From an uncultured Pelagibacteraceae bacterium (GTDB lineage: Bacteria > Pseudomonadota > Alphaproteobacteria > Pelagibacterales > Pelagibacteraceae), in contig CACGPY010000006.1 in NCBI GenBank assembly GCA_902575095.1, positions 1 to 54,699 on the forward strand: 54,699 nt of DNA, read 5' to 3'. Positions 1 through 54,699 of the stretch are shown piece after piece. Below the pieces are notes generated by a model. The model had not been told where the DNA came from and made no database searches. It saw nothing but the letters and a program-made list of their open reading frames with translations. The stretch's first letter is position 1, and each line of letters opens with the position of its first letter. The position numbers and the translations under genes are program-made.

Positions 1-1737
1 GATGGAAAAAAAACTAGAAGACTGAATTTAGTTGAAATGTCTCAAATCGCTGGACGAGCAGGTCGTTACAAAAATGATGGTGGGTTTGGTACAACAGGAG
101 ACTGTGAAACTTTAAATTCAGATGAAATTGAGAAAATTGAAAAACACCAATTACCGGACACTAAAACAATTTATTGGAGAAACTCAAATCTAAATTTTGA
201 AAATCCAGATAAACTAATTTCGAGTTTAGAGCTTAAACCGAGACAAAAAAATCTTTTAAGAACCAATGATTCCCTTGACGAAAGTGTTTTAAGATTCTTT
301 CTAAAAAAGGGGTCAAATAATATTATTTATCATAAAAATTTAGAATTATTATGGGAATGTTGTCAAATACCAGACTTTGAAAAGAAAGCATATGGGCAAC
401 ATATAAATGTTATAGATAAAGTATTTCAATTTTTATCAACTAGAAAAAATAGAATACCAAGTACTTTTATGAAAGAACAATTAAAAGGGCTAGAGCGAGA
501 CCATGGAAATGTAGATCTGCTCTCTCACAGGTTATCTAATGTAAGAACATGGTCTTATGTTGCAAATAAAAAAAATTGGGTAGAAAATTCAGATTATTGG
601 GTGCAGCTCACAAAAAGTATTGAAGATAAATTGTCTGATAAATTACACGATGAATTAACTAAAAGTTTTATAGATAAAAAAATAAGTATTTTATCAAGGA
701 GTTTGAAGCAAGAACTCGTATTAAACACTGAAATAAATAATGAAAATAAAATATATATTGATGGTCAGCTTATTGGAGAATTAAAAGGACTTAAATTTTT
801 AATAGAAATTACATCAAAAACTTTAGACACCGATATTAAATCGATTAAGAAAGCAGCTAGAAAAGGTGTAGAGAAGGAATTAGTAAAACGTGTTGATGAA
901 ATTTTATCAACGGCTGAAATAAAAGTTAATAATGAAGGTAAAATAATCTGGAGAAATAATCCCATAGCGAGATTAAAAAAAGGGAACGACTACTTAAATC
1001 CTGATATAGACATTATTGCGGACGATTCTTTAAATGAAATGTCCAAGTCAAAACTTAATTTATTTTTGAGAAAATGGTTAGATAACCATATTAAAGAATG
1101 TTTAGGAGATTTGATTAAGCTCACAAAACATCGAATAAATAACCAATATTTGAGAGGTTTAGTTTTTCAACTTTATGAAAATAATGGTGTTGTTAAAAGA
1201 AGCGAAGTAGAAAAAATTGTCAAATCTATACCTTTACAAGAAAGAAAAAAATTATGGGGTATGGGTATAAAAATAGGTAGGTATCATATTTATCTTCCTA
1301 AAATGCTTAAACCTAAAGCTGTTGAATTCCGTGTTAGCTTATGGAAAATATTTTATAATCTTTCTAACAAAAATGAAATTCCAAAATCTGGATTAAATTT
1401 TATAAAAGGATCATATCTTGAAAAAAATTTTCTTTTACTATGTGGATTTGAGAAATTTAAAGATTTCTTTGTCAGAATCGATATTTTAGAAAAATTATTT
1501 TTGAAAATCTTAGAAAAAACAAAGAATAAGAAATTTGTAATAAATGCTGAAATGATGAATTTATTAGGATGTTCTAGAGAAAATTTCTATAAATTGATGG
1601 CATACATGAATTATAAAAAGGACAAAACAGCTGATACCTACGTTTTTTTGGGTGAGAAAAAGAAAAAAGAGAAAATAATACGGTTTGACAAAAAAGAAAA
1701 TCCATTTAAAAAACTTCTTTCTTTAAATATTAAATGA
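1..1737 (+). CDS. Suv3/MgpS-like superfamily 2 helicase, C-terminal part
   Basis: The reading frame is open to the left edge, so the gene is 5'-truncated; the ATG at 37 is an internal Met. About 578 residues remain. Near the start of the fragment lies QIAGRAGR, motif VI of DExH superfamily 2 helicases, so the ATPase core with Walker A and DExH boxes is outside the window. The sequence after motif VI, including a WRN segment near residue 60, resembles the alphaproteobacterial Suv3/MgpS-type helicases found beside ferredoxin and CarD genes. The lysine-rich C-terminal half has no domain I can name. The family unwinds RNA or DNA using ATP; the substrate of this member is not evident. The stop codon overlaps the next start by 4 bases, so the genes are probably translationally coupled. 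Confidence 0.8.
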   Translation, partial: DGKKTRRLNLVEMSQIAGRAGRYKNDGGFGTTGDCETLNSDEIEKIEKHQLPDTKTIYWRNSNLNFENPDKLISSLELKPRQKNLLRTNDSLDESVLRFFLKKGSNNIIYHKNLELLWECCQIPDFEKKAYGQHINVIDKVFQFLSTRKNRIPSTFMKEQLKGLERDHGNVDLLSHRLSNVRTWSYVANKKNWVENSDYWVQLTKSIEDKLSDKLHDELTKSFIDKKISILSRSLKQELVLNTEINNENKIYIDGQLIGELKGLKFLIEITSKTLDTDIKSIKKAARKGVEKELVKRVDEILSTAEIKVNNEGKIIWRNNPIARLKKGNDYLNPDIDIIADDSLNEMSKSKLNLFLRKWLDNHIKECLGDLIKLTKHRINNQYLRGLVFQLYENNGVVKRSEVEKIVKSIPLQERKKLWGMGIKIGRYHIYLPKMLKPKAVEFRVSLWKIFYNLSNKNEIPKSGLNFIKGSYLEKNFLLLCGFEKFKDFFVRIDILEKLFLKILEKTKNKKFVINAEMMNLLGCSRENFYKLMAYMNYKKDKTADTYVFLGEKKKKEKIIRFDKKENPFKKLLSLNIK

Positions 1738-2123
1738 ATAAATTAGATAAAGAGAGTGTTACTGGTATTTCTGCGTTGCTTGTTCACGCAGCAAATATTG
1801 ATGAAATTTACTCTGAACATGAAAAAGATTTAATAAAGAATTTTATAAAATCTTACTTAAAAGACGATAGTGCTGACGAAATTTTAAAGTTAGCAGAAAA
1901 AATTGAAAATAATTCAAATCAACTACTGAATTATACGAATATAATTAAACAAAAAACAATGGATATAAAAACAGATATTGTAGAGCACCTTTGGCGGGTA
2001 ATTATTTCTGATAATACTGTAGACCAATATGAGTCAAATCTTATGAGAAGAGTTTGCGGGTTAATTTATTTTCCTGATAAAGAAAGCGCAGAAATTAAAC
2101 TTAGACTGATAAACAAAAAATGA
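1734..2123 (+). CDS. TerB-like (tellurite resistance B family) protein
   Basis: This is a 129-residue, all-helical soluble protein with no signal peptide or membrane segment. The N-terminal pattern of a small helical bundle with acidic residues ([13 protein letters not shown]), followed by a second acidic helix near residues 75-95 ([12 protein letters not shown], then YESNLMRRV), matches the TerB/COG4103 fold, whose acidic residues are proposed to bind metal. Its role in housekeeping clusters is unknown and tellurite resistance should not be inferred. It overlaps the helicase stop by 4 bases and the ferredoxin start by 4 bases, so helicase, TerB and ferredoxin form one tightly coupled transcript. 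Confidence 0.65.
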
Positions 2124-2461
2124 CATATATTGTAAAAGACGAATGTATCAAATGTAAACTGACCGATTGTGTTGAGGTTTGTCCTGTAGATTGTTTTTAT
2201 GAAGGAGAGAACTTTTTAGCAATTAATCCAGATGAATGTATTGATTGTGGTGTATGCGAGCCTGAGTGTCCTTTAGATGCAATTAAAGCTGACACAGATG
2301 AAAGTGTTAAAGATATAGACAAATGGTTATTGATTAACAAAAAGTTTTCTGCAATATGGCCTAATATTTCAAAAAAAAAAGATCCAATGAAAGATCATGA
2401 AAAATTTAGAAATATGAAAGATAAATATGATAAACACTTTTCAGAAAAACCTGGAAAATAA
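2120..2461 (+). CDS. fdxA: 7Fe ferredoxin (3Fe-4S/4Fe-4S), FdxA type
   Basis: This is a 113-residue ferredoxin. The N-terminal half has the characteristic cysteine series CIKCKLTDC...CPVDC, with the extra residues that create a 3Fe-4S site. [12 protein letters not shown] around residues 40-51 supplies the second, 4Fe-4S cluster. The C-terminal extension of about 50 residues is usual for the FdxA family, which carries one low-potential electron in the cytoplasm. The start overlaps the upstream stop in ATGA. It is followed 5 bases later by carD, a pairing common in alphaproteobacteria. Electron-transfer partners cannot be read from the sequence. Confidence 0.93.
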
Positions 2462-2466
2462 AATAT

Positions 2467-3141
2467 ATGCCAAAAAAGAAAAAAGCTAAAAAAATAAAAA
2501 AAATAAAAAAAGTAAAAAAATTAAAAGTTGCTAATAAGACAAAACAATCTTTAAAAACAATTGAAAAAAGAAGTAATATCCCTGGAACTGATGAAAAGCC
2601 AGAAATAAAAAAGATTAAGAAACAACCTACAGAAAAACGCATTTATAATTTAAAAGACTTTGTTGTTTATCCAAAACATGGGGTAGGAAAAATTACTGCT
2701 ATTGAAAAAGCTAAAATTGGTGAAATTGATATCCAGTTCTATAAAATACTAGTGGAAAAAGAGAAACTAACTTTAACTGTTCCTATTAATCAACAATCAA
2801 AATTACGACCAATATCTTCATCAAACCAAATAAACAAATGTATTTCTATACTTAAAACAAAGCCAAAGATTAAAAGGACAATGTGGAGTAGACGTGCTCA
2901 AGAATATGACCAAAAAATCAACTCTGGAAAAATTTACGAGTTAGCAGAGGTAGTTAAAGATCTTAATAAGAATACTGACATAATTGCAGATCAATCCTAC
3001 TCTGAAAGACAGTTATTTGAAAAAGCTTATGAAAGACTTAAATCTGAGTTTGAGGCTGTGTTAAAAATTAGTCCGGAGGAAGTCCAAAAAAAAATGGATA
3101 AGGCTTTAGGAAGGACAAACATTTCAGAAAACGCAGAATAA
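2467..3141 (+). CDS. carD: CarD/CdnL-family transcription factor with lysine-rich N-terminal tail
   Basis: A 224-residue protein. The CarD/TRCF RNA-polymerase-interacting domain begins near residue 60 with DFVVYPKHGVGKI and runs to about 125. A helical C-terminal DNA-binding region starts at MWSRRAQEYDQK and runs to about 215. In known members the first domain contacts the RNA polymerase beta subunit and the second stabilises open promoter complexes, often at ribosomal promoters. The first 57 residues are an added, very lysine-rich low-complexity tail (KKKKAKKIKKIKKVKK), longer than in most homologues. The gene is last in the helicase-TerB-fdxA group and is followed immediately by a strong terminator. 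Confidence 0.9.
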   Translation: MPKKKKAKKIKKIKKVKKLKVANKTKQSLKTIEKRSNIPGTDEKPEIKKIKKQPTEKRIYNLKDFVVYPKHGVGKITAIEKAKIGEIDIQFYKILVEKEKLTLTVPINQQSKLRPISSSNQINKCISILKTKPKIKRTMWSRRAQEYDQKINSGKIYELAEVVKDLNKNTDIIADQSYSERQLFEKAYERLKSEFEAVLKISPEEVQKKMDKALGRTNISENAE

Positions 3142-3143
3142 AA

Positions 3144-3178
3144 AAACGCCCTTTTTAAAATAGTTAAAAAGGGCGTTT
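3144..3178. terminator. Bidirectional intrinsic terminator between carD and the basic-peptide gene
   Basis: A perfect 15-bp inverted repeat (3144-3158 with 3164-3178) with a 5-base loop begins 2 bases after the carD stop. The core is ACGCCC/GGGCGT, flanked by A/T runs. The minus-strand transcript ends in a run of U encoded by 3140-3146, so termination should be strongest for the minus-strand gene. The plus-strand exit has only a short U stretch. It is one of only two convincing intrinsic terminators I see in the window. Confidence 0.85.
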
Positions 3179-3192
3179 AGTAAAAGAGAAAA

Positions 3193-3261
3193 CTATCTTC
3201 TTTTTCTTCTTCTCTTTTTAGCTTTTTTCTTTTTCTTAGCTTTTTTTCTTCTTTTAGCCAT
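3193..3261 (-). CDS. Very basic 22-residue peptide
   Basis: A short ATG-to-TAG frame encodes 22 residues; after the initial Met every residue is Lys, Arg or Ala (MAKRRKKAKKKKKAKKRRRK, then RR). Support for expression: a strong Shine-Dalgarno GGGAG lies about 6 bases upstream of the ATG, which is uncommon in this window, and a hairpin terminator follows the stop by 14 bases. The composition suggests a nucleic-acid-binding, ribosome- or nucleoid-associated peptide resembling a histone H1-like tail, but no function can be assigned. It could still be a chance frame in A/G-rich DNA; the ribosome-binding site argues against that. Confidence 0.6.
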   Translation of the reverse strand: MAKRRKKAKKKKKAKKRRRKRR

Positions 3262-3469
3262 CTTTTCTCCCTTGTTATTAAACAAATCTTAGTGATTCGT
3301 TTGTTAATTAAACATTAATTATAAAAAAATTCATGTCAAACATAAATTATTTTATAAATTTGATTCAAAATTTAATTTTTTTAATTTTTTTTTTATTTTT
3401 TATTAAATTTAAAAAAGATAGCAATATCAATGATTATTTAAGCAAATTACTTAACGTTTATTTGTAAAA
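3262..3469. promoter_or_regulatory. AT-rich intergenic region with a weak minus-strand promoter candidate
   Basis: This 208-base gap is the longest stretch without a CDS or RNA call. On the minus strand a perfect TATAAT lies at 3318-3323 with only a weak -35 match (TTTATG at 3341-3346, 17-base spacer). A TTGACA at 3334-3339 is too close to serve that -10. An imperfect inverted repeat (AAACAAATC at 3280-3288 with GATTCGTTT at 3294-3302) would lie in the leader of the 22-residue peptide gene. The part nearer the acyl-CoA ligase stop is poly-T/A with no clear hairpin terminator. Confidence 0.3.
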
Positions 3470-5146
3470 TTAATAAAGATTTTCTAATTGTTGTTTATAA
3501 TTTTTAATTATTTCTTTTCTTTTTAACTTTAAAGTTGGTGTTAACATTCCGTTTTCAATTGTAAATTCTTCGTAAATCAAAACAAATTTTTTAATTTTTT
3601 CTATTAAAGTTAATCTTTTATTTATATTTTCAATTATAAGTTTAATTTTTTCTTTATTAATTTCTTTTTCTGTAACTAATATTGCAACTAAGTAATTTTT
3701 TTTGTCTCCATAAACAAAAGATTGTTTAATATTTTCATTTAAACACAAAATATTTTCAATTTTACTTGGTGAAATATTGTCACCACCTAAATTTATAATA
3801 ATATCTTTTTTTCTATCTGTTATTTTTAAATAATTGTTTTGATCAAACTCGCCAATATCTCCAGTATATAACCATCCATCTTTAATTACTCTTTCAGTTT
3901 CTTCTTTTAGGTTCCAGTAACCCAACATAACATTTTCACCTTTTATTAAGATTTCTCCGTCCCCTGCTATTTTAACTTTATTGGTTCTAAATGGAGGACC
4001 GACTGATTCGACTTTGATTAAATCTGGTAAATTACAGCTTACGACTGGAGAGGCCTCTGTAAGACCATAACCTTGCAAAGTAGGTAATCCTATAGCATTT
4101 AAAAACTCACCAATATTTTGGTCCAAGGCTCCACCTCCAGAAACGAAGGCTTGAAGGTTTCCACCGAACTGATTTCTGATTTTTCTTCTTACTAGTTTTT
4201 CACATAAAAAGTTTACGATTTTTTGACCAAAACTTAATTGCTCTTTTTTAAGTATTTTTTTTCCTAATTCTAAAGTTAGGATAATTAATTTTCTTTTAAG
4301 CCCTTTTTGTTTTTCAAAATTCATACTTATTTTGGTAAAAAGATTTTGATAAAACCTTGGGACAGCCGTCATAATAGTTGGCTTAGCAATACTCATATTT
4401 GAAATTAATTTTTCAAGACTCTCTGCATAAAAAACTTTTGCGCCAACTATAATTTGTATAAATTGAACAGTGTGCTCATAAGAATGTGATAATGGTAACC
4501 AGGTTAAAAATGTAGGATCCTTTTTTTTTGTTAAAGTTTCAAGTAATTCAACTGCTCCCTCACAGTTTGATAAAATACCACCATGACTTAAAATAACCCC
4601 TTTAGGATTTCCTGATGTTCCTGATGTATAAATAATACATGCAGGCATATTTCTTTTTAATTTATTATTAATTTCTTTTTTATAATTTTCATCGTTTAAA
4701 ATATCTTTAATTAATAAACTATCAGCACTAATCTCTTCAAAGGAGATTATTTTTTGTTCATTTAAATTTATATATTTTTTAATTTTTTTAAATTGATCAT
4801 TATTAGAAACAATAATTAATGATGGCTTACAATCGTTTAAAATATATTCATAATCATTTGATGAATATGTTGTAAAAATAGGAACCGATATTCCTCCTGC
4901 ATTCATCACAGCAAGATCTGCCATCAACCAATATGGTCTATTCTCAGATAATATTAAACAACGATCACCTTCTTGAATTAATGATTTTATCTTTGATGAT
5001 AATTTCAATACTCTCTCTTTGATATCACCCCAGCTATAAGTTGGTTTTCCTGGTTTTAACCATTTTAAAAAAGGTTTGTCGGGATCAACCTCTTCACACT
5101 TTTTAAAGTATAATTCTACAAGACTATTAATTTTATCTATTTCCAT
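3470..5146 (-). CDS. AMP-forming long-chain acyl-CoA synthetase (FadD15-like)
   Basis: A 558-residue adenylate-forming enzyme that activates a carboxylate, most likely a fatty acid, to acyl-AMP and then acyl-CoA in the cytoplasm. The P-loop-like A3 motif YTSGTSGNPKG is at about 173-183, and QGYGLTEASP (A5) at about 358-367. YTGDIGEFD (A7) lies near 427, followed by ITDRKKDIIINLGGDNISP (A8 hinge). The length is slightly below typical FadD15-type enzymes (around 600). Substrate chain length is not readable. The ATG lies 4 bases after the encoded CCA end of tRNA-Leu, so the tRNA and this gene are probably co-transcribed. Confidence 0.88.
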   Translation of the reverse strand: MEIDKINSLVELYFKKCEEVDPDKPFLKWLKPGKPTYSWGDIKERVLKLSSKIKSLIQEGDRCLILSENRPYWLMADLAVMNAGGISVPIFTTYSSNDYEYILNDCKPSLIIVSNNDQFKKIKKYINLNEQKIISFEEISADSLLIKDILNDENYKKEINNKLKRNMPACIIYTSGTSGNPKGVILSHGGILSNCEGAVELLETLTKKKDPTFLTWLPLSHSYEHTVQFIQIIVGAKVFYAESLEKLISNMSIAKPTIMTAVPRFYQNLFTKISMNFEKQKGLKRKLIILTLELGKKILKKEQLSFGQKIVNFLCEKLVRRKIRNQFGGNLQAFVSGGGALDQNIGEFLNAIGLPTLQGYGLTEASPVVSCNLPDLIKVESVGPPFRTNKVKIAGDGEILIKGENVMLGYWNLKEETERVIKDGWLYTGDIGEFDQNNYLKITDRKKDIIINLGGDNISPSKIENILCLNENIKQSFVYGDKKNYLVAILVTEKEINKEKIKLIIENINKRLTLIEKIKKFVLIYEEFTIENGMLTPTLKLKRKEIIKNYKQQLENLY

Positions 5147-5150
5147 AATT

Positions 5151-5237
5151 TGGTGGGCGAAGAGAGACTCGAACTCTCAAGGTATTGCTACCACCGGATT
5201 TTGAGTCCGGCGCGTCTACCAGTTCCACCATTCGCCC
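5151..5237 (-). tRNA. tRNA-Leu (anticodon CAA)
   Basis: The minus strand folds as a class II tRNA of 87 bases including an encoded CCA. The acceptor stem GGGCGAA pairs with TTCGCCC, followed by discriminator A and CCA. The D-arm contains GGTAGAC. The anticodon stem CCGGA/TCCGG encloses loop CTCAAAA, giving anticodon CAA, which reads UUG. There is a long variable arm and a T-arm with GTTCGAGTC. The identity is Leu, from the anticodon and the long variable arm. It lies between the BASS transporter stop and the acyl-CoA ligase start. Confidence 0.97.
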
Positions 5238-5252
5238 ATTTTTTGAAATAAT

Positions 5253-6098
5253 CTAATTTATTTTTCTTACTATGAGAACAAAAATAATTGAGGTAACGAA
5301 CATAATTAGTGCATATGCAGCAGTTGGCACCATAAACACAATATCATCCCACAATTGAGTGGCAACGAAAACAGCTAAAGTTCCGTTTTGTAGGCCGCAC
5401 TCAAGTGAAATACATTTTCTTTGTTCTAATCCTGAGGCTAAAAATTTTGCCATGTAATAACCTATAACAATCATTGTGATATTTAAAATGAAAGCTACTA
5501 ATCCTGCTCTTGTAATAAAGCTAATAATTCTGTCCCATTCTTCAACCCAAATAGAAATAAAAACAACTAGAAATAAAATTACCGACAATCTCTGTATTAA
5601 GAGAGTTTTAGATATAATAAAATCCGTCATTAAACTTCTTACAATCATGCCAAAAATTACAGGAACTGTTACTACAAAAAACATTTTAGCAGCAATGTTA
5701 AGCATGGAAATTTCTTTAGTTATTTCAAAACCTAGAAAGCTTGCTGAATTGTATACAATTAAAGGTACTGTTATTACAGAGAGTAAACTCACAACTGCAG
5801 TTAACGTTACAGAAAGTGCTACATCTCCATTAGCAAATTTAGTTAATATATTTGATGTAACTCCACCTGGAGCTGCTGCAATTATCATTACACCAAGAGC
5901 TATTTCCGGTGGCATTGAAATAAGATGAATTAAGATAAAAGCGATAATCGGAAGTATGATAACTTGACCAAAAAAACCTACTATAAAATCTCTAGGGATT
6001 GTAATTACTCTTTTAAAGTCGGCAACTGTTAAGCCAAGACCTAATCCGAACATTATTATGGCTAAACACACCGGTGCTATTGTTTTTGCTATTTCCAT
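5253..6098 (-). CDS. Bile acid:sodium symporter (BASS) family transporter
   Basis: A 281-residue inner-membrane protein with about nine hydrophobic helices. Family marks are the conserved AAAPGGVTSNI stretch near residues 73-84 and ECGLQNGTLA near 232-241, the region that holds sodium ligands in BASS crystal structures. BASS proteins couple sodium entry to uptake of organic anions; in marine bacteria the substrate is usually a small organic or keto acid rather than bile acid, but it cannot be deduced here. It is preceded by the double-HTH regulator gene on the same strand (53-base gap), which makes that regulator a candidate controller. It is followed by tRNA-Leu. Confidence 0.85.
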   Translation of the reverse strand: MEIAKTIAPVCLAIIMFGLGLGLTVADFKRVITIPRDFIVGFFGQVIILPIIAFILIHLISMPPEIALGVMIIAAAPGGVTSNILTKFANGDVALSVTLTAVVSLLSVITVPLIVYNSASFLGFEITKEISMLNIAAKMFFVVTVPVIFGMIVRSLMTDFIISKTLLIQRLSVILFLVVFISIWVEEWDRIISFITRAGLVAFILNITMIVIGYYMAKFLASGLEQRKCISLECGLQNGTLAVFVATQLWDDIVFMVPTAAYALIMFVTSIIFVLIVRKIN

Positions 6099-6151
6099 AA
6101 TTTTATAAAAACCCTAAAGACTTAATTAAACATTTTTTTGTTACGAAATTA

Positions 6152-7174
6152 TTAAATACTAAATTTTGAAAATTTCATCAAGTTGAACATTGTTGTGCAA
6201 TATTCACTAAATGATCTTTGGCTAGTTATGTAGTTTTCCTCTATTTTTTTCATATGTTCTCGATTATTTCCAATTGAATATTCTAGTTTTTTATTTCTAA
6301 TTATATGTTTCTTTTTCTCCAAAGACTTAAGTTTTCGAATTACTGTGGCTCTTGGTATGGCTGATATATCTGAAATTGAAGAAGCATTAATCCCTCGTTT
6401 GGACTTATGTTTTAGAGTAGCTAAAAAGAAATCCCTATGTGTTTCAGGTTTTCTTGTTACATCATTTTCAATAGATTCTATTAAATCTCTAATTTGAACT
6501 AAGCCAATTGACCCCCACACGTTCCAAGACTCTAAATCTCCATAATGAGTTCTATGTCTCACTAAATAAGGTATTTGAAATCTATACCAATACTCCCAAC
6601 TTACAGTAAAGTGCTCTACAATAAATTTTTTTATATCCTCTTTATCTAATGATTTACCAAACCAATCTTCGACGGATAAGTGCATTGAAAGTTTGGATAA
6701 TAGTCCGGACAAGTTTTCAATTGTACTCATAGGTTTTTGGATTTCCAAACCTTTGGAATGTAAAAAGATTGATTTTCCAGATCTTATAATAATGTCATTA
6801 GCTTGAAGATAATTAACTTTTCGTCTAACAGTTTCTTTTGGTATATTAAGATCTTTCGATATCTCAATTAAATTTAGTTTATCGATACCTACTTTGTCTT
6901 GGCTATAAAAGGCATCCATTGACATATAGTGAAATCGATCTGAATAAATAATGTAAACCTTGTTCATTAAATACATTAAAATTAAATATGTATCGAAATC
7001 ATTAAAGTTCTTATAAGCACGGTTTACCCAGTCTTGTTGTAATCGATAAAATGACTTCAATTTTTCATTGATGTTTCGCTGAAAGACTTCATGAACTTTA
7101 TCTTTGTCTATGCTCTTACCTGTATCCTCACTTTTGTTTATACGCGCAATTTTTATATCTACGGGATTGCTCAT
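6152..7174 (-). CDS. Putative transcriptional regulator with two winged-HTH segments
   Basis: A 340-residue soluble protein I cannot place in a named family. Two segments look like the recognition part of winged helix-turn-helix domains and resemble each other. The first, near residues 103-131, contains IPKETVRRKVNYL followed by IIIR. The second, near 265-293, contains IPRATVIRKLKSL followed by HIIR. The shared pattern is IP(K/R)xTVxRKxxxLx(n)IIR. Between them is a helical, Trp/Tyr-rich stretch (EYWYRFQIPYLVRHRTH) that could be a sensing or dimerisation domain. The start ATG is 5 bases after the stop of the 61-residue membrane protein, so the two are an operon. No ligand or target is evident. 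Confidence 0.6.
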   Translation of the reverse strand: MSNPVDIKIARINKSEDTGKSIDKDKVHEVFQRNINEKLKSFYRLQQDWVNRAYKNFNDFDTYLILMYLMNKVYIIYSDRFHYMSMDAFYSQDKVGIDKLNLIEISKDLNIPKETVRRKVNYLQANDIIIRSGKSIFLHSKGLEIQKPMSTIENLSGLLSKLSMHLSVEDWFGKSLDKEDIKKFIVEHFTVSWEYWYRFQIPYLVRHRTHYGDLESWNVWGSIGLVQIRDLIESIENDVTRKPETHRDFFLATLKHKSKRGINASSISDISAIPRATVIRKLKSLEKKKHIIRNKKLEYSIGNNREHMKKIEENYITSQRSFSEYCTTMFNLMKFSKFSI

Positions 7175-7179
7175 TAAAA

Positions 7180-7365
7180 TTATTTATTCCAAGTAACGCT
7201 TTGATTGATAAGAATGGCCATTAAAATCCAAATGATAAACGTATCACCTGGAGAAAAACCGTAGTCTGCACCAAACATTCCCGCAACTATTACGATAGCA
7301 TAGATTACAACTGTCGATAAAATTAAACTTGCGAGGTATCTAAGAATTGTGCATTTTAAATTCAT
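7180..7365 (-). CDS. Small two-helix membrane protein of unknown function
   Basis: The 61-residue product has two hydrophobic helices (about residues 7-30, LASLILSTVVIYAIVIVAGM, and 40-54, FIIWILMAILIN) joined by a short loop. The frame stays open upstream to 7506, but that extension lies antisense to the DedA gene and is not hydrophobic, so I place the start at the ATG whose bases 7363-7365 sit in a CATG shared with the divergent DedA start. It is immediately upstream of the double-HTH regulator (5-base gap). No homology was recognised; it may be a membrane partner of that regulator. Confidence 0.5.
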   Translation of the reverse strand: MNLKCTILRYLASLILSTVVIYAIVIVAGMFGADYGFSPGDTFIIWILMAILINQSVTWNK

Positions 7366-7963
7366 GTTAAAAAAATTATACGACAGATGTGTAGAACTTG
7401 CTAGGCATAAATTTTCAAAGCCATTACTTGGCTTTGTGGCCTTTATCGAAAGTTTCTTTTTTCCTGTCCCACCAGATTTAATGATTGTTCCTATGGTTGT
7501 AGCCAAAAGAGAGGATTATTTAAAAATATTTCTCATAGCTACTGTTGGATCTGTTTTAGGAGGTTTGTTCGGATACATGCTTGGAGTTTTTTTCCTTGAT
7601 GCTTCGATGGTTATTATCGAGTTTTATGGATATGAGGAAAAAGTTTTTCAAATTCAAGATAAGATGTCTACCAGAGGTGGTTTTTTAGCTTGGCTTGGGA
7701 TTATGTTTTTAGCAGGTTTTACTCCTCTTCCTTTTAAAGTATTTACGATTACAAGTGGAGTGATTGGTTTTAATCTCACTGTTTTCTTTTTTATCTGTCT
7801 TTTTACAAGAGGTCTTAGATTTTTATTAGTTTCTTATTTAACGTATCTTTTTGGTAAAAAATTTGGTGAATTTATTGAAAAAAAAGGTGCGTTATGGTTC
7901 ACGCTTACTGGAATACTTATTGTAATTTTAGCAGCTGTCTTATACATAGCTTTCGTTAAATGA
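7364..7963 (+). CDS. DedA/YqaA-family (SNARE-associated) membrane protein
   Basis: A 199-residue inner-membrane protein with about four hydrophobic segments. It has the DedA/YqaA-like N-terminal half ESFFFPVPPDLMIVP and an internal GSVLGGLFGYMLG glycine pattern. FLAGFTPLPFKVFTITSG near residues 120-137 is the conserved re-entrant-loop motif. DedA-superfamily proteins are implicated in phospholipid flipping or transport and membrane homeostasis. I chose ATG 7364 over an in-frame GTG at 7349 because the protein then begins with the usual short basic helix. The stop overlaps the dsbB start by 4 bases, so the two are coupled. Confidence 0.82.
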   Translation: MLKKLYDRCVELARHKFSKPLLGFVAFIESFFFPVPPDLMIVPMVVAKREDYLKIFLIATVGSVLGGLFGYMLGVFFLDASMVIIEFYGYEEKVFQIQDKMSTRGGFLAWLGIMFLAGFTPLPFKVFTITSGVIGFNLTVFFFICLFTRGLRFLLVSYLTYLFGKKFGEFIEKKGALWFTLTGILIVILAAVLYIAFVK

Positions 7964-8439
7964 TTTTTAATAACAAGCTAATATTAAATGGTATTTTAGT
8001 CTTTAGTATACTTTCACTTTCAATAGCTTACTTCATACAGTATGTGCTTGGCCACAAACCTTGTAATTTATGTATAATTGAAAGAATTCCCTATATTGCT
8101 GCAATAATACTTATTTCACTAATCTTTATTTTAAATAGATATCAAAAAATAATTTCTAGCCTCATTTTAATAATCTTCATTTTTGGTGTTATAGTTTCTT
8201 TTTATCATTTTGGTATAGAACAAGGTTTTTTTAACGAATCTTTAGTTTGCGATTTAGGTAATAGCCAGCCCTTAAATAAAGAAGAGCTTCTAAATCAGCT
8301 TAAAAAAACAGAAATAGTAAGCTGTAAAGATGTAACTTTTAGATTTTTAGGGCTTTCACTTGCTACAATAAATACAGTTATCTCATTAATACTTAGTGGT
8401 ATTATGATCAAAGTTATAAAAAATTATGGAAAAAACTAA
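7960..8439 (+). CDS. dsbB: Disulfide bond formation protein B
   Basis: A 159-residue protein with four predicted membrane helices. The first periplasmic pair CNLC (Cys35 and Cys38, in HKPCNLCIIERIPY) is the quinone-linked redox centre. A second periplasmic pair is formed by Cys97 and Cys122. DsbB reoxidises the periplasmic oxidase DsbA and passes the electrons to ubiquinone; no dsbA is in this window. The gene overlaps the DedA gene by 4 bases and coq7 by 14 bases. The neighbouring Coq7 makes the quinone that DsbB needs, a plausible functional link. Confidence 0.9.
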   Translation: MIFNNKLILNGILVFSILSLSIAYFIQYVLGHKPCNLCIIERIPYIAAIILISLIFILNRYQKIISSLILIIFIFGVIVSFYHFGIEQGFFNESLVCDLGNSQPLNKEELLNQLKKTEIVSCKDVTFRFLGLSLATINTVISLILSGIMIKVIKNYGKN

Positions 8440-8959
8440 CAAAAAAACTTTAGAGGAAATTATAAGAGTTGACCATGCTGGTGAACGTGGGGCTATAAAA
8501 ATATATGAAGGACAACTTCTAGCTCTTAAGACGTTCAAACAAGATGAATTTTTAAAAAAGAAAATAGAGGAAATGAAAGAGCATGAAAAAGAACACTACG
8601 AATATTTTGATAACGAAATTAAAAAAAGAAATATAAAACCTACAAAACTTTTACCTCTCTGGGATTTGATGGGTGTAACTCTTGGTTTTGGAACGGCAAT
8701 GTTAGGAGAAAAAGCAGCCATGCTTTGTACCGCATCAGTTGAAGAGGTTATTGATGGTCACTATAAAGATCAAACTTATAAACTTGGAAAAGATGAGGAA
8801 GAGTTAAAAAAGAAAATTATGAAATTTAGGCAGGACGAACTAGATCATAAAGACATAGCGTATGATAATGGAGCAACAAAAAAAGGATTATACGGAGTCT
8901 TAGATAAAATTATTAAAACTTCATCAAGAATTGCTATTACGATTTCAGAAAAATTCTAA
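8426..8959 (+). CDS. coq7: Coq7-family demethoxyubiquinone hydroxylase
   Basis: A 177-residue ferritin-like di-iron monooxygenase for the penultimate step of ubiquinone synthesis, hydroxylation of demethoxyubiquinone. The iron ligands are visible as repeated E and ExxH motifs: DHAGERGA near residue 15, EHEKEHYEYF near 50, EEVIDGHY near 105, and DELDHKDIAYD near 140. The length is typical of bacterial Coq7. It overlaps dsbB by 14 bases. Its stop directly abuts the stop of the convergent HNH gene, leaving no space for a terminator. Confidence 0.93.
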   Translation: MEKTNKKTLEEIIRVDHAGERGAIKIYEGQLLALKTFKQDEFLKKKIEEMKEHEKEHYEYFDNEIKKRNIKPTKLLPLWDLMGVTLGFGTAMLGEKAAMLCTASVEEVIDGHYKDQTYKLGKDEEELKKKIMKFRQDELDHKDIAYDNGATKKGLYGVLDKIIKTSSRIAITISEKF

Positions 8960-9529
8960 TTAAGGTTCTAGTTCGATATCCCAATATAGATAATCCATCC
9001 AACTTTCATGAAGAAAGTTTGGTGGAAAATGTCTACCGTTGCGATGTAAATCTTCGACTGTCGGTGCGTAAGGTTTATTAGCTAATTTTAGATCACAGTC
9101 TCTATAAAGCTTTCCACCTTTTTTAACATTACAACTTGAACAAGCTGTTACAACATTGTTCCAATCTGTTAATCCCCCTCTAGACTTCGGCAACAAATGA
9201 TCAAAGGTCAAATCTTTTGTGTCGCCACAATATTGGCAAGCAAACTTATCTCTTAAAAAAACATTAAATCTTGTAAAGTTTGGATTTTTTGAAGGTTGAA
9301 TAAAATTTTTAAGCGCGATAACACTTGGTAAATTCATTTCAAATGAGGGGCTTCTTATTTTTCTTTTATAGTTAGAAACAATGCTCACTCTGTCTAAAAA
9401 AACTGATTTAACTGCATCTTGCCAACACCAAATTGAAAGCGGGTAATAACTTAGCGGTCTAAAGTCAGCGTTTAGCACTAACGCCGGACATTTTTCAAGA
9501 GGTACTTTATCGACAGAAGAAATAATCAT
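8960..9529 (-). CDS. HNH endonuclease family protein
   Basis: A 189-residue protein. The HNH beta-beta-alpha-metal motif is complete: CQYCG near residue 97, then FDHLLPKSRGG and WNNVVTACSSCNVKKG, giving two CxxC zinc pairs around the catalytic His. The N-terminal part PALVLNADFRPLSYYPLS is the segment conserved in chromosomal HNH proteins widespread in alphaproteobacteria and cyanobacteria. The biological role is not established, and nothing nearby suggests restriction or homing. A promoter candidate overlapping a dyad lies just upstream. Confidence 0.85.
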   Translation of the reverse strand: MIISSVDKVPLEKCPALVLNADFRPLSYYPLSIWCWQDAVKSVFLDRVSIVSNYKRKIRSPSFEMNLPSVIALKNFIQPSKNPNFTRFNVFLRDKFACQYCGDTKDLTFDHLLPKSRGGLTDWNNVVTACSSCNVKKGGKLYRDCDLKLANKPYAPTVEDLHRNGRHFPPNFLHESWMDYLYWDIELEP

Positions 9530-9543
9530 ACGCTAAAGCTAAC

Positions 9544-9582
9544 TGATACAAAAAATTATATCAAGTTATAATTATGTATCAC
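9544..9582 (-). promoter_or_regulatory. Candidate promoter with overlapping dyad upstream of the HNH gene
   Basis: On the minus strand a perfect -10 TATAAT (9555-9560) is preceded, with a 16-base spacer, by GTGATA (9577-9582; 4 of 6 matches to the -35 consensus). The same bases form a two-part inverted repeat: TGATAC (9544-9549) with GTATCA (9576-9581), and AATTATA (9554-9560) with TATAATT (9567-9573). The dyad could be an operator or simply a weak hairpin after the upstream esterase gene. Confidence 0.35.
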
Positions 9583-9590
9583 TCAAAAAA

Positions 9591-10247
9591 TTAAGAATTA
9601 AATTGTTTTTTTATAAATTGAAGGCCCAAACTTGACCCCTCTGTTGGTATACGATGTTCACAGTTTTTGAAAATTTTTGTTTCTATTTCATAATTATTTT
9701 TATTAAAAAAGTCTTTAGCCTCTAATAATGAGTCGATAGAAACCACTTGATCTATGTCCCCATGCATTAAAATAATCTTTGGTCTAGAATTAATATTTTT
9801 TGAAAGATGTTCGGTGTCTATAATTCTACCTGAGTAGCCAATTACAGAATTCACCATATCTTTTCTTTTTAAACCAGCTTGTAAAGTAATCATGCAACCT
9901 TGGCTAAATCCTCCAATGACGATCTGGTCAGCTTTTAGATTATTATTTTTTTTTACTTCGTCAATAAGTTTATTTAATTTGTTTTCTGCTACTAGTGATT
10001 TAGCTAAAACTTGCTCTGGTGTTTGATCCATTAAATCAAACCATTGAAAACCGGATGGGCTTGCTGCGCATTTCTCAGGAGCATCAGGACAAATGAATAT
10101 TGTGTCTGGTAAATGAGCGCGCCAGTAATTTGCAAGGATTGAGATATCGTTACCATCACCACCATAACCGTGGCAAAGTATTACGGCGTTTTTGGGTTTA
10201 TTTTTAGAAAGTGGTTCTAAAATAATTGTATTTAATGAATAGGTCAT
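9591..10247 (-). CDS. Phospholipase/carboxylesterase-type alpha/beta hydrolase
   Basis: A 218-residue cytoplasmic serine hydrolase of the carboxylesterase/acyl-protein thioesterase family. The nucleophile elbow GFSQGC lies near residues 114-119, the oxyanion region LCHGYGGDGND near 24-34, the acid Asp in HGDIDQVV near 177-184 and the His in NCEHRIP near 196-202. The substrate is uncertain. It is divergent from the HIG1-domain gene with only 15 bases between the two ATGs, so at least one promoter must lie inside the neighbouring coding sequence. Confidence 0.87.
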   Translation of the reverse strand: MTYSLNTIILEPLSKNKPKNAVILCHGYGGDGNDISILANYWRAHLPDTIFICPDAPEKCAASPSGFQWFDLMDQTPEQVLAKSLVAENKLNKLIDEVKKNNNLKADQIVIGGFSQGCMITLQAGLKRKDMVNSVIGYSGRIIDTEHLSKNINSRPKIILMHGDIDQVVSIDSLLEAKDFFNKNNYEIETKIFKNCEHRIPTEGSSLGLQFIKKQFNS

Positions 10248-10262
10248 GATAGTAGAATATTA

Positions 10263-10463
10263 ATGTCTGAATTTTTTTTTAATTTTATAGGATTTACTTT
10301 GTTAGGTGCTGTAGCCATAGTTTTAATAATGGGTATATATACTTTATTTAAGGGCGGAAGTACTAGTAAAAAATATTCTAATAAATTAATGCAATTACGG
10401 GTCTTGCTTCAGTTTATTGCAATTATAGTTCTGGTTTTAATGGCCTATTTTTTTAAAAACTAA
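10263..10463 (+). CDS. HIG1-domain twin-transmembrane protein
   Basis: A 66-residue protein with two membrane helices (about 8-30 and 46-63) joined by a basic loop (KGGSTSKKYSNKLMQLRVLLQ). This arrangement and the MQLRVLLQ motif match the small HIG1/twin-transmembrane proteins of alphaproteobacteria, which in other systems associate with cytochrome oxidase or supercomplexes. The last 4 bases overlap the convergent TlpA-like gene's stop. Confidence 0.75.
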   Translation: MSEFFFNFIGFTLLGAVAIVLIMGIYTLFKGGSTSKKYSNKLMQLRVLLQFIAIIVLVLMAYFFKN

Positions 10464-10987
10464 ATATATTTTTTAATTAAACTTATAAAGTCAGCACTTA
10501 CGAAATCAACTTCACCGATGACTCTACCAAATTCATCGCCATTTTTATCGATCAAAATACTTGTGGGAAGTCCTCGCATTTTGAATTGCTTTACTAATTT
10601 CAACTTTGGATCATAGTAAGTATCTAAACTAGCAACACCAATACTTCTAAAAAAATCTCTGACTTTTAGCTTATTAGGTTGTTCCATGTTAATGGCATAA
10701 ACTCTAATTTGTGGAAATTGATTAGTTAATTTTTCAAGGGAAGGCATTTCTCTTTTACAGGGAGCACACCAGGTTGCCCAGAAATTCAAGATCATGATGT
10801 TGCCTTTTTTGTTAGTTAAATCGACATCATTTAGATCTGAGTCTTTAAATTTTAATTCTTTAATTTGAGTCGGTTTTTCATGAATTACTATATTTTTTGA
10901 AAAATCTTCTGCCCCATAAAGATTATGGCTAATCAGATTGAGAAGGATTATGTGAATATAGATTTTAAAAGATTTACTAATTTTCAT
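10460..10987 (-). CDS. TlpA/ResA-like thiol:disulfide oxidoreductase
   Basis: A 175-residue secreted or membrane-anchored thioredoxin-fold protein. An N-terminal hydrophobic signal (about residues 8-25) ends at YGA before EDFS. The active site WCAPC has Cys74 and Cys77, and the cis-Pro loop is GLPTSILID near residues 140-148. Family members reduce apocytochrome c or copper-site cysteines in the periplasm. Adjacency to argH in divergent orientation is common in alphaproteobacteria. The two starts are only 30 bases apart. Confidence 0.87.
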   Translation of the reverse strand: MKISKSFKIYIHIILLNLISHNLYGAEDFSKNIVIHEKPTQIKELKFKDSDLNDVDLTNKKGNIMILNFWATWCAPCKREMPSLEKLTNQFPQIRVYAINMEQPNKLKVRDFFRSIGVASLDTYYDPKLKLVKQFKMRGLPTSILIDKNGDEFGRVIGEVDFVSADFISLIKKYI

Positions 10988-11017
10988 ATTAATTTAAATT
11001 AGAAATAACACAGTAAA

Positions 11018-12397
11018 ATGAAAAATAAAACAATTTGGTCAAATAGATTCAAAAACAAAATGTCTCAATCTTTTCAAAAGATTGGGTCTTCTATTCATAT
11101 TGATAAAAGACTTTATGAACAAGATATCGCTGCATCTATTGTGCACACAAAAATGCTAATGAAACAAAAGATCATTAAAAGTGAAAATGGTAACAGAATT
11201 ATCAATGGGCTAAAAAAAATTAAAGCTCAGATAAATAAGGGTAATTTTGAGTTTAAAGAAAAGTTCGAGGATATTCACTTAAATATAGAAAAAGCATTAT
11301 TTGAGATCATTGGTTCCTCAGCTGGATTTCTGCACACTGCAAGATCAAGAAATGATCAGGTAGTAACTGATTTTAAATTATGGGTTAAAGAAGCATCAAA
11401 CGAAATTATAAAAGACATTTCGGTTGTCATGAGAAAACTTATAAAAAAAGCTGAAAAAAATACAGATACGGTCATGCCTGGATTAACACATTTAAAAAAT
11501 GCACAACCTATTTCATTCGCACATTATTTGTTGTCATACTATGAGATGTTAAAAAGAGATAAAAAAAGATTTGAAAATAATCTTGAGCTATTAAATGAGT
11601 GTCCGCTCGGATCTGTGGCACTTTCAGGAACATCTTATAAAATAGATAGAACCTATACTGCAAAAAAACTTGGTTTTAAAAAACCTACAGATAACTCTAT
11701 GGACTCTGTATCGGATAGAGATTTTGCAATTGATTTTTTATATGCTTCTGCTGTTTGTGCAATGCACCTATCTAGATTGGCAGAAGACTTTATTATTTAT
11801 AATTCCGATGCTTTCAATTTAATTTCATTCAGGGATAGCATGCTTACAGGATCATCAATTATGCCACAAAAAAAGAATCCTGATCCAGCAGAACTAATAA
11901 GAGGAAAAGTTGGAATGAATTATGGAAAGTTAAATGCAATCTTGACAATAATGAAAGGTCTTCCCATGTCATATTTTAAAGATATGCAAGATGACAAGGA
12001 GTTAGTTTTTGGTGGCTATGATACTTTGAAAGATACTCTAACTATGAGTGCCGAATTAATAAATTCTGTAAATGCTAATAAAGAAAATATGCTTTTTATG
12101 GCTAACCAAGGATATACAACAGCAACTGATTTTGCAGACTATCTTGTTAAAAATAAAAATTTATCGTTTAGAGAGTCTTACGCTATTTCAGCAAAAGTTG
12201 TGAATTATGCAGAAAAAAATAAAAAGATGTTATCTGAATTAAATTTGGATGAAATCAAAAAATTTTATAAAAATTTAGATAAAAGTGTTTTAAAAGTGTT
12301 TGATGTAAAAAATTCTATGAATGCAAAAAAATCTCATGGAGGAACATCTATAATTAATGTTAAATCAATGATAAAAAAATATAAAAGGGAAATTTAA
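11018..12397 (+). CDS. argH: Argininosuccinate lyase
   Basis: A 459-residue enzyme of the fumarase/aspartase superfamily that cleaves argininosuccinate to arginine and fumarate, the last step of arginine synthesis. It is full length. The signature GSSIMPQKKNPDPAE around residue 284 holds the catalytic Ser and loop; HTARSRNDQV near residue 108 and GLTHLKNAQP near residue 155 form other active-site regions. The stop overlaps the start of the LptM-like lipoprotein gene by 1 base, and lysA follows, so argH-lptM-lysA is probably one operon. Confidence 0.96.
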   Translation: MKNKTIWSNRFKNKMSQSFQKIGSSIHIDKRLYEQDIAASIVHTKMLMKQKIIKSENGNRIINGLKKIKAQINKGNFEFKEKFEDIHLNIEKALFEIIGSSAGFLHTARSRNDQVVTDFKLWVKEASNEIIKDISVVMRKLIKKAEKNTDTVMPGLTHLKNAQPISFAHYLLSYYEMLKRDKKRFENNLELLNECPLGSVALSGTSYKIDRTYTAKKLGFKKPTDNSMDSVSDRDFAIDFLYASAVCAMHLSRLAEDFIIYNSDAFNLISFRDSMLTGSSIMPQKKNPDPAELIRGKVGMNYGKLNAILTIMKGLPMSYFKDMQDDKELVFGGYDTLKDTLTMSAELINSVNANKENMLFMANQGYTTATDFADYLVKNKNLSFRESYAISAKVVNYAEKNKKMLSELNLDEIKKFYKNLDKSVLKVFDVKNSMNAKKSHGGTSIINVKSMIKKYKREI

Positions 12398-12507
12398 TGA
12401 AAATAATAACTGCTTTTTTCTTGGTGATTTTTATTTTAACTAGTTGCGGAAAAAAATCTGAACCTAAATACCAAGGTCAAATTGATCAGGTCAATATAAT
12501 TTCATAA
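12397..12507 (+). CDS. lptM: LptM-like small lipoprotein
   Basis: A 36-residue product too short for standard ORF cut-offs. It has a classic lipoprotein signal: two basic or polar residues, a hydrophobic stretch (TAFFLVIFIL), and the lipobox LTSC with Cys17, followed by GKKSEP. A tiny lipoprotein of this type between argH and lysA is typical of proteobacteria (LptM, formerly YifL in E. coli, where it assists the LptD-LptE outer-membrane machinery). Here it sits exactly between argH (1-base overlap) and lysA (4-base gap). The family assignment rests on lipobox, size and context. Confidence 0.8.
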   Translation: MKIITAFFLVIFILTSCGKKSEPKYQGQIDQVNIIS

Positions 12508-12511
12508 TCTT

Positions 12512-13741
12512 ATGCAAAATCTAAGATATGTAGGAAATAATTTATTTGTTGAAAAACTGTCAATTAAGAATATTTTAAAAAAAAATAAAACACCTTTTTA
12601 TATTTATTCGGAGAGTCAAATTGCTTTCAATTTTTTAAAGTTTGCCAACACATTTAAAAAAACTGATCCTTTAATTTGCTTTGCAGCGAAATCTAATAGT
12701 AATTTAAATATACTAAGAGTTCTTGGTAAATTAGGTGCTGGAGCCGATGTAGTTTCAGGAGGTGAATTATTAAAAGCCTTAAAAGCAGGCATTAGACCTA
12801 ATAAAATTGTTTTTTCTGGGGTGGGTAAAACTGAAGAGGAACTTAAAATTGCAATTAACAAAAAAATATTATTAATCAATTGTGAGTCTGAAAGTGAAGC
12901 CAAATTAGTAAATAATTTATCAAAAAAATTAAGAAAGAAAGTTTCAATAGGATTTAGATTAAATCCAAATGTTGATGCCAAAACTCATAAAAATATATCA
13001 ACTGGTAAAGCTGAAAATAAATTCGGCCTATCGATTAAAAATTTTAAGGTTTTTCTAAAAACAATAAAAAATTTTAAAAACGTAAAATTAGAGGCTTTAA
13101 GTGTGCATATCGGTAGTCAAATATTGAACGATACACCTTTTAGAAAAACTTTGAATGTAATGAGAAAATTAATAAAAGAATTAAAACTTAATTTGAAATA
13201 TGTCGATTTAGGTGGTGGTTTTGGTATTAATTATACTGATAAAGAAAAACCAATTAATTTAAGAAAATATTCTAAATTGGTACATAATTTTTCTAAAAAG
13301 TTAAATTGTAAAATAATCTTTGAACCTGGAAGATCTATTATTGGTAATACTGGTCTTCTAATAAGTAAAATACAATTTATTAAAAAAGGAGCTAATAAAA
13401 ACTTTATTATATTAGATGCTGGTATGAATGATTTTATGCGCCCTGCTTTGTATGAAGCTTTTCATAAAATTATTCCTATTTCTAAAAAATCATCGAGAAT
13501 GAAAGGTAAAATAGAGTTTGTTGGACCAATATGTGAAACCACTTGCAAATTCGGAGTTTACAAAAACTATCCTAAGATAAATGAAAATGAATTTGTGGCT
13601 ATAACTAATGTTGGAGCTTATGGTTCTTCTTTATCCTCAAATTATAATACAAGGCCGCTAGTTGCTGAAATTTTAATCAATAAAAATAAACTTAGATATA
13701 TAAGAAAGAAACAAAATTTACTTAAATTGATTAATTCTTAA
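12512..13741 (+). CDS. lysA: Diaminopimelate decarboxylase
   Basis: A 409-residue fold-type III PLP enzyme that decarboxylates meso-diaminopimelate to lysine. The PLP lysine lies in CFAAKSNSNLNILR near residue 53. Downstream are the glycine-rich phosphate-binding GGGFGINY (near residue 235), EPGRS (near 272), and the catalytic Cys motif GPICETTCK near 341. The length is normal. It follows the LptM-like gene by 4 bases. The acyltransferase ATG overlaps its stop (TAATG). Confidence 0.95.
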   Translation: MQNLRYVGNNLFVEKLSIKNILKKNKTPFYIYSESQIAFNFLKFANTFKKTDPLICFAAKSNSNLNILRVLGKLGAGADVVSGGELLKALKAGIRPNKIVFSGVGKTEEELKIAINKKILLINCESESEAKLVNNLSKKLRKKVSIGFRLNPNVDAKTHKNISTGKAENKFGLSIKNFKVFLKTIKNFKNVKLEALSVHIGSQILNDTPFRKTLNVMRKLIKELKLNLKYVDLGGGFGINYTDKEKPINLRKYSKLVHNFSKKLNCKIIFEPGRSIIGNTGLLISKIQFIKKGANKNFIILDAGMNDFMRPALYEAFHKIIPISKKSSRMKGKIEFVGPICETTCKFGVYKNYPKINENEFVAITNVGAYGSSLSSNYNTRPLVAEILINKNKLRYIRKKQNLLKLINS

Positions 13742-14448
13742 TGCAATTAATTAGATCATTAATTTTTAATATTTTTTTATACGTTGGTCTTATTACAATT
13801 TTTATTTTAGCTATACCAACCTTATTATTACCAAGTAAGTTCACAATTTTTTTTGGTAGATTATCTGCAAAATATATAGTGCTGATTTTGAGAATTATCT
13901 TAAATACAAAGGTAATTTTTCATGGGGTAGAAAATCTGAAAAAAGTAGAAAATTATTTTGTCGCTTCTGCACATCAGTCTATGTTTGAAACTTTTGCTCT
14001 ACAAATACCCTTAGATGGTCCAATTTTTATTTTAAAAAAAGAACTTCTTAATATTCCATTATTTGGTTGGTACTTGAGAAAAATAGGTTCAATAGCAATA
14101 GTTAGAGAGACAACAACAAAAGAAAATTTAAATTTTTTTGATAAAGTGAAAGAAAAAATTGAGAAAAGTAAAAGACCACTTTTAATATTCCCCCAAGGAA
14201 CAAGAGTAAAACTTGATGAAAATCCACCTTTTAAAAAAGGAGTTGGTAGAATTTACAAAGCTCTAAATTTACCTTGTATCCCTGTAGCTCTTAATACTGG
14301 TAAAGTCTGGCCAAAGAATAGTTTTATGAAATATCCGGGTGATATTCACATTTCATTTTTAGAGCCAATCATGTCTGGTAAAGATAATGAAGAATTTACA
14401 AAAGATATAGAAAATCAAATTTATAATGAAATAAGAAAGTTTTCTTAA
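13741..14448 (+). CDS. plsC: 1-acyl-sn-glycerol-3-phosphate acyltransferase
   Basis: A 235-residue membrane-associated enzyme that converts lysophosphatidic acid to phosphatidic acid. An N-terminal hydrophobic helix occupies about residues 8-32. The catalytic box is SAHQSMFET, an HX4E version of the usual HX4D, a substitution I associate with alphaproteobacterial members. The second box is FPQGTR (usually FPEGTR), and PCIPVALNTG is motif IV. It is the last gene of the argH-lysA run. Its stop directly abuts the convergent tyrA stop. Confidence 0.88.
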   Translation: MQLIRSLIFNIFLYVGLITIFILAIPTLLLPSKFTIFFGRLSAKYIVLILRIILNTKVIFHGVENLKKVENYFVASAHQSMFETFALQIPLDGPIFILKKELLNIPLFGWYLRKIGSIAIVRETTTKENLNFFDKVKEKIEKSKRPLLIFPQGTRVKLDENPPFKKGVGRIYKALNLPCIPVALNTGKVWPKNSFMKYPGDIHISFLEPIMSGKDNEEFTKDIENQIYNEIRKFS

Positions 14449-15345
14449 TTATTTTCTTCCAAATCCAGGTTTGTCAGTATCTTGACCAGCTTCGATGATT
14501 TCTTTTCTCGCTTTTTTAGTTGATGAAAAAATCTCTAAAAGTTTTTTACTATCTTTAATTTTTATTGCATCTTTAATTTCATTTAGACTCTTAGAATAAT
14601 TGTCTAAAACTTTTAAGATATTTTCACTATTATCAATAAATATATCTTTCCACATTAAAGGGTCTGATGCTGCTATTCTTGTAAAATCTCTCAATCCACC
14701 TGCACTATATTGAATTACATCGTCCTTAAATTTGTCTTCTTTGTTAATTGCTGATCTTACAATACTGTAAGCTACGGCATGTGGTAAATGGCTGGTTAAT
14801 GATAGAACATAATCATGATCCTCAAATGTCATACGTTTAGTCTTGCTTCCGAGCTTTGACCAAAAATTTTCTAAAGATTTTATTTTATCCTCGGCTACTT
14901 TTTTATCAGCAGATATAATGCACCATCTATTTTTAAATAAACTTGCAAAACCTGCCTCTGGACCACTGTATTCTGTTCCAGCTATAGGATGTGAAGCAAT
15001 CCAATTTACATTTTTAAGATTTAAATTGCTGATAATTTTATTCACTTCTTTTTTTGCAGAACCTGTATCTGTTAAAATTACGTTTTCTTTTAAACTAGTA
15101 TGAATAGATAAAAGTATTTCTTTATAGCTGCTTAAAGGAGAAGCAATAACTATTAAATCGGAATCCTTAACAACATCTGAAATGTTTCTGCAAATTTCAA
15201 CTGAAAAATTCTTTTTCAAATAATCAATAACTTTAGATGATTTATCGTAAGCACTAATTTTAGTTGCTAATTTTTTTTCCTCTACTGCTCTCAAAATGGA
15301 AGAGCCAATTAAACCACATCCGATTATACTTATTTTATTAAACAT
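14449..15345 (-). CDS. tyrA: Prephenate/arogenate dehydrogenase
   Basis: A 298-residue NAD(P)-dependent dehydrogenase for tyrosine synthesis. The N-terminal Rossmann fingerprint is IIGCGLIGSSILRA. The active-site His lies in WIASHPIAGTEYSGP near residue 115, with a second conserved segment LTSHLPHAVAYSI near 187. The TyrA C-terminal helical dimerisation domain follows. There is no fused chorismate mutase or ACT domain. It is co-directional with hisC, whose stop it overlaps by 8 bases; aromatic aminotransferase plus prephenate dehydrogenase is a common alphaproteobacterial pair. Confidence 0.92.
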   Translation of the reverse strand: MFNKISIIGCGLIGSSILRAVEEKKLATKISAYDKSSKVIDYLKKNFSVEICRNISDVVKDSDLIVIASPLSSYKEILLSIHTSLKENVILTDTGSAKKEVNKIISNLNLKNVNWIASHPIAGTEYSGPEAGFASLFKNRWCIISADKKVAEDKIKSLENFWSKLGSKTKRMTFEDHDYVLSLTSHLPHAVAYSIVRSAINKEDKFKDDVIQYSAGGLRDFTRIAASDPLMWKDIFIDNSENILKVLDNYSKSLNEIKDAIKIKDSKKLLEIFSSTKKARKEIIEAGQDTDKPGFGRK

Positions 15346-16420
15346 TTAATATTCTTTTCATTTTGGAAATTAATTTTCTATTTTCTTCACTTTTCCCAAT
15401 CGTAATTCTTAATGAATTCTTAATACCATAAACATCCATTTTACGAACTAAAATTCCTGCTTTCGCTAATAATTTAAAAACTCTTGATGAATTAATTTTT
15501 GTTTTATCAAAATTTACTAATAAAAAATTGCTATAGCTTCTATTAGTCTCAATTTTCATTTTTTTAAATTCATTAAACATTTTTTTGTTCCAATTATTAA
15601 CGTGTTTAATTTCTTTATTTAACCAAGCACTATCTTTTACTGCAGCAGATGCAGCAAACAAAGCAGCTTTGTTTACATTAAAAGGTGGCTTAATTTTATT
15701 TAACGTATCAATAATTTCTTTTGATCCATATCCCCACCCCACTCTCAATCCTGCTAGGCCATAAATTTTTGAAAATGTTCTTGTCATTACCACATTTTTA
15801 AAGTTAGAAAATAATTTTAAAGCTGAAGAATAATTTTTTTGTTTTACATATTCAAAATAAGCATCATCAACTACTAACAAAATATTGCTTCGCAGCTTTT
15901 TTCGTAAAAACAACAAATCTTTTTTTTCAACATAGGTCCCGGTTGGATTATTAGGATTAGCCAAAAATACAACTTTAGTCTTAGTAGTCACTTTTTTTAA
16001 AATATCTTTTACTGAAACTGTAAAATTATTTTCTTTTGAATAAATAACTCTTGCTCCATTCATTTTGCTATAAATTCTATAAATAATGAAACTATACTTA
16101 GGCACAATTACCTCATCACCTTTTTTTAGGTATGCTTTACAGATTAATTCAAAAATTTGATCTGAACCTGATCCCAAAACAATTCTATTTTTATCTAATT
16201 TAAATTTTTTTGATAAAGTCTCTCTTAAGAAAGTACCATTAGTGTCGGGATATCTCGCAAAACTTTTCGATACTTTTATATATTCTTTTTTTGCTTTTGG
16301 GCTAGGTCCAAGCGCAGACTCATTAGCTGATAATTTTATCTTAGCTAGTCTATTTTTAAATACGCTCATTCCTACTACGTATTTTTCAGTTATTATGTTA
16401 TTTGGCTTAGGTAATCTCAT
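15338..16420 (-). CDS. hisC: Histidinol-phosphate/aromatic aminotransferase
   Basis: A 360-residue class I/II PLP aminotransferase. KLSANESALGPSPKA near residues 31-45 is the substrate-binding N-terminal segment of HisC. The PLP phosphate site and LANPNNPTGTY (near 152-162) are present. The Schiff-base lysine lies in RTFSKIYGLAGLRVGW near residue 217. HisC proteins placed next to tyrA often act on aromatic keto acids as well as imidazole-acetol phosphate. The gene heads a minus-strand pair with tyrA, divergent from the SAM-II-controlled metX. Confidence 0.92.
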   Translation of the reverse strand: MRLPKPNNIITEKYVVGMSVFKNRLAKIKLSANESALGPSPKAKKEYIKVSKSFARYPDTNGTFLRETLSKKFKLDKNRIVLGSGSDQIFELICKAYLKKGDEVIVPKYSFIIYRIYSKMNGARVIYSKENNFTVSVKDILKKVTTKTKVVFLANPNNPTGTYVEKKDLLFLRKKLRSNILLVVDDAYFEYVKQKNYSSALKLFSNFKNVVMTRTFSKIYGLAGLRVGWGYGSKEIIDTLNKIKPPFNVNKAALFAASAAVKDSAWLNKEIKHVNNWNKKMFNEFKKMKIETNRSYSNFLLVNFDKTKINSSRVFKLLAKAGILVRKMDVYGIKNSLRITIGKSEENRKLISKMKRILNV

Positions 16421-16479
16421 TAATTAATGTAATATCCAAATTGTTCGAGTTTTTCTAGAAGTCTTTATCTTATATAAAA

Positions 16480-16508
16480 TTGACAAGTTTATGATGATCT
16501 AGTAAATA
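16480..16508 (+). promoter_or_regulatory. Promoter of metX (-35/-10)
   Basis: A perfect -35 TTGACA (16480-16485), an optimal 17-base spacer, and a -10 TAAATA (16503-16508; 4 of 6 matches). The expected transcription start at about 16514-16516 coincides with the first helix of the SAM-II aptamer, so essentially the whole leader RNA is riboswitch plus terminator. Confidence 0.7.
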
Positions 16509-16512
16509 GATA

Positions 16513-16564
16513 TCGCGCTGATTTAACCATATTGCAAGCGCATAATAAATTTAGCTAAAAAGGG
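16513..16564 (+). promoter_or_regulatory. SAM-II riboswitch aptamer controlling metX
   Basis: The sequence follows the SAM-II consensus nearly base for base. P1 is GCGCT (16515-16519) with AGCGC (16537-16541), a perfect 5-bp helix. The loop contains GATTTAACC and ATTGCA, the J/L3 strand is ATAATAAAT, and the conserved 3' pseudoknot strand is TTAGCTAAAAAGGG (16551-16564). SAM-II is a compact H-type pseudoknot that binds S-adenosylmethionine, typically upstream of alphaproteobacterial metA/metX. It lies directly before a terminator and metX, so high SAM should reduce homoserine acylation. Confidence 0.95.
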
Positions 16565-16568
16565 AGAT

Positions 16569-16594
16569 GCCCAGTTTAGCTGGGCTTTTTTTTT
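16569..16594 (+). terminator. Intrinsic terminator in the metX leader (riboswitch expression platform)
   Basis: A 6-bp GC-rich stem, GCCCAG (16569-16574) with CTGGGC (16580-16585), has a 5-base loop TTTAG and is followed at once by nine T. It sits between the SAM-II aptamer and the metX ATG. Bases 16570-16581 can alternatively pair with the aptamer's 3' strand 16553-16564 (7 bp, two mismatches, then 3 bp), which would destroy the terminator. This is the layout of a transcription-attenuation switch. Confidence 0.82.
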
Positions 16595-16596
16595 GG

Positions 16597-17736
16597 ATGA
16601 ATAGAAAAATTGAGAATATAAATAAGATTATAATTACTAAACCACTCAAGCTTGATTGTGGAAAAACCATTAAGAATTTTCCTCTGGCCTATGAAACATA
16701 TGGAAAACTTAATGAAAATAAAGATAACGCTATTTTAGTATTCCACGCTTTAACGGGCGATCAATTTGTAACTGGCACGAACCCAGTAACAAATAAAGAG
16801 GGCTGGTGGGTCACTGCTGTTGGTCCTGGCAAGGCTATTGATACAGACAAATATTTTGTAATTTGCGCAAATGTAATTGGTGGATGTATGGGATCTCTTG
16901 GACCAAAAGATACAAATCCTGAAAACAACCAGCCCTACGGTTTAGATTTTCCAGTTATCACAATTAAAGATATGGTGAAAGCACAAGAGTCTTTACTGGA
17001 ACACCTCGGTATAAAAAAACTTTTATGTGCTACTGGCGGATCAATGGGCGGAATGCAGTTGTTACAATTTTGCGCAACATTTCCCGATAAAGCTTTTTCA
17101 GCTATTCCGATAGCTTGTAGTTCAAGTCATAGTGCACAAAATATTGCACTAAACGAACTAGCACGCCAAGCTATAATGGCTGACCCTGTATGGGATAATG
17201 GAAAATATGTATCAAAAAATGTACAGCCTAAAAATGGCTTAGCAGTTGCAAGAATGGTTGGACATATAAGTTATTTATCTGAAAAAGGTATGCAGGAAAA
17301 ATTTGGAAGAAAATTACAAGAAAAAGCTGATTACGAATTTAGTTTTAACGCAGATTTTCAGGTAGAGAGTTATTTAAGACACCAAGGTTATGCTTTTGTG
17401 GAAAGATTTGATGCAAATTCAATTCTTTATATAACTAGAGCAATGGATTATTTTGATCTTTCTAAACAATATAAAGGTGGGTTAGTTGAAGCTTTTAAAA
17501 ATCAAGACACAAAATTTCTAGTAATATCATTTTCTTCAGACTGGCTTTATACAACAAAAGAAAATAAGGATATAGTAATTGCATTAAATGCATCTGGTGC
17601 TGATGTTTCCTATTCTGAAATATTAACAGACAAGGGGCATGACTCCTTCTTACTAAATGAACCAGAATTTTTAAAAACCCTTAAAGGTTTTATAGACTCA
17701 ATGTATGAAAAGTTTAAAAATGAAAAAAGAATTTAA
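16597..17736 (+). CDS. metX: Homoserine O-acetyltransferase (MetX)
   Basis: A 379-residue alpha/beta hydrolase-fold acyltransferase that activates homoserine with acetyl-CoA (or succinyl-CoA) for methionine synthesis. The catalytic triad is visible: Ser149 in GGSMGGMQ, Asp315 in SFSSDWLY and His348 in [19 protein letters not shown] near residue 28 is the family start motif. An in-frame ATG at 16567 lies inside the terminator hairpin and would add [10 protein letters not shown], which does not resemble the family, so I use ATG 16597. That start has no Shine-Dalgarno, only a U-rich tract. metW overlaps the 3' end. Confidence 0.93.
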
Positions 17737-18313
17737 AGTAATAGCTGAATTATTACCTAACAACACAAGAGTCTTAGATGTTGGTTGTGGAGATGGATCT
17801 CTAATGAATTTACTAAAAGAGGAAAAAAATATAGAGGTTCGTGGATTAGAACTTAACCAAGAAAATGTGCAACAATGTATACACAAAGGTTTACCTGTTA
17901 TACAGGGGAACGCTGAAACTGAACTTCATCAATTTCCTGATAAATCTTTTGACTACGTTGTGCTTAGCCAAACGTTACAAGCTTTTTATAACCCGGAAGA
18001 AGTTTTAAAAAATCTTTTGAGAATAGGTAAATCAGTAGTTGTTTCAATTCCAAATTTTGGATATTGGAAAGTAAGAATGAAACTTTTATTTTTTGGTGAA
18101 ATGCCAGTTACAAAAACATTGCCAAATACATGGTATAACACTCCTAATTTACATATGTGTACTATTAAAGATCTATTTAAGTTTTGTTATGAGAAAAATA
18201 TAAATATCAAACAAGTAGTTGGGGTTAATGAAGATAAAACCTCATTAATAAAAAAAAGAAACTTAGAAATAAAAAATCTCTTTTCAAAATTAGGGATTTT
18301 TTTAATAGGGTAA
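17720..18313 (+). CDS. metW: MetW, methionine-biosynthesis methyltransferase-like protein
   Basis: A 197-residue class I SAM-methyltransferase-fold protein with motif [12 protein letters not shown] near residue 20, and [10 protein letters not shown] then [13 protein letters not shown] further on. MetW is almost always next to metX and is needed for, or regulates, MetX activity. I chose ATG 17720 (protein begins [12 protein letters not shown]); an alternative ATG at 17705 would add five residues. It overlaps metX by 17 bases, so it shares the SAM-II-controlled transcript and is probably translationally coupled. Confidence 0.9.
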
Positions 18314-19072
18314 ATGATAGTAGAAATTATTCCATGCTTAAGTGACAATTATAGTTATTTAATACATGAAAAAGAAAAAGGCACTGTTTCAATAGTAGAT
18401 CCTTCTGAATTTAATGCATGTGATAAAATAATAAAAAAATATAAAAAGTTAGATTTTATTTTAAATACTCATCATCATGCTGATCATGTTGGTGCTAACC
18501 TTGAATTAAAAAAAAAATATAATTCAAAAATTTTAGGCTCACACTTTGATAAAAGTCGTATTCCAGGAATAGATATATTGCTTGAAGAAAATCAAAAACA
18601 CAAAATTGGCAATTTAGAATTTGAAGTAATTTTTATTCCAGGTCACACAAAGGGTCATATAGCTTTTTTCTTTAAAAAAGAAAAAATTGCTTTTACTGGA
18701 GACACATTATTTTCTTTAGGATGTGGCAGGGTATTTGAAGGCACTCATGAAGAAATGTTTAATTCTTTGAATAAAATAAAAAATCTTCCTCTTGATACAA
18801 AAATCTATTGTGGACATGAGTACACAAATTCAAATTTAAATTTCTGTTTAAAGTATGATCCAAAAAACACCCATTTAAAAGATAAAAAAATTGATATAGA
18901 AAAAAAATTAAATTCTTACCAGCCAACTATTCCTTCTACTATAGCTGATGAAATTAAAACAAATATTTTCCTAAGGTGCGATGACCCTGAAATTAAGCAA
19001 GGCTTAGGCTTAAAAGATTTATCCGATGTTGAAATTTTTTCAAAATTACGAGATTTAAAGGATTCTTTTTAG
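18314..19072 (+). CDS. gloB: Hydroxyacylglutathione hydrolase (glyoxalase II)
   Basis: A 252-residue metallo-beta-lactamase-fold enzyme that hydrolyses S-lactoylglutathione to lactate and glutathione, completing methylglyoxal detoxification. The binuclear metal site is complete: THHHADHVG near residue 53, PGHTKGH near 112-118, FTGDTLFSLGCGR near 131-143, and YCGHEYT near 170. The C-terminal HAGH substrate-binding domain is present. It starts right after the metW stop with no gap and is likely on the same transcript. Confidence 0.94.
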   Translation: MIVEIIPCLSDNYSYLIHEKEKGTVSIVDPSEFNACDKIIKKYKKLDFILNTHHHADHVGANLELKKKYNSKILGSHFDKSRIPGIDILLEENQKHKIGNLEFEVIFIPGHTKGHIAFFFKKEKIAFTGDTLFSLGCGRVFEGTHEEMFNSLNKIKNLPLDTKIYCGHEYTNSNLNFCLKYDPKNTHLKDKKIDIEKKLNSYQPTIPSTIADEIKTNIFLRCDDPEIKQGLGLKDLSDVEIFSKLRDLKDSF

Positions 19073-19083
19073 CTTCAATAATC

Positions 19084-19111
19084 TTGACTTGCTAGCATTG
19101 AAAGCTATATT
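19084..19111 (+). promoter_or_regulatory. Promoter candidate for the rplU-rpmA-obgE group
   Basis: TTGACT (19084-19089) and TATATT (19106-19111) are separated by 16 bases in the 65-base gap between gloB and rplU; each matches 5 of 6 consensus bases. The predicted start near 19118 leaves a leader of about 20 bases. This would give the ribosomal genes transcription independent of the SAM-controlled metX promoter. Confidence 0.6.
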
Positions 19112-19137
19112 GCGTGGAAATTAAAAAAAAAGATTTT

Positions 19138-19545
19138 ATGTCATTTGCTATAATTGAAACTGGTGGAAAACAATACAAAGTAACCACAAGTAAAATACTA
19201 GAAATAGAAAAACTCAACGCTAAAGTTGGTGATACTATTAAATTTGATAATGTTTTACTTTTAAATGACGATAAAAACACTGAAGTTGGAAGCCCTAAAG
19301 TCAATGGAGCTTCAGTAGAAGCTAAACTTTTAGACAATGTTAAAGATAGAACTGTATTAATTTTTCATAAAAGAAGACGAAAACATTCAAGAAAAAAGAA
19401 TGGTCATAGACAGCGTCACTCTAAGATACAAATAACTAAAATTTTAGCAAAAGGTGGAAAAATTATTGATGAAGCTAAAATTGTTGAAAAAAAGAAACCT
19501 ATTAAAAAAGAGAAAAAAGTTATAAAAAAGGAAGAAAAAAAATAG
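19138..19545 (+). CDS. rplU: 50S ribosomal protein L21
   Basis: A 135-residue protein beginning MSFAIIETGGKQYKV, the L21 N-terminus. Its KRRRKHSRKKNGHRQRHSKI segment near residues 78-98 is the rRNA-binding signature. I chose ATG 19138 rather than an upstream ATG at 19114, because the extension (MEIKKKDF) is absent from the family. The C-terminal 25 or so residues form a lysine/glutamate-rich tail beyond the usual ~103-residue core. It is followed 8 bases later by rpmA, the universal pair. Confidence 0.96.
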   Translation: MSFAIIETGGKQYKVTTSKILEIEKLNAKVGDTIKFDNVLLLNDDKNTEVGSPKVNGASVEAKLLDNVKDRTVLIFHKRRRKHSRKKNGHRQRHSKIQITKILAKGGKIIDEAKIVEKKKPIKKEKKVIKKEEKK

Positions 19546-19553
19546 GAAATTGA

Positions 19554-19808
19554 ATGGCAACTAAAAAAGCAGGTGGATCATCAAAGAACGGCCGAGATAG
19601 TAAAGGTAGACGCCTTGGAGTTAAAAAATATGGTGATCAAGTAGTGATTCCTGGAAACATAATAGTTAGACAAAGAGGTACAAAAATTCATCCTGGTGAT
19701 AATGTTAGTATGGGTAAAGATCACTCAATTTTTTCTTTGATTAAAGGAAAAGTAAAATTCAAAAAATCAAAATTAAACAGAACTTTTGTTTCTGTAATCC
19801 CCAATTAA
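19554..19808 (+). CDS. rpmA: 50S ribosomal protein L27
   Basis: An 84-residue protein. The N-terminal sequence [20 protein letters not shown] and the core [16 protein letters not shown] are diagnostic of L27, whose N-terminal tail reaches the peptidyl-transferase centre. It has no Firmicutes-type cleavable N-terminal extension. The start has a modest GGAAATTG upstream. An 11-bp hairpin lies between it and obgE. Confidence 0.97.
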
Positions 19809-19812
19809 ATCT

Positions 19813-19838
19813 ATATAAATAACCTAAGTTATTTATAT
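19813..19838 (+). repeat. 11-bp perfect inverted repeat between rpmA and obgE
   Basis: ATATAAATAAC (19813-19823) and GTTATTTATAT (19828-19838) flank a CTAA loop in the 40-base gap. It is AT-rich and lacks a following T-run, so it is a poor terminator. It may be a processing or mRNA-stability hairpin that separates abundant ribosomal-protein mRNA from obgE, or chance in AT-rich DNA. Confidence 0.5.
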
Positions 19839-19848
19839 TATAATAAGA

Positions 19849-20832
19849 ATGAAATTTTTAGATCAAGCAAAGATTTATATCAAAGCTGGAAATGGCGGTT
19901 CAGGTTCTGCAAGCTTTAGGAGAGAAAAGTTTGTGGAATATGGTGGACCAGATGGAGGCGATGGTGGAGACGGAGGGTCTATAATTGTTCAATCTGATAG
20001 AAACCTCAATACGTTAATTGATTTCAGATATGCTCAACATTTTAAAGCTCAACATGGGAAACCTGGAAGCAAAAGAAATAAAACTGGAGCTAATGGAGAA
20101 GACTTGATTTTAAAAGTTCCTTTAGGGACACAAGTATATGAAGAAGATAATAATACGTTAATTTATGATTTTACAAAGAATAAAGAAAAATATCTTGTGG
20201 CATCAGGTGGTAAGGGTGGACTTGGAAATGTAAGATTTAAAAGTTCAACAAATAGAGCGCCAAGAAAAAAAACTAATGGAAAACTAGGTGAAGAATTTTG
20301 GATATGGCTTCAATTAAAAGTAATTGCTGACATTGGAATTATTGGTAAGCCAAATGCTGGTAAATCCAGTTTGCTTGCAGCATTAACAAGAGCTAAGCCA
20401 AAAATAGCAAACTATCCATTCACAACAATAAATCCAAATTTAGGAGTGTCTTACTATGGAGGGAAAGAGATTACTTTAGCTGATATTCCTGGTTTAGTAG
20501 AAGGTGCGCACAAAGGTGTTGGTCTTGGAGATAAATTCTTAAGACATATAGAAAGATGTAAAATTTTACTTCACTTAATAGACTTATCAGAAGATGATTT
20601 ATTAAATTCTTATAACAAAATTAAATCAGAGCTATCTAATTATGATAAAGATTTAATAAAAAAGAAAGAAATCATTTTTTTTAATAAGTCAGATTTATTA
20701 GATAAAAATGAGATTAATGAAAAATTAAAACAATTTAAAGAAAAAATTAAAACTAAATATGAAATTGTATCTGTTTATTCTAACAAAGATCTTCAAAAAA
20801 TTAAAAAATTATTGATAAAATATGCTAATTAA
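19849..20832 (+). CDS. obgE: GTPase Obg/CgtA
   Basis: A 327-residue ribosome-assembly GTPase. The N-terminal glycine-rich Obg fold (about residues 1-158) includes GNGGSGSASFRREKFVEYGG and GGDGGDGGS. The G domain follows: G1 GKPNAGKSS near 165, switch I YPFTTINPN, G3 DIPGLVEGAH near 212, and G4 FNKSD near 281. The variable C-terminal domain is absent, as in short forms. It acts on the 50S subunit and couples ribosome assembly to growth state. proB overlaps its last 11 bases. Confidence 0.96.
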   Translation: MKFLDQAKIYIKAGNGGSGSASFRREKFVEYGGPDGGDGGDGGSIIVQSDRNLNTLIDFRYAQHFKAQHGKPGSKRNKTGANGEDLILKVPLGTQVYEEDNNTLIYDFTKNKEKYLVASGGKGGLGNVRFKSSTNRAPRKKTNGKLGEEFWIWLQLKVIADIGIIGKPNAGKSSLLAALTRAKPKIANYPFTTINPNLGVSYYGGKEITLADIPGLVEGAHKGVGLGDKFLRHIERCKILLHLIDLSEDDLLNSYNKIKSELSNYDKDLIKKKEIIFFNKSDLLDKNEINEKLKQFKEKIKTKYEIVSVYSNKDLQKIKKLLIKYAN

Positions 20833-21913
20833 AAATGTAAATAAAATAGTTTTAAAACTTGGGTCTGCAACCGTAATTGACGGTAAGGGTATTTTCAAAA
20901 AAAAATGGGTAACTTCCCTTATTAAAGATATAAAAAAATACGGAAAAGGAAAAAACTTCGTAATTGTCTCATCAGGTGCAATCGCTCTTGGCCAAAAATA
21001 TCTAAAGATTAAAAAAGGAAAAATTAAGTTAGAAATGAGCCAAGCTATTGCAGCAGTTGGTCAAATTCATCTAGCAGGAGAATTTCAAAAACTATTTGAT
21101 AAATATAAAATTAAAACTGGTCAAATTTTAATTAGCCCAGATGATACCGAGCAAAGAAGAAGAGCTATTAATGTAAGAAGGACATTTGATAATTTGTTCA
21201 AACTTAAAGCTATCCCTGTAGTGAATGAAAATGACTCAACTGCAACTAGTGAAATAAAATACGGGGACAATGATAGACTAGCTGCACGAGTAGCTCAAAT
21301 TATTGGTGCAGATATGTTGATTTTGTTTTCTGATGTTGATGGACTATATGATAAATCGAAAGGGAAAAAAATTGTAAGACAAGTAGTTTCAATTAATGAA
21401 AAAATAATGTCTTTGATAGATAACAAGAAAAACAAATTTGGTTCAGGAGGAATTGCTACAAAGTTGGATGCCGCTAAAATTTGTATGAATTCAGGCAGCC
21501 ATATGTTTATTGCTAATGGTAAAGTAAATAATCCTATTGCAAATATGATTAAAAATAAAAGATATACCCATTTCTTGCCAAAAATTTCTACATTAGACGC
21601 TAGAAAAAAATGGATTATCGGTTCCCTTAATTACAATGGAACTATTTTTATTGATAATGGAGCAGCTAAAGCTTTATCAAATGGTAAAAGCTTACTCGCA
21701 GCTGGCATAACTAAGATTAATGGAAATTTCAAAAAAGGAGAAAATGTAATAATCTTAGATCAAAATGATAATCAACTAGCTCGTGGGCTATCATCATTTA
21801 GCTCTATTGAAATAGATAAGATTAAAGGCAAACAAAGTAAAGAGATAGAAAAAATTCTTGGTTATTTAAGCAAAACTGAGGTCATTCATAAAGATGATAT
21901 GGTATTATTATAA
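20822..21913 (+). CDS. proB: Glutamate 5-kinase
   Basis: A 363-residue enzyme that phosphorylates glutamate, the first step of proline synthesis. The amino-acid-kinase domain occupies about residues 1-255, with IVLKLGSATV, VSSGAIALG, NENDST, GDNDRLAARVA and LFSDVDGLY. A C-terminal PUA domain (about 270-360) is present. It overlaps obgE by 11 bases and is followed by proA with no gap, so the proline pathway's two enzymes are coupled. Confidence 0.96.
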   Translation: MLIKNVNKIVLKLGSATVIDGKGIFKKKWVTSLIKDIKKYGKGKNFVIVSSGAIALGQKYLKIKKGKIKLEMSQAIAAVGQIHLAGEFQKLFDKYKIKTGQILISPDDTEQRRRAINVRRTFDNLFKLKAIPVVNENDSTATSEIKYGDNDRLAARVAQIIGADMLILFSDVDGLYDKSKGKKIVRQVVSINEKIMSLIDNKKNKFGSGGIATKLDAAKICMNSGSHMFIANGKVNNPIANMIKNKRYTHFLPKISTLDARKKWIIGSLNYNGTIFIDNGAAKALSNGKSLLAAGITKINGNFKKGENVIILDQNDNQLARGLSSFSSIEIDKIKGKQSKEIEKILGYLSKTEVIHKDDMVLL

Positions 21914-23155
21914 ATGAGTTATTTAGAAACAGTTGGCAAAAATGCGAAGAAAGCTTTTGAGGATTTAAAGGACGTTAAACATAAAAAAATAAAAAAAGTT
22001 TTAGAAAATTACAATCAATCTCTACTAAAAAATTCAAATAAGATAATCAGAGAAAATTTAAAAGATGTAAAAAATGTTAAAAGAAAACATTTAGTAGATA
22101 GACTTATTTTAAATAAAAAGAGAATAGAAGGTATTAGACACTCAATAAGTGAAATAGCAAAGTTTAAAGACCCAGTTGGAAGAGTTCTAGAAACATGGCG
22201 CAGACCAAATAATTTAACTATTAAAAGAGTTACAACTCCAATTGGTGTCATAGGCGTAATATATGAAAGCAGACCTAATGTGACTGCCGATGTTGCAGCA
22301 TTGTGTTTAAAATCGGGAAATTGCTCTATTTTAAGAGGTGGATCTGAGGCTTTTAATTCAAATAGATTATTGGCTAGTTTATTCAGAGATAATTTAAGAG
22401 AAAATAATATTAATAAAAATTGTGTTCAGTTTATAGAAAATAAAAATAGAAAAATTGTAGATCAATTATTATCAAAAATGAGTGCATACATTGATGTAAT
22501 AGTTCCTAGGGGTGGAAAAGGATTAGTTGCCAAAGTTCAAAAATTTTCAAACGTTCATGTTATCGGTCACCTTGAGGGTTTGTGCCATATATATGTGGAT
22601 AAAACTGCAAATATTAATATGGCAATAAAATTGATAATAAATGCAAAAATGAGAAGGACCAGTATATGTGGAGCGGTAGAGACACTTTTAATAGATGAAA
22701 AAGCACTAAAATCTCATGCAAAAAAGATAATTGACTCCCTTATCAATGCTGGCTGTGAAGTGAGAGTTGATAGTAAAATTAATCAATTATTTAAAGGCAA
22801 ACTCAAAAAGGCAAAAGAAATAGATTGGAAAACAGAATATTTGGACTCTATAATTTCAATAAAAACTGTTAAAAATTTAAAGGAGGGTATTAGTCATATT
22901 TTAAAGTACGGTACAATGCATACTGATAGTATTATCACTAGTAATAAAAAAAATGCTCTGATTTTTTTAAATAGCGTTAATAGTTCAATAGCAATGCATA
23001 ATGTGTCTACTCAATTTGCTGATGGAGGTGAGTTTGGTTTTGGAGGGGAAATTGGGATCTCCACTAACAAGCTTCCGCCTAGAGGTCCAGTTGGAATAAA
23101 TCAACTAACATCATACAAATATCTAGTATCTGGAAAAGGGATTGTAAGACCATAG
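21914..23155 (+). CDS. proA: Gamma-glutamyl phosphate reductase
   Basis: A 413-residue aldehyde-dehydrogenase-superfamily enzyme that reduces glutamyl-5-phosphate to glutamate semialdehyde with NADPH. The catalytic Cys is in RRTSICGAVETLL near residue 253. IGVIYESRPNVTADVAALCLKSG near 113-135 is the cofactor-binding region, and the C-terminal GEIGISTNKLPPRGP is the ProA signature. It starts directly after the proB stop. nadD follows 3 bases later. Confidence 0.96.
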   Translation: MSYLETVGKNAKKAFEDLKDVKHKKIKKVLENYNQSLLKNSNKIIRENLKDVKNVKRKHLVDRLILNKKRIEGIRHSISEIAKFKDPVGRVLETWRRPNNLTIKRVTTPIGVIGVIYESRPNVTADVAALCLKSGNCSILRGGSEAFNSNRLLASLFRDNLRENNINKNCVQFIENKNRKIVDQLLSKMSAYIDVIVPRGGKGLVAKVQKFSNVHVIGHLEGLCHIYVDKTANINMAIKLIINAKMRRTSICGAVETLLIDEKALKSHAKKIIDSLINAGCEVRVDSKINQLFKGKLKKAKEIDWKTEYLDSIISIKTVKNLKEGISHILKYGTMHTDSIITSNKKNALIFLNSVNSSIAMHNVSTQFADGGEFGFGGEIGISTNKLPPRGPVGINQLTSYKYLVSGKGIVRP

Positions 23156-23158
23156 TAG

Positions 23159-23695
23159 ATGGTGAAAACCTCAAATAAATCTATTGGATTGCTTGGAGGA
23201 AGTTTTGATCCTGCACATAAAGGACATTTAGAAATTTCAAAAATTGCATTAAAAAAGATTAAAGTTAATGAGATTTTGTGGGTAGTAACAAAAAAAAATC
23301 CCTTTAAAAAAAAGCCTTTTTTTTCTCTTCAAGAAAGGTTAAGGCAGGCAAGAAAAATAGTAAAAAACGTTAAAAAAATTAAAGTAATTCATTTAGATAA
23401 AGCTGCAAAATCATCTAGAAGTATAAATATAATCAATTATCTAATTAATAAAAGACGACCTAAAATTATCTATTTTATGATTGGTTCTGATAATTTAATA
23501 AAATTCCACAAGTGGAAAAGCTGGAAAAAAATAGTCAAATTGACAAAATTATTAGTTTTTTCTAGAAAAGGATATGATAATAAAGGATATAATTCAATTG
23601 TGTCTAAACATTTTAAAAATAAAATTATATTTATAAAAAACAAACATTTTGTTATTTCATCCACAAAGCTAAAAAAGGTAAAGAAATATTATTAA
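23159..23695 (+). CDS. nadD: Nicotinate-nucleotide adenylyltransferase
   Basis: A 178-residue nucleotidyltransferase of NAD synthesis that converts nicotinate mononucleotide to deamido-NAD. The HxGH-type motif is GGSFDPAHKGHLEIS near residues 14-28, and the C-terminal ISSTKLKK corresponds to the ISST motif. FMIGSDNLIKFHKWK near 107-121 is the conserved substrate-binding stretch. The rsfS start overlaps its stop (TAATG). The nadD-rsfS order is conserved across bacteria. Confidence 0.94.
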   Translation: MVKTSNKSIGLLGGSFDPAHKGHLEISKIALKKIKVNEILWVVTKKNPFKKKPFFSLQERLRQARKIVKNVKKIKVIHLDKAAKSSRSINIINYLINKRRPKIIYFMIGSDNLIKFHKWKSWKKIVKLTKLLVFSRKGYDNKGYNSIVSKHFKNKIIFIKNKHFVISSTKLKKVKKYY

Positions 23696-24042
23696 TGATA
23701 ATAGCAGAAATTAAAAGCAACATTGAGAGGATACTGGATGACAACAAAGCTCAAAATATTATTTCCATCAATTTAAAAAATAAATCTTACATAGCAGATT
23801 ATATGATTGTTGCTTCAGGGACCTCATCTAGACATCTTCAATCTTTGTCCGAAAATCTTGTTTCTGAGCTGAAAAAACTAGGTATTGAAAACTGTCGTAT
23901 AGAAGGTAAGGATAGTAGCGACTGGAAATTAGTGGATGCCCATGACGTAATTGTTCACATTTTCCATCCAGAAAAAAGAGATTTTTATGACTTAGAAAAA
24001 ATGTGGTCAGAAGAAATTCCTAAAGAGAAAGCAATGATTTGA
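23695..24042 (+). CDS. rsfS: Ribosomal silencing factor RsfS
   Basis: A 115-residue DUF143 protein that binds L14 and blocks subunit joining during starvation. Family features are ADYMIVASGTSSRHLQSLSE near residues 29-48, the GKDSSDWKLVDAHDVIVHIF segment near 74-93, and FYDLEKMW near the end. It overlaps nadD by 1 base. Its stop overlaps the TTG start of ctpA in TTGA. Confidence 0.94.
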   Translation: MIIAEIKSNIERILDDNKAQNIISINLKNKSYIADYMIVASGTSSRHLQSLSENLVSELKKLGIENCRIEGKDSSDWKLVDAHDVIVHIFHPEKRDFYDLEKMWSEEIPKEKAMI

Positions 24043-25175
24043 AAAAAATTTTAATTTTATCAATTTTTATTCTAAATTTTTCGAGTACATTAGTATTTTC
24101 AAAAAATAGTTTATACGAAAAGATCGATCTTTTTGGGGAAGTATTAGAAAATATAAAAAAAGAATATGTTGATGATGTCGACCAAGCTGAAGTAATGGAC
24201 TCAGCAATTAATGGTGTTTTACAATCTTTAGATCCATACTCTGCATATATGAGTCCCGACTTATTTAAAGAAATGCAAACAGACACGAGGGGAGAATTCG
24301 GGGGATTGGGTATTGAAATAGGTATGGAGGCTGGTGTAGTAAAAGTAATTTCCCCAATAGACGGAACTCCTGCAGAAAAAGCTGGTATCAAAGCTGGAGA
24401 TTACATAGTCCAAATAGGTGAAGAGCAAGTGCAAGGAAAATCTTTGATGGAAGCTGTTAAACTTATGAGAGGGCCTGTTGGAACATCAATCAACCTTACA
24501 GTGAGAAGAAAAGGTACAAAAAAACCGTTGGAGTTTAGAATAATAAGAAAAATTATTGAGGTAAAATCTGTAAATTCAGAAATAATTAGTAAAGAAAAAA
24601 ATATAGGCTACCTAAGGTTAAAGTCTTTTAATGAAAATAGCGATAATCAGTTTTTAGAATCAATTAAAAAGTTTGAAAAAAATAAAAATATAAAAGGTTA
24701 TGTGGTTGATTTAAGGAATAACCCTGGAGGACTTTTAACTCAAGCTATAAATATAACTGATTTCTTTTTAGACGATGGAGAAATAGTATCAACTAAAGGG
24801 CGTAAAGTTTCAGAGACAAGAAAATTTTTTGCTAAACAGGGAGATGTTATTAAAGGAAAACCAATAGTAGTTTTAATAAATAATGGTTCTGCCTCTGCTT
24901 CTGAAATTCTAGCTGGAGCTTTAAAAGATCACAAAAGAGCAATTATTCTAGGAGAAAATTCTTATGGAAAAGGTTCGGTACAGTCAATAATTCCATTAAG
25001 AAATGGAGGGGGTATGAGGTTAACTATTTCTAAATATTACCTTCCATCTGGTAAATCTATTTCTGAGGTGGGAGTAACTCCAGATATTTTTGTTGAGGAG
25101 CAAGATGATGATTTCAAAATAAATTCTGAAAAAGATAATCAGCTTAATTACGCGATTAAATTATTTAATTCTTAA
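24039..25175 (+). CDS. ctpA: S41-family C-terminal processing peptidase
   Basis: A 378-residue periplasmic serine protease. An N-terminal signal peptide (KKILILSIFILNFSSTLVFS) precedes an N-terminal helical part. A PDZ domain spans about residues 85-165 (GGLGIEIGMEAG...GIKAGDYIVQIG). The S41 catalytic domain carries the Ser in GSASASEILAGAL near residue 287 and the Lys in SYGKGSVQ near 311, a Ser-Lys dyad. The start is TTG, overlapping the rsfS TGA; no ATG in frame would keep the signal peptide. Position after nadD-rsfS and before rppH is typical of alphaproteobacteria. Confidence 0.93.
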   Translation: MKKILILSIFILNFSSTLVFSKNSLYEKIDLFGEVLENIKKEYVDDVDQAEVMDSAINGVLQSLDPYSAYMSPDLFKEMQTDTRGEFGGLGIEIGMEAGVVKVISPIDGTPAEKAGIKAGDYIVQIGEEQVQGKSLMEAVKLMRGPVGTSINLTVRRKGTKKPLEFRIIRKIIEVKSVNSEIISKEKNIGYLRLKSFNENSDNQFLESIKKFEKNKNIKGYVVDLRNNPGGLLTQAINITDFFLDDGEIVSTKGRKVSETRKFFAKQGDVIKGKPIVVLINNGSASASEILAGALKDHKRAIILGENSYGKGSVQSIIPLRNGGGMRLTISKYYLPSGKSISEVGVTPDIFVEEQDDDFKINSEKDNQLNYAIKLFNS

Positions 25176-25178
25176 GTT

Positions 25179-25649
25179 ATGAATAATAATAAACTTCCAA
25201 TGCGCTTAGGAGTTGGCATAATTGTTTTAAATGAAAATAACCTAGTTTTTGTCGGTAAAAGGAAAGATAATCCAGTAGATAAATGGCAGATGCCCCAGGG
25301 TGGCCTTGACGAAGGGGAAGATTTTATCACTGCTATGAGAAGAGAGTTAATTGAGGAAACAGGTATAAAAAATATTAAAATAATTAAAGAAATAGATCGT
25401 ATGTTTGAATATGAATTACCAAAAAACTTGGTTGGTATAATTTGGAAAGGGAAATTTAGAGGACAAAAACAAAAATGGTTCATTACTAAATTTTTAGGTA
25501 AGGATAATGAAGTTAACTTGAAAACTAAATACCAAGAGTTTATTGATTGGAAATGGATAGAGCCTAAAAAATTACCTGATGTTATTGTTAATTTTAAAAA
25601 AGATATGTATAAAAGCCTCGTTAAAGAAATAAATCTTGTTATTGATTAA
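25179..25649 (+). CDS. rppH: RNA pyrophosphohydrolase (Nudix)
   Basis: A 156-residue Nudix hydrolase. The Nudix box is GGLDEGEDFITAMRRELIEE (near residues 41-60), followed by TG. The preceding WQMPQGG and the RppH-type start LGVGIIVLNENN support RNA 5'-pyrophosphohydrolase, which removes pyrophosphate from mRNA 5' ends to trigger decay; diadenosine polyphosphates are an alternative substrate. It is the last gene of the plus-strand run. Its final 11 bases overlap the convergent atpC gene, so it has no room for its own terminator. Confidence 0.92.
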   Translation: MNNNKLPMRLGVGIIVLNENNLVFVGKRKDNPVDKWQMPQGGLDEGEDFITAMRRELIEETGIKNIKIIKEIDRMFEYELPKNLVGIIWKGKFRGQKQKWFITKFLGKDNEVNLKTKYQEFIDWKWIEPKKLPDVIVNFKKDMYKSLVKEINLVID

Positions 25650-26027
25650 TTTCTCTAAAAGTATCTAATTTGTAAGAAGCTATATATCTTTCTTTATCAG
25701 ATATTTTGGGGTCATTCAGCTTAGCCTCTTCTTTTTGAATTAAATCACTTATTGAGTTTTGGTCAAAATTTAAAAGATTTTTAACAGTTGATGTTAAAAT
25801 TAAAAGGTTGTTATTAGAAAACTCTACTGTACCTTCTTCAACGTAATATTTGCTTTCATTCTCGCTTTTAATTGTTATAAGTCCAGGTCTTAAAAAAGTT
25901 ATTAGAGGTATATGGTCTTTTAAAATACCCATTTGACCCTCGTAACAGGGAATTGTTACCTCGTTGGTTTCTTGTTTTAAGACTAATTGATCTGGACTAA
26001 TTATTTCAACTGTAAATTTGTTTAACA

Positions 26028-26028
<1 letters not shown>
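25639..26028 (-). CDS. atpC: F1F0 ATP synthase epsilon subunit
   Basis: A 129-residue subunit. The N-terminal beta-sandwich begins FTVEIISPDQLVLKQETNEV and contains PCYEGQMGILKDHIPLIT, the family signature. The C-terminal helical part (about 90-129) is short. The subunit belongs to the central stalk and can inhibit hydrolysis. It is the last gene of atpHAGDC; its ATG overlaps the atpD stop by 1 base and its 3' end overlaps the convergent rppH. Confidence 0.94.
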
Positions 26029-28319
<2,291 letters not shown>

Positions 28320-28327
<8 letters not shown>

Positions 28328-29849
28328 TATTTTTCTTATATTCCTCTATAACTTGTTTTAATTGATTTTCTGTATCTTCAACTAATTTTCCTGATGATTG
28401 AATAGATTCAATAATTTCTGGTTTATCATTTTTAATTTTTTCGATTATATCTTTCTCAAATCCTTTAATTTTTCCTAAGTCAACGTCATCCAAGTATCCT
28501 TTTACTCCAGCAAAAACCGAAATTACTTGTTCCGCGACAGTCATTGGAGAATATTGGTCTTGTTTTAATAATTCTGTTAATTTTGCTCCTCGATTTAATA
28601 GTTGTTGAGTAGAAGCATCTAAGTCTGATCCAAATTGAGCGAAAGCTGCCATCTCTCTATATTGAGCAAGTTCTAATTTAATTGAGCCAGCTACCTTTTT
28701 CATCGCTTTTGTTTGTGCTGCAGATCCTACTCGCGATACTGATAAACCAACGTTAACAGCAGGTCTAATTCCTTGGTTAAATAATTCAGTTTCTAAAAAT
28801 ATTTGTCCATCAGTAATAGAAATTACATTTGTAGGAATATAAGCAGAAACGTCACCTGCTTGCGTCTCAATAATTGGCAATGCAGTCAATGATCCACCTC
28901 CATTAGCGTCACTTAATTTTGCAGATCTCTCTAAGAGTCTACTGTGAAGATAAAAAACATCACCAGGGTAAGCTTCTCTTCCCGGAGGTCGTCTAAGTAA
29001 AAGTGACATTTGTCTGTATGCTACTGCTTGTTTTGACAAATCGTCATAAACTATTAAAGCATGCATTCCATTATCTCTAAAATATTCACCTATTGTGCAG
29101 CCAGTATAAGGAGCTAAAAACTGAAGTGGCGCAGAGTCTGATGCTGTTGCAGCAACTATTGTTGTGTATTTTAGTGCACCTGCTTCTTCTAAAGTTTTCG
29201 TAATTTGAGCTACAGTTGAACGTTTTTGTCCAACTGCCACATAAACACAATAAAGTTTTTTCTTCTCATCAGATGACTCGTTTATTGTTTTTTGGTTAAT
29301 AATTGCATCAATTGCAACTGCGGTTTTACCTGTTTGTCTATCACCAATAATTAATTCTCTTTGGCCTCTGCCTACAGGTATAAGAGAGTCGATAGATTTT
29401 AAACCTGTCTGCATTGGTTCACTAACAGATTGTCTAGGAATTATACCTGGGGCTTTTACTTCAACTCTTTTTCTTTCTTTAGAAGAGATAGCTCCTTTTC
29501 CATCTATTGGATTTCCTAAACCATCAACAACTCTTCCTAATAATTCTTTTCCAACTGGAACATCAACAATTGCATTGGTTCTTTTAATTGTATCACCCTC
29601 TTTAATTTTTCTATCATCTCCAAAAATTACAACTCCAACATTGTCATTTTCTAAGTTTAATGCCATACCTTTTGAGCCATCTTCAAACTCAACCATTTCT
29701 CCAGCCTGAACATTATCCAAACCGTAAACTCGTGCAATTCCATCACCAACTGATAAAACTTTTCCAATTTCTGAAACTTCAGCTTTTTCACCGAAATTTT
29801 TAATTTGATCTTTAAGTAATTTAGTAATTTCTGAAGGATTTATAGACAT
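28320..29849 (-). CDS. atpA: F1F0 ATP synthase alpha subunit
   Basis: A 509-residue non-catalytic nucleotide-binding subunit. Walker A is GDRQTGKTA near residues 169-177. It contains [20 protein letters not shown] and the signature [17 protein letters not shown]. Full length. It lies between atpH (1-base gap) and atpG (8-base overlap). Confidence 0.98.
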
Positions 29850-29850
29850 A

Positions 29851-30408
29851 TTAACTTTCTAACATTTCTTGTTTGTATTTATTTAATTTGTTTTTAATCG
29901 AGGTATCAATCATGAAGCTTCCAAGTTGAAGTTTTAATCCTCCAATAAGCTCTTTATCAAACTTGTAGTTAAATTTTATAGTTGAGCTTGTTGAAGAAGA
30001 TAGTTCTTTGCTTATTTTCTCAAGTTCAATTTCTGATAATTCTTTAGAAGATATTAAAGAAGCTTTAACTTCTCCTCTTTTTTGTGCACATAATTTTAAA
30101 AAACTATCAATAATTTTTTCAACAAAAAATATTCTTCTTTTTTCAATTAATAAAAACATAAAATTTTTTAAATTTTTTGAAAAATTTAGCTTTTCAGCTA
30201 ATAGGTTTAATACGTTGTTTTGATTATCTTTACTTTGAGTTGGATTGTGTATGAAATTTTTTATCTCTAAACTATTGATCAATAGAGAGGCAAAGTTCTT
30301 GATGTCATTTTCTATTTTCTCTAATTCACTAGATTCTTGCGCTACTTCAAAAAGTGCGCGAGAGTATCTTTCTGAAGTTTCTGTTGAGAAAGATTTTTTT
30401 GTGGTCAT
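29851..30408 (-). CDS. atpH: F1F0 ATP synthase delta subunit
   Basis: A 185-residue stator subunit. [21 protein letters not shown] near the N-terminus, the [15 protein letters not shown] helix near residues 87-101, and the C-terminal [21 protein letters not shown] are typical of the OSCP/delta family. It heads the F1 operon atpHAGDC; the F0 genes (atpB, E, F) are not in this window, as in other alphaproteobacteria where they form a separate locus. It is preceded by a 78-base gap with a palindrome. Confidence 0.93.
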
Positions 30409-30459
30409 TTTTTATTGAAGTTGTTATGAAATAATGAGCGTGTCGTACCATAAGAGTTT

Positions 30460-30473
30460 AACTTGATCAAGTT
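30460..30473. promoter_or_regulatory. 14-bp perfect palindrome upstream of atpH
   Basis: AACTTGATCAAGTT is a perfect 14-bp palindrome in the 78-base gap between the priA stop and the atpH start. It has no T-run, so it is not a clear terminator. It could be an operator for the ATP synthase operon or a chance palindrome. The surrounding bases contain no convincing -35/-10 pair. Confidence 0.3.
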
Positions 30474-30486
30474 TCCAAATAATCGA

Positions 30487-32436
30487 TTAACCAAAATTTA
30501 CAGGATCGACATCAACCGTAAGTTTAATTTTACTTGAAATTTTCAATGAATTTAGGAGGTTAGAAACCATTTTTTGCTTTAAGCTTTTTTCATTAAACCT
30601 AATTAATAGTCTTGATCTAAATTTTTTTTTAATCTTCAGTAAAGGCGAGTCTACAGGGCCCATGATTTCTAAACCATTAATCTTACTAAGACGTGTTTTA
30701 ATTTCTCTAGCTCCTTCAATACTTAAAGATTGATTATTAGCTGATATGATTATTGCGATAAGTCTACAAAAAGGAGGTAGGGAATTTTCTTTTCTTGAAA
30801 TAAGCTCTTTTTTTAAAATTTCATCAGGGTTATTTTTTATCAACTCATTTAAAATAATATTCTCAGGAGATAATGTTTGGTAAACAATTAAAGACTCAGA
30901 GCTAAATCTACCAGCTCTTCCGCTTAATTGATTATACAATTGAATATTTTTTTCAGTAGTTCTTAAGTCGTAACCTCTTCCCGAAAAATCTGCATCAATT
31001 ACAACTATGCAATTTAGTTTAGGAAAGTTAAAACCTTTTGAAATCATCTGGGTTCCAACTAAAATGTCTACCTGATTATTTCTGATTCTGTTAAACAAGG
31101 AATTCGTGTAATCCTTTTTTTTCATATAATCACTTGAAAAAATTTCTATTTTACTAGATGGAAATAATTTACTTACTTCCTCATAAATTTTTTCAACACC
31201 TGGCCCGTACATAATAAAATCACAATTTTTTTTATCTTTACATTTATTAAATATTTTTTTTTCAGAAGAACAATGATGACAGACAGCTTTATTTTTATTT
31301 TTGTGGAATGTTAAGTACATTGAGCAATTATTACAGATCTGTTTATATCCGCAATTTTTACAAATTAGATATGGAGCATAACCTCTTCTATTTAAAAAAA
31401 ATAAAACTTGTTCCCCTTTCTCAAGAAATTTTTTAACAATTTCAATGCTTTCATCGGAAACAAAAGTATTTTTTATCTTTTTTAAATTTAAATTGACAAT
31501 TTTTGTTTTTGGTAAAGGATAGTCGGCATATCTCTTATTAATTTTAAAATGTCTAAATTTTTTATTTTGAATATTATTAAAAGTTTCTAGTGATGGTATG
31601 GCGCTGACTAAATGGATTGGTATTTTTTCAAAAGAAGCTCTCGCTATTGCCATATCTCTTGCATGATATATTACACTTTCATCTTGCTTGTAAGAAGTGT
31701 CATGTTCTTCATCAACAATTATAATTCCAAGTTTTTTAAAAGGTAAAAATAAAGAGGATCTTGCTCCAACGACTAGTTTAATATTATTATTAATTATACC
31801 ATTCCAAATAATTCTTTTATTCTTTGGCGTTATTTTTGAATGCCAAATTGCTGGTTCGAAACCAAAGAAATCATTGAACCTTGTCTTAAATTCATTAGTT
31901 AAAAAAATTTCAGGAAGCAAAACTAAAGCTTGTTTATTTTCAGCAATAATTTTTTTTATTCTTTCAAAATATACAAGTGTTTTGCCTGAACCAGTTATTC
32001 CTTGAAGGACAGAAACATCAAATCTATTATTTTTTGAATTTAAAAATTTTAAAGCATCATTTTGCTCTTGATTTAAGTTAAATTTTTTTGCTTTGATTGC
32101 TTTTAGGTCAAAATTTTTATCATTTTTAATAAATAAATTTTTATTACCTCCAATAACCATTTTAAGAACGAGTCCTACAGGTGTTATGTTGTACATCGCA
32201 AACCATTTCATAAAATTAATGAAGTTTTTATTTAAAGAAATTTTTCCAATTTTTTTATGAATATTTTTAATTTTTATATCTTTTGGCGCAAAACTTTCGC
32301 TTGGCCACACAACACCAATCGTCTTTTCTTTCCCAAAAGGAACTTCAACGATATCGCCCGGGGTTAATTTTTCTTTTTTTGTTTTGTATGTAAATGAAAA
32401 ATTAAATATTTTTGGAAGCAATACTTGTGCTTTCAT
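30487..32436 (-). CDS. priA: Primosomal protein N' (replication-restart helicase)
   Basis: A 649-residue superfamily 2 DNA helicase that reloads the replisome at stalled forks. The N-terminal 3'-DNA-binding domain contains GDIVEVPFGKEKTIGVVW. Walker A is LQGITGSGKT near residue 146, and the DExH box is VDEEHDTSYKQ near 236. A zinc-binding insertion has four CxxC-type pairs (CKNCGYKQICNNC, CHHC, CKDKKNC) near 358-410. GRAGR motif VI is near 508. The length is slightly short but complete. Its place between lpdA and atpH is an alphaproteobacterial arrangement. Confidence 0.95.
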   Translation of the reverse strand: MKAQVLLPKIFNFSFTYKTKKEKLTPGDIVEVPFGKEKTIGVVWPSESFAPKDIKIKNIHKKIGKISLNKNFINFMKWFAMYNITPVGLVLKMVIGGNKNLFIKNDKNFDLKAIKAKKFNLNQEQNDALKFLNSKNNRFDVSVLQGITGSGKTLVYFERIKKIIAENKQALVLLPEIFLTNEFKTRFNDFFGFEPAIWHSKITPKNKRIIWNGIINNNIKLVVGARSSLFLPFKKLGIIIVDEEHDTSYKQDESVIYHARDMAIARASFEKIPIHLVSAIPSLETFNNIQNKKFRHFKINKRYADYPLPKTKIVNLNLKKIKNTFVSDESIEIVKKFLEKGEQVLFFLNRRGYAPYLICKNCGYKQICNNCSMYLTFHKNKNKAVCHHCSSEKKIFNKCKDKKNCDFIMYGPGVEKIYEEVSKLFPSSKIEIFSSDYMKKKDYTNSLFNRIRNNQVDILVGTQMISKGFNFPKLNCIVVIDADFSGRGYDLRTTEKNIQLYNQLSGRAGRFSSESLIVYQTLSPENIILNELIKNNPDEILKKELISRKENSLPPFCRLIAIIISANNQSLSIEGAREIKTRLSKINGLEIMGPVDSPLLKIKKKFRSRLLIRFNEKSLKQKMVSNLLNSLKISSKIKLTVDVDPVNFG

Positions 32437-32464
32437 ATTTTGATAGTAGTTGAATTTTTATTTT

Positions 32465-33871
32465 TTAAAAATGAATTGGTCTTTTATCAACAGCTAAAGC
32501 TGCTTCTTTTATGGCTTCTGTATGTGTTGGATGAGCGTGGCAAGTTCTAGCTATATCTTCAGCACTAGCCCCGAATTCCATAGCTAAAGCCATCTCTGCA
32601 ATCATATCTCCACAATGCGGTCCAATGATGTGTACTCCCAAAACTTTGTCTGTTTTACTATCAGCTAATATTTTAACAAAACCTTCAGTTTCATTATTTA
32701 CTTTTGCTCTTGAGTTGGCGAGAAAAGGGAATTTTCCTATTTTGTAGGATTTATTTTCCTCTTTTAATTGCTCTTCAGTTTTACCGACAGTAGCAACTTC
32801 TGGTGATGTATATATCACTCCGGGTATTACATCATAATTTACATGTCCAGCTTGCCCTGCTAATATTTCAGCAACAGCAATTCCCTCCTCCTCAGCTTTA
32901 TGAGCTAACATTGGTCCTTTAATTACATCCCCTATAGCATAAATATTACTTACAGAGGTTTGTAATTTGTTATTCACTTCTATTCTACCCTTACTATCTT
33001 TTTTAATTCCAACTTTTGATAAATTTAATCCCTCTGTATAAGGACTTCGTCCAACAGAGACTAAAACCTTGTCAACTTCTAAAACTTCTTTTTTGGAATT
33101 CTTAACGTTAGTGTATGAAATTAATACTGATTTACCCTGATCTTTAACCGACACTACTTTTGATCCCATTTTAAATTTGATACCCTGCTTAGATAGTATC
33201 TTTTGAAATTCATTTGAAATTTCTCTATCCATGCCGGGAGTTATGTAGTCTAAGTATTCTATTACAGTTACATCGGAACCTAATCTTGACCATACAGATC
33301 CCATTTCTAGACCAATATAACCTCCTCCAATTACAGCAAGTTTAGCTGGCACTTTATCAAACGATAAAGCCCCAGTGGAAGAAACAATATTTTTCTCATT
33401 TATTTCAATACCAGGCAATGATGCTACTGTTGAACCAGTGGCAATAACGGTGTGCTTAGATTTTATATTTATTCTTTTGTTATTGTTTTCATATACAACA
33501 ATATCGTTCTTAGAAAAAAGAACCCCTTTGCCTTTAAAATATGTAACTTTATTTTTTTTGAATAGAAACTCCACCCCTTTTGTTAAAACTTGAATAGATT
33601 TATTTTTATTTGACATCATTTTCTCTATGTTTAGTTTTATTCCATCAATTTCTATACCTTGTTGGTTGAAATCTTTTTTAGCTTTATGAAAATTTTCTGA
33701 TAAATTTAACAGACTTTTTGAGGGTATGCATCCAACATTGAGACATGTCCCGCCTAGAGCGCCTCTTGACTCGATACAAGCTGTTTTTAACCCGAGCTGC
33801 GCAGCTCTTATCGCACAAACATATCCGCCTGGACCTCCACCGATAACAACTAAATCGAAATTATTTTCCAT
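32465..33871 (-). CDS. lpdA: Dihydrolipoamide dehydrogenase (E3)
   Basis: A 468-residue FAD/NAD flavoprotein that reoxidises dihydrolipoamide of the 2-oxoglutarate dehydrogenase complex. FAD-binding GGGPGGYVCAIRAAQLG, the redox-active disulfide GGTCLNVGCIPSK near residue 40, the NAD-binding GGGYIGLEMGSVW near 182, and the C-terminal HAHPTHTEAIKEA active-site His/Glu are present. I chose ATG 33871 (MENNFDLVVIGG); a TTG at 33877 that overlaps the sucB stop would add two residues. It follows sucB in the suc operon. Confidence 0.96.
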   Translation of the reverse strand: MENNFDLVVIGGGPGGYVCAIRAAQLGLKTACIESRGALGGTCLNVGCIPSKSLLNLSENFHKAKKDFNQQGIEIDGIKLNIEKMMSNKNKSIQVLTKGVEFLFKKNKVTYFKGKGVLFSKNDIVVYENNNKRINIKSKHTVIATGSTVASLPGIEINEKNIVSSTGALSFDKVPAKLAVIGGGYIGLEMGSVWSRLGSDVTVIEYLDYITPGMDREISNEFQKILSKQGIKFKMGSKVVSVKDQGKSVLISYTNVKNSKKEVLEVDKVLVSVGRSPYTEGLNLSKVGIKKDSKGRIEVNNKLQTSVSNIYAIGDVIKGPMLAHKAEEEGIAVAEILAGQAGHVNYDVIPGVIYTSPEVATVGKTEEQLKEENKSYKIGKFPFLANSRAKVNNETEGFVKILADSKTDKVLGVHIIGPHCGDMIAEMALAMEFGASAEDIARTCHAHPTHTEAIKEAALAVDKRPIHF

Positions 33872-33873
33872 TA

Positions 33874-35208
33874 TCAAATATTTAAAAAAAGTCTTTTTGG
33901 TTGCTCTAGAGACTCCTTAACAATTTTTAGAAAAGATACAGCTTCTTTTCCATCAATTATTCTATGATCATAGGATAGCGCCAGATACATTACAGGTCTC
34001 ACTTCAATTTTGTTTTCAATTACCACTGGCCTTTGAATTATATTATGCATTCCAAGTACAGCTGATTGAGGAGGGTTTAATATAGGTGTTGATAGCATTG
34101 ACCCATAAATTCCTCCATTTGTGATGGTAAATGTCCCGCCTTGAAGATCCTCAATTGTAATTTTACCGTCTCTGGCCTTTTGGCCAAGTTCACCGATATT
34201 TTTTTCGATATCTGCAAATGACATTTCATCGGTTTCTCTTAAAACGGGTACTACTAAACCTCTATCAGTCCCAACCGCAATACTTATGTTGTAATAATTT
34301 TTATAAATTATTTCTTCTTCTTGTATCTCTGCATTTATTGCGGGGTAATTTTTAAGACCAATAACGCAAGCTTTAACAAAAAAAGACATAAAGCCAAGTT
34401 TCACTCCATATTTTTTTTGAAACTCGTCCTTATACTGATTTCTCATCGACATTACTTCGCTCATATCGACCTCATTAAATGTGGTAAGCATTGCGGCGTT
34501 TTCTTGGGCTTCTTTCAATCTTTTTGCAATTGTTAGTCTTAATCTTGTCATTTTGACTTTTTCTTCCGGACCATATTTTATTTTTCTTTCAGCAGGCGCA
34601 GGTTTGGAACCCATAAGACTCATTATATCCTCTTTTAAAATCACTCCATTTTTACCTGAGCCTTGAATTCTGCTAAGATCAACATTGCTCTCCACAGCTA
34701 TTTTTCTAGCTGCTGGGGAAATTTGTTTATCTTTTTTAGGAGTTGGTTTCTCCTCATGAATGTTCTCTAAAATCAACGGTTCTTCCTCTAATTTTAATGG
34801 TTCTTCTTCTAATTTTAATGTGGTTTCAACTTTCTTTGCTTTATTACCTTTAGTTTTTTTAATCTTTGGAACTTTTTCTTCATCAAATAATTTTATTTTA
34901 TTAATCTCTTTTTCTTTTTCAGGTGGACTATAATTATTTATTTCGTCAATATTATCTTTTGCGGAAGTAAAAGATTTTTCTACAGTGCCTAATAAAGATC
35001 CAACGTTGACTGTCTCACCCTCTTTAACTGTGATGGTTCCTAAAACTCCGTTTGTGGGAGAAGGAACTTCAACGTTCACCTTATCTGTTTCTAATTCTAC
35101 AAGCGGCTCATCCGCAGAAACTTTTTCTCCTTGAGCCTTGAGCCATTTCGAAACTGTTGCTTCTGTTACTGACTCCCCAAGAGTTGGTACTGTAATTTTT
35201 TCTGACAT
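33874..35208 (-). CDS. sucB: Dihydrolipoyl succinyltransferase (E2 of 2-oxoglutarate dehydrogenase)
   Basis: A 444-residue E2. One N-terminal lipoyl domain has the lipoylated Lys in [14 protein letters not shown] near residue 43. A long charged linker follows, containing a tandem LKLEEEP repeat. The peripheral-subunit-binding domain is [18 protein letters not shown] near 164-181. The catalytic domain (about 215-444) ends with [16 protein letters not shown], holding the catalytic His and Asp. It transfers succinyl groups to CoA. It sits between sucA and lpdA; its stop TGA overlaps an alternative TTG start of lpdA. Confidence 0.96.
34778..34819 (-). repeat. Two tandem 21-bp units in the sucB linker
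   Basis: Two adjacent 21-base copies (34778-34798 and 34799-34819) differ at one base and encode the repeated LKLEEEP segment of the flexible E2 linker. In-frame tandem duplication of this kind changes linker length without disrupting domains. Confidence 0.85.
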
Positions 35209-38106
35209 TTATTCTTTAAGTATCTTTTCTAATATTTCTTTTTGTTGTGCAAGATGTTTGTTCAAATTTCCAGTCGCAGTAGTAGAAGATGCCTTTCTTC
35301 CAACAAATTTTACAGACTTATCACCAAAATCAATCATTTCTAAAGTTCGATCTATGTAATTTCTAACTGTATTCCAAGCACCCATATTTTTAGGCTCCTC
35401 TTGACACCAGATAAATTTTGCTTTGGTATACCGTTTTAAAATATTTGCTAAAGTTTTCGCAGGAAAGGGGTATAGTTGCTCAATTCTAACAAATGTAACT
35501 TTATCATTTTTTGTTTTTTCTCTAGCCTCAATTAAATCGTAATATATTTTTCCAGAACACATTACAACTTTCTTAATTTGGTCATCTCTTTTTTTAAGAT
35601 CTAAAAGATTATTTATTTTAAAATAAGCATCATCTTCGAGAACTCTGTGAAATGTACTTTTCTTTGTAAATTCTGAAATTTTTGAGATACATTTTTTATG
35701 TCTAAGCAAAGATTTTGGAGTCATAATAATTAATGGTTTTCTAAACTCTCTATGCATTTGTCTTCTTAGAACATGAAAATAATTTGAAGGAGTTGTACAA
35801 TTAACTACCTGTATATTCTCACCAGCACATAATTGTAAAAATCTTTCTAATCTTGCAGATGAATGTTCTGGTCCTTGCCCTTCATATCCATGTGGTAGTA
35901 ACATAACTAGCCCACTCGCTCTTCCCCACTTCGACTCACCTGAAGAAATAAATTGGTCTATTATAATTTGAGCACCATTTGCAAAATCACCAAATTGTGC
36001 TTCCCACAATACTAATGTTTCTGGTTCTGAAAGAGAGTATCCAAATTCAAATCCCAAAACTGCCAATTCTGATAGCAAACTATCAATGATTTCAAAACTT
36101 TTCTGACCTTTTAAGATATTATTTAAGGGAATGTATCTTTGATGGTTTTCTTGATTTCTGAGAACAGCATGTCTCTGGCTAAAAGTTCCTCTTCCTGAGT
36201 CTTGGCCTGACAATCTTACTGAAAAGCCTTCTGTAAGTAATGTCCCAAATGCTAAACTTTCTGCAGTTGACCAATCGATAGATTTACCATCTTTTATAGA
36301 TTGCATTCTTAAATCAAATATTTTTTTTAAAGTTTTGTGAATTTGAAAATCATCAGGAACTTTACAAATTTTTTTACCAATATCGACTAATTTACTCTTG
36401 TCAACTCCGCTTACTCCTCTTTTATCTTTTCCTAAACCTGGTTTAAATCTGGACCATGCTCCATCAAACCACTTTAATTCTGATTTATAATTTTTTGATG
36501 AAATAAATTCTTCCTCTAAAAATTTTTTAAAGTTTATTTTTTCTTTCTGCAACTCTGCTTCGGACGTTAAGCCCTCTTGGCTAAGTTTCTTTCCGTAAAT
36601 AACAAGTGTCGAAGGATGTGTTTTAATTTTTTTGTACATTATTGGTTGAGTGAAAGATGGTTCATCTCCCTCATTGTGACCAAATCTTCTGTAACAAACC
36701 ATATCGATAACAACATCTCTATTAAATTTTTGTCTGTACTCAGTCGCTATTTTTGCACAGTGAACAACGGCCTCTGGGTCGTCTCCATTAACATGAAATA
36801 TTGGAGCTTGTGCAATTTTTGCAACATCAGAGGGATAAGGTGAGGATCTTGCAAATCTCGGAGCCGTTGTAAAACCGATTTGATTATTCACAATAATATG
36901 TATTGTCCCACCTATGTTATGTCCAGGAAGACCGGACATTGCAAAACATTCAGCAACTATTCCCTGCCCTGCAAATGCTGCATCGCCATGCATTAAAACA
37001 GGTATCACCTTTTTTCTTTCTTTATCATTATGAAAAAATTGTTTAGCACGTACTTGTCCAAGCACTACAGGGTTAACTGCCTCTAGGTGAGATGGGTTAT
37101 CTGTAAGACTGATATGTACGGAATTCCCATCAAATTCTCGATTAGAGGATGCGCCTAAATGATATTTAACATCTCCTTCAAAATCTTTACCTTCTCCGAC
37201 TGTTTTTCCAAAAAATTCACTGAAGATTGCTTTAAATGGTTTTCCCATCACATTTGCCAAAACATTGAGTCTTCCACGGTGGGGCATCCCTATTTTAATT
37301 TCTTTAGCTCCTAAATTTCCCCCTCTTTTAATTATTTGCTCCAATGCCGGTATTAGGGATTCGCCACCATCTAATCCAAATCTTTTCGTTCCAACAAATT
37401 TAACATGCAAGTATTTTTCAAAACCCTCTGCTTGTACTATTTTGTTCAATATCGCTCTCTTTCCGTTTTCGGTGAATGTTATATTTTTTTCTGGTCCTTC
37501 GATTCTATCTCTTATCCAAGACTTTTCTTCAGGATCTCCCATATGCATAAACTCATATCCGATATTTGAACAATAAGTTTTTTTAAGTATTGTCAAAATT
37601 TGATTTAGATCTCCATATTGAAGTCCCAGAACACCATCTAAAAAAATTTTTCTATTGTAATCATTTTTGGTAAATCCGTAGCTTTCTGGTTTTAATTCAG
37701 TATGCTCGTCTTTTTTTTGAATTGATAATGGATCAAGATTTGCAATTAAATGACCTCTTATTCGATAGGCTCTAATTAGCATTATAGCTCTGACAGAGTC
37801 TTTTGAAGCTTGTTTTATTGAATCTAAATTTAACTCAGTTGTTTCTGTTTTATACTGCTGTTTGTCTTTTTTTAATTCAGTAAAAGTTTTTTTAACCTTT
37901 TTTTCTGGCGACCAACTAGGTCCGATTAAACTGTCATAAACTAATTTTTCATCTTCACTTAATCCCTTAAAAAATTTTCTCCAACTTTCAGGTAGTGAAT
38001 GAGGATCTGAAATATAATCTGCATAAAATTCATTAATAAATTCAGCGTTATTCCCCGCTAAGAATGATGTTTTTTTATAAATAGTATTATTATTTGATGA
38101 TGACAT
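35209..38106 (-). CDS. sucA: 2-oxoglutarate dehydrogenase E1 component
   Basis: A 965-residue thiamine-diphosphate enzyme that decarboxylates 2-oxoglutarate. The N-terminal E2-binding part contains FLAGNNAEFINEFYADY and SLPESWRKFF. GMPHRGRLNVLANV is near residue 272, and the ThDP-binding GDAAFAGQG...VNNQIGFTT region lies at about 370-420. ETLVLWEAQFGDFANGAQ near 733 is a further signature. A longer frame begins with TTG at 38142 overlapping the sucD stop, but its leading residues are hydrophobic and unlike E1, so I use ATG 38106. Confidence 0.95.
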   Translation of the reverse strand: MSSSNNNTIYKKTSFLAGNNAEFINEFYADYISDPHSLPESWRKFFKGLSEDEKLVYDSLIGPSWSPEKKVKKTFTELKKDKQQYKTETTELNLDSIKQASKDSVRAIMLIRAYRIRGHLIANLDPLSIQKKDEHTELKPESYGFTKNDYNRKIFLDGVLGLQYGDLNQILTILKKTYCSNIGYEFMHMGDPEEKSWIRDRIEGPEKNITFTENGKRAILNKIVQAEGFEKYLHVKFVGTKRFGLDGGESLIPALEQIIKRGGNLGAKEIKIGMPHRGRLNVLANVMGKPFKAIFSEFFGKTVGEGKDFEGDVKYHLGASSNREFDGNSVHISLTDNPSHLEAVNPVVLGQVRAKQFFHNDKERKKVIPVLMHGDAAFAGQGIVAECFAMSGLPGHNIGGTIHIIVNNQIGFTTAPRFARSSPYPSDVAKIAQAPIFHVNGDDPEAVVHCAKIATEYRQKFNRDVVIDMVCYRRFGHNEGDEPSFTQPIMYKKIKTHPSTLVIYGKKLSQEGLTSEAELQKEKINFKKFLEEEFISSKNYKSELKWFDGAWSRFKPGLGKDKRGVSGVDKSKLVDIGKKICKVPDDFQIHKTLKKIFDLRMQSIKDGKSIDWSTAESLAFGTLLTEGFSVRLSGQDSGRGTFSQRHAVLRNQENHQRYIPLNNILKGQKSFEIIDSLLSELAVLGFEFGYSLSEPETLVLWEAQFGDFANGAQIIIDQFISSGESKWGRASGLVMLLPHGYEGQGPEHSSARLERFLQLCAGENIQVVNCTTPSNYFHVLRRQMHREFRKPLIIMTPKSLLRHKKCISKISEFTKKSTFHRVLEDDAYFKINNLLDLKKRDDQIKKVVMCSGKIYYDLIEAREKTKNDKVTFVRIEQLYPFPAKTLANILKRYTKAKFIWCQEEPKNMGAWNTVRNYIDRTLEMIDFGDKSVKFVGRKASSTTATGNLNKHLAQQKEILEKILKE

Positions 38107-38138
38107 TAAAAAATTTATTGTAACATAAATTACATAAA

Positions 38139-39014
38139 TCAACCATTAAGTTTTTGATATAAAGTCTTGCCTATATCGGCAGGTGAATTTGAAATGGTAA
38201 TACCCGCAGATTTCATTATTTCTATCTTATCCATGGCACCTCCCTTTCCACCTGAAATAATAGCCCCTGCATGACCCATTCTTCTTCCTGGAGGGGCAGT
38301 TAATCCAGCAATAAAACCAACCATAGGCTTTTTTATTTTTTCTCTTTTTATAAAATCTGAAGCTTCTTCCTCTGCAGACCCTCCTATTTCGCCAATCATA
38401 ACTATTGATTTAGTATCATCATCTTTTAAAAATAATTCTAGGCAATCAATAAAATTTGTACCATTAATTGGATCTCCTCCAATTCCTATGCATGTCGACT
38501 GACCCATGCCATTAGCTGAAGTTTGTGCTACAGCCTCGTAAGTTAAGGTACCTGATCTGGAAACTATGCCAACAGTTCCTTTTTTATGAATCGCACCAGG
38601 CATTATTCCAATTTTGCATTCGTCTGGTGTTATAATCCCGGGACAGTTAGGTCCGATTAACCTTGAAACGCTTTTGTTTAAAACTTGTTTTACCTTAAGC
38701 ATATCCATAACTGGTATACCTTCTGTAATGCAGACAATTAATTTTATTTTAGCTTCTATAGCTTCAATTATTGCATTACCTGCAAATCTTGGAGGCACAT
38801 AAATCATTGTTGCATCAGCAGAAGTTTGGTCTTTCGCTTCTTGCACTGAATTATATATTGGTAGGTTTAAATGTTGCTGACCCCCTTTTTTAGGTGTTAC
38901 ACCACCAACTAATTTTGTTCCATATTTTATAGCTTGTTCAGAATGAAAAGTTCCGTGAGTGCCAGTAAAACCTTGGCAAATTACTTTTGTATTCTTATCT
39001 ACTAAAATTGACAT
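38139..39014 (-). CDS. sucD: Succinyl-CoA synthetase alpha subunit
   Basis: A 291-residue subunit that binds CoA and carries the phosphohistidine. CoA-binding [17 protein letters not shown] lies near residues 13-29, and [10 protein letters not shown] near 121-130. The phospho-His is in [13 protein letters not shown] near residue 246. It makes ATP or GTP from succinyl-CoA. It is separated from sucC by 1 base. Confidence 0.97.
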
Positions 39015-39015
39015 T

Positions 39016-40179
39016 TTATTTAACCGCTTCTACTATTTTTTTTGCTGCATCATTTAAATCTGAAGCTGATAGTATTTTTAAATTAGATTTATCTAAAATA
39101 TCTTTGCCTTCTTTAAAATTAGTACCCGCCAATCTAACAACTAAAGGGATTGATAAATTAATTTCTCTTGCAGCATCAACAACCCCTTGAGCTAAAACAT
39201 CGCATCTCATTATTCCACCGAATATATTTATTAAAATTCCCTTAACATTTTTATCAGCAAGTATTAACTTAAAAGCTGCTGAAACTTTTTCTTTACTCGC
39301 TCCTCCACCAACATCTAAAAAATTTGCTGGTTCTTTTCCATAAATTTTTATTATATCCATTGTCGCCATTGCTAAACCAGCACCATTAACCATACATCCT
39401 ATCGAACCATTAAGTTTTATATACGCAAGGTCATACTTACTAGCCTCAACTTCAGCAGGTTCTTCTTCGTTTAAATCCCTTAGTTCTAAAATTTCTGGCC
39501 TTCTAAAAATTGCATTGTCATCAAAATTCATTTTAGCATCGAGACAAATTAATTCCCCAGGTTTTGTTATTATCAAAGGATTTATCTCTATTAGACTAGC
39601 ATCTTTTTTAACCAGAATTTCATAAAGAGATTTAACTAATTTACTGGCAACTTTTTTTTGTTTTGTATTTAATTTGTAAATTGATATTATTTTTTCAATT
39701 TCTTTCTCGTTAGGTCCTTCTAATTTTAAATCTATTTTGTTGGTTGTAATTTTATCAGGAGTCTCATTGGCAACTTTCTCTATATCCATTCCCCCTTCGG
39801 TACTACTTATAAAAGCGATTTTTGATGTTTCTCTATCTATTAAACAAGATAAATAAAATTCTTTTGAAATGTCTGAAGCTTCCTCAATATATAACCTTTT
39901 AACTTTTTTTCCTTCTGGACCTGTTTGGTGTGTGATTAGTGTCTTTCCCATCATTAACTTGGCTTCTCTTTCTAAGTCGGCAATGTTTTTGATAAGCTTT
40001 ACACCTCCCGCTTTTCCTCTACCACCTGCGTGTATTTGGGCTTTTAAGACAAATTCTTTACCTTTAAGTTTAGAAATTTTTTTAGAGATTTCATCTAATG
40101 AAAAAATTACAATACCGCTGGATACAGGAGCGCCGAATTCTTTTAAGATTTCTTTTGCTTGATGTTCGTGAATATTCAT
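39016..40179 (-). CDS. sucC: Succinyl-CoA synthetase beta subunit
   Basis: A 387-residue ATP-grasp subunit. The N-terminal [19 protein letters not shown], nucleotide-binding [14 protein letters not shown] near residues 47-60, and [14 protein letters not shown] plus [10 protein letters not shown] near 322 are family signatures. In most alphaproteobacteria it is preceded by mdh; here three unrelated genes lie between, so it must have its own promoter in the 97-base divergent gap. Confidence 0.97.
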
Positions 40180-40196
40180 TATTGCTGTAATTTATT

Positions 40197-40202
40197 ATTA
40201 TA
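40197..40202 (-). promoter_or_regulatory. Candidate -10 box for sucC
   Basis: On the minus strand a perfect TATAAT occurs 18 bases before the sucC ATG, inside the 97-base divergent gap (40180-40276) shared with the methyltransferase gene. The -35 position (AAGAAT with a 17-base spacer) is poor. The predicted leader would be only about 10 bases. I see no clear plus-strand promoter for the methyltransferase in the same gap. Confidence 0.3.
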
Positions 40203-40276
40203 TGACAAAATTTAATTTTATTCTTTTACTTTTAAAAAACATATCGGTAAAGTAATTTTATTATTTATTCATTAAA

Positions 40277-41086
40277 ATGATAAAAATTGTTAAAAAAATC
40301 AAATTTTCTAACGACGAAAATAGAATGAGCTCTGTTGCTAATACTGTTAAGGCAAGAAGTCTTTACTACTCATCAAAATCTAAAAACGTTAGATTTTTAC
40401 TTGAGAAAAGATTTTCTTGGATGAATAATTTTATTGATGAAAAACATGTTGGCATCGAAGTTGGTTCAGGAGCTGGTTTTTTAAGAGATTTTATAAAAAA
40501 TAAAAACTTGAAGCTTACCGACCTTGGAAACGATGAACATCTTGATTTCAAAAATATAGATGCACAGAATACAGGTTTCTCAAAAGACAGTTTTGATTAT
40601 GTGATTGCATCCAATATGATTCATCATATTCCGTTTCCAATGAAGTTTTTTAAGGAAATGAATCGAATTTTAAAGAGAGGTGGAAGATTAATAATTTTTG
40701 AATCCTATTGTTCTTTGGTTTTTCAAATAGTTACAATGATAATGCGCCATGAAGGTTTCGACTTTACAGTAGACGTATGGGATGAAGAAAAAGCTAAAAG
40801 TGATGAAAATAATGCTTGGCATGGAAATGTTGCTGTACCTCATCTAATTTTTGACGATAAAAATAAATTTGAAGAAAAATTAGGAAAATTTTTTAAAATT
40901 GAATATGAAAAATTATCAGAATGTTTTATATTTTTAAATTCTGGAGGCGTAACATCTAAAACAAATTGTATTCCAGTAAACAGATTTTTTTTTAATATTA
41001 TACACTCAATAGATCGTTTTTTAATTAAGTTTTTTCCTAATATATTTTGTATGGGTAGAAAAATAGTACTTACAAAAATTAATTAA
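40277..41086 (+). CDS. Class I SAM-dependent methyltransferase
   Basis: A 269-residue Methyltransf_11-type protein. Motif I GIEVGSGAGFLRDF is near residues 60-73. Acidic positions follow (TDLGND), then DSFDYVIASNMIHHIPFPMKFFKEM with motif II at about 105-130, and LKRGGRLIIFESY as motif III. The C-terminal 100 residues hold no named domain. The substrate is unknown; with the adjacent GT2 gene, a sugar, lipid or polyisoprenoid-linked glycan is a reasonable guess only. First plus-strand gene of the cassette between sucC and mdh. Confidence 0.75.
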   Translation: MIKIVKKIKFSNDENRMSSVANTVKARSLYYSSKSKNVRFLLEKRFSWMNNFIDEKHVGIEVGSGAGFLRDFIKNKNLKLTDLGNDEHLDFKNIDAQNTGFSKDSFDYVIASNMIHHIPFPMKFFKEMNRILKRGGRLIIFESYCSLVFQIVTMIMRHEGFDFTVDVWDEEKAKSDENNAWHGNVAVPHLIFDDKNKFEEKLGKFFKIEYEKLSECFIFLNSGGVTSKTNCIPVNRFFFNIIHSIDRFLIKFFPNIFCMGRKIVLTKIN

Positions 41087-41119
41087 TGTAATTGATTTGA
41101 TTATATTAAAAAAAAATTT

Positions 41120-41995
41120 ATGAAATCAAATATAATAATTCTTACTCCAGTTTATAATGATTGGAATAATTTAGAAAAACTTTTAAAAAGGATTAATAGA
41201 ATTTTTTTTAAAAGATTAAAATCTAAATTTGAGCTTGTCATTGTCAATGATTGCTCACAAGAAAACTATAATTGTAAAAAATTAAAATTAAGAATGGTTA
41301 GTAAAATTAATGTTATCTCACTTTTTAAAAATGTTGGCAGTCAGAGAGCTATTGCAATAGGAATAAGGTATTTAAATAATGTTTATAGAAAAAAAAATTT
41401 TAAGACCATAATAATTGACTCTGATGGACAGGATAACCCTAATGTGATCTCAAAACTTTTATCTATAAGTAATCAAAAACCAAGTTTTTCTATTGCAATT
41501 AATAGAGGACAAAGAAAAGAGTCAAATTTATTTAGAATTTTTTACGAACTTTACTGCTTAATAATAAGAGTTTTTTATTTTAAAAAAATTAGATTTGGAA
41601 ACTTTAGTCTTATTGATTCAAATCACTTAAAAGAAATTAGTAATAAAAGTGATCTATGGTGTGCATTTCCACCAACACTATCAAAATATATTAGTCAGAT
41701 TGTTCACTTAACTGTCAATAGAGAAAAGAGATATGGCGGAGACTCTAAAATGAATTTTTTTGGATTGATAAGACATGCCTGGAGAGTTTTTTCTGCTTTA
41801 AGATTTAGAGTTTTTATATCATCAGTTATTTACGTTTCTTTAAGCTATGGCATCTTTTATGAAAACCATAAAACATTTTTTTTCTTAATATTTTTCTCGC
41901 TTTTAATATTTAATATTGTAAATTTTTTTCTTTCTTTCAAAAATAAGAGCGATTTTACGATGAATTATAGAAAAGCAAAGATTAGAGTTTTGTAG
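41120..41995 (+). CDS. Family 2 glycosyltransferase (membrane-anchored)
   Basis: A 291-residue protein. The GT-A catalytic part (about 1-220) begins IIILTPVYNDWNNLEKLL and has the acidic IVNDCSQ, the metal-binding DSDGQDNP near residue 103, and GSQRAIAIGIRYL. Two hydrophobic helices at about 231-272 anchor it in the membrane, as in dolichyl/undecaprenyl-phosphate sugar transferases. It probably transfers a sugar from a nucleotide donor to a lipid carrier or surface glycan. It follows the methyltransferase by 33 bases. Its last 14 bases overlap the convergent polytopic gene. Confidence 0.78.
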   Translation: MKSNIIILTPVYNDWNNLEKLLKRINRIFFKRLKSKFELVIVNDCSQENYNCKKLKLRMVSKINVISLFKNVGSQRAIAIGIRYLNNVYRKKNFKTIIIDSDGQDNPNVISKLLSISNQKPSFSIAINRGQRKESNLFRIFYELYCLIIRVFYFKKIRFGNFSLIDSNHLKEISNKSDLWCAFPPTLSKYISQIVHLTVNREKRYGGDSKMNFFGLIRHAWRVFSALRFRVFISSVIYVSLSYGIFYENHKTFFFLIFFSLLIFNIVNFFLSFKNKSDFTMNYRKAKIRVL

Positions 41996-43598
41996 TACAG
42001 TCTTTTAACTCAATTTTTATTAAGATTTCATTTAATTCTTTTTTTTTAAAACAATTTTTTCCAACGAATTCTTTAATATTCAAAAAATCAAATTCATTAG
42101 GGAAAGACTCAACTATATAAATATTTTGAATTTTATTTTTAGTTAATTTATAATGAATTTTTTTCAAATAATCGTTATAAAAAATATTATCTTTTGAGGA
42201 TGGAAATGTATTATTAGGAAAATACCATCTATTTGGAATATTTAGGTTTTCTTCTAATAACAAGGAAAAAAATTGATAATGTGTAATAATCATTTTTGAA
42301 GTTTTATCATCTTTAATTACTTTTAAAGACTCAGCAATTAAATCTAGTTCAGCTGACGGACTCATTATGGCATTTGTAGGTGTGATCCATTGTAATTTAT
42401 TTAATTTTTTGTCTAAAATTTTTGCATCTATTCGACCAGATAAATTTATATTCTGAAGGTCTAAAAATTTTCGTTGTTCGTTATAAGTAAAGTGATATTT
42501 TAAGCTTGCAAATAAAACAATTGATATAAGTAAAATATTTCTGATTTTGTAGTCACTGTCTGGTCTTATTTTTTTTAAAAGTACAATTAATAAACCACAT
42601 AAGATTGGTATAAGTGAAAAAATGAATGTTTGATTAGCTGTTATCAATTGATGAAACATAAAGCTTAAAATACAGAGAAGAACAAAAACGTTTAGTAATA
42701 TTATTTTATCAAAATTAAATCTAGTTTGGTTTCTTTGAATGTGAAAAATTATCGAGAAAACAAACATTATTATAAAAATATTTAAAAATTTAAAATGACC
42801 AATCACACCTCTAAAAGTAAATTTATTGACTAGTTTTGCACCTGCAAAAGCATCTATTTCATTCAAAATTCTACCTTCACCAATTGTAAAAGGGAAAAAA
42901 ATTAATTGATTTAAAAAATCGCTGAGGCTTATTTTTAAAGTTATAAAATATAATATAACAGCAGTAAGGGATACAAAACTTCCCATAATAAAAAACTTTA
43001 AGTAATAATTATTGAATTTAAAAAAGTATACAATTGCAAAAAAAATAATTAGTAAATTTATTAATCCCGATGGTAATTGCATGCTTAGAAAAGACAACAG
43101 CATGGTATTTGGTAAAATTATCCAATAAATTTTTTTTTCTTTTTCTATAGCAAGATAGAAAACAAACATAGAGATTAAGCTAATAATTAAAGAGTGTTGG
43201 TAGGGAAAAGGTGTACCTACAACTGGGTAGCATAATATGCCTACACTTAGTGATAATATGAAGTTAACGAATAAATTCTTAGTAAATTGATTTAAAAAGA
43301 AAAAAAAGAATAAACTTATTAAAACATTAAAGAAAGATGAATGAAAAATATATGCATTCCAATTTAATCCAAATAAATAAAAAAAAACACCTTGGATATA
43401 ATCAACTAAAATTCCAGAAATTACCCAGTAATCTTTAATTGGGTGATAACCATTAAGAACATTATAGCCAGAGTCAAAAAATGAAAATGTATCGATAGGA
43501 TATAAACCGATATTTGCGTAATAAAAATTTATGAAGAAAGAAAAAGTTGTTATTACAACACTTAAAAAAAATTTTAATAAATATGATTTATTTAACAT
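41982..43598 (-). CDS. Polytopic membrane protein, possible GT-C glycosyltransferase
   Basis: A 538-residue protein with about 10-12 hydrophobic helices over the first ~370 residues and a C-terminal soluble domain of about 160 residues. The first extracytoplasmic loop is rich in acidic and aromatic residues (PIDTFSFFDSGYNVLNGYHP, then KDYW). That is the layout of GT-C enzymes, which use a lipid-phosphate sugar donor and place a catalytic Asp in this loop. No diagnostic motif settles the family, so hypothetical is a fair alternative. I use ATG 43598; a TTG lies one codon earlier. It follows mdh by 31 bases on the same strand. Confidence 0.6.
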   Translation of the reverse strand: MLNKSYLLKFFLSVVITTFSFFINFYYANIGLYPIDTFSFFDSGYNVLNGYHPIKDYWVISGILVDYIQGVFFYLFGLNWNAYIFHSSFFNVLISLFFFFFLNQFTKNLFVNFILSLSVGILCYPVVGTPFPYQHSLIISLISMFVFYLAIEKEKKIYWIILPNTMLLSFLSMQLPSGLINLLIIFFAIVYFFKFNNYYLKFFIMGSFVSLTAVILYFITLKISLSDFLNQLIFFPFTIGEGRILNEIDAFAGAKLVNKFTFRGVIGHFKFLNIFIIMFVFSIIFHIQRNQTRFNFDKIILLNVFVLLCILSFMFHQLITANQTFIFSLIPILCGLLIVLLKKIRPDSDYKIRNILLISIVLFASLKYHFTYNEQRKFLDLQNINLSGRIDAKILDKKLNKLQWITPTNAIMSPSAELDLIAESLKVIKDDKTSKMIITHYQFFSLLLEENLNIPNRWYFPNNTFPSSKDNIFYNDYLKKIHYKLTKNKIQNIYIVESFPNEFDFLNIKEFVGKNCFKKKELNEILIKIELKDCTTKL

Positions 43599-43629
43599 CA
43601 AATTTTATTTTTTAAACTACTAATTACTT

Positions 43630-44589
43630 TTAGTTTAAACTAGGATCTATAGCACTAGCAGCATTAAATAAATCTCTTACTGAGTCTATAGATTTTTTAA
43701 AGTTATTTTTTTCTTCTGAAGATAGATTGAGCTCAATTATTTTTTCAACTCCTTTTGCTCCAATTATTACTGGCACTCCAGCATAAATATCTTTAACATT
43801 GTATTCTCCATTTAAATAAACTGCACACGGTAATTGTTTTTTTAAATCTTTAAGGTAACATTCAGCCATTTCTACACCGGATGCTGCAGGTGCATAGAAT
43901 GCGGAACCCTTTTCTAAATATTTTACAATTTCAGCTCCTCCTTTTTTTGTTCTATCAACTATTTTATCGAGTTTTTCTTTAGAAATTCTTCCTTCTTTAA
44001 CAAGATCAAGAATTTTTTTTCCTTCAACCTCTGTTGAGGCTAACATTGCAACCATGCTATCTCCATGACCGCCTAGGACAAATGATTTAATCTTTTGCAC
44101 TGGAACTTTAAGTTCTTGTGATAAAAAATAAATAAACCGGGACGAATCTAGTATACCTGCCATTCCTACAACTTTATTTTTTGGTAGTCCTGAATATTTT
44201 TGTAAAGCCATAACGATCACATCTAGTGGATTAGTTATACATATTACAAATGCATTTGGTGAAGTTTTTTTTATTCCTTCTGCAACCTGCTTAATGATTT
44301 TTAAATTAATACCAAGTAAATCATCCCTCGTCATACCTGGTTTTCTTGGTACTCCTGCTGTTATGATTATCACATCAGAGTTTTTTGTATCGTCATATTT
44401 ATCAGTTCCGATTAGACTAACATTGAAGCCATTAACAGGTGATGATTGGGCGATATCTAAAGCTTTACCTTTAGCTATCCCTGCAGCAACATCGAATAAA
44501 ACAACATCAGCCAATTCTTTAAGTGCTATTAAGTGAGCTAAAGTTCCACCGATTTGACCTGCACCTATTAATGTGATTTTTTTTTTCAT
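43630..44589 (-). CDS. mdh: Malate dehydrogenase
   Basis: A 319-residue LDH-like MDH that oxidises malate to oxaloacetate with NAD. The N-terminal Rossmann is [16 protein letters not shown]. The substrate loop [16 protein letters not shown] near residues 77-92 carries the Arg residues specific for malate. The catalytic His is in [11 protein letters not shown] near residue 176, and ITNPLDVIV is near 118. It is located after mmsA (10-base gap). The partner sucC is displaced by the three-gene cassette. Confidence 0.96.
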
Positions 44590-44599
44590 TTACTTCCTT

Positions 44600-46093
44600 T
44601 TATTTCATAGTTGGCATTACAAATTCTGGATCAGATCTAAGTCCTGAAGGCCATCTCGATGTAATTGTTTTAAGTTTAGTATAAAATCTTACTCCTTCTG
44701 GACCGTGCATATGTTGATCACCAAATAAAGATCTTTTCCATCCTCCAAAACTATGAAAGGCCATTGGAACTGGAATTGGTATATTTATACCCACCATACC
44801 TATCTTGGCTTTATTAGAGAAAGTTCTTCCAGAGTCTCCGTCTCTAGTAAATATACTTACACCATTGCCAAATTCGTGATCATTAACTAATTGTAAAGCC
44901 TCGTCAAAATCTTTGACTCTTACAACTGATAATACAGGACCAAAAATTTCTTCTTTATAAATCCTCATATCTTTTTTGACATGATCAAATAAGCAGCCGC
45001 CAATATAATAACCATTTTCGTAACCTTGAAGTTTAAAATTTCTTCCATCTACAACTAATTTAGCTCCTTCTTTTTCACCAATATCAACATAGTTTTTGAC
45101 TTTAGCTAAATGATCTTTAGTTACTAGAGGGCCCATTTCTGATTGTTTATCCATTCCAGGACCAACTTTTAATGCTTCAACTTTTTTTATTAAAGAATCT
45201 ACAAGTTTATCTCCTATACCGCCAACTGCAACCGCAACAGATTGAGCCATGCATCTTTCTCCGGCAGATCCATAAGCTGCTCCCATCAATCCATTAACTG
45301 CTTGATCTAAATCACAATCAGGCATTACCACACAGTGATTTTTGGCGCCACCAAGAGCTTGGACTCTTTTCTCATTTTTTGCACAGTTTTCGTAAATATA
45401 TTTAGCGATTGGTGTCGAACCAACAAAGCTCATTGCGACTACATCTTTATTATTTATTAAAGCATCCACTGCTTCTTTGTCCCCGTTTACTACATTAAAT
45501 ACCCCGTCTGGAAGACCTGCATCTTTTAAAAGTTCCGCTAATCGCATTGAACATGAAGGGTCTTTTTCAGATGGCTTTAAAACAAAAGTATTTCCGCAAG
45601 CAATTGCCATAGGAAACATCCACATTGGAACCATCGCAGGAAAATTAAAAGGTGTAATTCCTGCGCAAACTCCTAGGGGTTGTCGAATAGACCAGCTATC
45701 AACATTAGTTCCAACATTTTCTGTAAATTCACCTTTTAGTAGTTGAGGGATACCGCAAGCATATTCAACCACTTCTAAACCTCTTGTTAATGAACCTCTT
45801 GCGTCTTCATAAACCTTTCCGTGTTCAGCAACAATAATTTTTGTTAGTTCATCAGAATTTTTTTCAATCAATTCTTTAAATTTAAACATTATTCTTGCTC
45901 TTTGTAGAGGAGGAGTATTTGCCCAGGACGTAAAAGCTTTCTTGGCCTTTTCAACAGCTTGATTTACATCTTTTGTAGAAGCGAGTTTTACATCTGAACT
46001 TTGTTCACCTGTTGCCGGATTGAATACTTTACCTATTCTTTTTGAATCTCCACTAAATGATTTACCTCCAACAAAGTGTTCAATAGTTTTCAT
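44600..46093 (-). CDS. mmsA: Methylmalonate-semialdehyde dehydrogenase (CoA-acylating)
   Basis: A 497-residue aldehyde dehydrogenase. It starts MKTIEHFVGGKSFSG; a longer frame to 46183 would run into the sdhB coding end and lacks family resemblance. The catalytic Cys is in YGSAGERCMAQSVAV near residue 281. PFNFPAMVPMWMFPMAIACGN near 144-164 and SFVGSTPIAKYIYE near 224 are the MmsA signatures. It converts methylmalonate or malonate semialdehyde to propionyl- or acetyl-CoA and serves valine or beta-alanine breakdown. Its position between sdhB and mdh feeds products into the TCA genes around it. Confidence 0.92.
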   Translation of the reverse strand: MKTIEHFVGGKSFSGDSKRIGKVFNPATGEQSSDVKLASTKDVNQAVEKAKKAFTSWANTPPLQRARIMFKFKELIEKNSDELTKIIVAEHGKVYEDARGSLTRGLEVVEYACGIPQLLKGEFTENVGTNVDSWSIRQPLGVCAGITPFNFPAMVPMWMFPMAIACGNTFVLKPSEKDPSCSMRLAELLKDAGLPDGVFNVVNGDKEAVDALINNKDVVAMSFVGSTPIAKYIYENCAKNEKRVQALGGAKNHCVVMPDCDLDQAVNGLMGAAYGSAGERCMAQSVAVAVGGIGDKLVDSLIKKVEALKVGPGMDKQSEMGPLVTKDHLAKVKNYVDIGEKEGAKLVVDGRNFKLQGYENGYYIGGCLFDHVKKDMRIYKEEIFGPVLSVVRVKDFDEALQLVNDHEFGNGVSIFTRDGDSGRTFSNKAKIGMVGINIPIPVPMAFHSFGGWKRSLFGDQHMHGPEGVRFYTKLKTITSRWPSGLRSDPEFVMPTMK

Positions 46094-46116
46094 GATGATA
46101 TTGAATAAATAAGCTT

Positions 46117-46893
46117 TTAACTTGTTGCAAGCATTTTCTTGATGGATCCAATAGCTTTTGCCGGATTTAATCCTTTTGGACAAGAATTAGTACAATTCAT
46201 AATCGTATGACATCTATATAATTTAAGCTCATCTGCTACTTTTCTGAGCCTCTCTTTTTTATCTCCATCTCTGCTATCGTTTATCCAACGATAAGCTTGT
46301 AATAAGACAGCAGGTCCTAAGTATTTATCGCCGTTCCACCAATAGCTTGGGCAGGAAGTTGAGCAGCAAGCACATAATATGCATTCATAATAACCATCTA
46401 ATTTTTCTCTATCCTTTTGAGACTGTTTAATCTCCTCTTTTTCTTTTCCAGTTTGTTCAATTTGCAGCCATGGTTTAATCGACTCGTACTGCTTATAAAG
46501 AGTAGTTAAATCTCCGATTAGATCTTTTAATACTTTTAAATGTGGCAAAGGATAAATATTTAAATCTCCGTTAATGTCAGTATGAGATTTAATACAAGCT
46601 AAGGTATTTACACCATCTATATTCATCGCGCATGAGCCACAAACCCCATGAGCACATGATCTTCTAAATGTAAGTGAAGGATCTATTTCGTTCTTTATTT
46701 TAAATAAAATATCTAAAACTTTTGGTCCACAATTATCCATATCAACTTCAAAAGTATCAACTCTAGGGTTTTGTTTTGTGGATGGGTCCCATCTATAAAC
46801 ATTTACTTTTCTTAGATTTTTCGAATTTGTCTCGTCTTTAAAATACTTACCAACTTCTATTTTTGAACTTTGAGGTAAGTTAAATTGCACCAT
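46117..46893 (-). CDS. sdhB: Succinate dehydrogenase iron-sulfur subunit
   Basis: A 258-residue subunit. The 2Fe-2S domain has [14 protein letters not shown] near residues 70-83 and a further Cys in TLACIK. The 4Fe-4S and 3Fe-4S sites are [12 protein letters not shown] near 168-179 and [14 protein letters not shown] near 225-238. It carries electrons from SdhA to the quinone site. It is placed 2 bases after sdhA, the last gene of the sdhCDAB operon. Confidence 0.97.
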
Positions 46894-46895
46894 TC

Positions 46896-48671
46896 TTAAT
46901 AAACTCTTTCCTTTGGAGGAAAATATTGAACGTCGTTCGTTAGTGTTCTTGAATGAACATCTCTATATTTTATCTCCACTTTTTTGTCATTTTGCCAAGC
47001 TAAAGTATGCTTCATAAAGTTTTTATCATCTCTTTTATTATAATCCTCTCTTGCGTGAGCACCTCTACTTTCTTTTCTGCTATAGGCTGAGTCCATAGTA
47101 GTCAATGCTTGTCTAATTAAATTATCGAACTCCAGAGTTTCAACCAATTCAGTATTGAAAAGTAGAGATTTATCTTTAACCGAAATATCTTTCATCCCTT
47201 CAAAAGGCTTTCTAATTTGATCTACGCCTTCTTTTAATGTCTTTTCAGTCCTGAACACCGCACATTTTGATTGCATTGTTTTTTGCATATTCAATCTTAA
47301 TTCTGCTGTCTTAGTAGCGCCTGAGGAGTTTCTAATTTTATCGAATCTATCTAAGCATTTATCTGTTTCTGAGCTTGAAATTTCCTCATGTGCCATACCA
47401 GGTTTTATAAGTTCTGCTGCCCTTTTAGCAGCTGCTCTTCCAAATACCACAAGGTCAATTAATGAATTTGAACCTAATCTATTAGCCCCATGTACTGATA
47501 CGCAAGCTGCTTCCCCGATAGCCATAAGTCCAGGTACTGTTTTTTCTGAACCATTTAAAGTTAAAACTTCTGCTTTATAATTTGTTGGAATACCGCCCAT
47601 GTTATAATGCACTGTTGGCACTACAGGAATCGGCTGTTTATTTACATTCACATTCGCAAAGGTTTTTGCAGCCTCGGTTATACCTGGAAGCCTTTCTTCT
47701 AAAACCTCTTTATCCAGATGATCTAAATGTAAATTAATATGATCTTTATCTTTACCAACACCTCTCCCTTCATTAATTTCCATCTCCATTGATCTGCTCA
47801 CTACATCTCTGGATGCTAAATCTTTTGCATTAGGTGCATAACGTTCCATAAATCTTTCACCCTTACCGTTTACTAAAAATCCACCCTCTCCTCTTGCGCC
47901 TTCAGTTATTAAGCATCCTACGCCATAAATTCCAGTTGGATGGAATTGTACAAACTCCATATCTTGTAAAGGTAGTCCAGCTCTTAATACCATCGCGTTG
48001 CCATCTCCTGTACAAGTATGTGCTGAGGTAGCTGAATAATAAACTTTTCCGTAACCACCTGTTGCTATTATTGTAATATGAGATCTAAATCTGTGAATAG
48101 TCCCGTCTGTCAAGTTCCAAGCTATCACTCCTTTGCACTCACCGTTTTTCATAATTAAGTCTAGCGCAAAATATTCGATAAAAAATTCTGTATTATGTTT
48201 TAGTGCTTGACCATAAAGAGTGTGTAAAATTGCATGACCTGTTCTATCAGCAGCTGCACATGTTCTTTGTGCTGTGCCATTTCCATAATTTTTTGTCATT
48301 CCACCAAATGGTCTTTGGTAAATTTTTCCATCATCGGTTCTACTAAATGGAACACCATATCTTTCTAATTCCACCACTGCTCTTGGAGCTTCCTTGCATA
48401 AATATTCTATGGCATCCTGGTCTCCTAACCAATCAGAGCCTTTAACGGTATCGTACATATGCCATCTCCAGTCATCTTCACCCATGTTTCCAAGTGCTGC
48501 TGAAATACCGCCTTGTGCTGCAGAAGTATGACTTCTTGTTGGAAATACTTTTGAAATACAGGCTGTTTTTAATCCAGCTTCTGATAAACCTACAGCAGCT
48601 CTAAGACCAGACCCACCAGCTCCTAAAACAACAACATCATACTCGTGATCTATAATTTTGTACGCGCTCAT
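46896..48671 (-). CDS. sdhA: Succinate dehydrogenase flavoprotein subunit
   Basis: A 591-residue subunit with covalent [21 protein letters not shown] is the dinucleotide-binding motif, [15 protein letters not shown] near residues 45-59 contains the FAD-linked His, and [20 protein letters not shown] near 238-257 and [19 protein letters not shown] near 387 complete the active site. It oxidises succinate to fumarate. It starts at the last base of the sdhD stop. Confidence 0.98.
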
Positions 48672-48997
48672 TATGATAAATTATATATTCCTATAATAGT
48701 TATTAAAGGGATTATTATAGCAAATATATTTAATATTTTATTTGCGACATTTTTGATTTTTTGATCTTTAATATAATCCTCAAATATCTCGCTCATTGTC
48801 AAAGCTGAAAAAAAGAAAGCTACTACAACAAATATAGAAAACAAAATTCTTGTTGGCTGTTTTGTAAAGAAAAGAACTACTGTTTGATAATCATTATCAT
48901 AAATAGAAACAAAATTTAAAATAAACCAAACCATAAAAGGAATAAGTAAAAAGGAGCTTATTTTTGTAAATAACCATTTTTTTGTAGAAACATGCAT
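48671..48997 (-). CDS. sdhD: Succinate dehydrogenase membrane anchor subunit D
   Basis: A 108-residue protein with three hydrophobic helices. The conserved N-terminal W-rich part is [23 protein letters not shown], and the helix with [14 protein letters not shown] near residues 65-78 holds the haem/quinone region. I chose ATG 48997, one base after the sdhC stop; a longer frame starting with TTG at 49018 overlaps sdhC and lacks support. It anchors SdhAB and forms the quinone site with SdhC. Confidence 0.87.
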
Positions 48998-48998
48998 A

Positions 48999-49385
48999 TT
49001 AAAAAATATTTTTTCCAATTAAATAAAATAAAGCTGTAAGTACAAAAGATCCAATTAAAGCTAAAACTCCGGTTATCTTTGAAATTTTTAAATCAAAACC
49101 ATATCCTAAATCCCAAAATAAATGTCGTAATTCATTTAAAATATGAAAGCTAAAAGTCCAACAAAGTCCGATAGCTACGAATTTACCTAGGAAACTTTGA
49201 AAGAAACTATTAATAATTAAGTAGCTTTCTGCTCCGAGTAATAAAGATGTACTCCAGAAACAAATTATCGTGATGGCAATAATATTTATCACTCCAACAA
49301 TTCTGTGTGTAATTGAAAGCAAAGAAGATATTTGCCATCTATAGATTTGAAGATGAGGGCTTAAAGGATTATTTTTTTTTTCCAT
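48999..49385 (-). CDS. sdhC: Succinate dehydrogenase cytochrome b556 subunit
   Basis: A 128-residue protein with three membrane helices. The conserved NPLSPHLQIYRWQISSLLSI near residues 6-25 and SITHRIVGV lead to the quinone site. SFHILNELRHLFWDLGYGF near 83-101 has the haem-ligand His. I chose ATG 49385; a TTG two codons earlier is possible. First gene of sdhCDAB, 20 bases after the asd stop. Confidence 0.94.
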   Translation of the reverse strand: MEKKNNPLSPHLQIYRWQISSLLSITHRIVGVINIIAITIICFWSTSLLLGAESYLIINSFFQSFLGKFVAIGLCWTFSFHILNELRHLFWDLGYGFDLKISKITGVLALIGSFVLTALFYLIGKNIF

Positions 49386-49405
49386 AATCAATTTATAAAC
49401 TAAAG

Positions 49406-50398
49406 TTATAATTTTTTCACCAAATGCTCTGCTATCTGAACAGTGTTTAAAGCTGCACCTTTTAATAAATTATCAGACACAACCCAGATATTAATAGCTT
49501 TAACATTTGAATTATCTTTTCTGATTCGAGAAATATAAGTTGTATAATCTCCCTCAGCTTCAAGCGGTGTAATATATCCGCCATCTTTTCTCTCATCTAT
49601 AACTTTGCATCCTGGTGCATTGCTTAGAATTTTAACTATATTTTCAAAATCATATAAATTATCAAATTCAATATTAATAGATTCGGAATGCCCGGTTCTT
49701 ACTGGCACTCTTACACAAGTTGCTGTAACGTCTATATCTTTATCAAGAATTTTTTTGGTTTCATTGGTCATTTTTAATTCTTCTTTAGTGTAACCATCTT
49801 TATCAAAAACATCGATATGAGGTATTAAATTAAAGGCAATTTGTTTAGTAAAATTTTTTGAATTAATTTTTTTATTTTCTAAAAAATCTTTTGTTTGTTC
49901 TAAAAGCTCATCCGTTGGTACTTTACCTGCACCTGATACAGCTTGATAAGTTGATACAACAACTCTGTTTATTTTATATTCATCATGTAAAGGTTTAAGT
50001 GCAAGAACCATTTGCATTGTTGAACAATTAGGATTTGAAATAATATTTTTATGCTTGTCTAACGCTTCAACATTTACCTCAGGTACAACTAAAGGAATGT
50101 CCTTTTGCATCCTAAAATAACTAGAGTTATCTATAACTATAGTTTTTTTTGCAGCTTTAGGAGCCCAATCTCTGGCGATTTGGCTACCTGCAGCAAAGAA
50201 AGTAATTTGGGCTTTAGAAAAATCATAGCTTTCTAAACTTTCAATTATAATTTCTTTCTCTCTAAATTTTATTTTTTTCCCAGCACTTTTTTTTGATGCA
50301 ACTAAATATAGTTCTTTAAATGGAATTTTAGATTTTTCTAAAATTTCAATAGTTTTTCTTCCTACGTTCCCTGATGCTCCGATAATTGCAAAATTCAT
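49406..50398 (-). CDS. asd: Aspartate-semialdehyde dehydrogenase
   Basis: A 330-residue NADPH enzyme that reduces aspartyl phosphate to aspartate semialdehyde, the branch point for Lys, Met and Thr. NADP-binding GASGNVGRKTIEIL near residues 7-20, the catalytic Cys in SNPNCSTMQMVLAL near 127, and VRVPVRTGHSESI near 229 (substrate-binding Arg and catalytic His) are visible. It feeds lysA and metX elsewhere in this window. It lies 12 bases after leuB. Confidence 0.96.
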   Translation of the reverse strand: MNFAIIGASGNVGRKTIEILEKSKIPFKELYLVASKKSAGKKIKFREKEIIIESLESYDFSKAQITFFAAGSQIARDWAPKAAKKTIVIDNSSYFRMQKDIPLVVPEVNVEALDKHKNIISNPNCSTMQMVLALKPLHDEYKINRVVVSTYQAVSGAGKVPTDELLEQTKDFLENKKINSKNFTKQIAFNLIPHIDVFDKDGYTKEELKMTNETKKILDKDIDVTATCVRVPVRTGHSESINIEFDNLYDFENIVKILSNAPGCKVIDERKDGGYITPLEAEGDYTTYISRIRKDNSNVKAINIWVVSDNLLKGAALNTVQIAEHLVKKL

Positions 50399-50410
50399 AT
50401 AATTATTACT

Positions 50411-51517
50411 TTATTTTAATTTTGCTATAATTGCATCACCCATGACAGAAGTAGAGACCTCTTTCATATTTTTTGACATTATATCTTTAGTTCTTAATCC
50501 ATCATCCAGAACACTTTGAACAGCTTTATCCAATTGTTCTGCCTCTTTATCCAAATCGAGAGAATATTTTAAGGCCATAGATAAACTTAAAATTGTAGCG
50601 ATTGGATTTGCAATATTTTTTCCAGCAATATCTGGCGCTGATCCATGTACAGGTTCATACATTGATCTAATTTTACCATTTTTGTCTTTAGCTCCCAAAG
50701 AGGCTGAAGGTAGTAAGCCTAAAGACCCAGTTAACATCGCAGCTTCATCTGAAAGAATGTCTCCAAATAAGTTATCAGTAACAATTACATCAAATTGCTT
50801 TGGATCTCTTAATAATTGCATTGCGCAGTTATCAGCTAACATATGACTTAATTCGATCTTTTTATATTCTTTATCTTTAAGTGCCTGAACTTCTTCCCTC
50901 CATAAAATGCCTGCCTCCATTACGTTAGATTTCTCACATGAAGTTACTTTATTTTTTCTTTTCTTCGCTAAATCAAATGCAACTCTTGCCACTCTTTGAA
51001 TTTCACTTGTGGTGTAAGTGTGCGTATTTATACCTTTTCTCTCATTATTTTTTATTGGCTCAATTCCTCTGGGTTCACCAAAATAAATCCCACCTGTTAG
51101 CTCTCTAACGATCATTATATCCAAGCCGGAAATAATTTCTGGTTTGAGCGAAGATGCATCAACTAATTGTTTAAAACATATTGCTGGTCGTAAATTTGCG
51201 AATAATTTTAATTCTTTTCTAAGTTTTAAAAGTGCTCTCTCTGGTCTTTTTGAAAACTCTAAATTATCATACTTAGGTCCTCCAACAGCACCTAATATTA
51301 CAGCTTCACTTTCAAGTGCTTTGTAAAAAACTTCATCTGTGATTGGTTTTTTATGTTTTTCGTAAGATGCGCCCCCGACTAAACCTTCCTCAATTTTAAA
51401 ATCTAAAGATTTATTTTTGTTAAACCATTCAATTATTTTTCTTACTTCTCTTACTACCTCTGGACCAATACCATCACCTGGAAGTAGTAAAAGTTTCCTA
51501 TCTTTTACTTTAATCAT
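50411..51517 (-). CDS. leuB: 3-isopropylmalate dehydrogenase
   Basis: A 368-residue NAD-dependent beta-decarboxylating dehydrogenase of leucine synthesis. It begins [21 protein letters not shown] near residue 108 and [14 protein letters not shown] near 137-150 form the isopropylmalate site. [20 protein letters not shown] near 250 holds the metal Asp residues, and [13 protein letters not shown] near 291 binds cofactor. It overlaps leuD by 8 bases. Confidence 0.97.
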
Positions 51518-52118
51518 TTTTTATAAGCCAGGGCTTATCTTCCATAAGTATTTTTTCAAAATTATCAATTTGGGAAATTTTTGCCATTGACAAAGCAATA
51601 TCATCTAAGCCTTCCATTAAACATTTTTTTTTAAATCCATCTAATTCAAACTTTATTACTTTGTTTCCATAATTAATTTCTTGCTTTTCTAAATTTATTG
51701 CGATTTCTTCTTTTCTCTTTGAGTATTCGGCAAGTTCTAAAACTAACTTATCATCAATTTTAATAGGTAAAATTCCATTTTTAAAACAATTATTATAAAA
51801 GATATCTGCAAAACTAGAGCTGATAACACACTTAATACCAAAATCTGATAAAGCCCATGGAGCGTGTTCTCGCGATGAACCGCATCCAAAATTTTTTCCA
51901 GCTAACAAGATCTTTGATTTGTTGTAAGGTTCTTTGTTTAAAATGAAATCATCGTTTAATTTGCCATTCTCGTCATATCTCATTTCATAGAATAAGCTTT
52001 TGCCTAATCCAGTTCTTTTTATAGTTTTTAAAAATTGTTTTGGAATTATCATGTCGGTATCTATGTTTTGAAGTGACAGGTAAGATGGTATCGATTTTAA
52101 ATTAGAAAATTTTTCCAT
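51510..52118 (-). CDS. leuD: 3-isopropylmalate dehydratase small subunit
   Basis: A 202-residue swivel-domain subunit. It has [18 protein letters not shown] near residues 17-34 and the conserved [17 protein letters not shown] near 74-90. [17 protein letters not shown] is near 103. It works with LeuC to isomerise 2- to 3-isopropylmalate. It overlaps leuB by 8 bases and follows leuC by 1 base. Confidence 0.97.
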
Positions 52119-52119
52119 T

Positions 52120-53517
52120 TTATATCTCTCTCACATCTGTTAGATGACCTTTGATCGCTGCAGCGATAGCCATACCAGGACTAACTAAATGAGTTCTTCC
52201 TCCTCGGCCTTGCCTGCCTTCAAAATTCCTATTAGATGTTGAAGCACATCTTTCTTTAGGTTTTAATTGATCTGGGTTCATTCCTAGGCACATTGAGCAA
52301 CCAGGCTCTCTCCATTCAAATCCCGCCTCTTTAAAAATTTTATCAAGCCCTTCTTTTTCGGCTTGCTCTTTAACTAATCCTGATCCAGGAACAACCATTG
52401 CGCTTACATTATTAGCAATTTTTTTACCTCTCAAAAGATCGGCAGCTACTCTTAAATCTTCAATTCTTCCATTGGTACAGCTACCAATAAATATTTTATC
52501 TATTTTAATATCTGAGATTTTAGTGTTTGCTTTAAGTCCCATATATTCAAGAGACCTTTTCATAGCGATCTTTCTGTCCTCATTTTTTTCTTTCTCAGGA
52601 TCTGGTACAACACCAGTTACTGGCGATACATCTTGCGGAGAAGTTCCCCATGTAACTAATGGTTCAATATCTTTTCCATCTATGTTTATTTCTTTATCAA
52701 ATTTACACTCTTTATCTGAGTACAAAGTTTTCCAAAATTTTACAGCTTTTAACCAATTTTCTCCTTTGGGTGACATAGATCTGTCCTTTAAATAATCGAG
52801 AGTTTTTTCATCCGGTGCTATTAAGCCTGCTCTAGCTCCAGCTTCTATGGTCATATTACATACTGTCATCCTCTCTTCCATGCTAAGATTGCGTATAACA
52901 TTTCCAGCAAATTCAACAACGTATCCAGTGCCACCAGCTGTACCTATTGTACCAATAATTTTAAGTATTACATCTTTAGCTGTTACACCTTTTGGTAAAT
53001 CGCCATTCACATTAATTCTAAAATTTTTTGATTTTTTTTGAATTAAGGTCTGAGTAGCTAGTACATGCTCAACCTCTGAAGTTCCAATTCCAAATGCTAA
53101 GGCACCGAACGCTCCGTGAGTAGCAGTATGACTGTCTCCACATACTATAACTGTTCCGGGTTGAGTGAAACCTTGTTCAGGACCTATAATGTGAACAATG
53201 CCTTGACGTTTGTCATTCACATCGAAAAGCTTTACACCAAACTCTTTACAATTACTTCTTAATGTTTCTACCTGTATTCTGGATTCCTCATCATCAATGC
53301 CTTTAGTTCTATCAGTAGTCGGAACATTGTGATCAGGTACAGCTAAAGTAAACTCTGGTCTTCTTACTTTTCTTTTTTGTAACCTTAAACCTTCGAAAGC
53401 TTGTGGGCTTGTAACTTCGTGAACTAAATGACGATCTACATAAATTAATGTAGTCCCATCATTCTGCTCGTGAACAAGATGGTTTTCCCATATCTTATCG
53501 TATAGAGTTTTTGACAT
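52120..53517 (-). CDS. leuC: 3-isopropylmalate dehydratase large subunit
   Basis: A 465-residue aconitase-fold subunit carrying a 4Fe-4S cluster. Cluster cysteines occur in [11 protein letters not shown] near residue 347 and [10 protein letters not shown] near 407-416. [20 protein letters not shown] near 125-144 is the aconitase signature. It is preceded by rplS with a 6-base gap. The rplS-leuC junction is conserved in alphaproteobacteria. Confidence 0.97.
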
Positions 53518-53523
53518 TTAGTT

Positions 53524-54033
53524 TTATTTTTTTTCGCTAGTTTGCTTTTCAGCTTCAGCCTCGACTTTTTTGTCTTCTTTTTTCAGTTCTTCAGTTTTAG
53601 ATACTTCTTTTACAGGCTCAACTGAAACAGCTTTTGGTTCCTCTGGTTTAACAGATACATCAACACCAATTTTCTTTTTAATTTTTTCTGCAATTCTGGC
53701 AGATTTACCTTTTCTATCTCTTAAGTAATAAAGTTTGGCTCGTCTTACTTTTCCTGATCGAATTACTTTAATTGAATCTACATTCGGGCTATACAACGCA
53801 AAGGTTCTTTCGACTCCCTCACCAAAAGAAATTTTTCTTACTGTGAAAGAAGAGTTTAAGTCTCTATTCTTTTTTGCAATACAAACTCCCTCAAAATACT
53901 GAATTCGTTCTCTTTTACCTTCAACAATTTTAACACCAACTTTAATAGTATCTCCTGGAGAAAATTCGGTAATTTTCTTGTTGGCTGTTATTTTCTGAAT
54001 TGCTGCTTTATTTATATCTTCAATGTTTTTCAT
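53524..54033 (-). CDS. rplS: 50S ribosomal protein L19
   Basis: A 169-residue protein. The L19 core (about residues 15-115) includes [32 protein letters not shown] and [15 protein letters not shown]. The C-terminal ~50 residues form a Lys/Glu/Val-rich tail ([16 protein letters not shown]) beyond the usual ~115-residue length. It overlaps trmD by 14 bases, part of the widespread rpsP-rimM-trmD-rplS group. Confidence 0.96.
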
Positions 54034-54699
54034 TTTTTTTCTCTAAGTATTTTTTCCAAAGATCAGGTCTTTGGCGTTGTGTTATAGCCTCAGATTGAGA
54101 TAAACGCCACCCCTTTATTTTAGCATGATCACCAGAAAATAAGACTTCTGGCACTTTTTTACCCTCCCAATCTCTTGGTTTTGTATATTGAGGATACTCC
54201 AAAAGATTATTCTCAAAACTTTCATCTTTAGCAGAATTAGCATTACCCAAAACACCTGGAAGAAGTCTTAATAATGCATCTACAAACACAAATGATGCAC
54301 TTTCACCACCTGATAAAATAAAATCTCCGATGCTGTATTCTTCTATATTTCGTGTCTCTAGAAGTCTTTGATCAATACCTTCAAAGTGACCGCACAAAAT
54401 ATTTATTTTTTTAAGCTTGCTAAAAGATTTTACCTCTTTCTGATCTAGCCTTTTGCCTTTAGGAGATAAATAAATTATTTTCTCTTTAACTTTTATATTT
54501 TTGTCTAAAGCAGACGCTACCACATCTGGTTTTAATAACATGCCACTTCCGCCACCAAAAGGGGTGTCGTCAACTGTCCGATTATCATCAAAAGCGTAGT
54601 CTCTTATATCTACAATTTTAAGACTCCATTTTTGTTTTTCTTTAGCTTTTTTGTAAATACCCAAATCTAAAAGCCCAGGATATAAATCTGGATACAAAG
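54020..54699 (-). CDS. trmD: tRNA (guanine37-N1)-methyltransferase, N-terminus missing
   Basis: The frame runs to the right edge, so the first several residues are outside the window; the leading TTG codon visible at 54697 is an internal Leu of the usual LFPE/LYPD motif. About 225 residues remain. The SPOUT knot is visible: [12 protein letters not shown] near residue 100, [12 protein letters not shown] near 121-132. [20 protein letters not shown] near residue 32 and the C-terminal [20 protein letters not shown] are TrmD signatures. It methylates G37 of tRNAs to prevent frameshifting. Confidence 0.95.

Follow-up and report, generated by a model that had tools for sequence, protein, structure and literature searches.

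The leader of metX in the DNA analysed here is best read as a SAM-II riboswitch that turns off metX, and with it metW, by transcription attenuation; we put the probability of this reading at about 0.8. The DNA (hereafter the window) is a 54,699-nt stretch from a SAR11-family genome of 942,715 bases in 34 contigs, estimated to be 86% complete. On the + strand, a TTGACA at 16480 is followed by a SAM-II aptamer, a 4-nt linker, a GC hairpin with its run of nine T and, after GG, the metX ATG. These parts, their conservation, and two mutually exclusive pairings with their computed energies are direct observations. The features, in window coordinates, are as follows.

15338..16420, − strand: hisC-like aminotransferase (TIGR01141, 317 bits, cut-off 276.6), divergent from metX
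16480..16508, + strand: putative promoter, with TTGACA at 16480-16485, a 17-nt spacer and a weak −10 TAAATA at 16503-16508
16513..16564, + strand: SAM-II aptamer, 52 nt (RF00521 match 16505-16579; 48/52 identity to the laboratory RNA)
16515..16541, + strand: P1 stem, GCGCU 16515-16519 with AGCGC 16537-16541
16553..16564, + strand: aptamer 3' strand (P2 side), the antiterminator 5' strand in the SAM-free model
16565..16568, + strand: linker AGAT between aptamer and hairpin
16567..16569, + strand: upstream AUG in frame with metX (ORF 16567-17736), probably not the start
16569..16585, + strand: intrinsic terminator hairpin GCCCAG-TTTAG-CTGGGC (terminator scan; identical in 65/65 relatives)
16570..16581, + strand: antiterminator 3' strand CCCAGUUUAGCU, partner of 16553-16564
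16586..16594, + strand: terminator U tract, nine T (sequence, scan and conservation)
16597..17736, + strand: metX, homoserine O-acetyltransferase (NCBIfam NF001209, 510 bits, cut-off 331), from its probable true start
17705..18313, + strand: metW (TIGR02081, 239 bits, cut-off 189.5), overlapping the metX end

In the mechanism that we propose, transcription would start near the first base of P1. With SAM bound, the P2 pseudoknot would sequester the aptamer 3' strand, the hairpin at 16569-16585 would fold during synthesis of the U tract, and RNA polymerase would stop short of metX. With no SAM, the 3' strand would pair with CCCAGUUUAGCU on its emergence, before the 3' arm of the hairpin is complete, allowing read-through. 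We infer that the window copy binds SAM, that termination really occurs and that control runs in this direction. An earlier sequence-only reading had proposed this same polarity, SAM-bound RNA being OFF and SAM-free RNA forming the antiterminator (ON), and anatomy, conservation, folding and gene order all support it as a model. metX and metW probably share one operon. Within SAR11, a group that has been called the most abundant marine microorganisms (PMC10308909), the genus of the window carries this element ahead of metX.

The hisC-like gene reads away from metX, which rules out that the hairpin is the terminator of an upstream gene; a + strand terminator at this place can act only on transcripts that begin between the two genes, which means the metX leader. 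A scan of the window region for consensus promoters did not pick up the TTGACA/TAAATA pair at 16480..16508. The distance from TTGACA to P1 was 35 nt in 39, 39 nt in five and 36 nt in one of the 45 terminator-bearing metX leaders in our family sample, so that all 45 carry it.

The window aptamer is a SAM-II RNA that default annotation overlooks

A cmscan search matched RF00521 (SAM-II) at 16505-16579 with 25.5 bits and an E value of 0.001 in 501 nt. The gathering score is 36, which puts the window aptamer out of reach of a default Rfam scan. The gathering cut-off is a poor judge here, since the laboratory RNA itself scored 34.1 bits in its native locus (L014) and none of 147 SAR11-family genomes had a match above it, while 106 of the 147 had one at E ≤ 0.01. 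Default annotation therefore omits these SAR11 riboswitches.

The window contains the P1 stem and the P2 pseudoknot with the conserved ligand-site bases, as judged from its sequence. Three base triples have been named for PDB 2QWY, and the window has all nine of their residues; among them are G42, A45 and A46 (PMC3764141), which correspond to window positions 16554, 16557 and 16558. Compared with the SAM-II RNA printed in PMC8494917, the window differs at 4 of 52 positions. The RF00521 match and the 48/52 identity bear out the claim that 16513-16564 is a near-consensus SAM-II aptamer.

We also looked for a SAM-V partner. SAM-V had no match in the window, where only 2 nt separate T9 from the ATG, and the leader is not a SAM-II/SAM-V tandem; the best SAM-V match in the whole genome (21.1 bits, E 0.245) fell below the cut-off. 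Spread by phages was considered as well, and viral contigs held no exact match to the aptamer pattern.

A conserved terminator mirrors the adjacent aptamer strand

By sequence, by terminator scan and in 65 relatives, an intrinsic terminator lies between the aptamer and the start codon. The sequence-only reading had described a GC stem plus nine T at 16569-16594, four bases after the aptamer and before the ATG at 16597, and had noted that 16553-16564 can pair with 16570-16581 through 7 bp and 3 bp separated by two mismatches, across a loop of 5 bases. Base-by-base inspection confirmed the former, the latter is right letter by letter, and the pairing does use up the 5' arm and the loop of the terminator. 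By sequence and computed folding, formation of the antiterminator is incompatible with P2 as well as with the terminator.

Such a hairpin is unremarkable by itself, as we found one terminator-like site in 15500-18500 (this hairpin) against 1.4 expected in shuffled sequence. What goes beyond chance is its conservation and its complementarity to the aptamer. Using a pattern for the aptamer only, we scanned named bacterial and archaeal genomes and obtained 65 loci with distinct surroundings, all labelled Pelagibacteraceae, Pelagibacterales or 'Candidatus Pelagibacter ubique'; they are close relatives rather than independent events, and 17 of 18 further pattern-matching loci duplicate them. GCCCAG-TTTAG-CTGGGC-T9 was letter-identical in all 65, with ATG two bases later. 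The linker between aptamer and hairpin took nine forms among the same loci, and third positions were invariant at only 2 of the first 50 metX codons (64 loci with enough sequence), indicating that the hairpin, loop included, is held far tighter than neutral sites. A match was present in 25 genomes of the window's genus in our family sample, and each of them has the aptamer, then this type of terminator, then metX.

Covariation proved undecisive for the antiterminator, since GCUAAA on the aptamer side shows almost no variation and the hairpin none in 65/65. We therefore relied on conservation, loop enumeration and the folding of random loops in its place. At least six contiguous pairs with the upstream strand were possible for 27 of 31 distinct SAM-II hairpins and for 1 of 13 other terminator-like hairpins in the DNA examined (Fisher p = 9.9e-7, which overstates independence because the 31 hairpins are related). 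Two unlike stems occur, a GCCCAG type before metX and an ACCACCG..CGGTGGT type before other genes, and each carries a loop mirroring its adjacent aptamer strand. In the metX type, aptamer AGCUAAA faces loop UUUAGCU; in the other, GCUAAAGCG faces CGCUUUAGC or CGCUUUAGU. Across 90 terminator-bearing loci, the longest contiguous pairing was 9 in 39, 8 in 5, 7 in 29, 6 in 13, 5 in 2 and 4 in 2. When all possible loops were enumerated, a helix of at least 7 arose in 18 of 1024 loops on the metX stem, and one of at least 9 in 8 of 16384 on the other-gene stem.

Folding of the growing transcript favours a kinetic switch

We computed the folding of growing transcripts with the aptamer 3' strand either free or kept unpaired, the latter (locked) state mimicking the SAM-bound pseudoknot; the calculation leaves out pseudoknots, kinetics and protein effects. 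In the free window transcript, the antiterminator helix was present from base 16579 onward. When the hairpin was complete, at 16585, the predicted probability of the terminator was 0.06 free and 0.996 locked, and one base later 0.29 and 0.999. The leader with the laboratory aptamer behaved likewise (0.115 free and 0.996 locked with the hairpin just complete, then 0.45 and 0.999 after one more base). Replacing the loop by random ones rarely kept the free probability below 0.5 (8 of 400 loops for the window, 18 of 400 for the laboratory leader), and with the aptamer motif reversed none of 90 leaders fell below 0.5, compared with 59 of 90 native ones.

Among the 90 terminator-bearing loci, the locked probability exceeded 0.9 in 88, and the 59 with a free probability below 0.5 prefer the antiterminator at equilibrium. 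By group, the count was 21 of 25 for metX leaders in the window's genus, 1 of 20 for those elsewhere and 37 of 45 for leaders of other genes. The model is thus well supported for the window's genus and the other-gene group and weak for the remaining terminator-bearing metX leaders. With three more U free, 49 of the 90 loci were still below 0.5.

In the free window transcript, the terminator wins at equilibrium from the fourth U onward (0.54 at U4, 0.91 at U6, 0.995 at U9), and the completed leader folds as terminator. Since the terminator wins once at least four U are free, the switch must be kinetic. Attenuators in general make their choice with the U tract still inside the polymerase. Here, where pairing of the U tract favours the terminator, the choice would likewise have to fall at that stage.

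The laboratory metX SAM-II RNA carries the same terminator in its native genomes

The exact 52-nt RNA used in the laboratory was found in two SAR11 genomes, at locus L188 (isolate AG-914-J05) and locus L200 (isolate AG-918-M15); L014 comes from the same genome as L188 (2000/2000 bases alike). In both, the aptamer is followed by GAT and then by the same hairpin and T9. We take the RNA printed in PMC8494917 to be the crystallised 2QWY sequence, with which it agrees in length (52 nt, PMC12434664) and in residue names (PMC3764141).

Published descriptions treat this RNA as a translational riboswitch, in one case as a 'rare translational' one (PMC6061858) and likewise in PMC10907184, PMC12434664 and PMC9373788. 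Among the matches listed for the open-licence literature, no passage stated that the laboratory RNA has a terminator. An in-frame AUG directly after the aptamer makes the terminator resemble ten codons, which is a possible source of the translational reading. We consider it likely that the RNA behind the SAM-II crystal structure and much biophysics and simulation is an attenuation switch in its native SAR11 leaders rather than a blocker of the ribosome site, that its supposed Shine-Dalgarno GGG is an antiterminator clamp, and that the terminator was overlooked because the in-frame AUG mimics coding sequence.

This matters because a review and simulation papers use the laboratory metX SAM-II RNA to represent occlusion of the ribosome site. 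If termination is what it brings about natively, the time that counts is that of polymerase passing over about 25 bases, and the measured folding kinetics are to be judged against that passage.

Distribution in the SAR11 family and in other Alphaproteobacteria

Our family sample held 138 RF00521 loci in 147 genomes. A strict regular expression matched 24 of 144 loci, and we used the coordinates of covariance-model matches instead. A GC hairpin with a T tract followed the aptamer in 45 loci before metX and in 45 before other genes. The rest were 26 metX leaders without the hairpin, 12 loci with no strong hairpin (one cut by a contig end), nine with GGAG and AUG directly after the aptamer, and one that was not a SAM-II core. 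The other genes include, by NCBIfam, an O-acetylhomoserine sulfhydrylase (L019) and a methylenetetrahydrofolate reductase (L028), each scoring above the cut-off. The gene at L008 matched below the cut-off as a homocysteine S-methyltransferase-like protein, which we take to be bhmT-like.

The sequence-only reading had named retention of the aptamer with loss of the hairpin as a pattern that would refute it. We saw this pattern in 26 of 71 metX leaders, all from one genus (g4), and not in the window's genus. The g4 leaders limit the attenuator claim to other lineages and leave the window's own genus unaffected.

The 26 g4 metX leaders (L021, L023, L025, L029, L034 and 21 more) have T6-T9 directly after the aptamer, and neither a GC hairpin nor a Shine-Dalgarno sequence was seen in them. 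In all 26, CTC[AT]CAATTC occurs along with an ATCAGC-like stretch that varies, the two lying some 10-45 nt beyond GCTAAA. CUC[AU]CAAUUC and that stretch are nearly complementary to GCUGAUU and UGAAUUGCGAG of the aptamer; in 24 of the 26 leaders, at most 3 of 200 single-base shuffles gave an equally good duplex, and in the remaining two 7 and 26 did. Rho-dependent control is one guess for these leaders.

The nine loci with GGAG (L055, L058, L060, L072, L075, L094, L131, L138 and L140) are SAM-II-like leaders with a longer loop. They show GCUAAAGGAG, with AUG 14-15 nt after the start of GCUAAA and no hairpin, and open ORFs of 55-63 aa; searches of three of these proteins against Pfam gave nothing over the cut-off. 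By their sequence, they appear to be what a translational SAM-II looks like in the same family. In a further genus, g5 (L030, L049, L056, L057, L076, L099, L104, L125 and L141), SAM-II aptamers precede a metW-like gene, so called from the L049 protein, which is named metW, and from similar protein starts in the others. Most of these leaders have just a weak CACTT..AAGTG-type hairpin with a short T run.

For a sample across Alphaproteobacteria, we took 70 of 111 matches, of which four lacked the core by pattern, leaving 66 loci. A strict rule gave a terminator in 38 of the 66, a low count because inspection by eye showed that the rule misses imperfect stems. Outside SAR11, only 12 of the 38 loci with a terminator showed more strand complementarity than shuffled strands did (5% level), so the generality of the attenuator beyond SAR11 is suggested rather than shown. 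By eye, the aptamer GGUCGGG in this sample often resembles the 3' arm of the terminator.

Alternative explanations

Control could instead be translational, with SAM hiding GGG 16562-16564 as a Shine-Dalgarno sequence and metX starting at AUG 16567 or at 16597. This is the view published for the laboratory RNA in the four articles cited above, the upstream AUG is present in frame in 56 of the 65 relatives, and the family does contain SAM-II-like leaders with GGAG beside the AUG (9 of 138 loci). However, the upstream AUG is missing in the other 9 of the 65, and relatives that lack it have their MN.. start at the equivalent of 16597; AUG 16567, whose use would place the terminator inside the ORF, is accordingly probably not the metX start. 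The G run is followed by AUG after 2 nt in the window and after none in the laboratory RNA, whereas the conserved start at 16597 lies 32 nt from the end of GGG, past the terminator; P2 offers no Shine-Dalgarno sequence at a working distance from a start codon. Nor does this explanation have any need for a hairpin and T9 that are identical in every one of the 65 loci. Shine-Dalgarno-like motifs preceded 5 of 48 window ORFs of at least 150 aa against a shuffle mean of 5.4, a rough proxy in that the first ATG was taken as the start, which suggests little use of such motifs in this genome; a pattern for the 16S anti-Shine-Dalgarno tail was not found in the assembly, an absence that carries no weight in a genome 86% complete. 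The earlier judgement that purely translational control is unlikely is upheld by the poor position of GGG relative to the conserved start and by motifs at shuffle level, and we regard such control as quite unlikely.

Dual control, as in Sinorhizobium meliloti metA, is unlikely too, if a little less so. In that arrangement, ribosomes reach a distant AUG2 by way of the G-rich strand of the aptamer, SAM hides the strand, and the terminator between AUG1 and AUG2 is largely autonomous. The two leaders resemble each other strikingly in layout (aptamer, then AUG1, terminator and an in-frame AUG2), and the S. meliloti AUG2 is used at 74 nt from the Shine-Dalgarno sequence (PMC9373788). Yet the authors of that article could predict no antiterminator driven by SAM-II, whereas an explicit one exists here; moreover, AUG1 is absent in 9 of the 65 relatives, and Shine-Dalgarno usage is not visible in the window. 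Least probable, we think, is a constitutive terminator that always lowers metX transcription, its loop complementarity being incidental or used otherwise, for instance in a stable short RNA. Folding in the free state does favour the terminator, both for 31 of 90 loci and for the window leader once complete, but loops complementary to the aptamer stand on two different stems, and random loops rarely behave as the native ones do (the 8/400 and 18/400 given above). We therefore retain SAM-dependent attenuation as the preferred reading.

Comparison with known systems

Attenuation by SAM-II is of a known kind, and what our analysis adds is the re-reading of the laboratory RNA. SAM-II elements with putative terminators were described by Corbino et al. 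in 2005 (PMC1273637). In 'Ca. Pelagibacter ubique', SAM-II has been placed ahead of metX (PMC2704228), and the SAM-II elements of that organism, metX included, are said in passing to affect transcription (PMC5069961). The window leader shares with the transcriptional SAM-II of Alphaproteobacteria (SAM_alpha, RF00521) P1 and the pseudoknot, a methionine gene, the OFF logic and an intrinsic terminator between P2 and the ORF (PMC1273637, PMC2258182). It differs in that the metX pairing extends into the terminator loop, with UUUAGCU facing AGCUAAA of the SAM-binding strand, and in an outer P2a helix that would be only about 2 bp, as in the laboratory metX RNA (PMC6061858).

The SAR11 tandem SAM-II/SAM-V leaders (bhmT) likewise have an intrinsic terminator after SAM-II (PMC9481103, PMC11508383). 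Each of the four tandem loci that we scanned (L007, L106, L126 and L128) also has a SAM-V match, and in three of them the loop of the terminator complements the aptamer, the exception being L106. In contrast, the window has no SAM-V, its ATG comes 2 nt past the U tract, and its terminator stem is different. The S. meliloti metA leader has the same order of aptamer, AUG1, terminator and in-frame AUG2; no antiterminator was predicted there, and a distant start dependent on a Shine-Dalgarno sequence was shown there, not here (PMC9373788). The laboratory metX SAM-II RNA (PDB 2QWY) shares 48 of 52 bases with the window and has the same terminator behind it in L188 and L200, whereas the cited papers describe it as translational.
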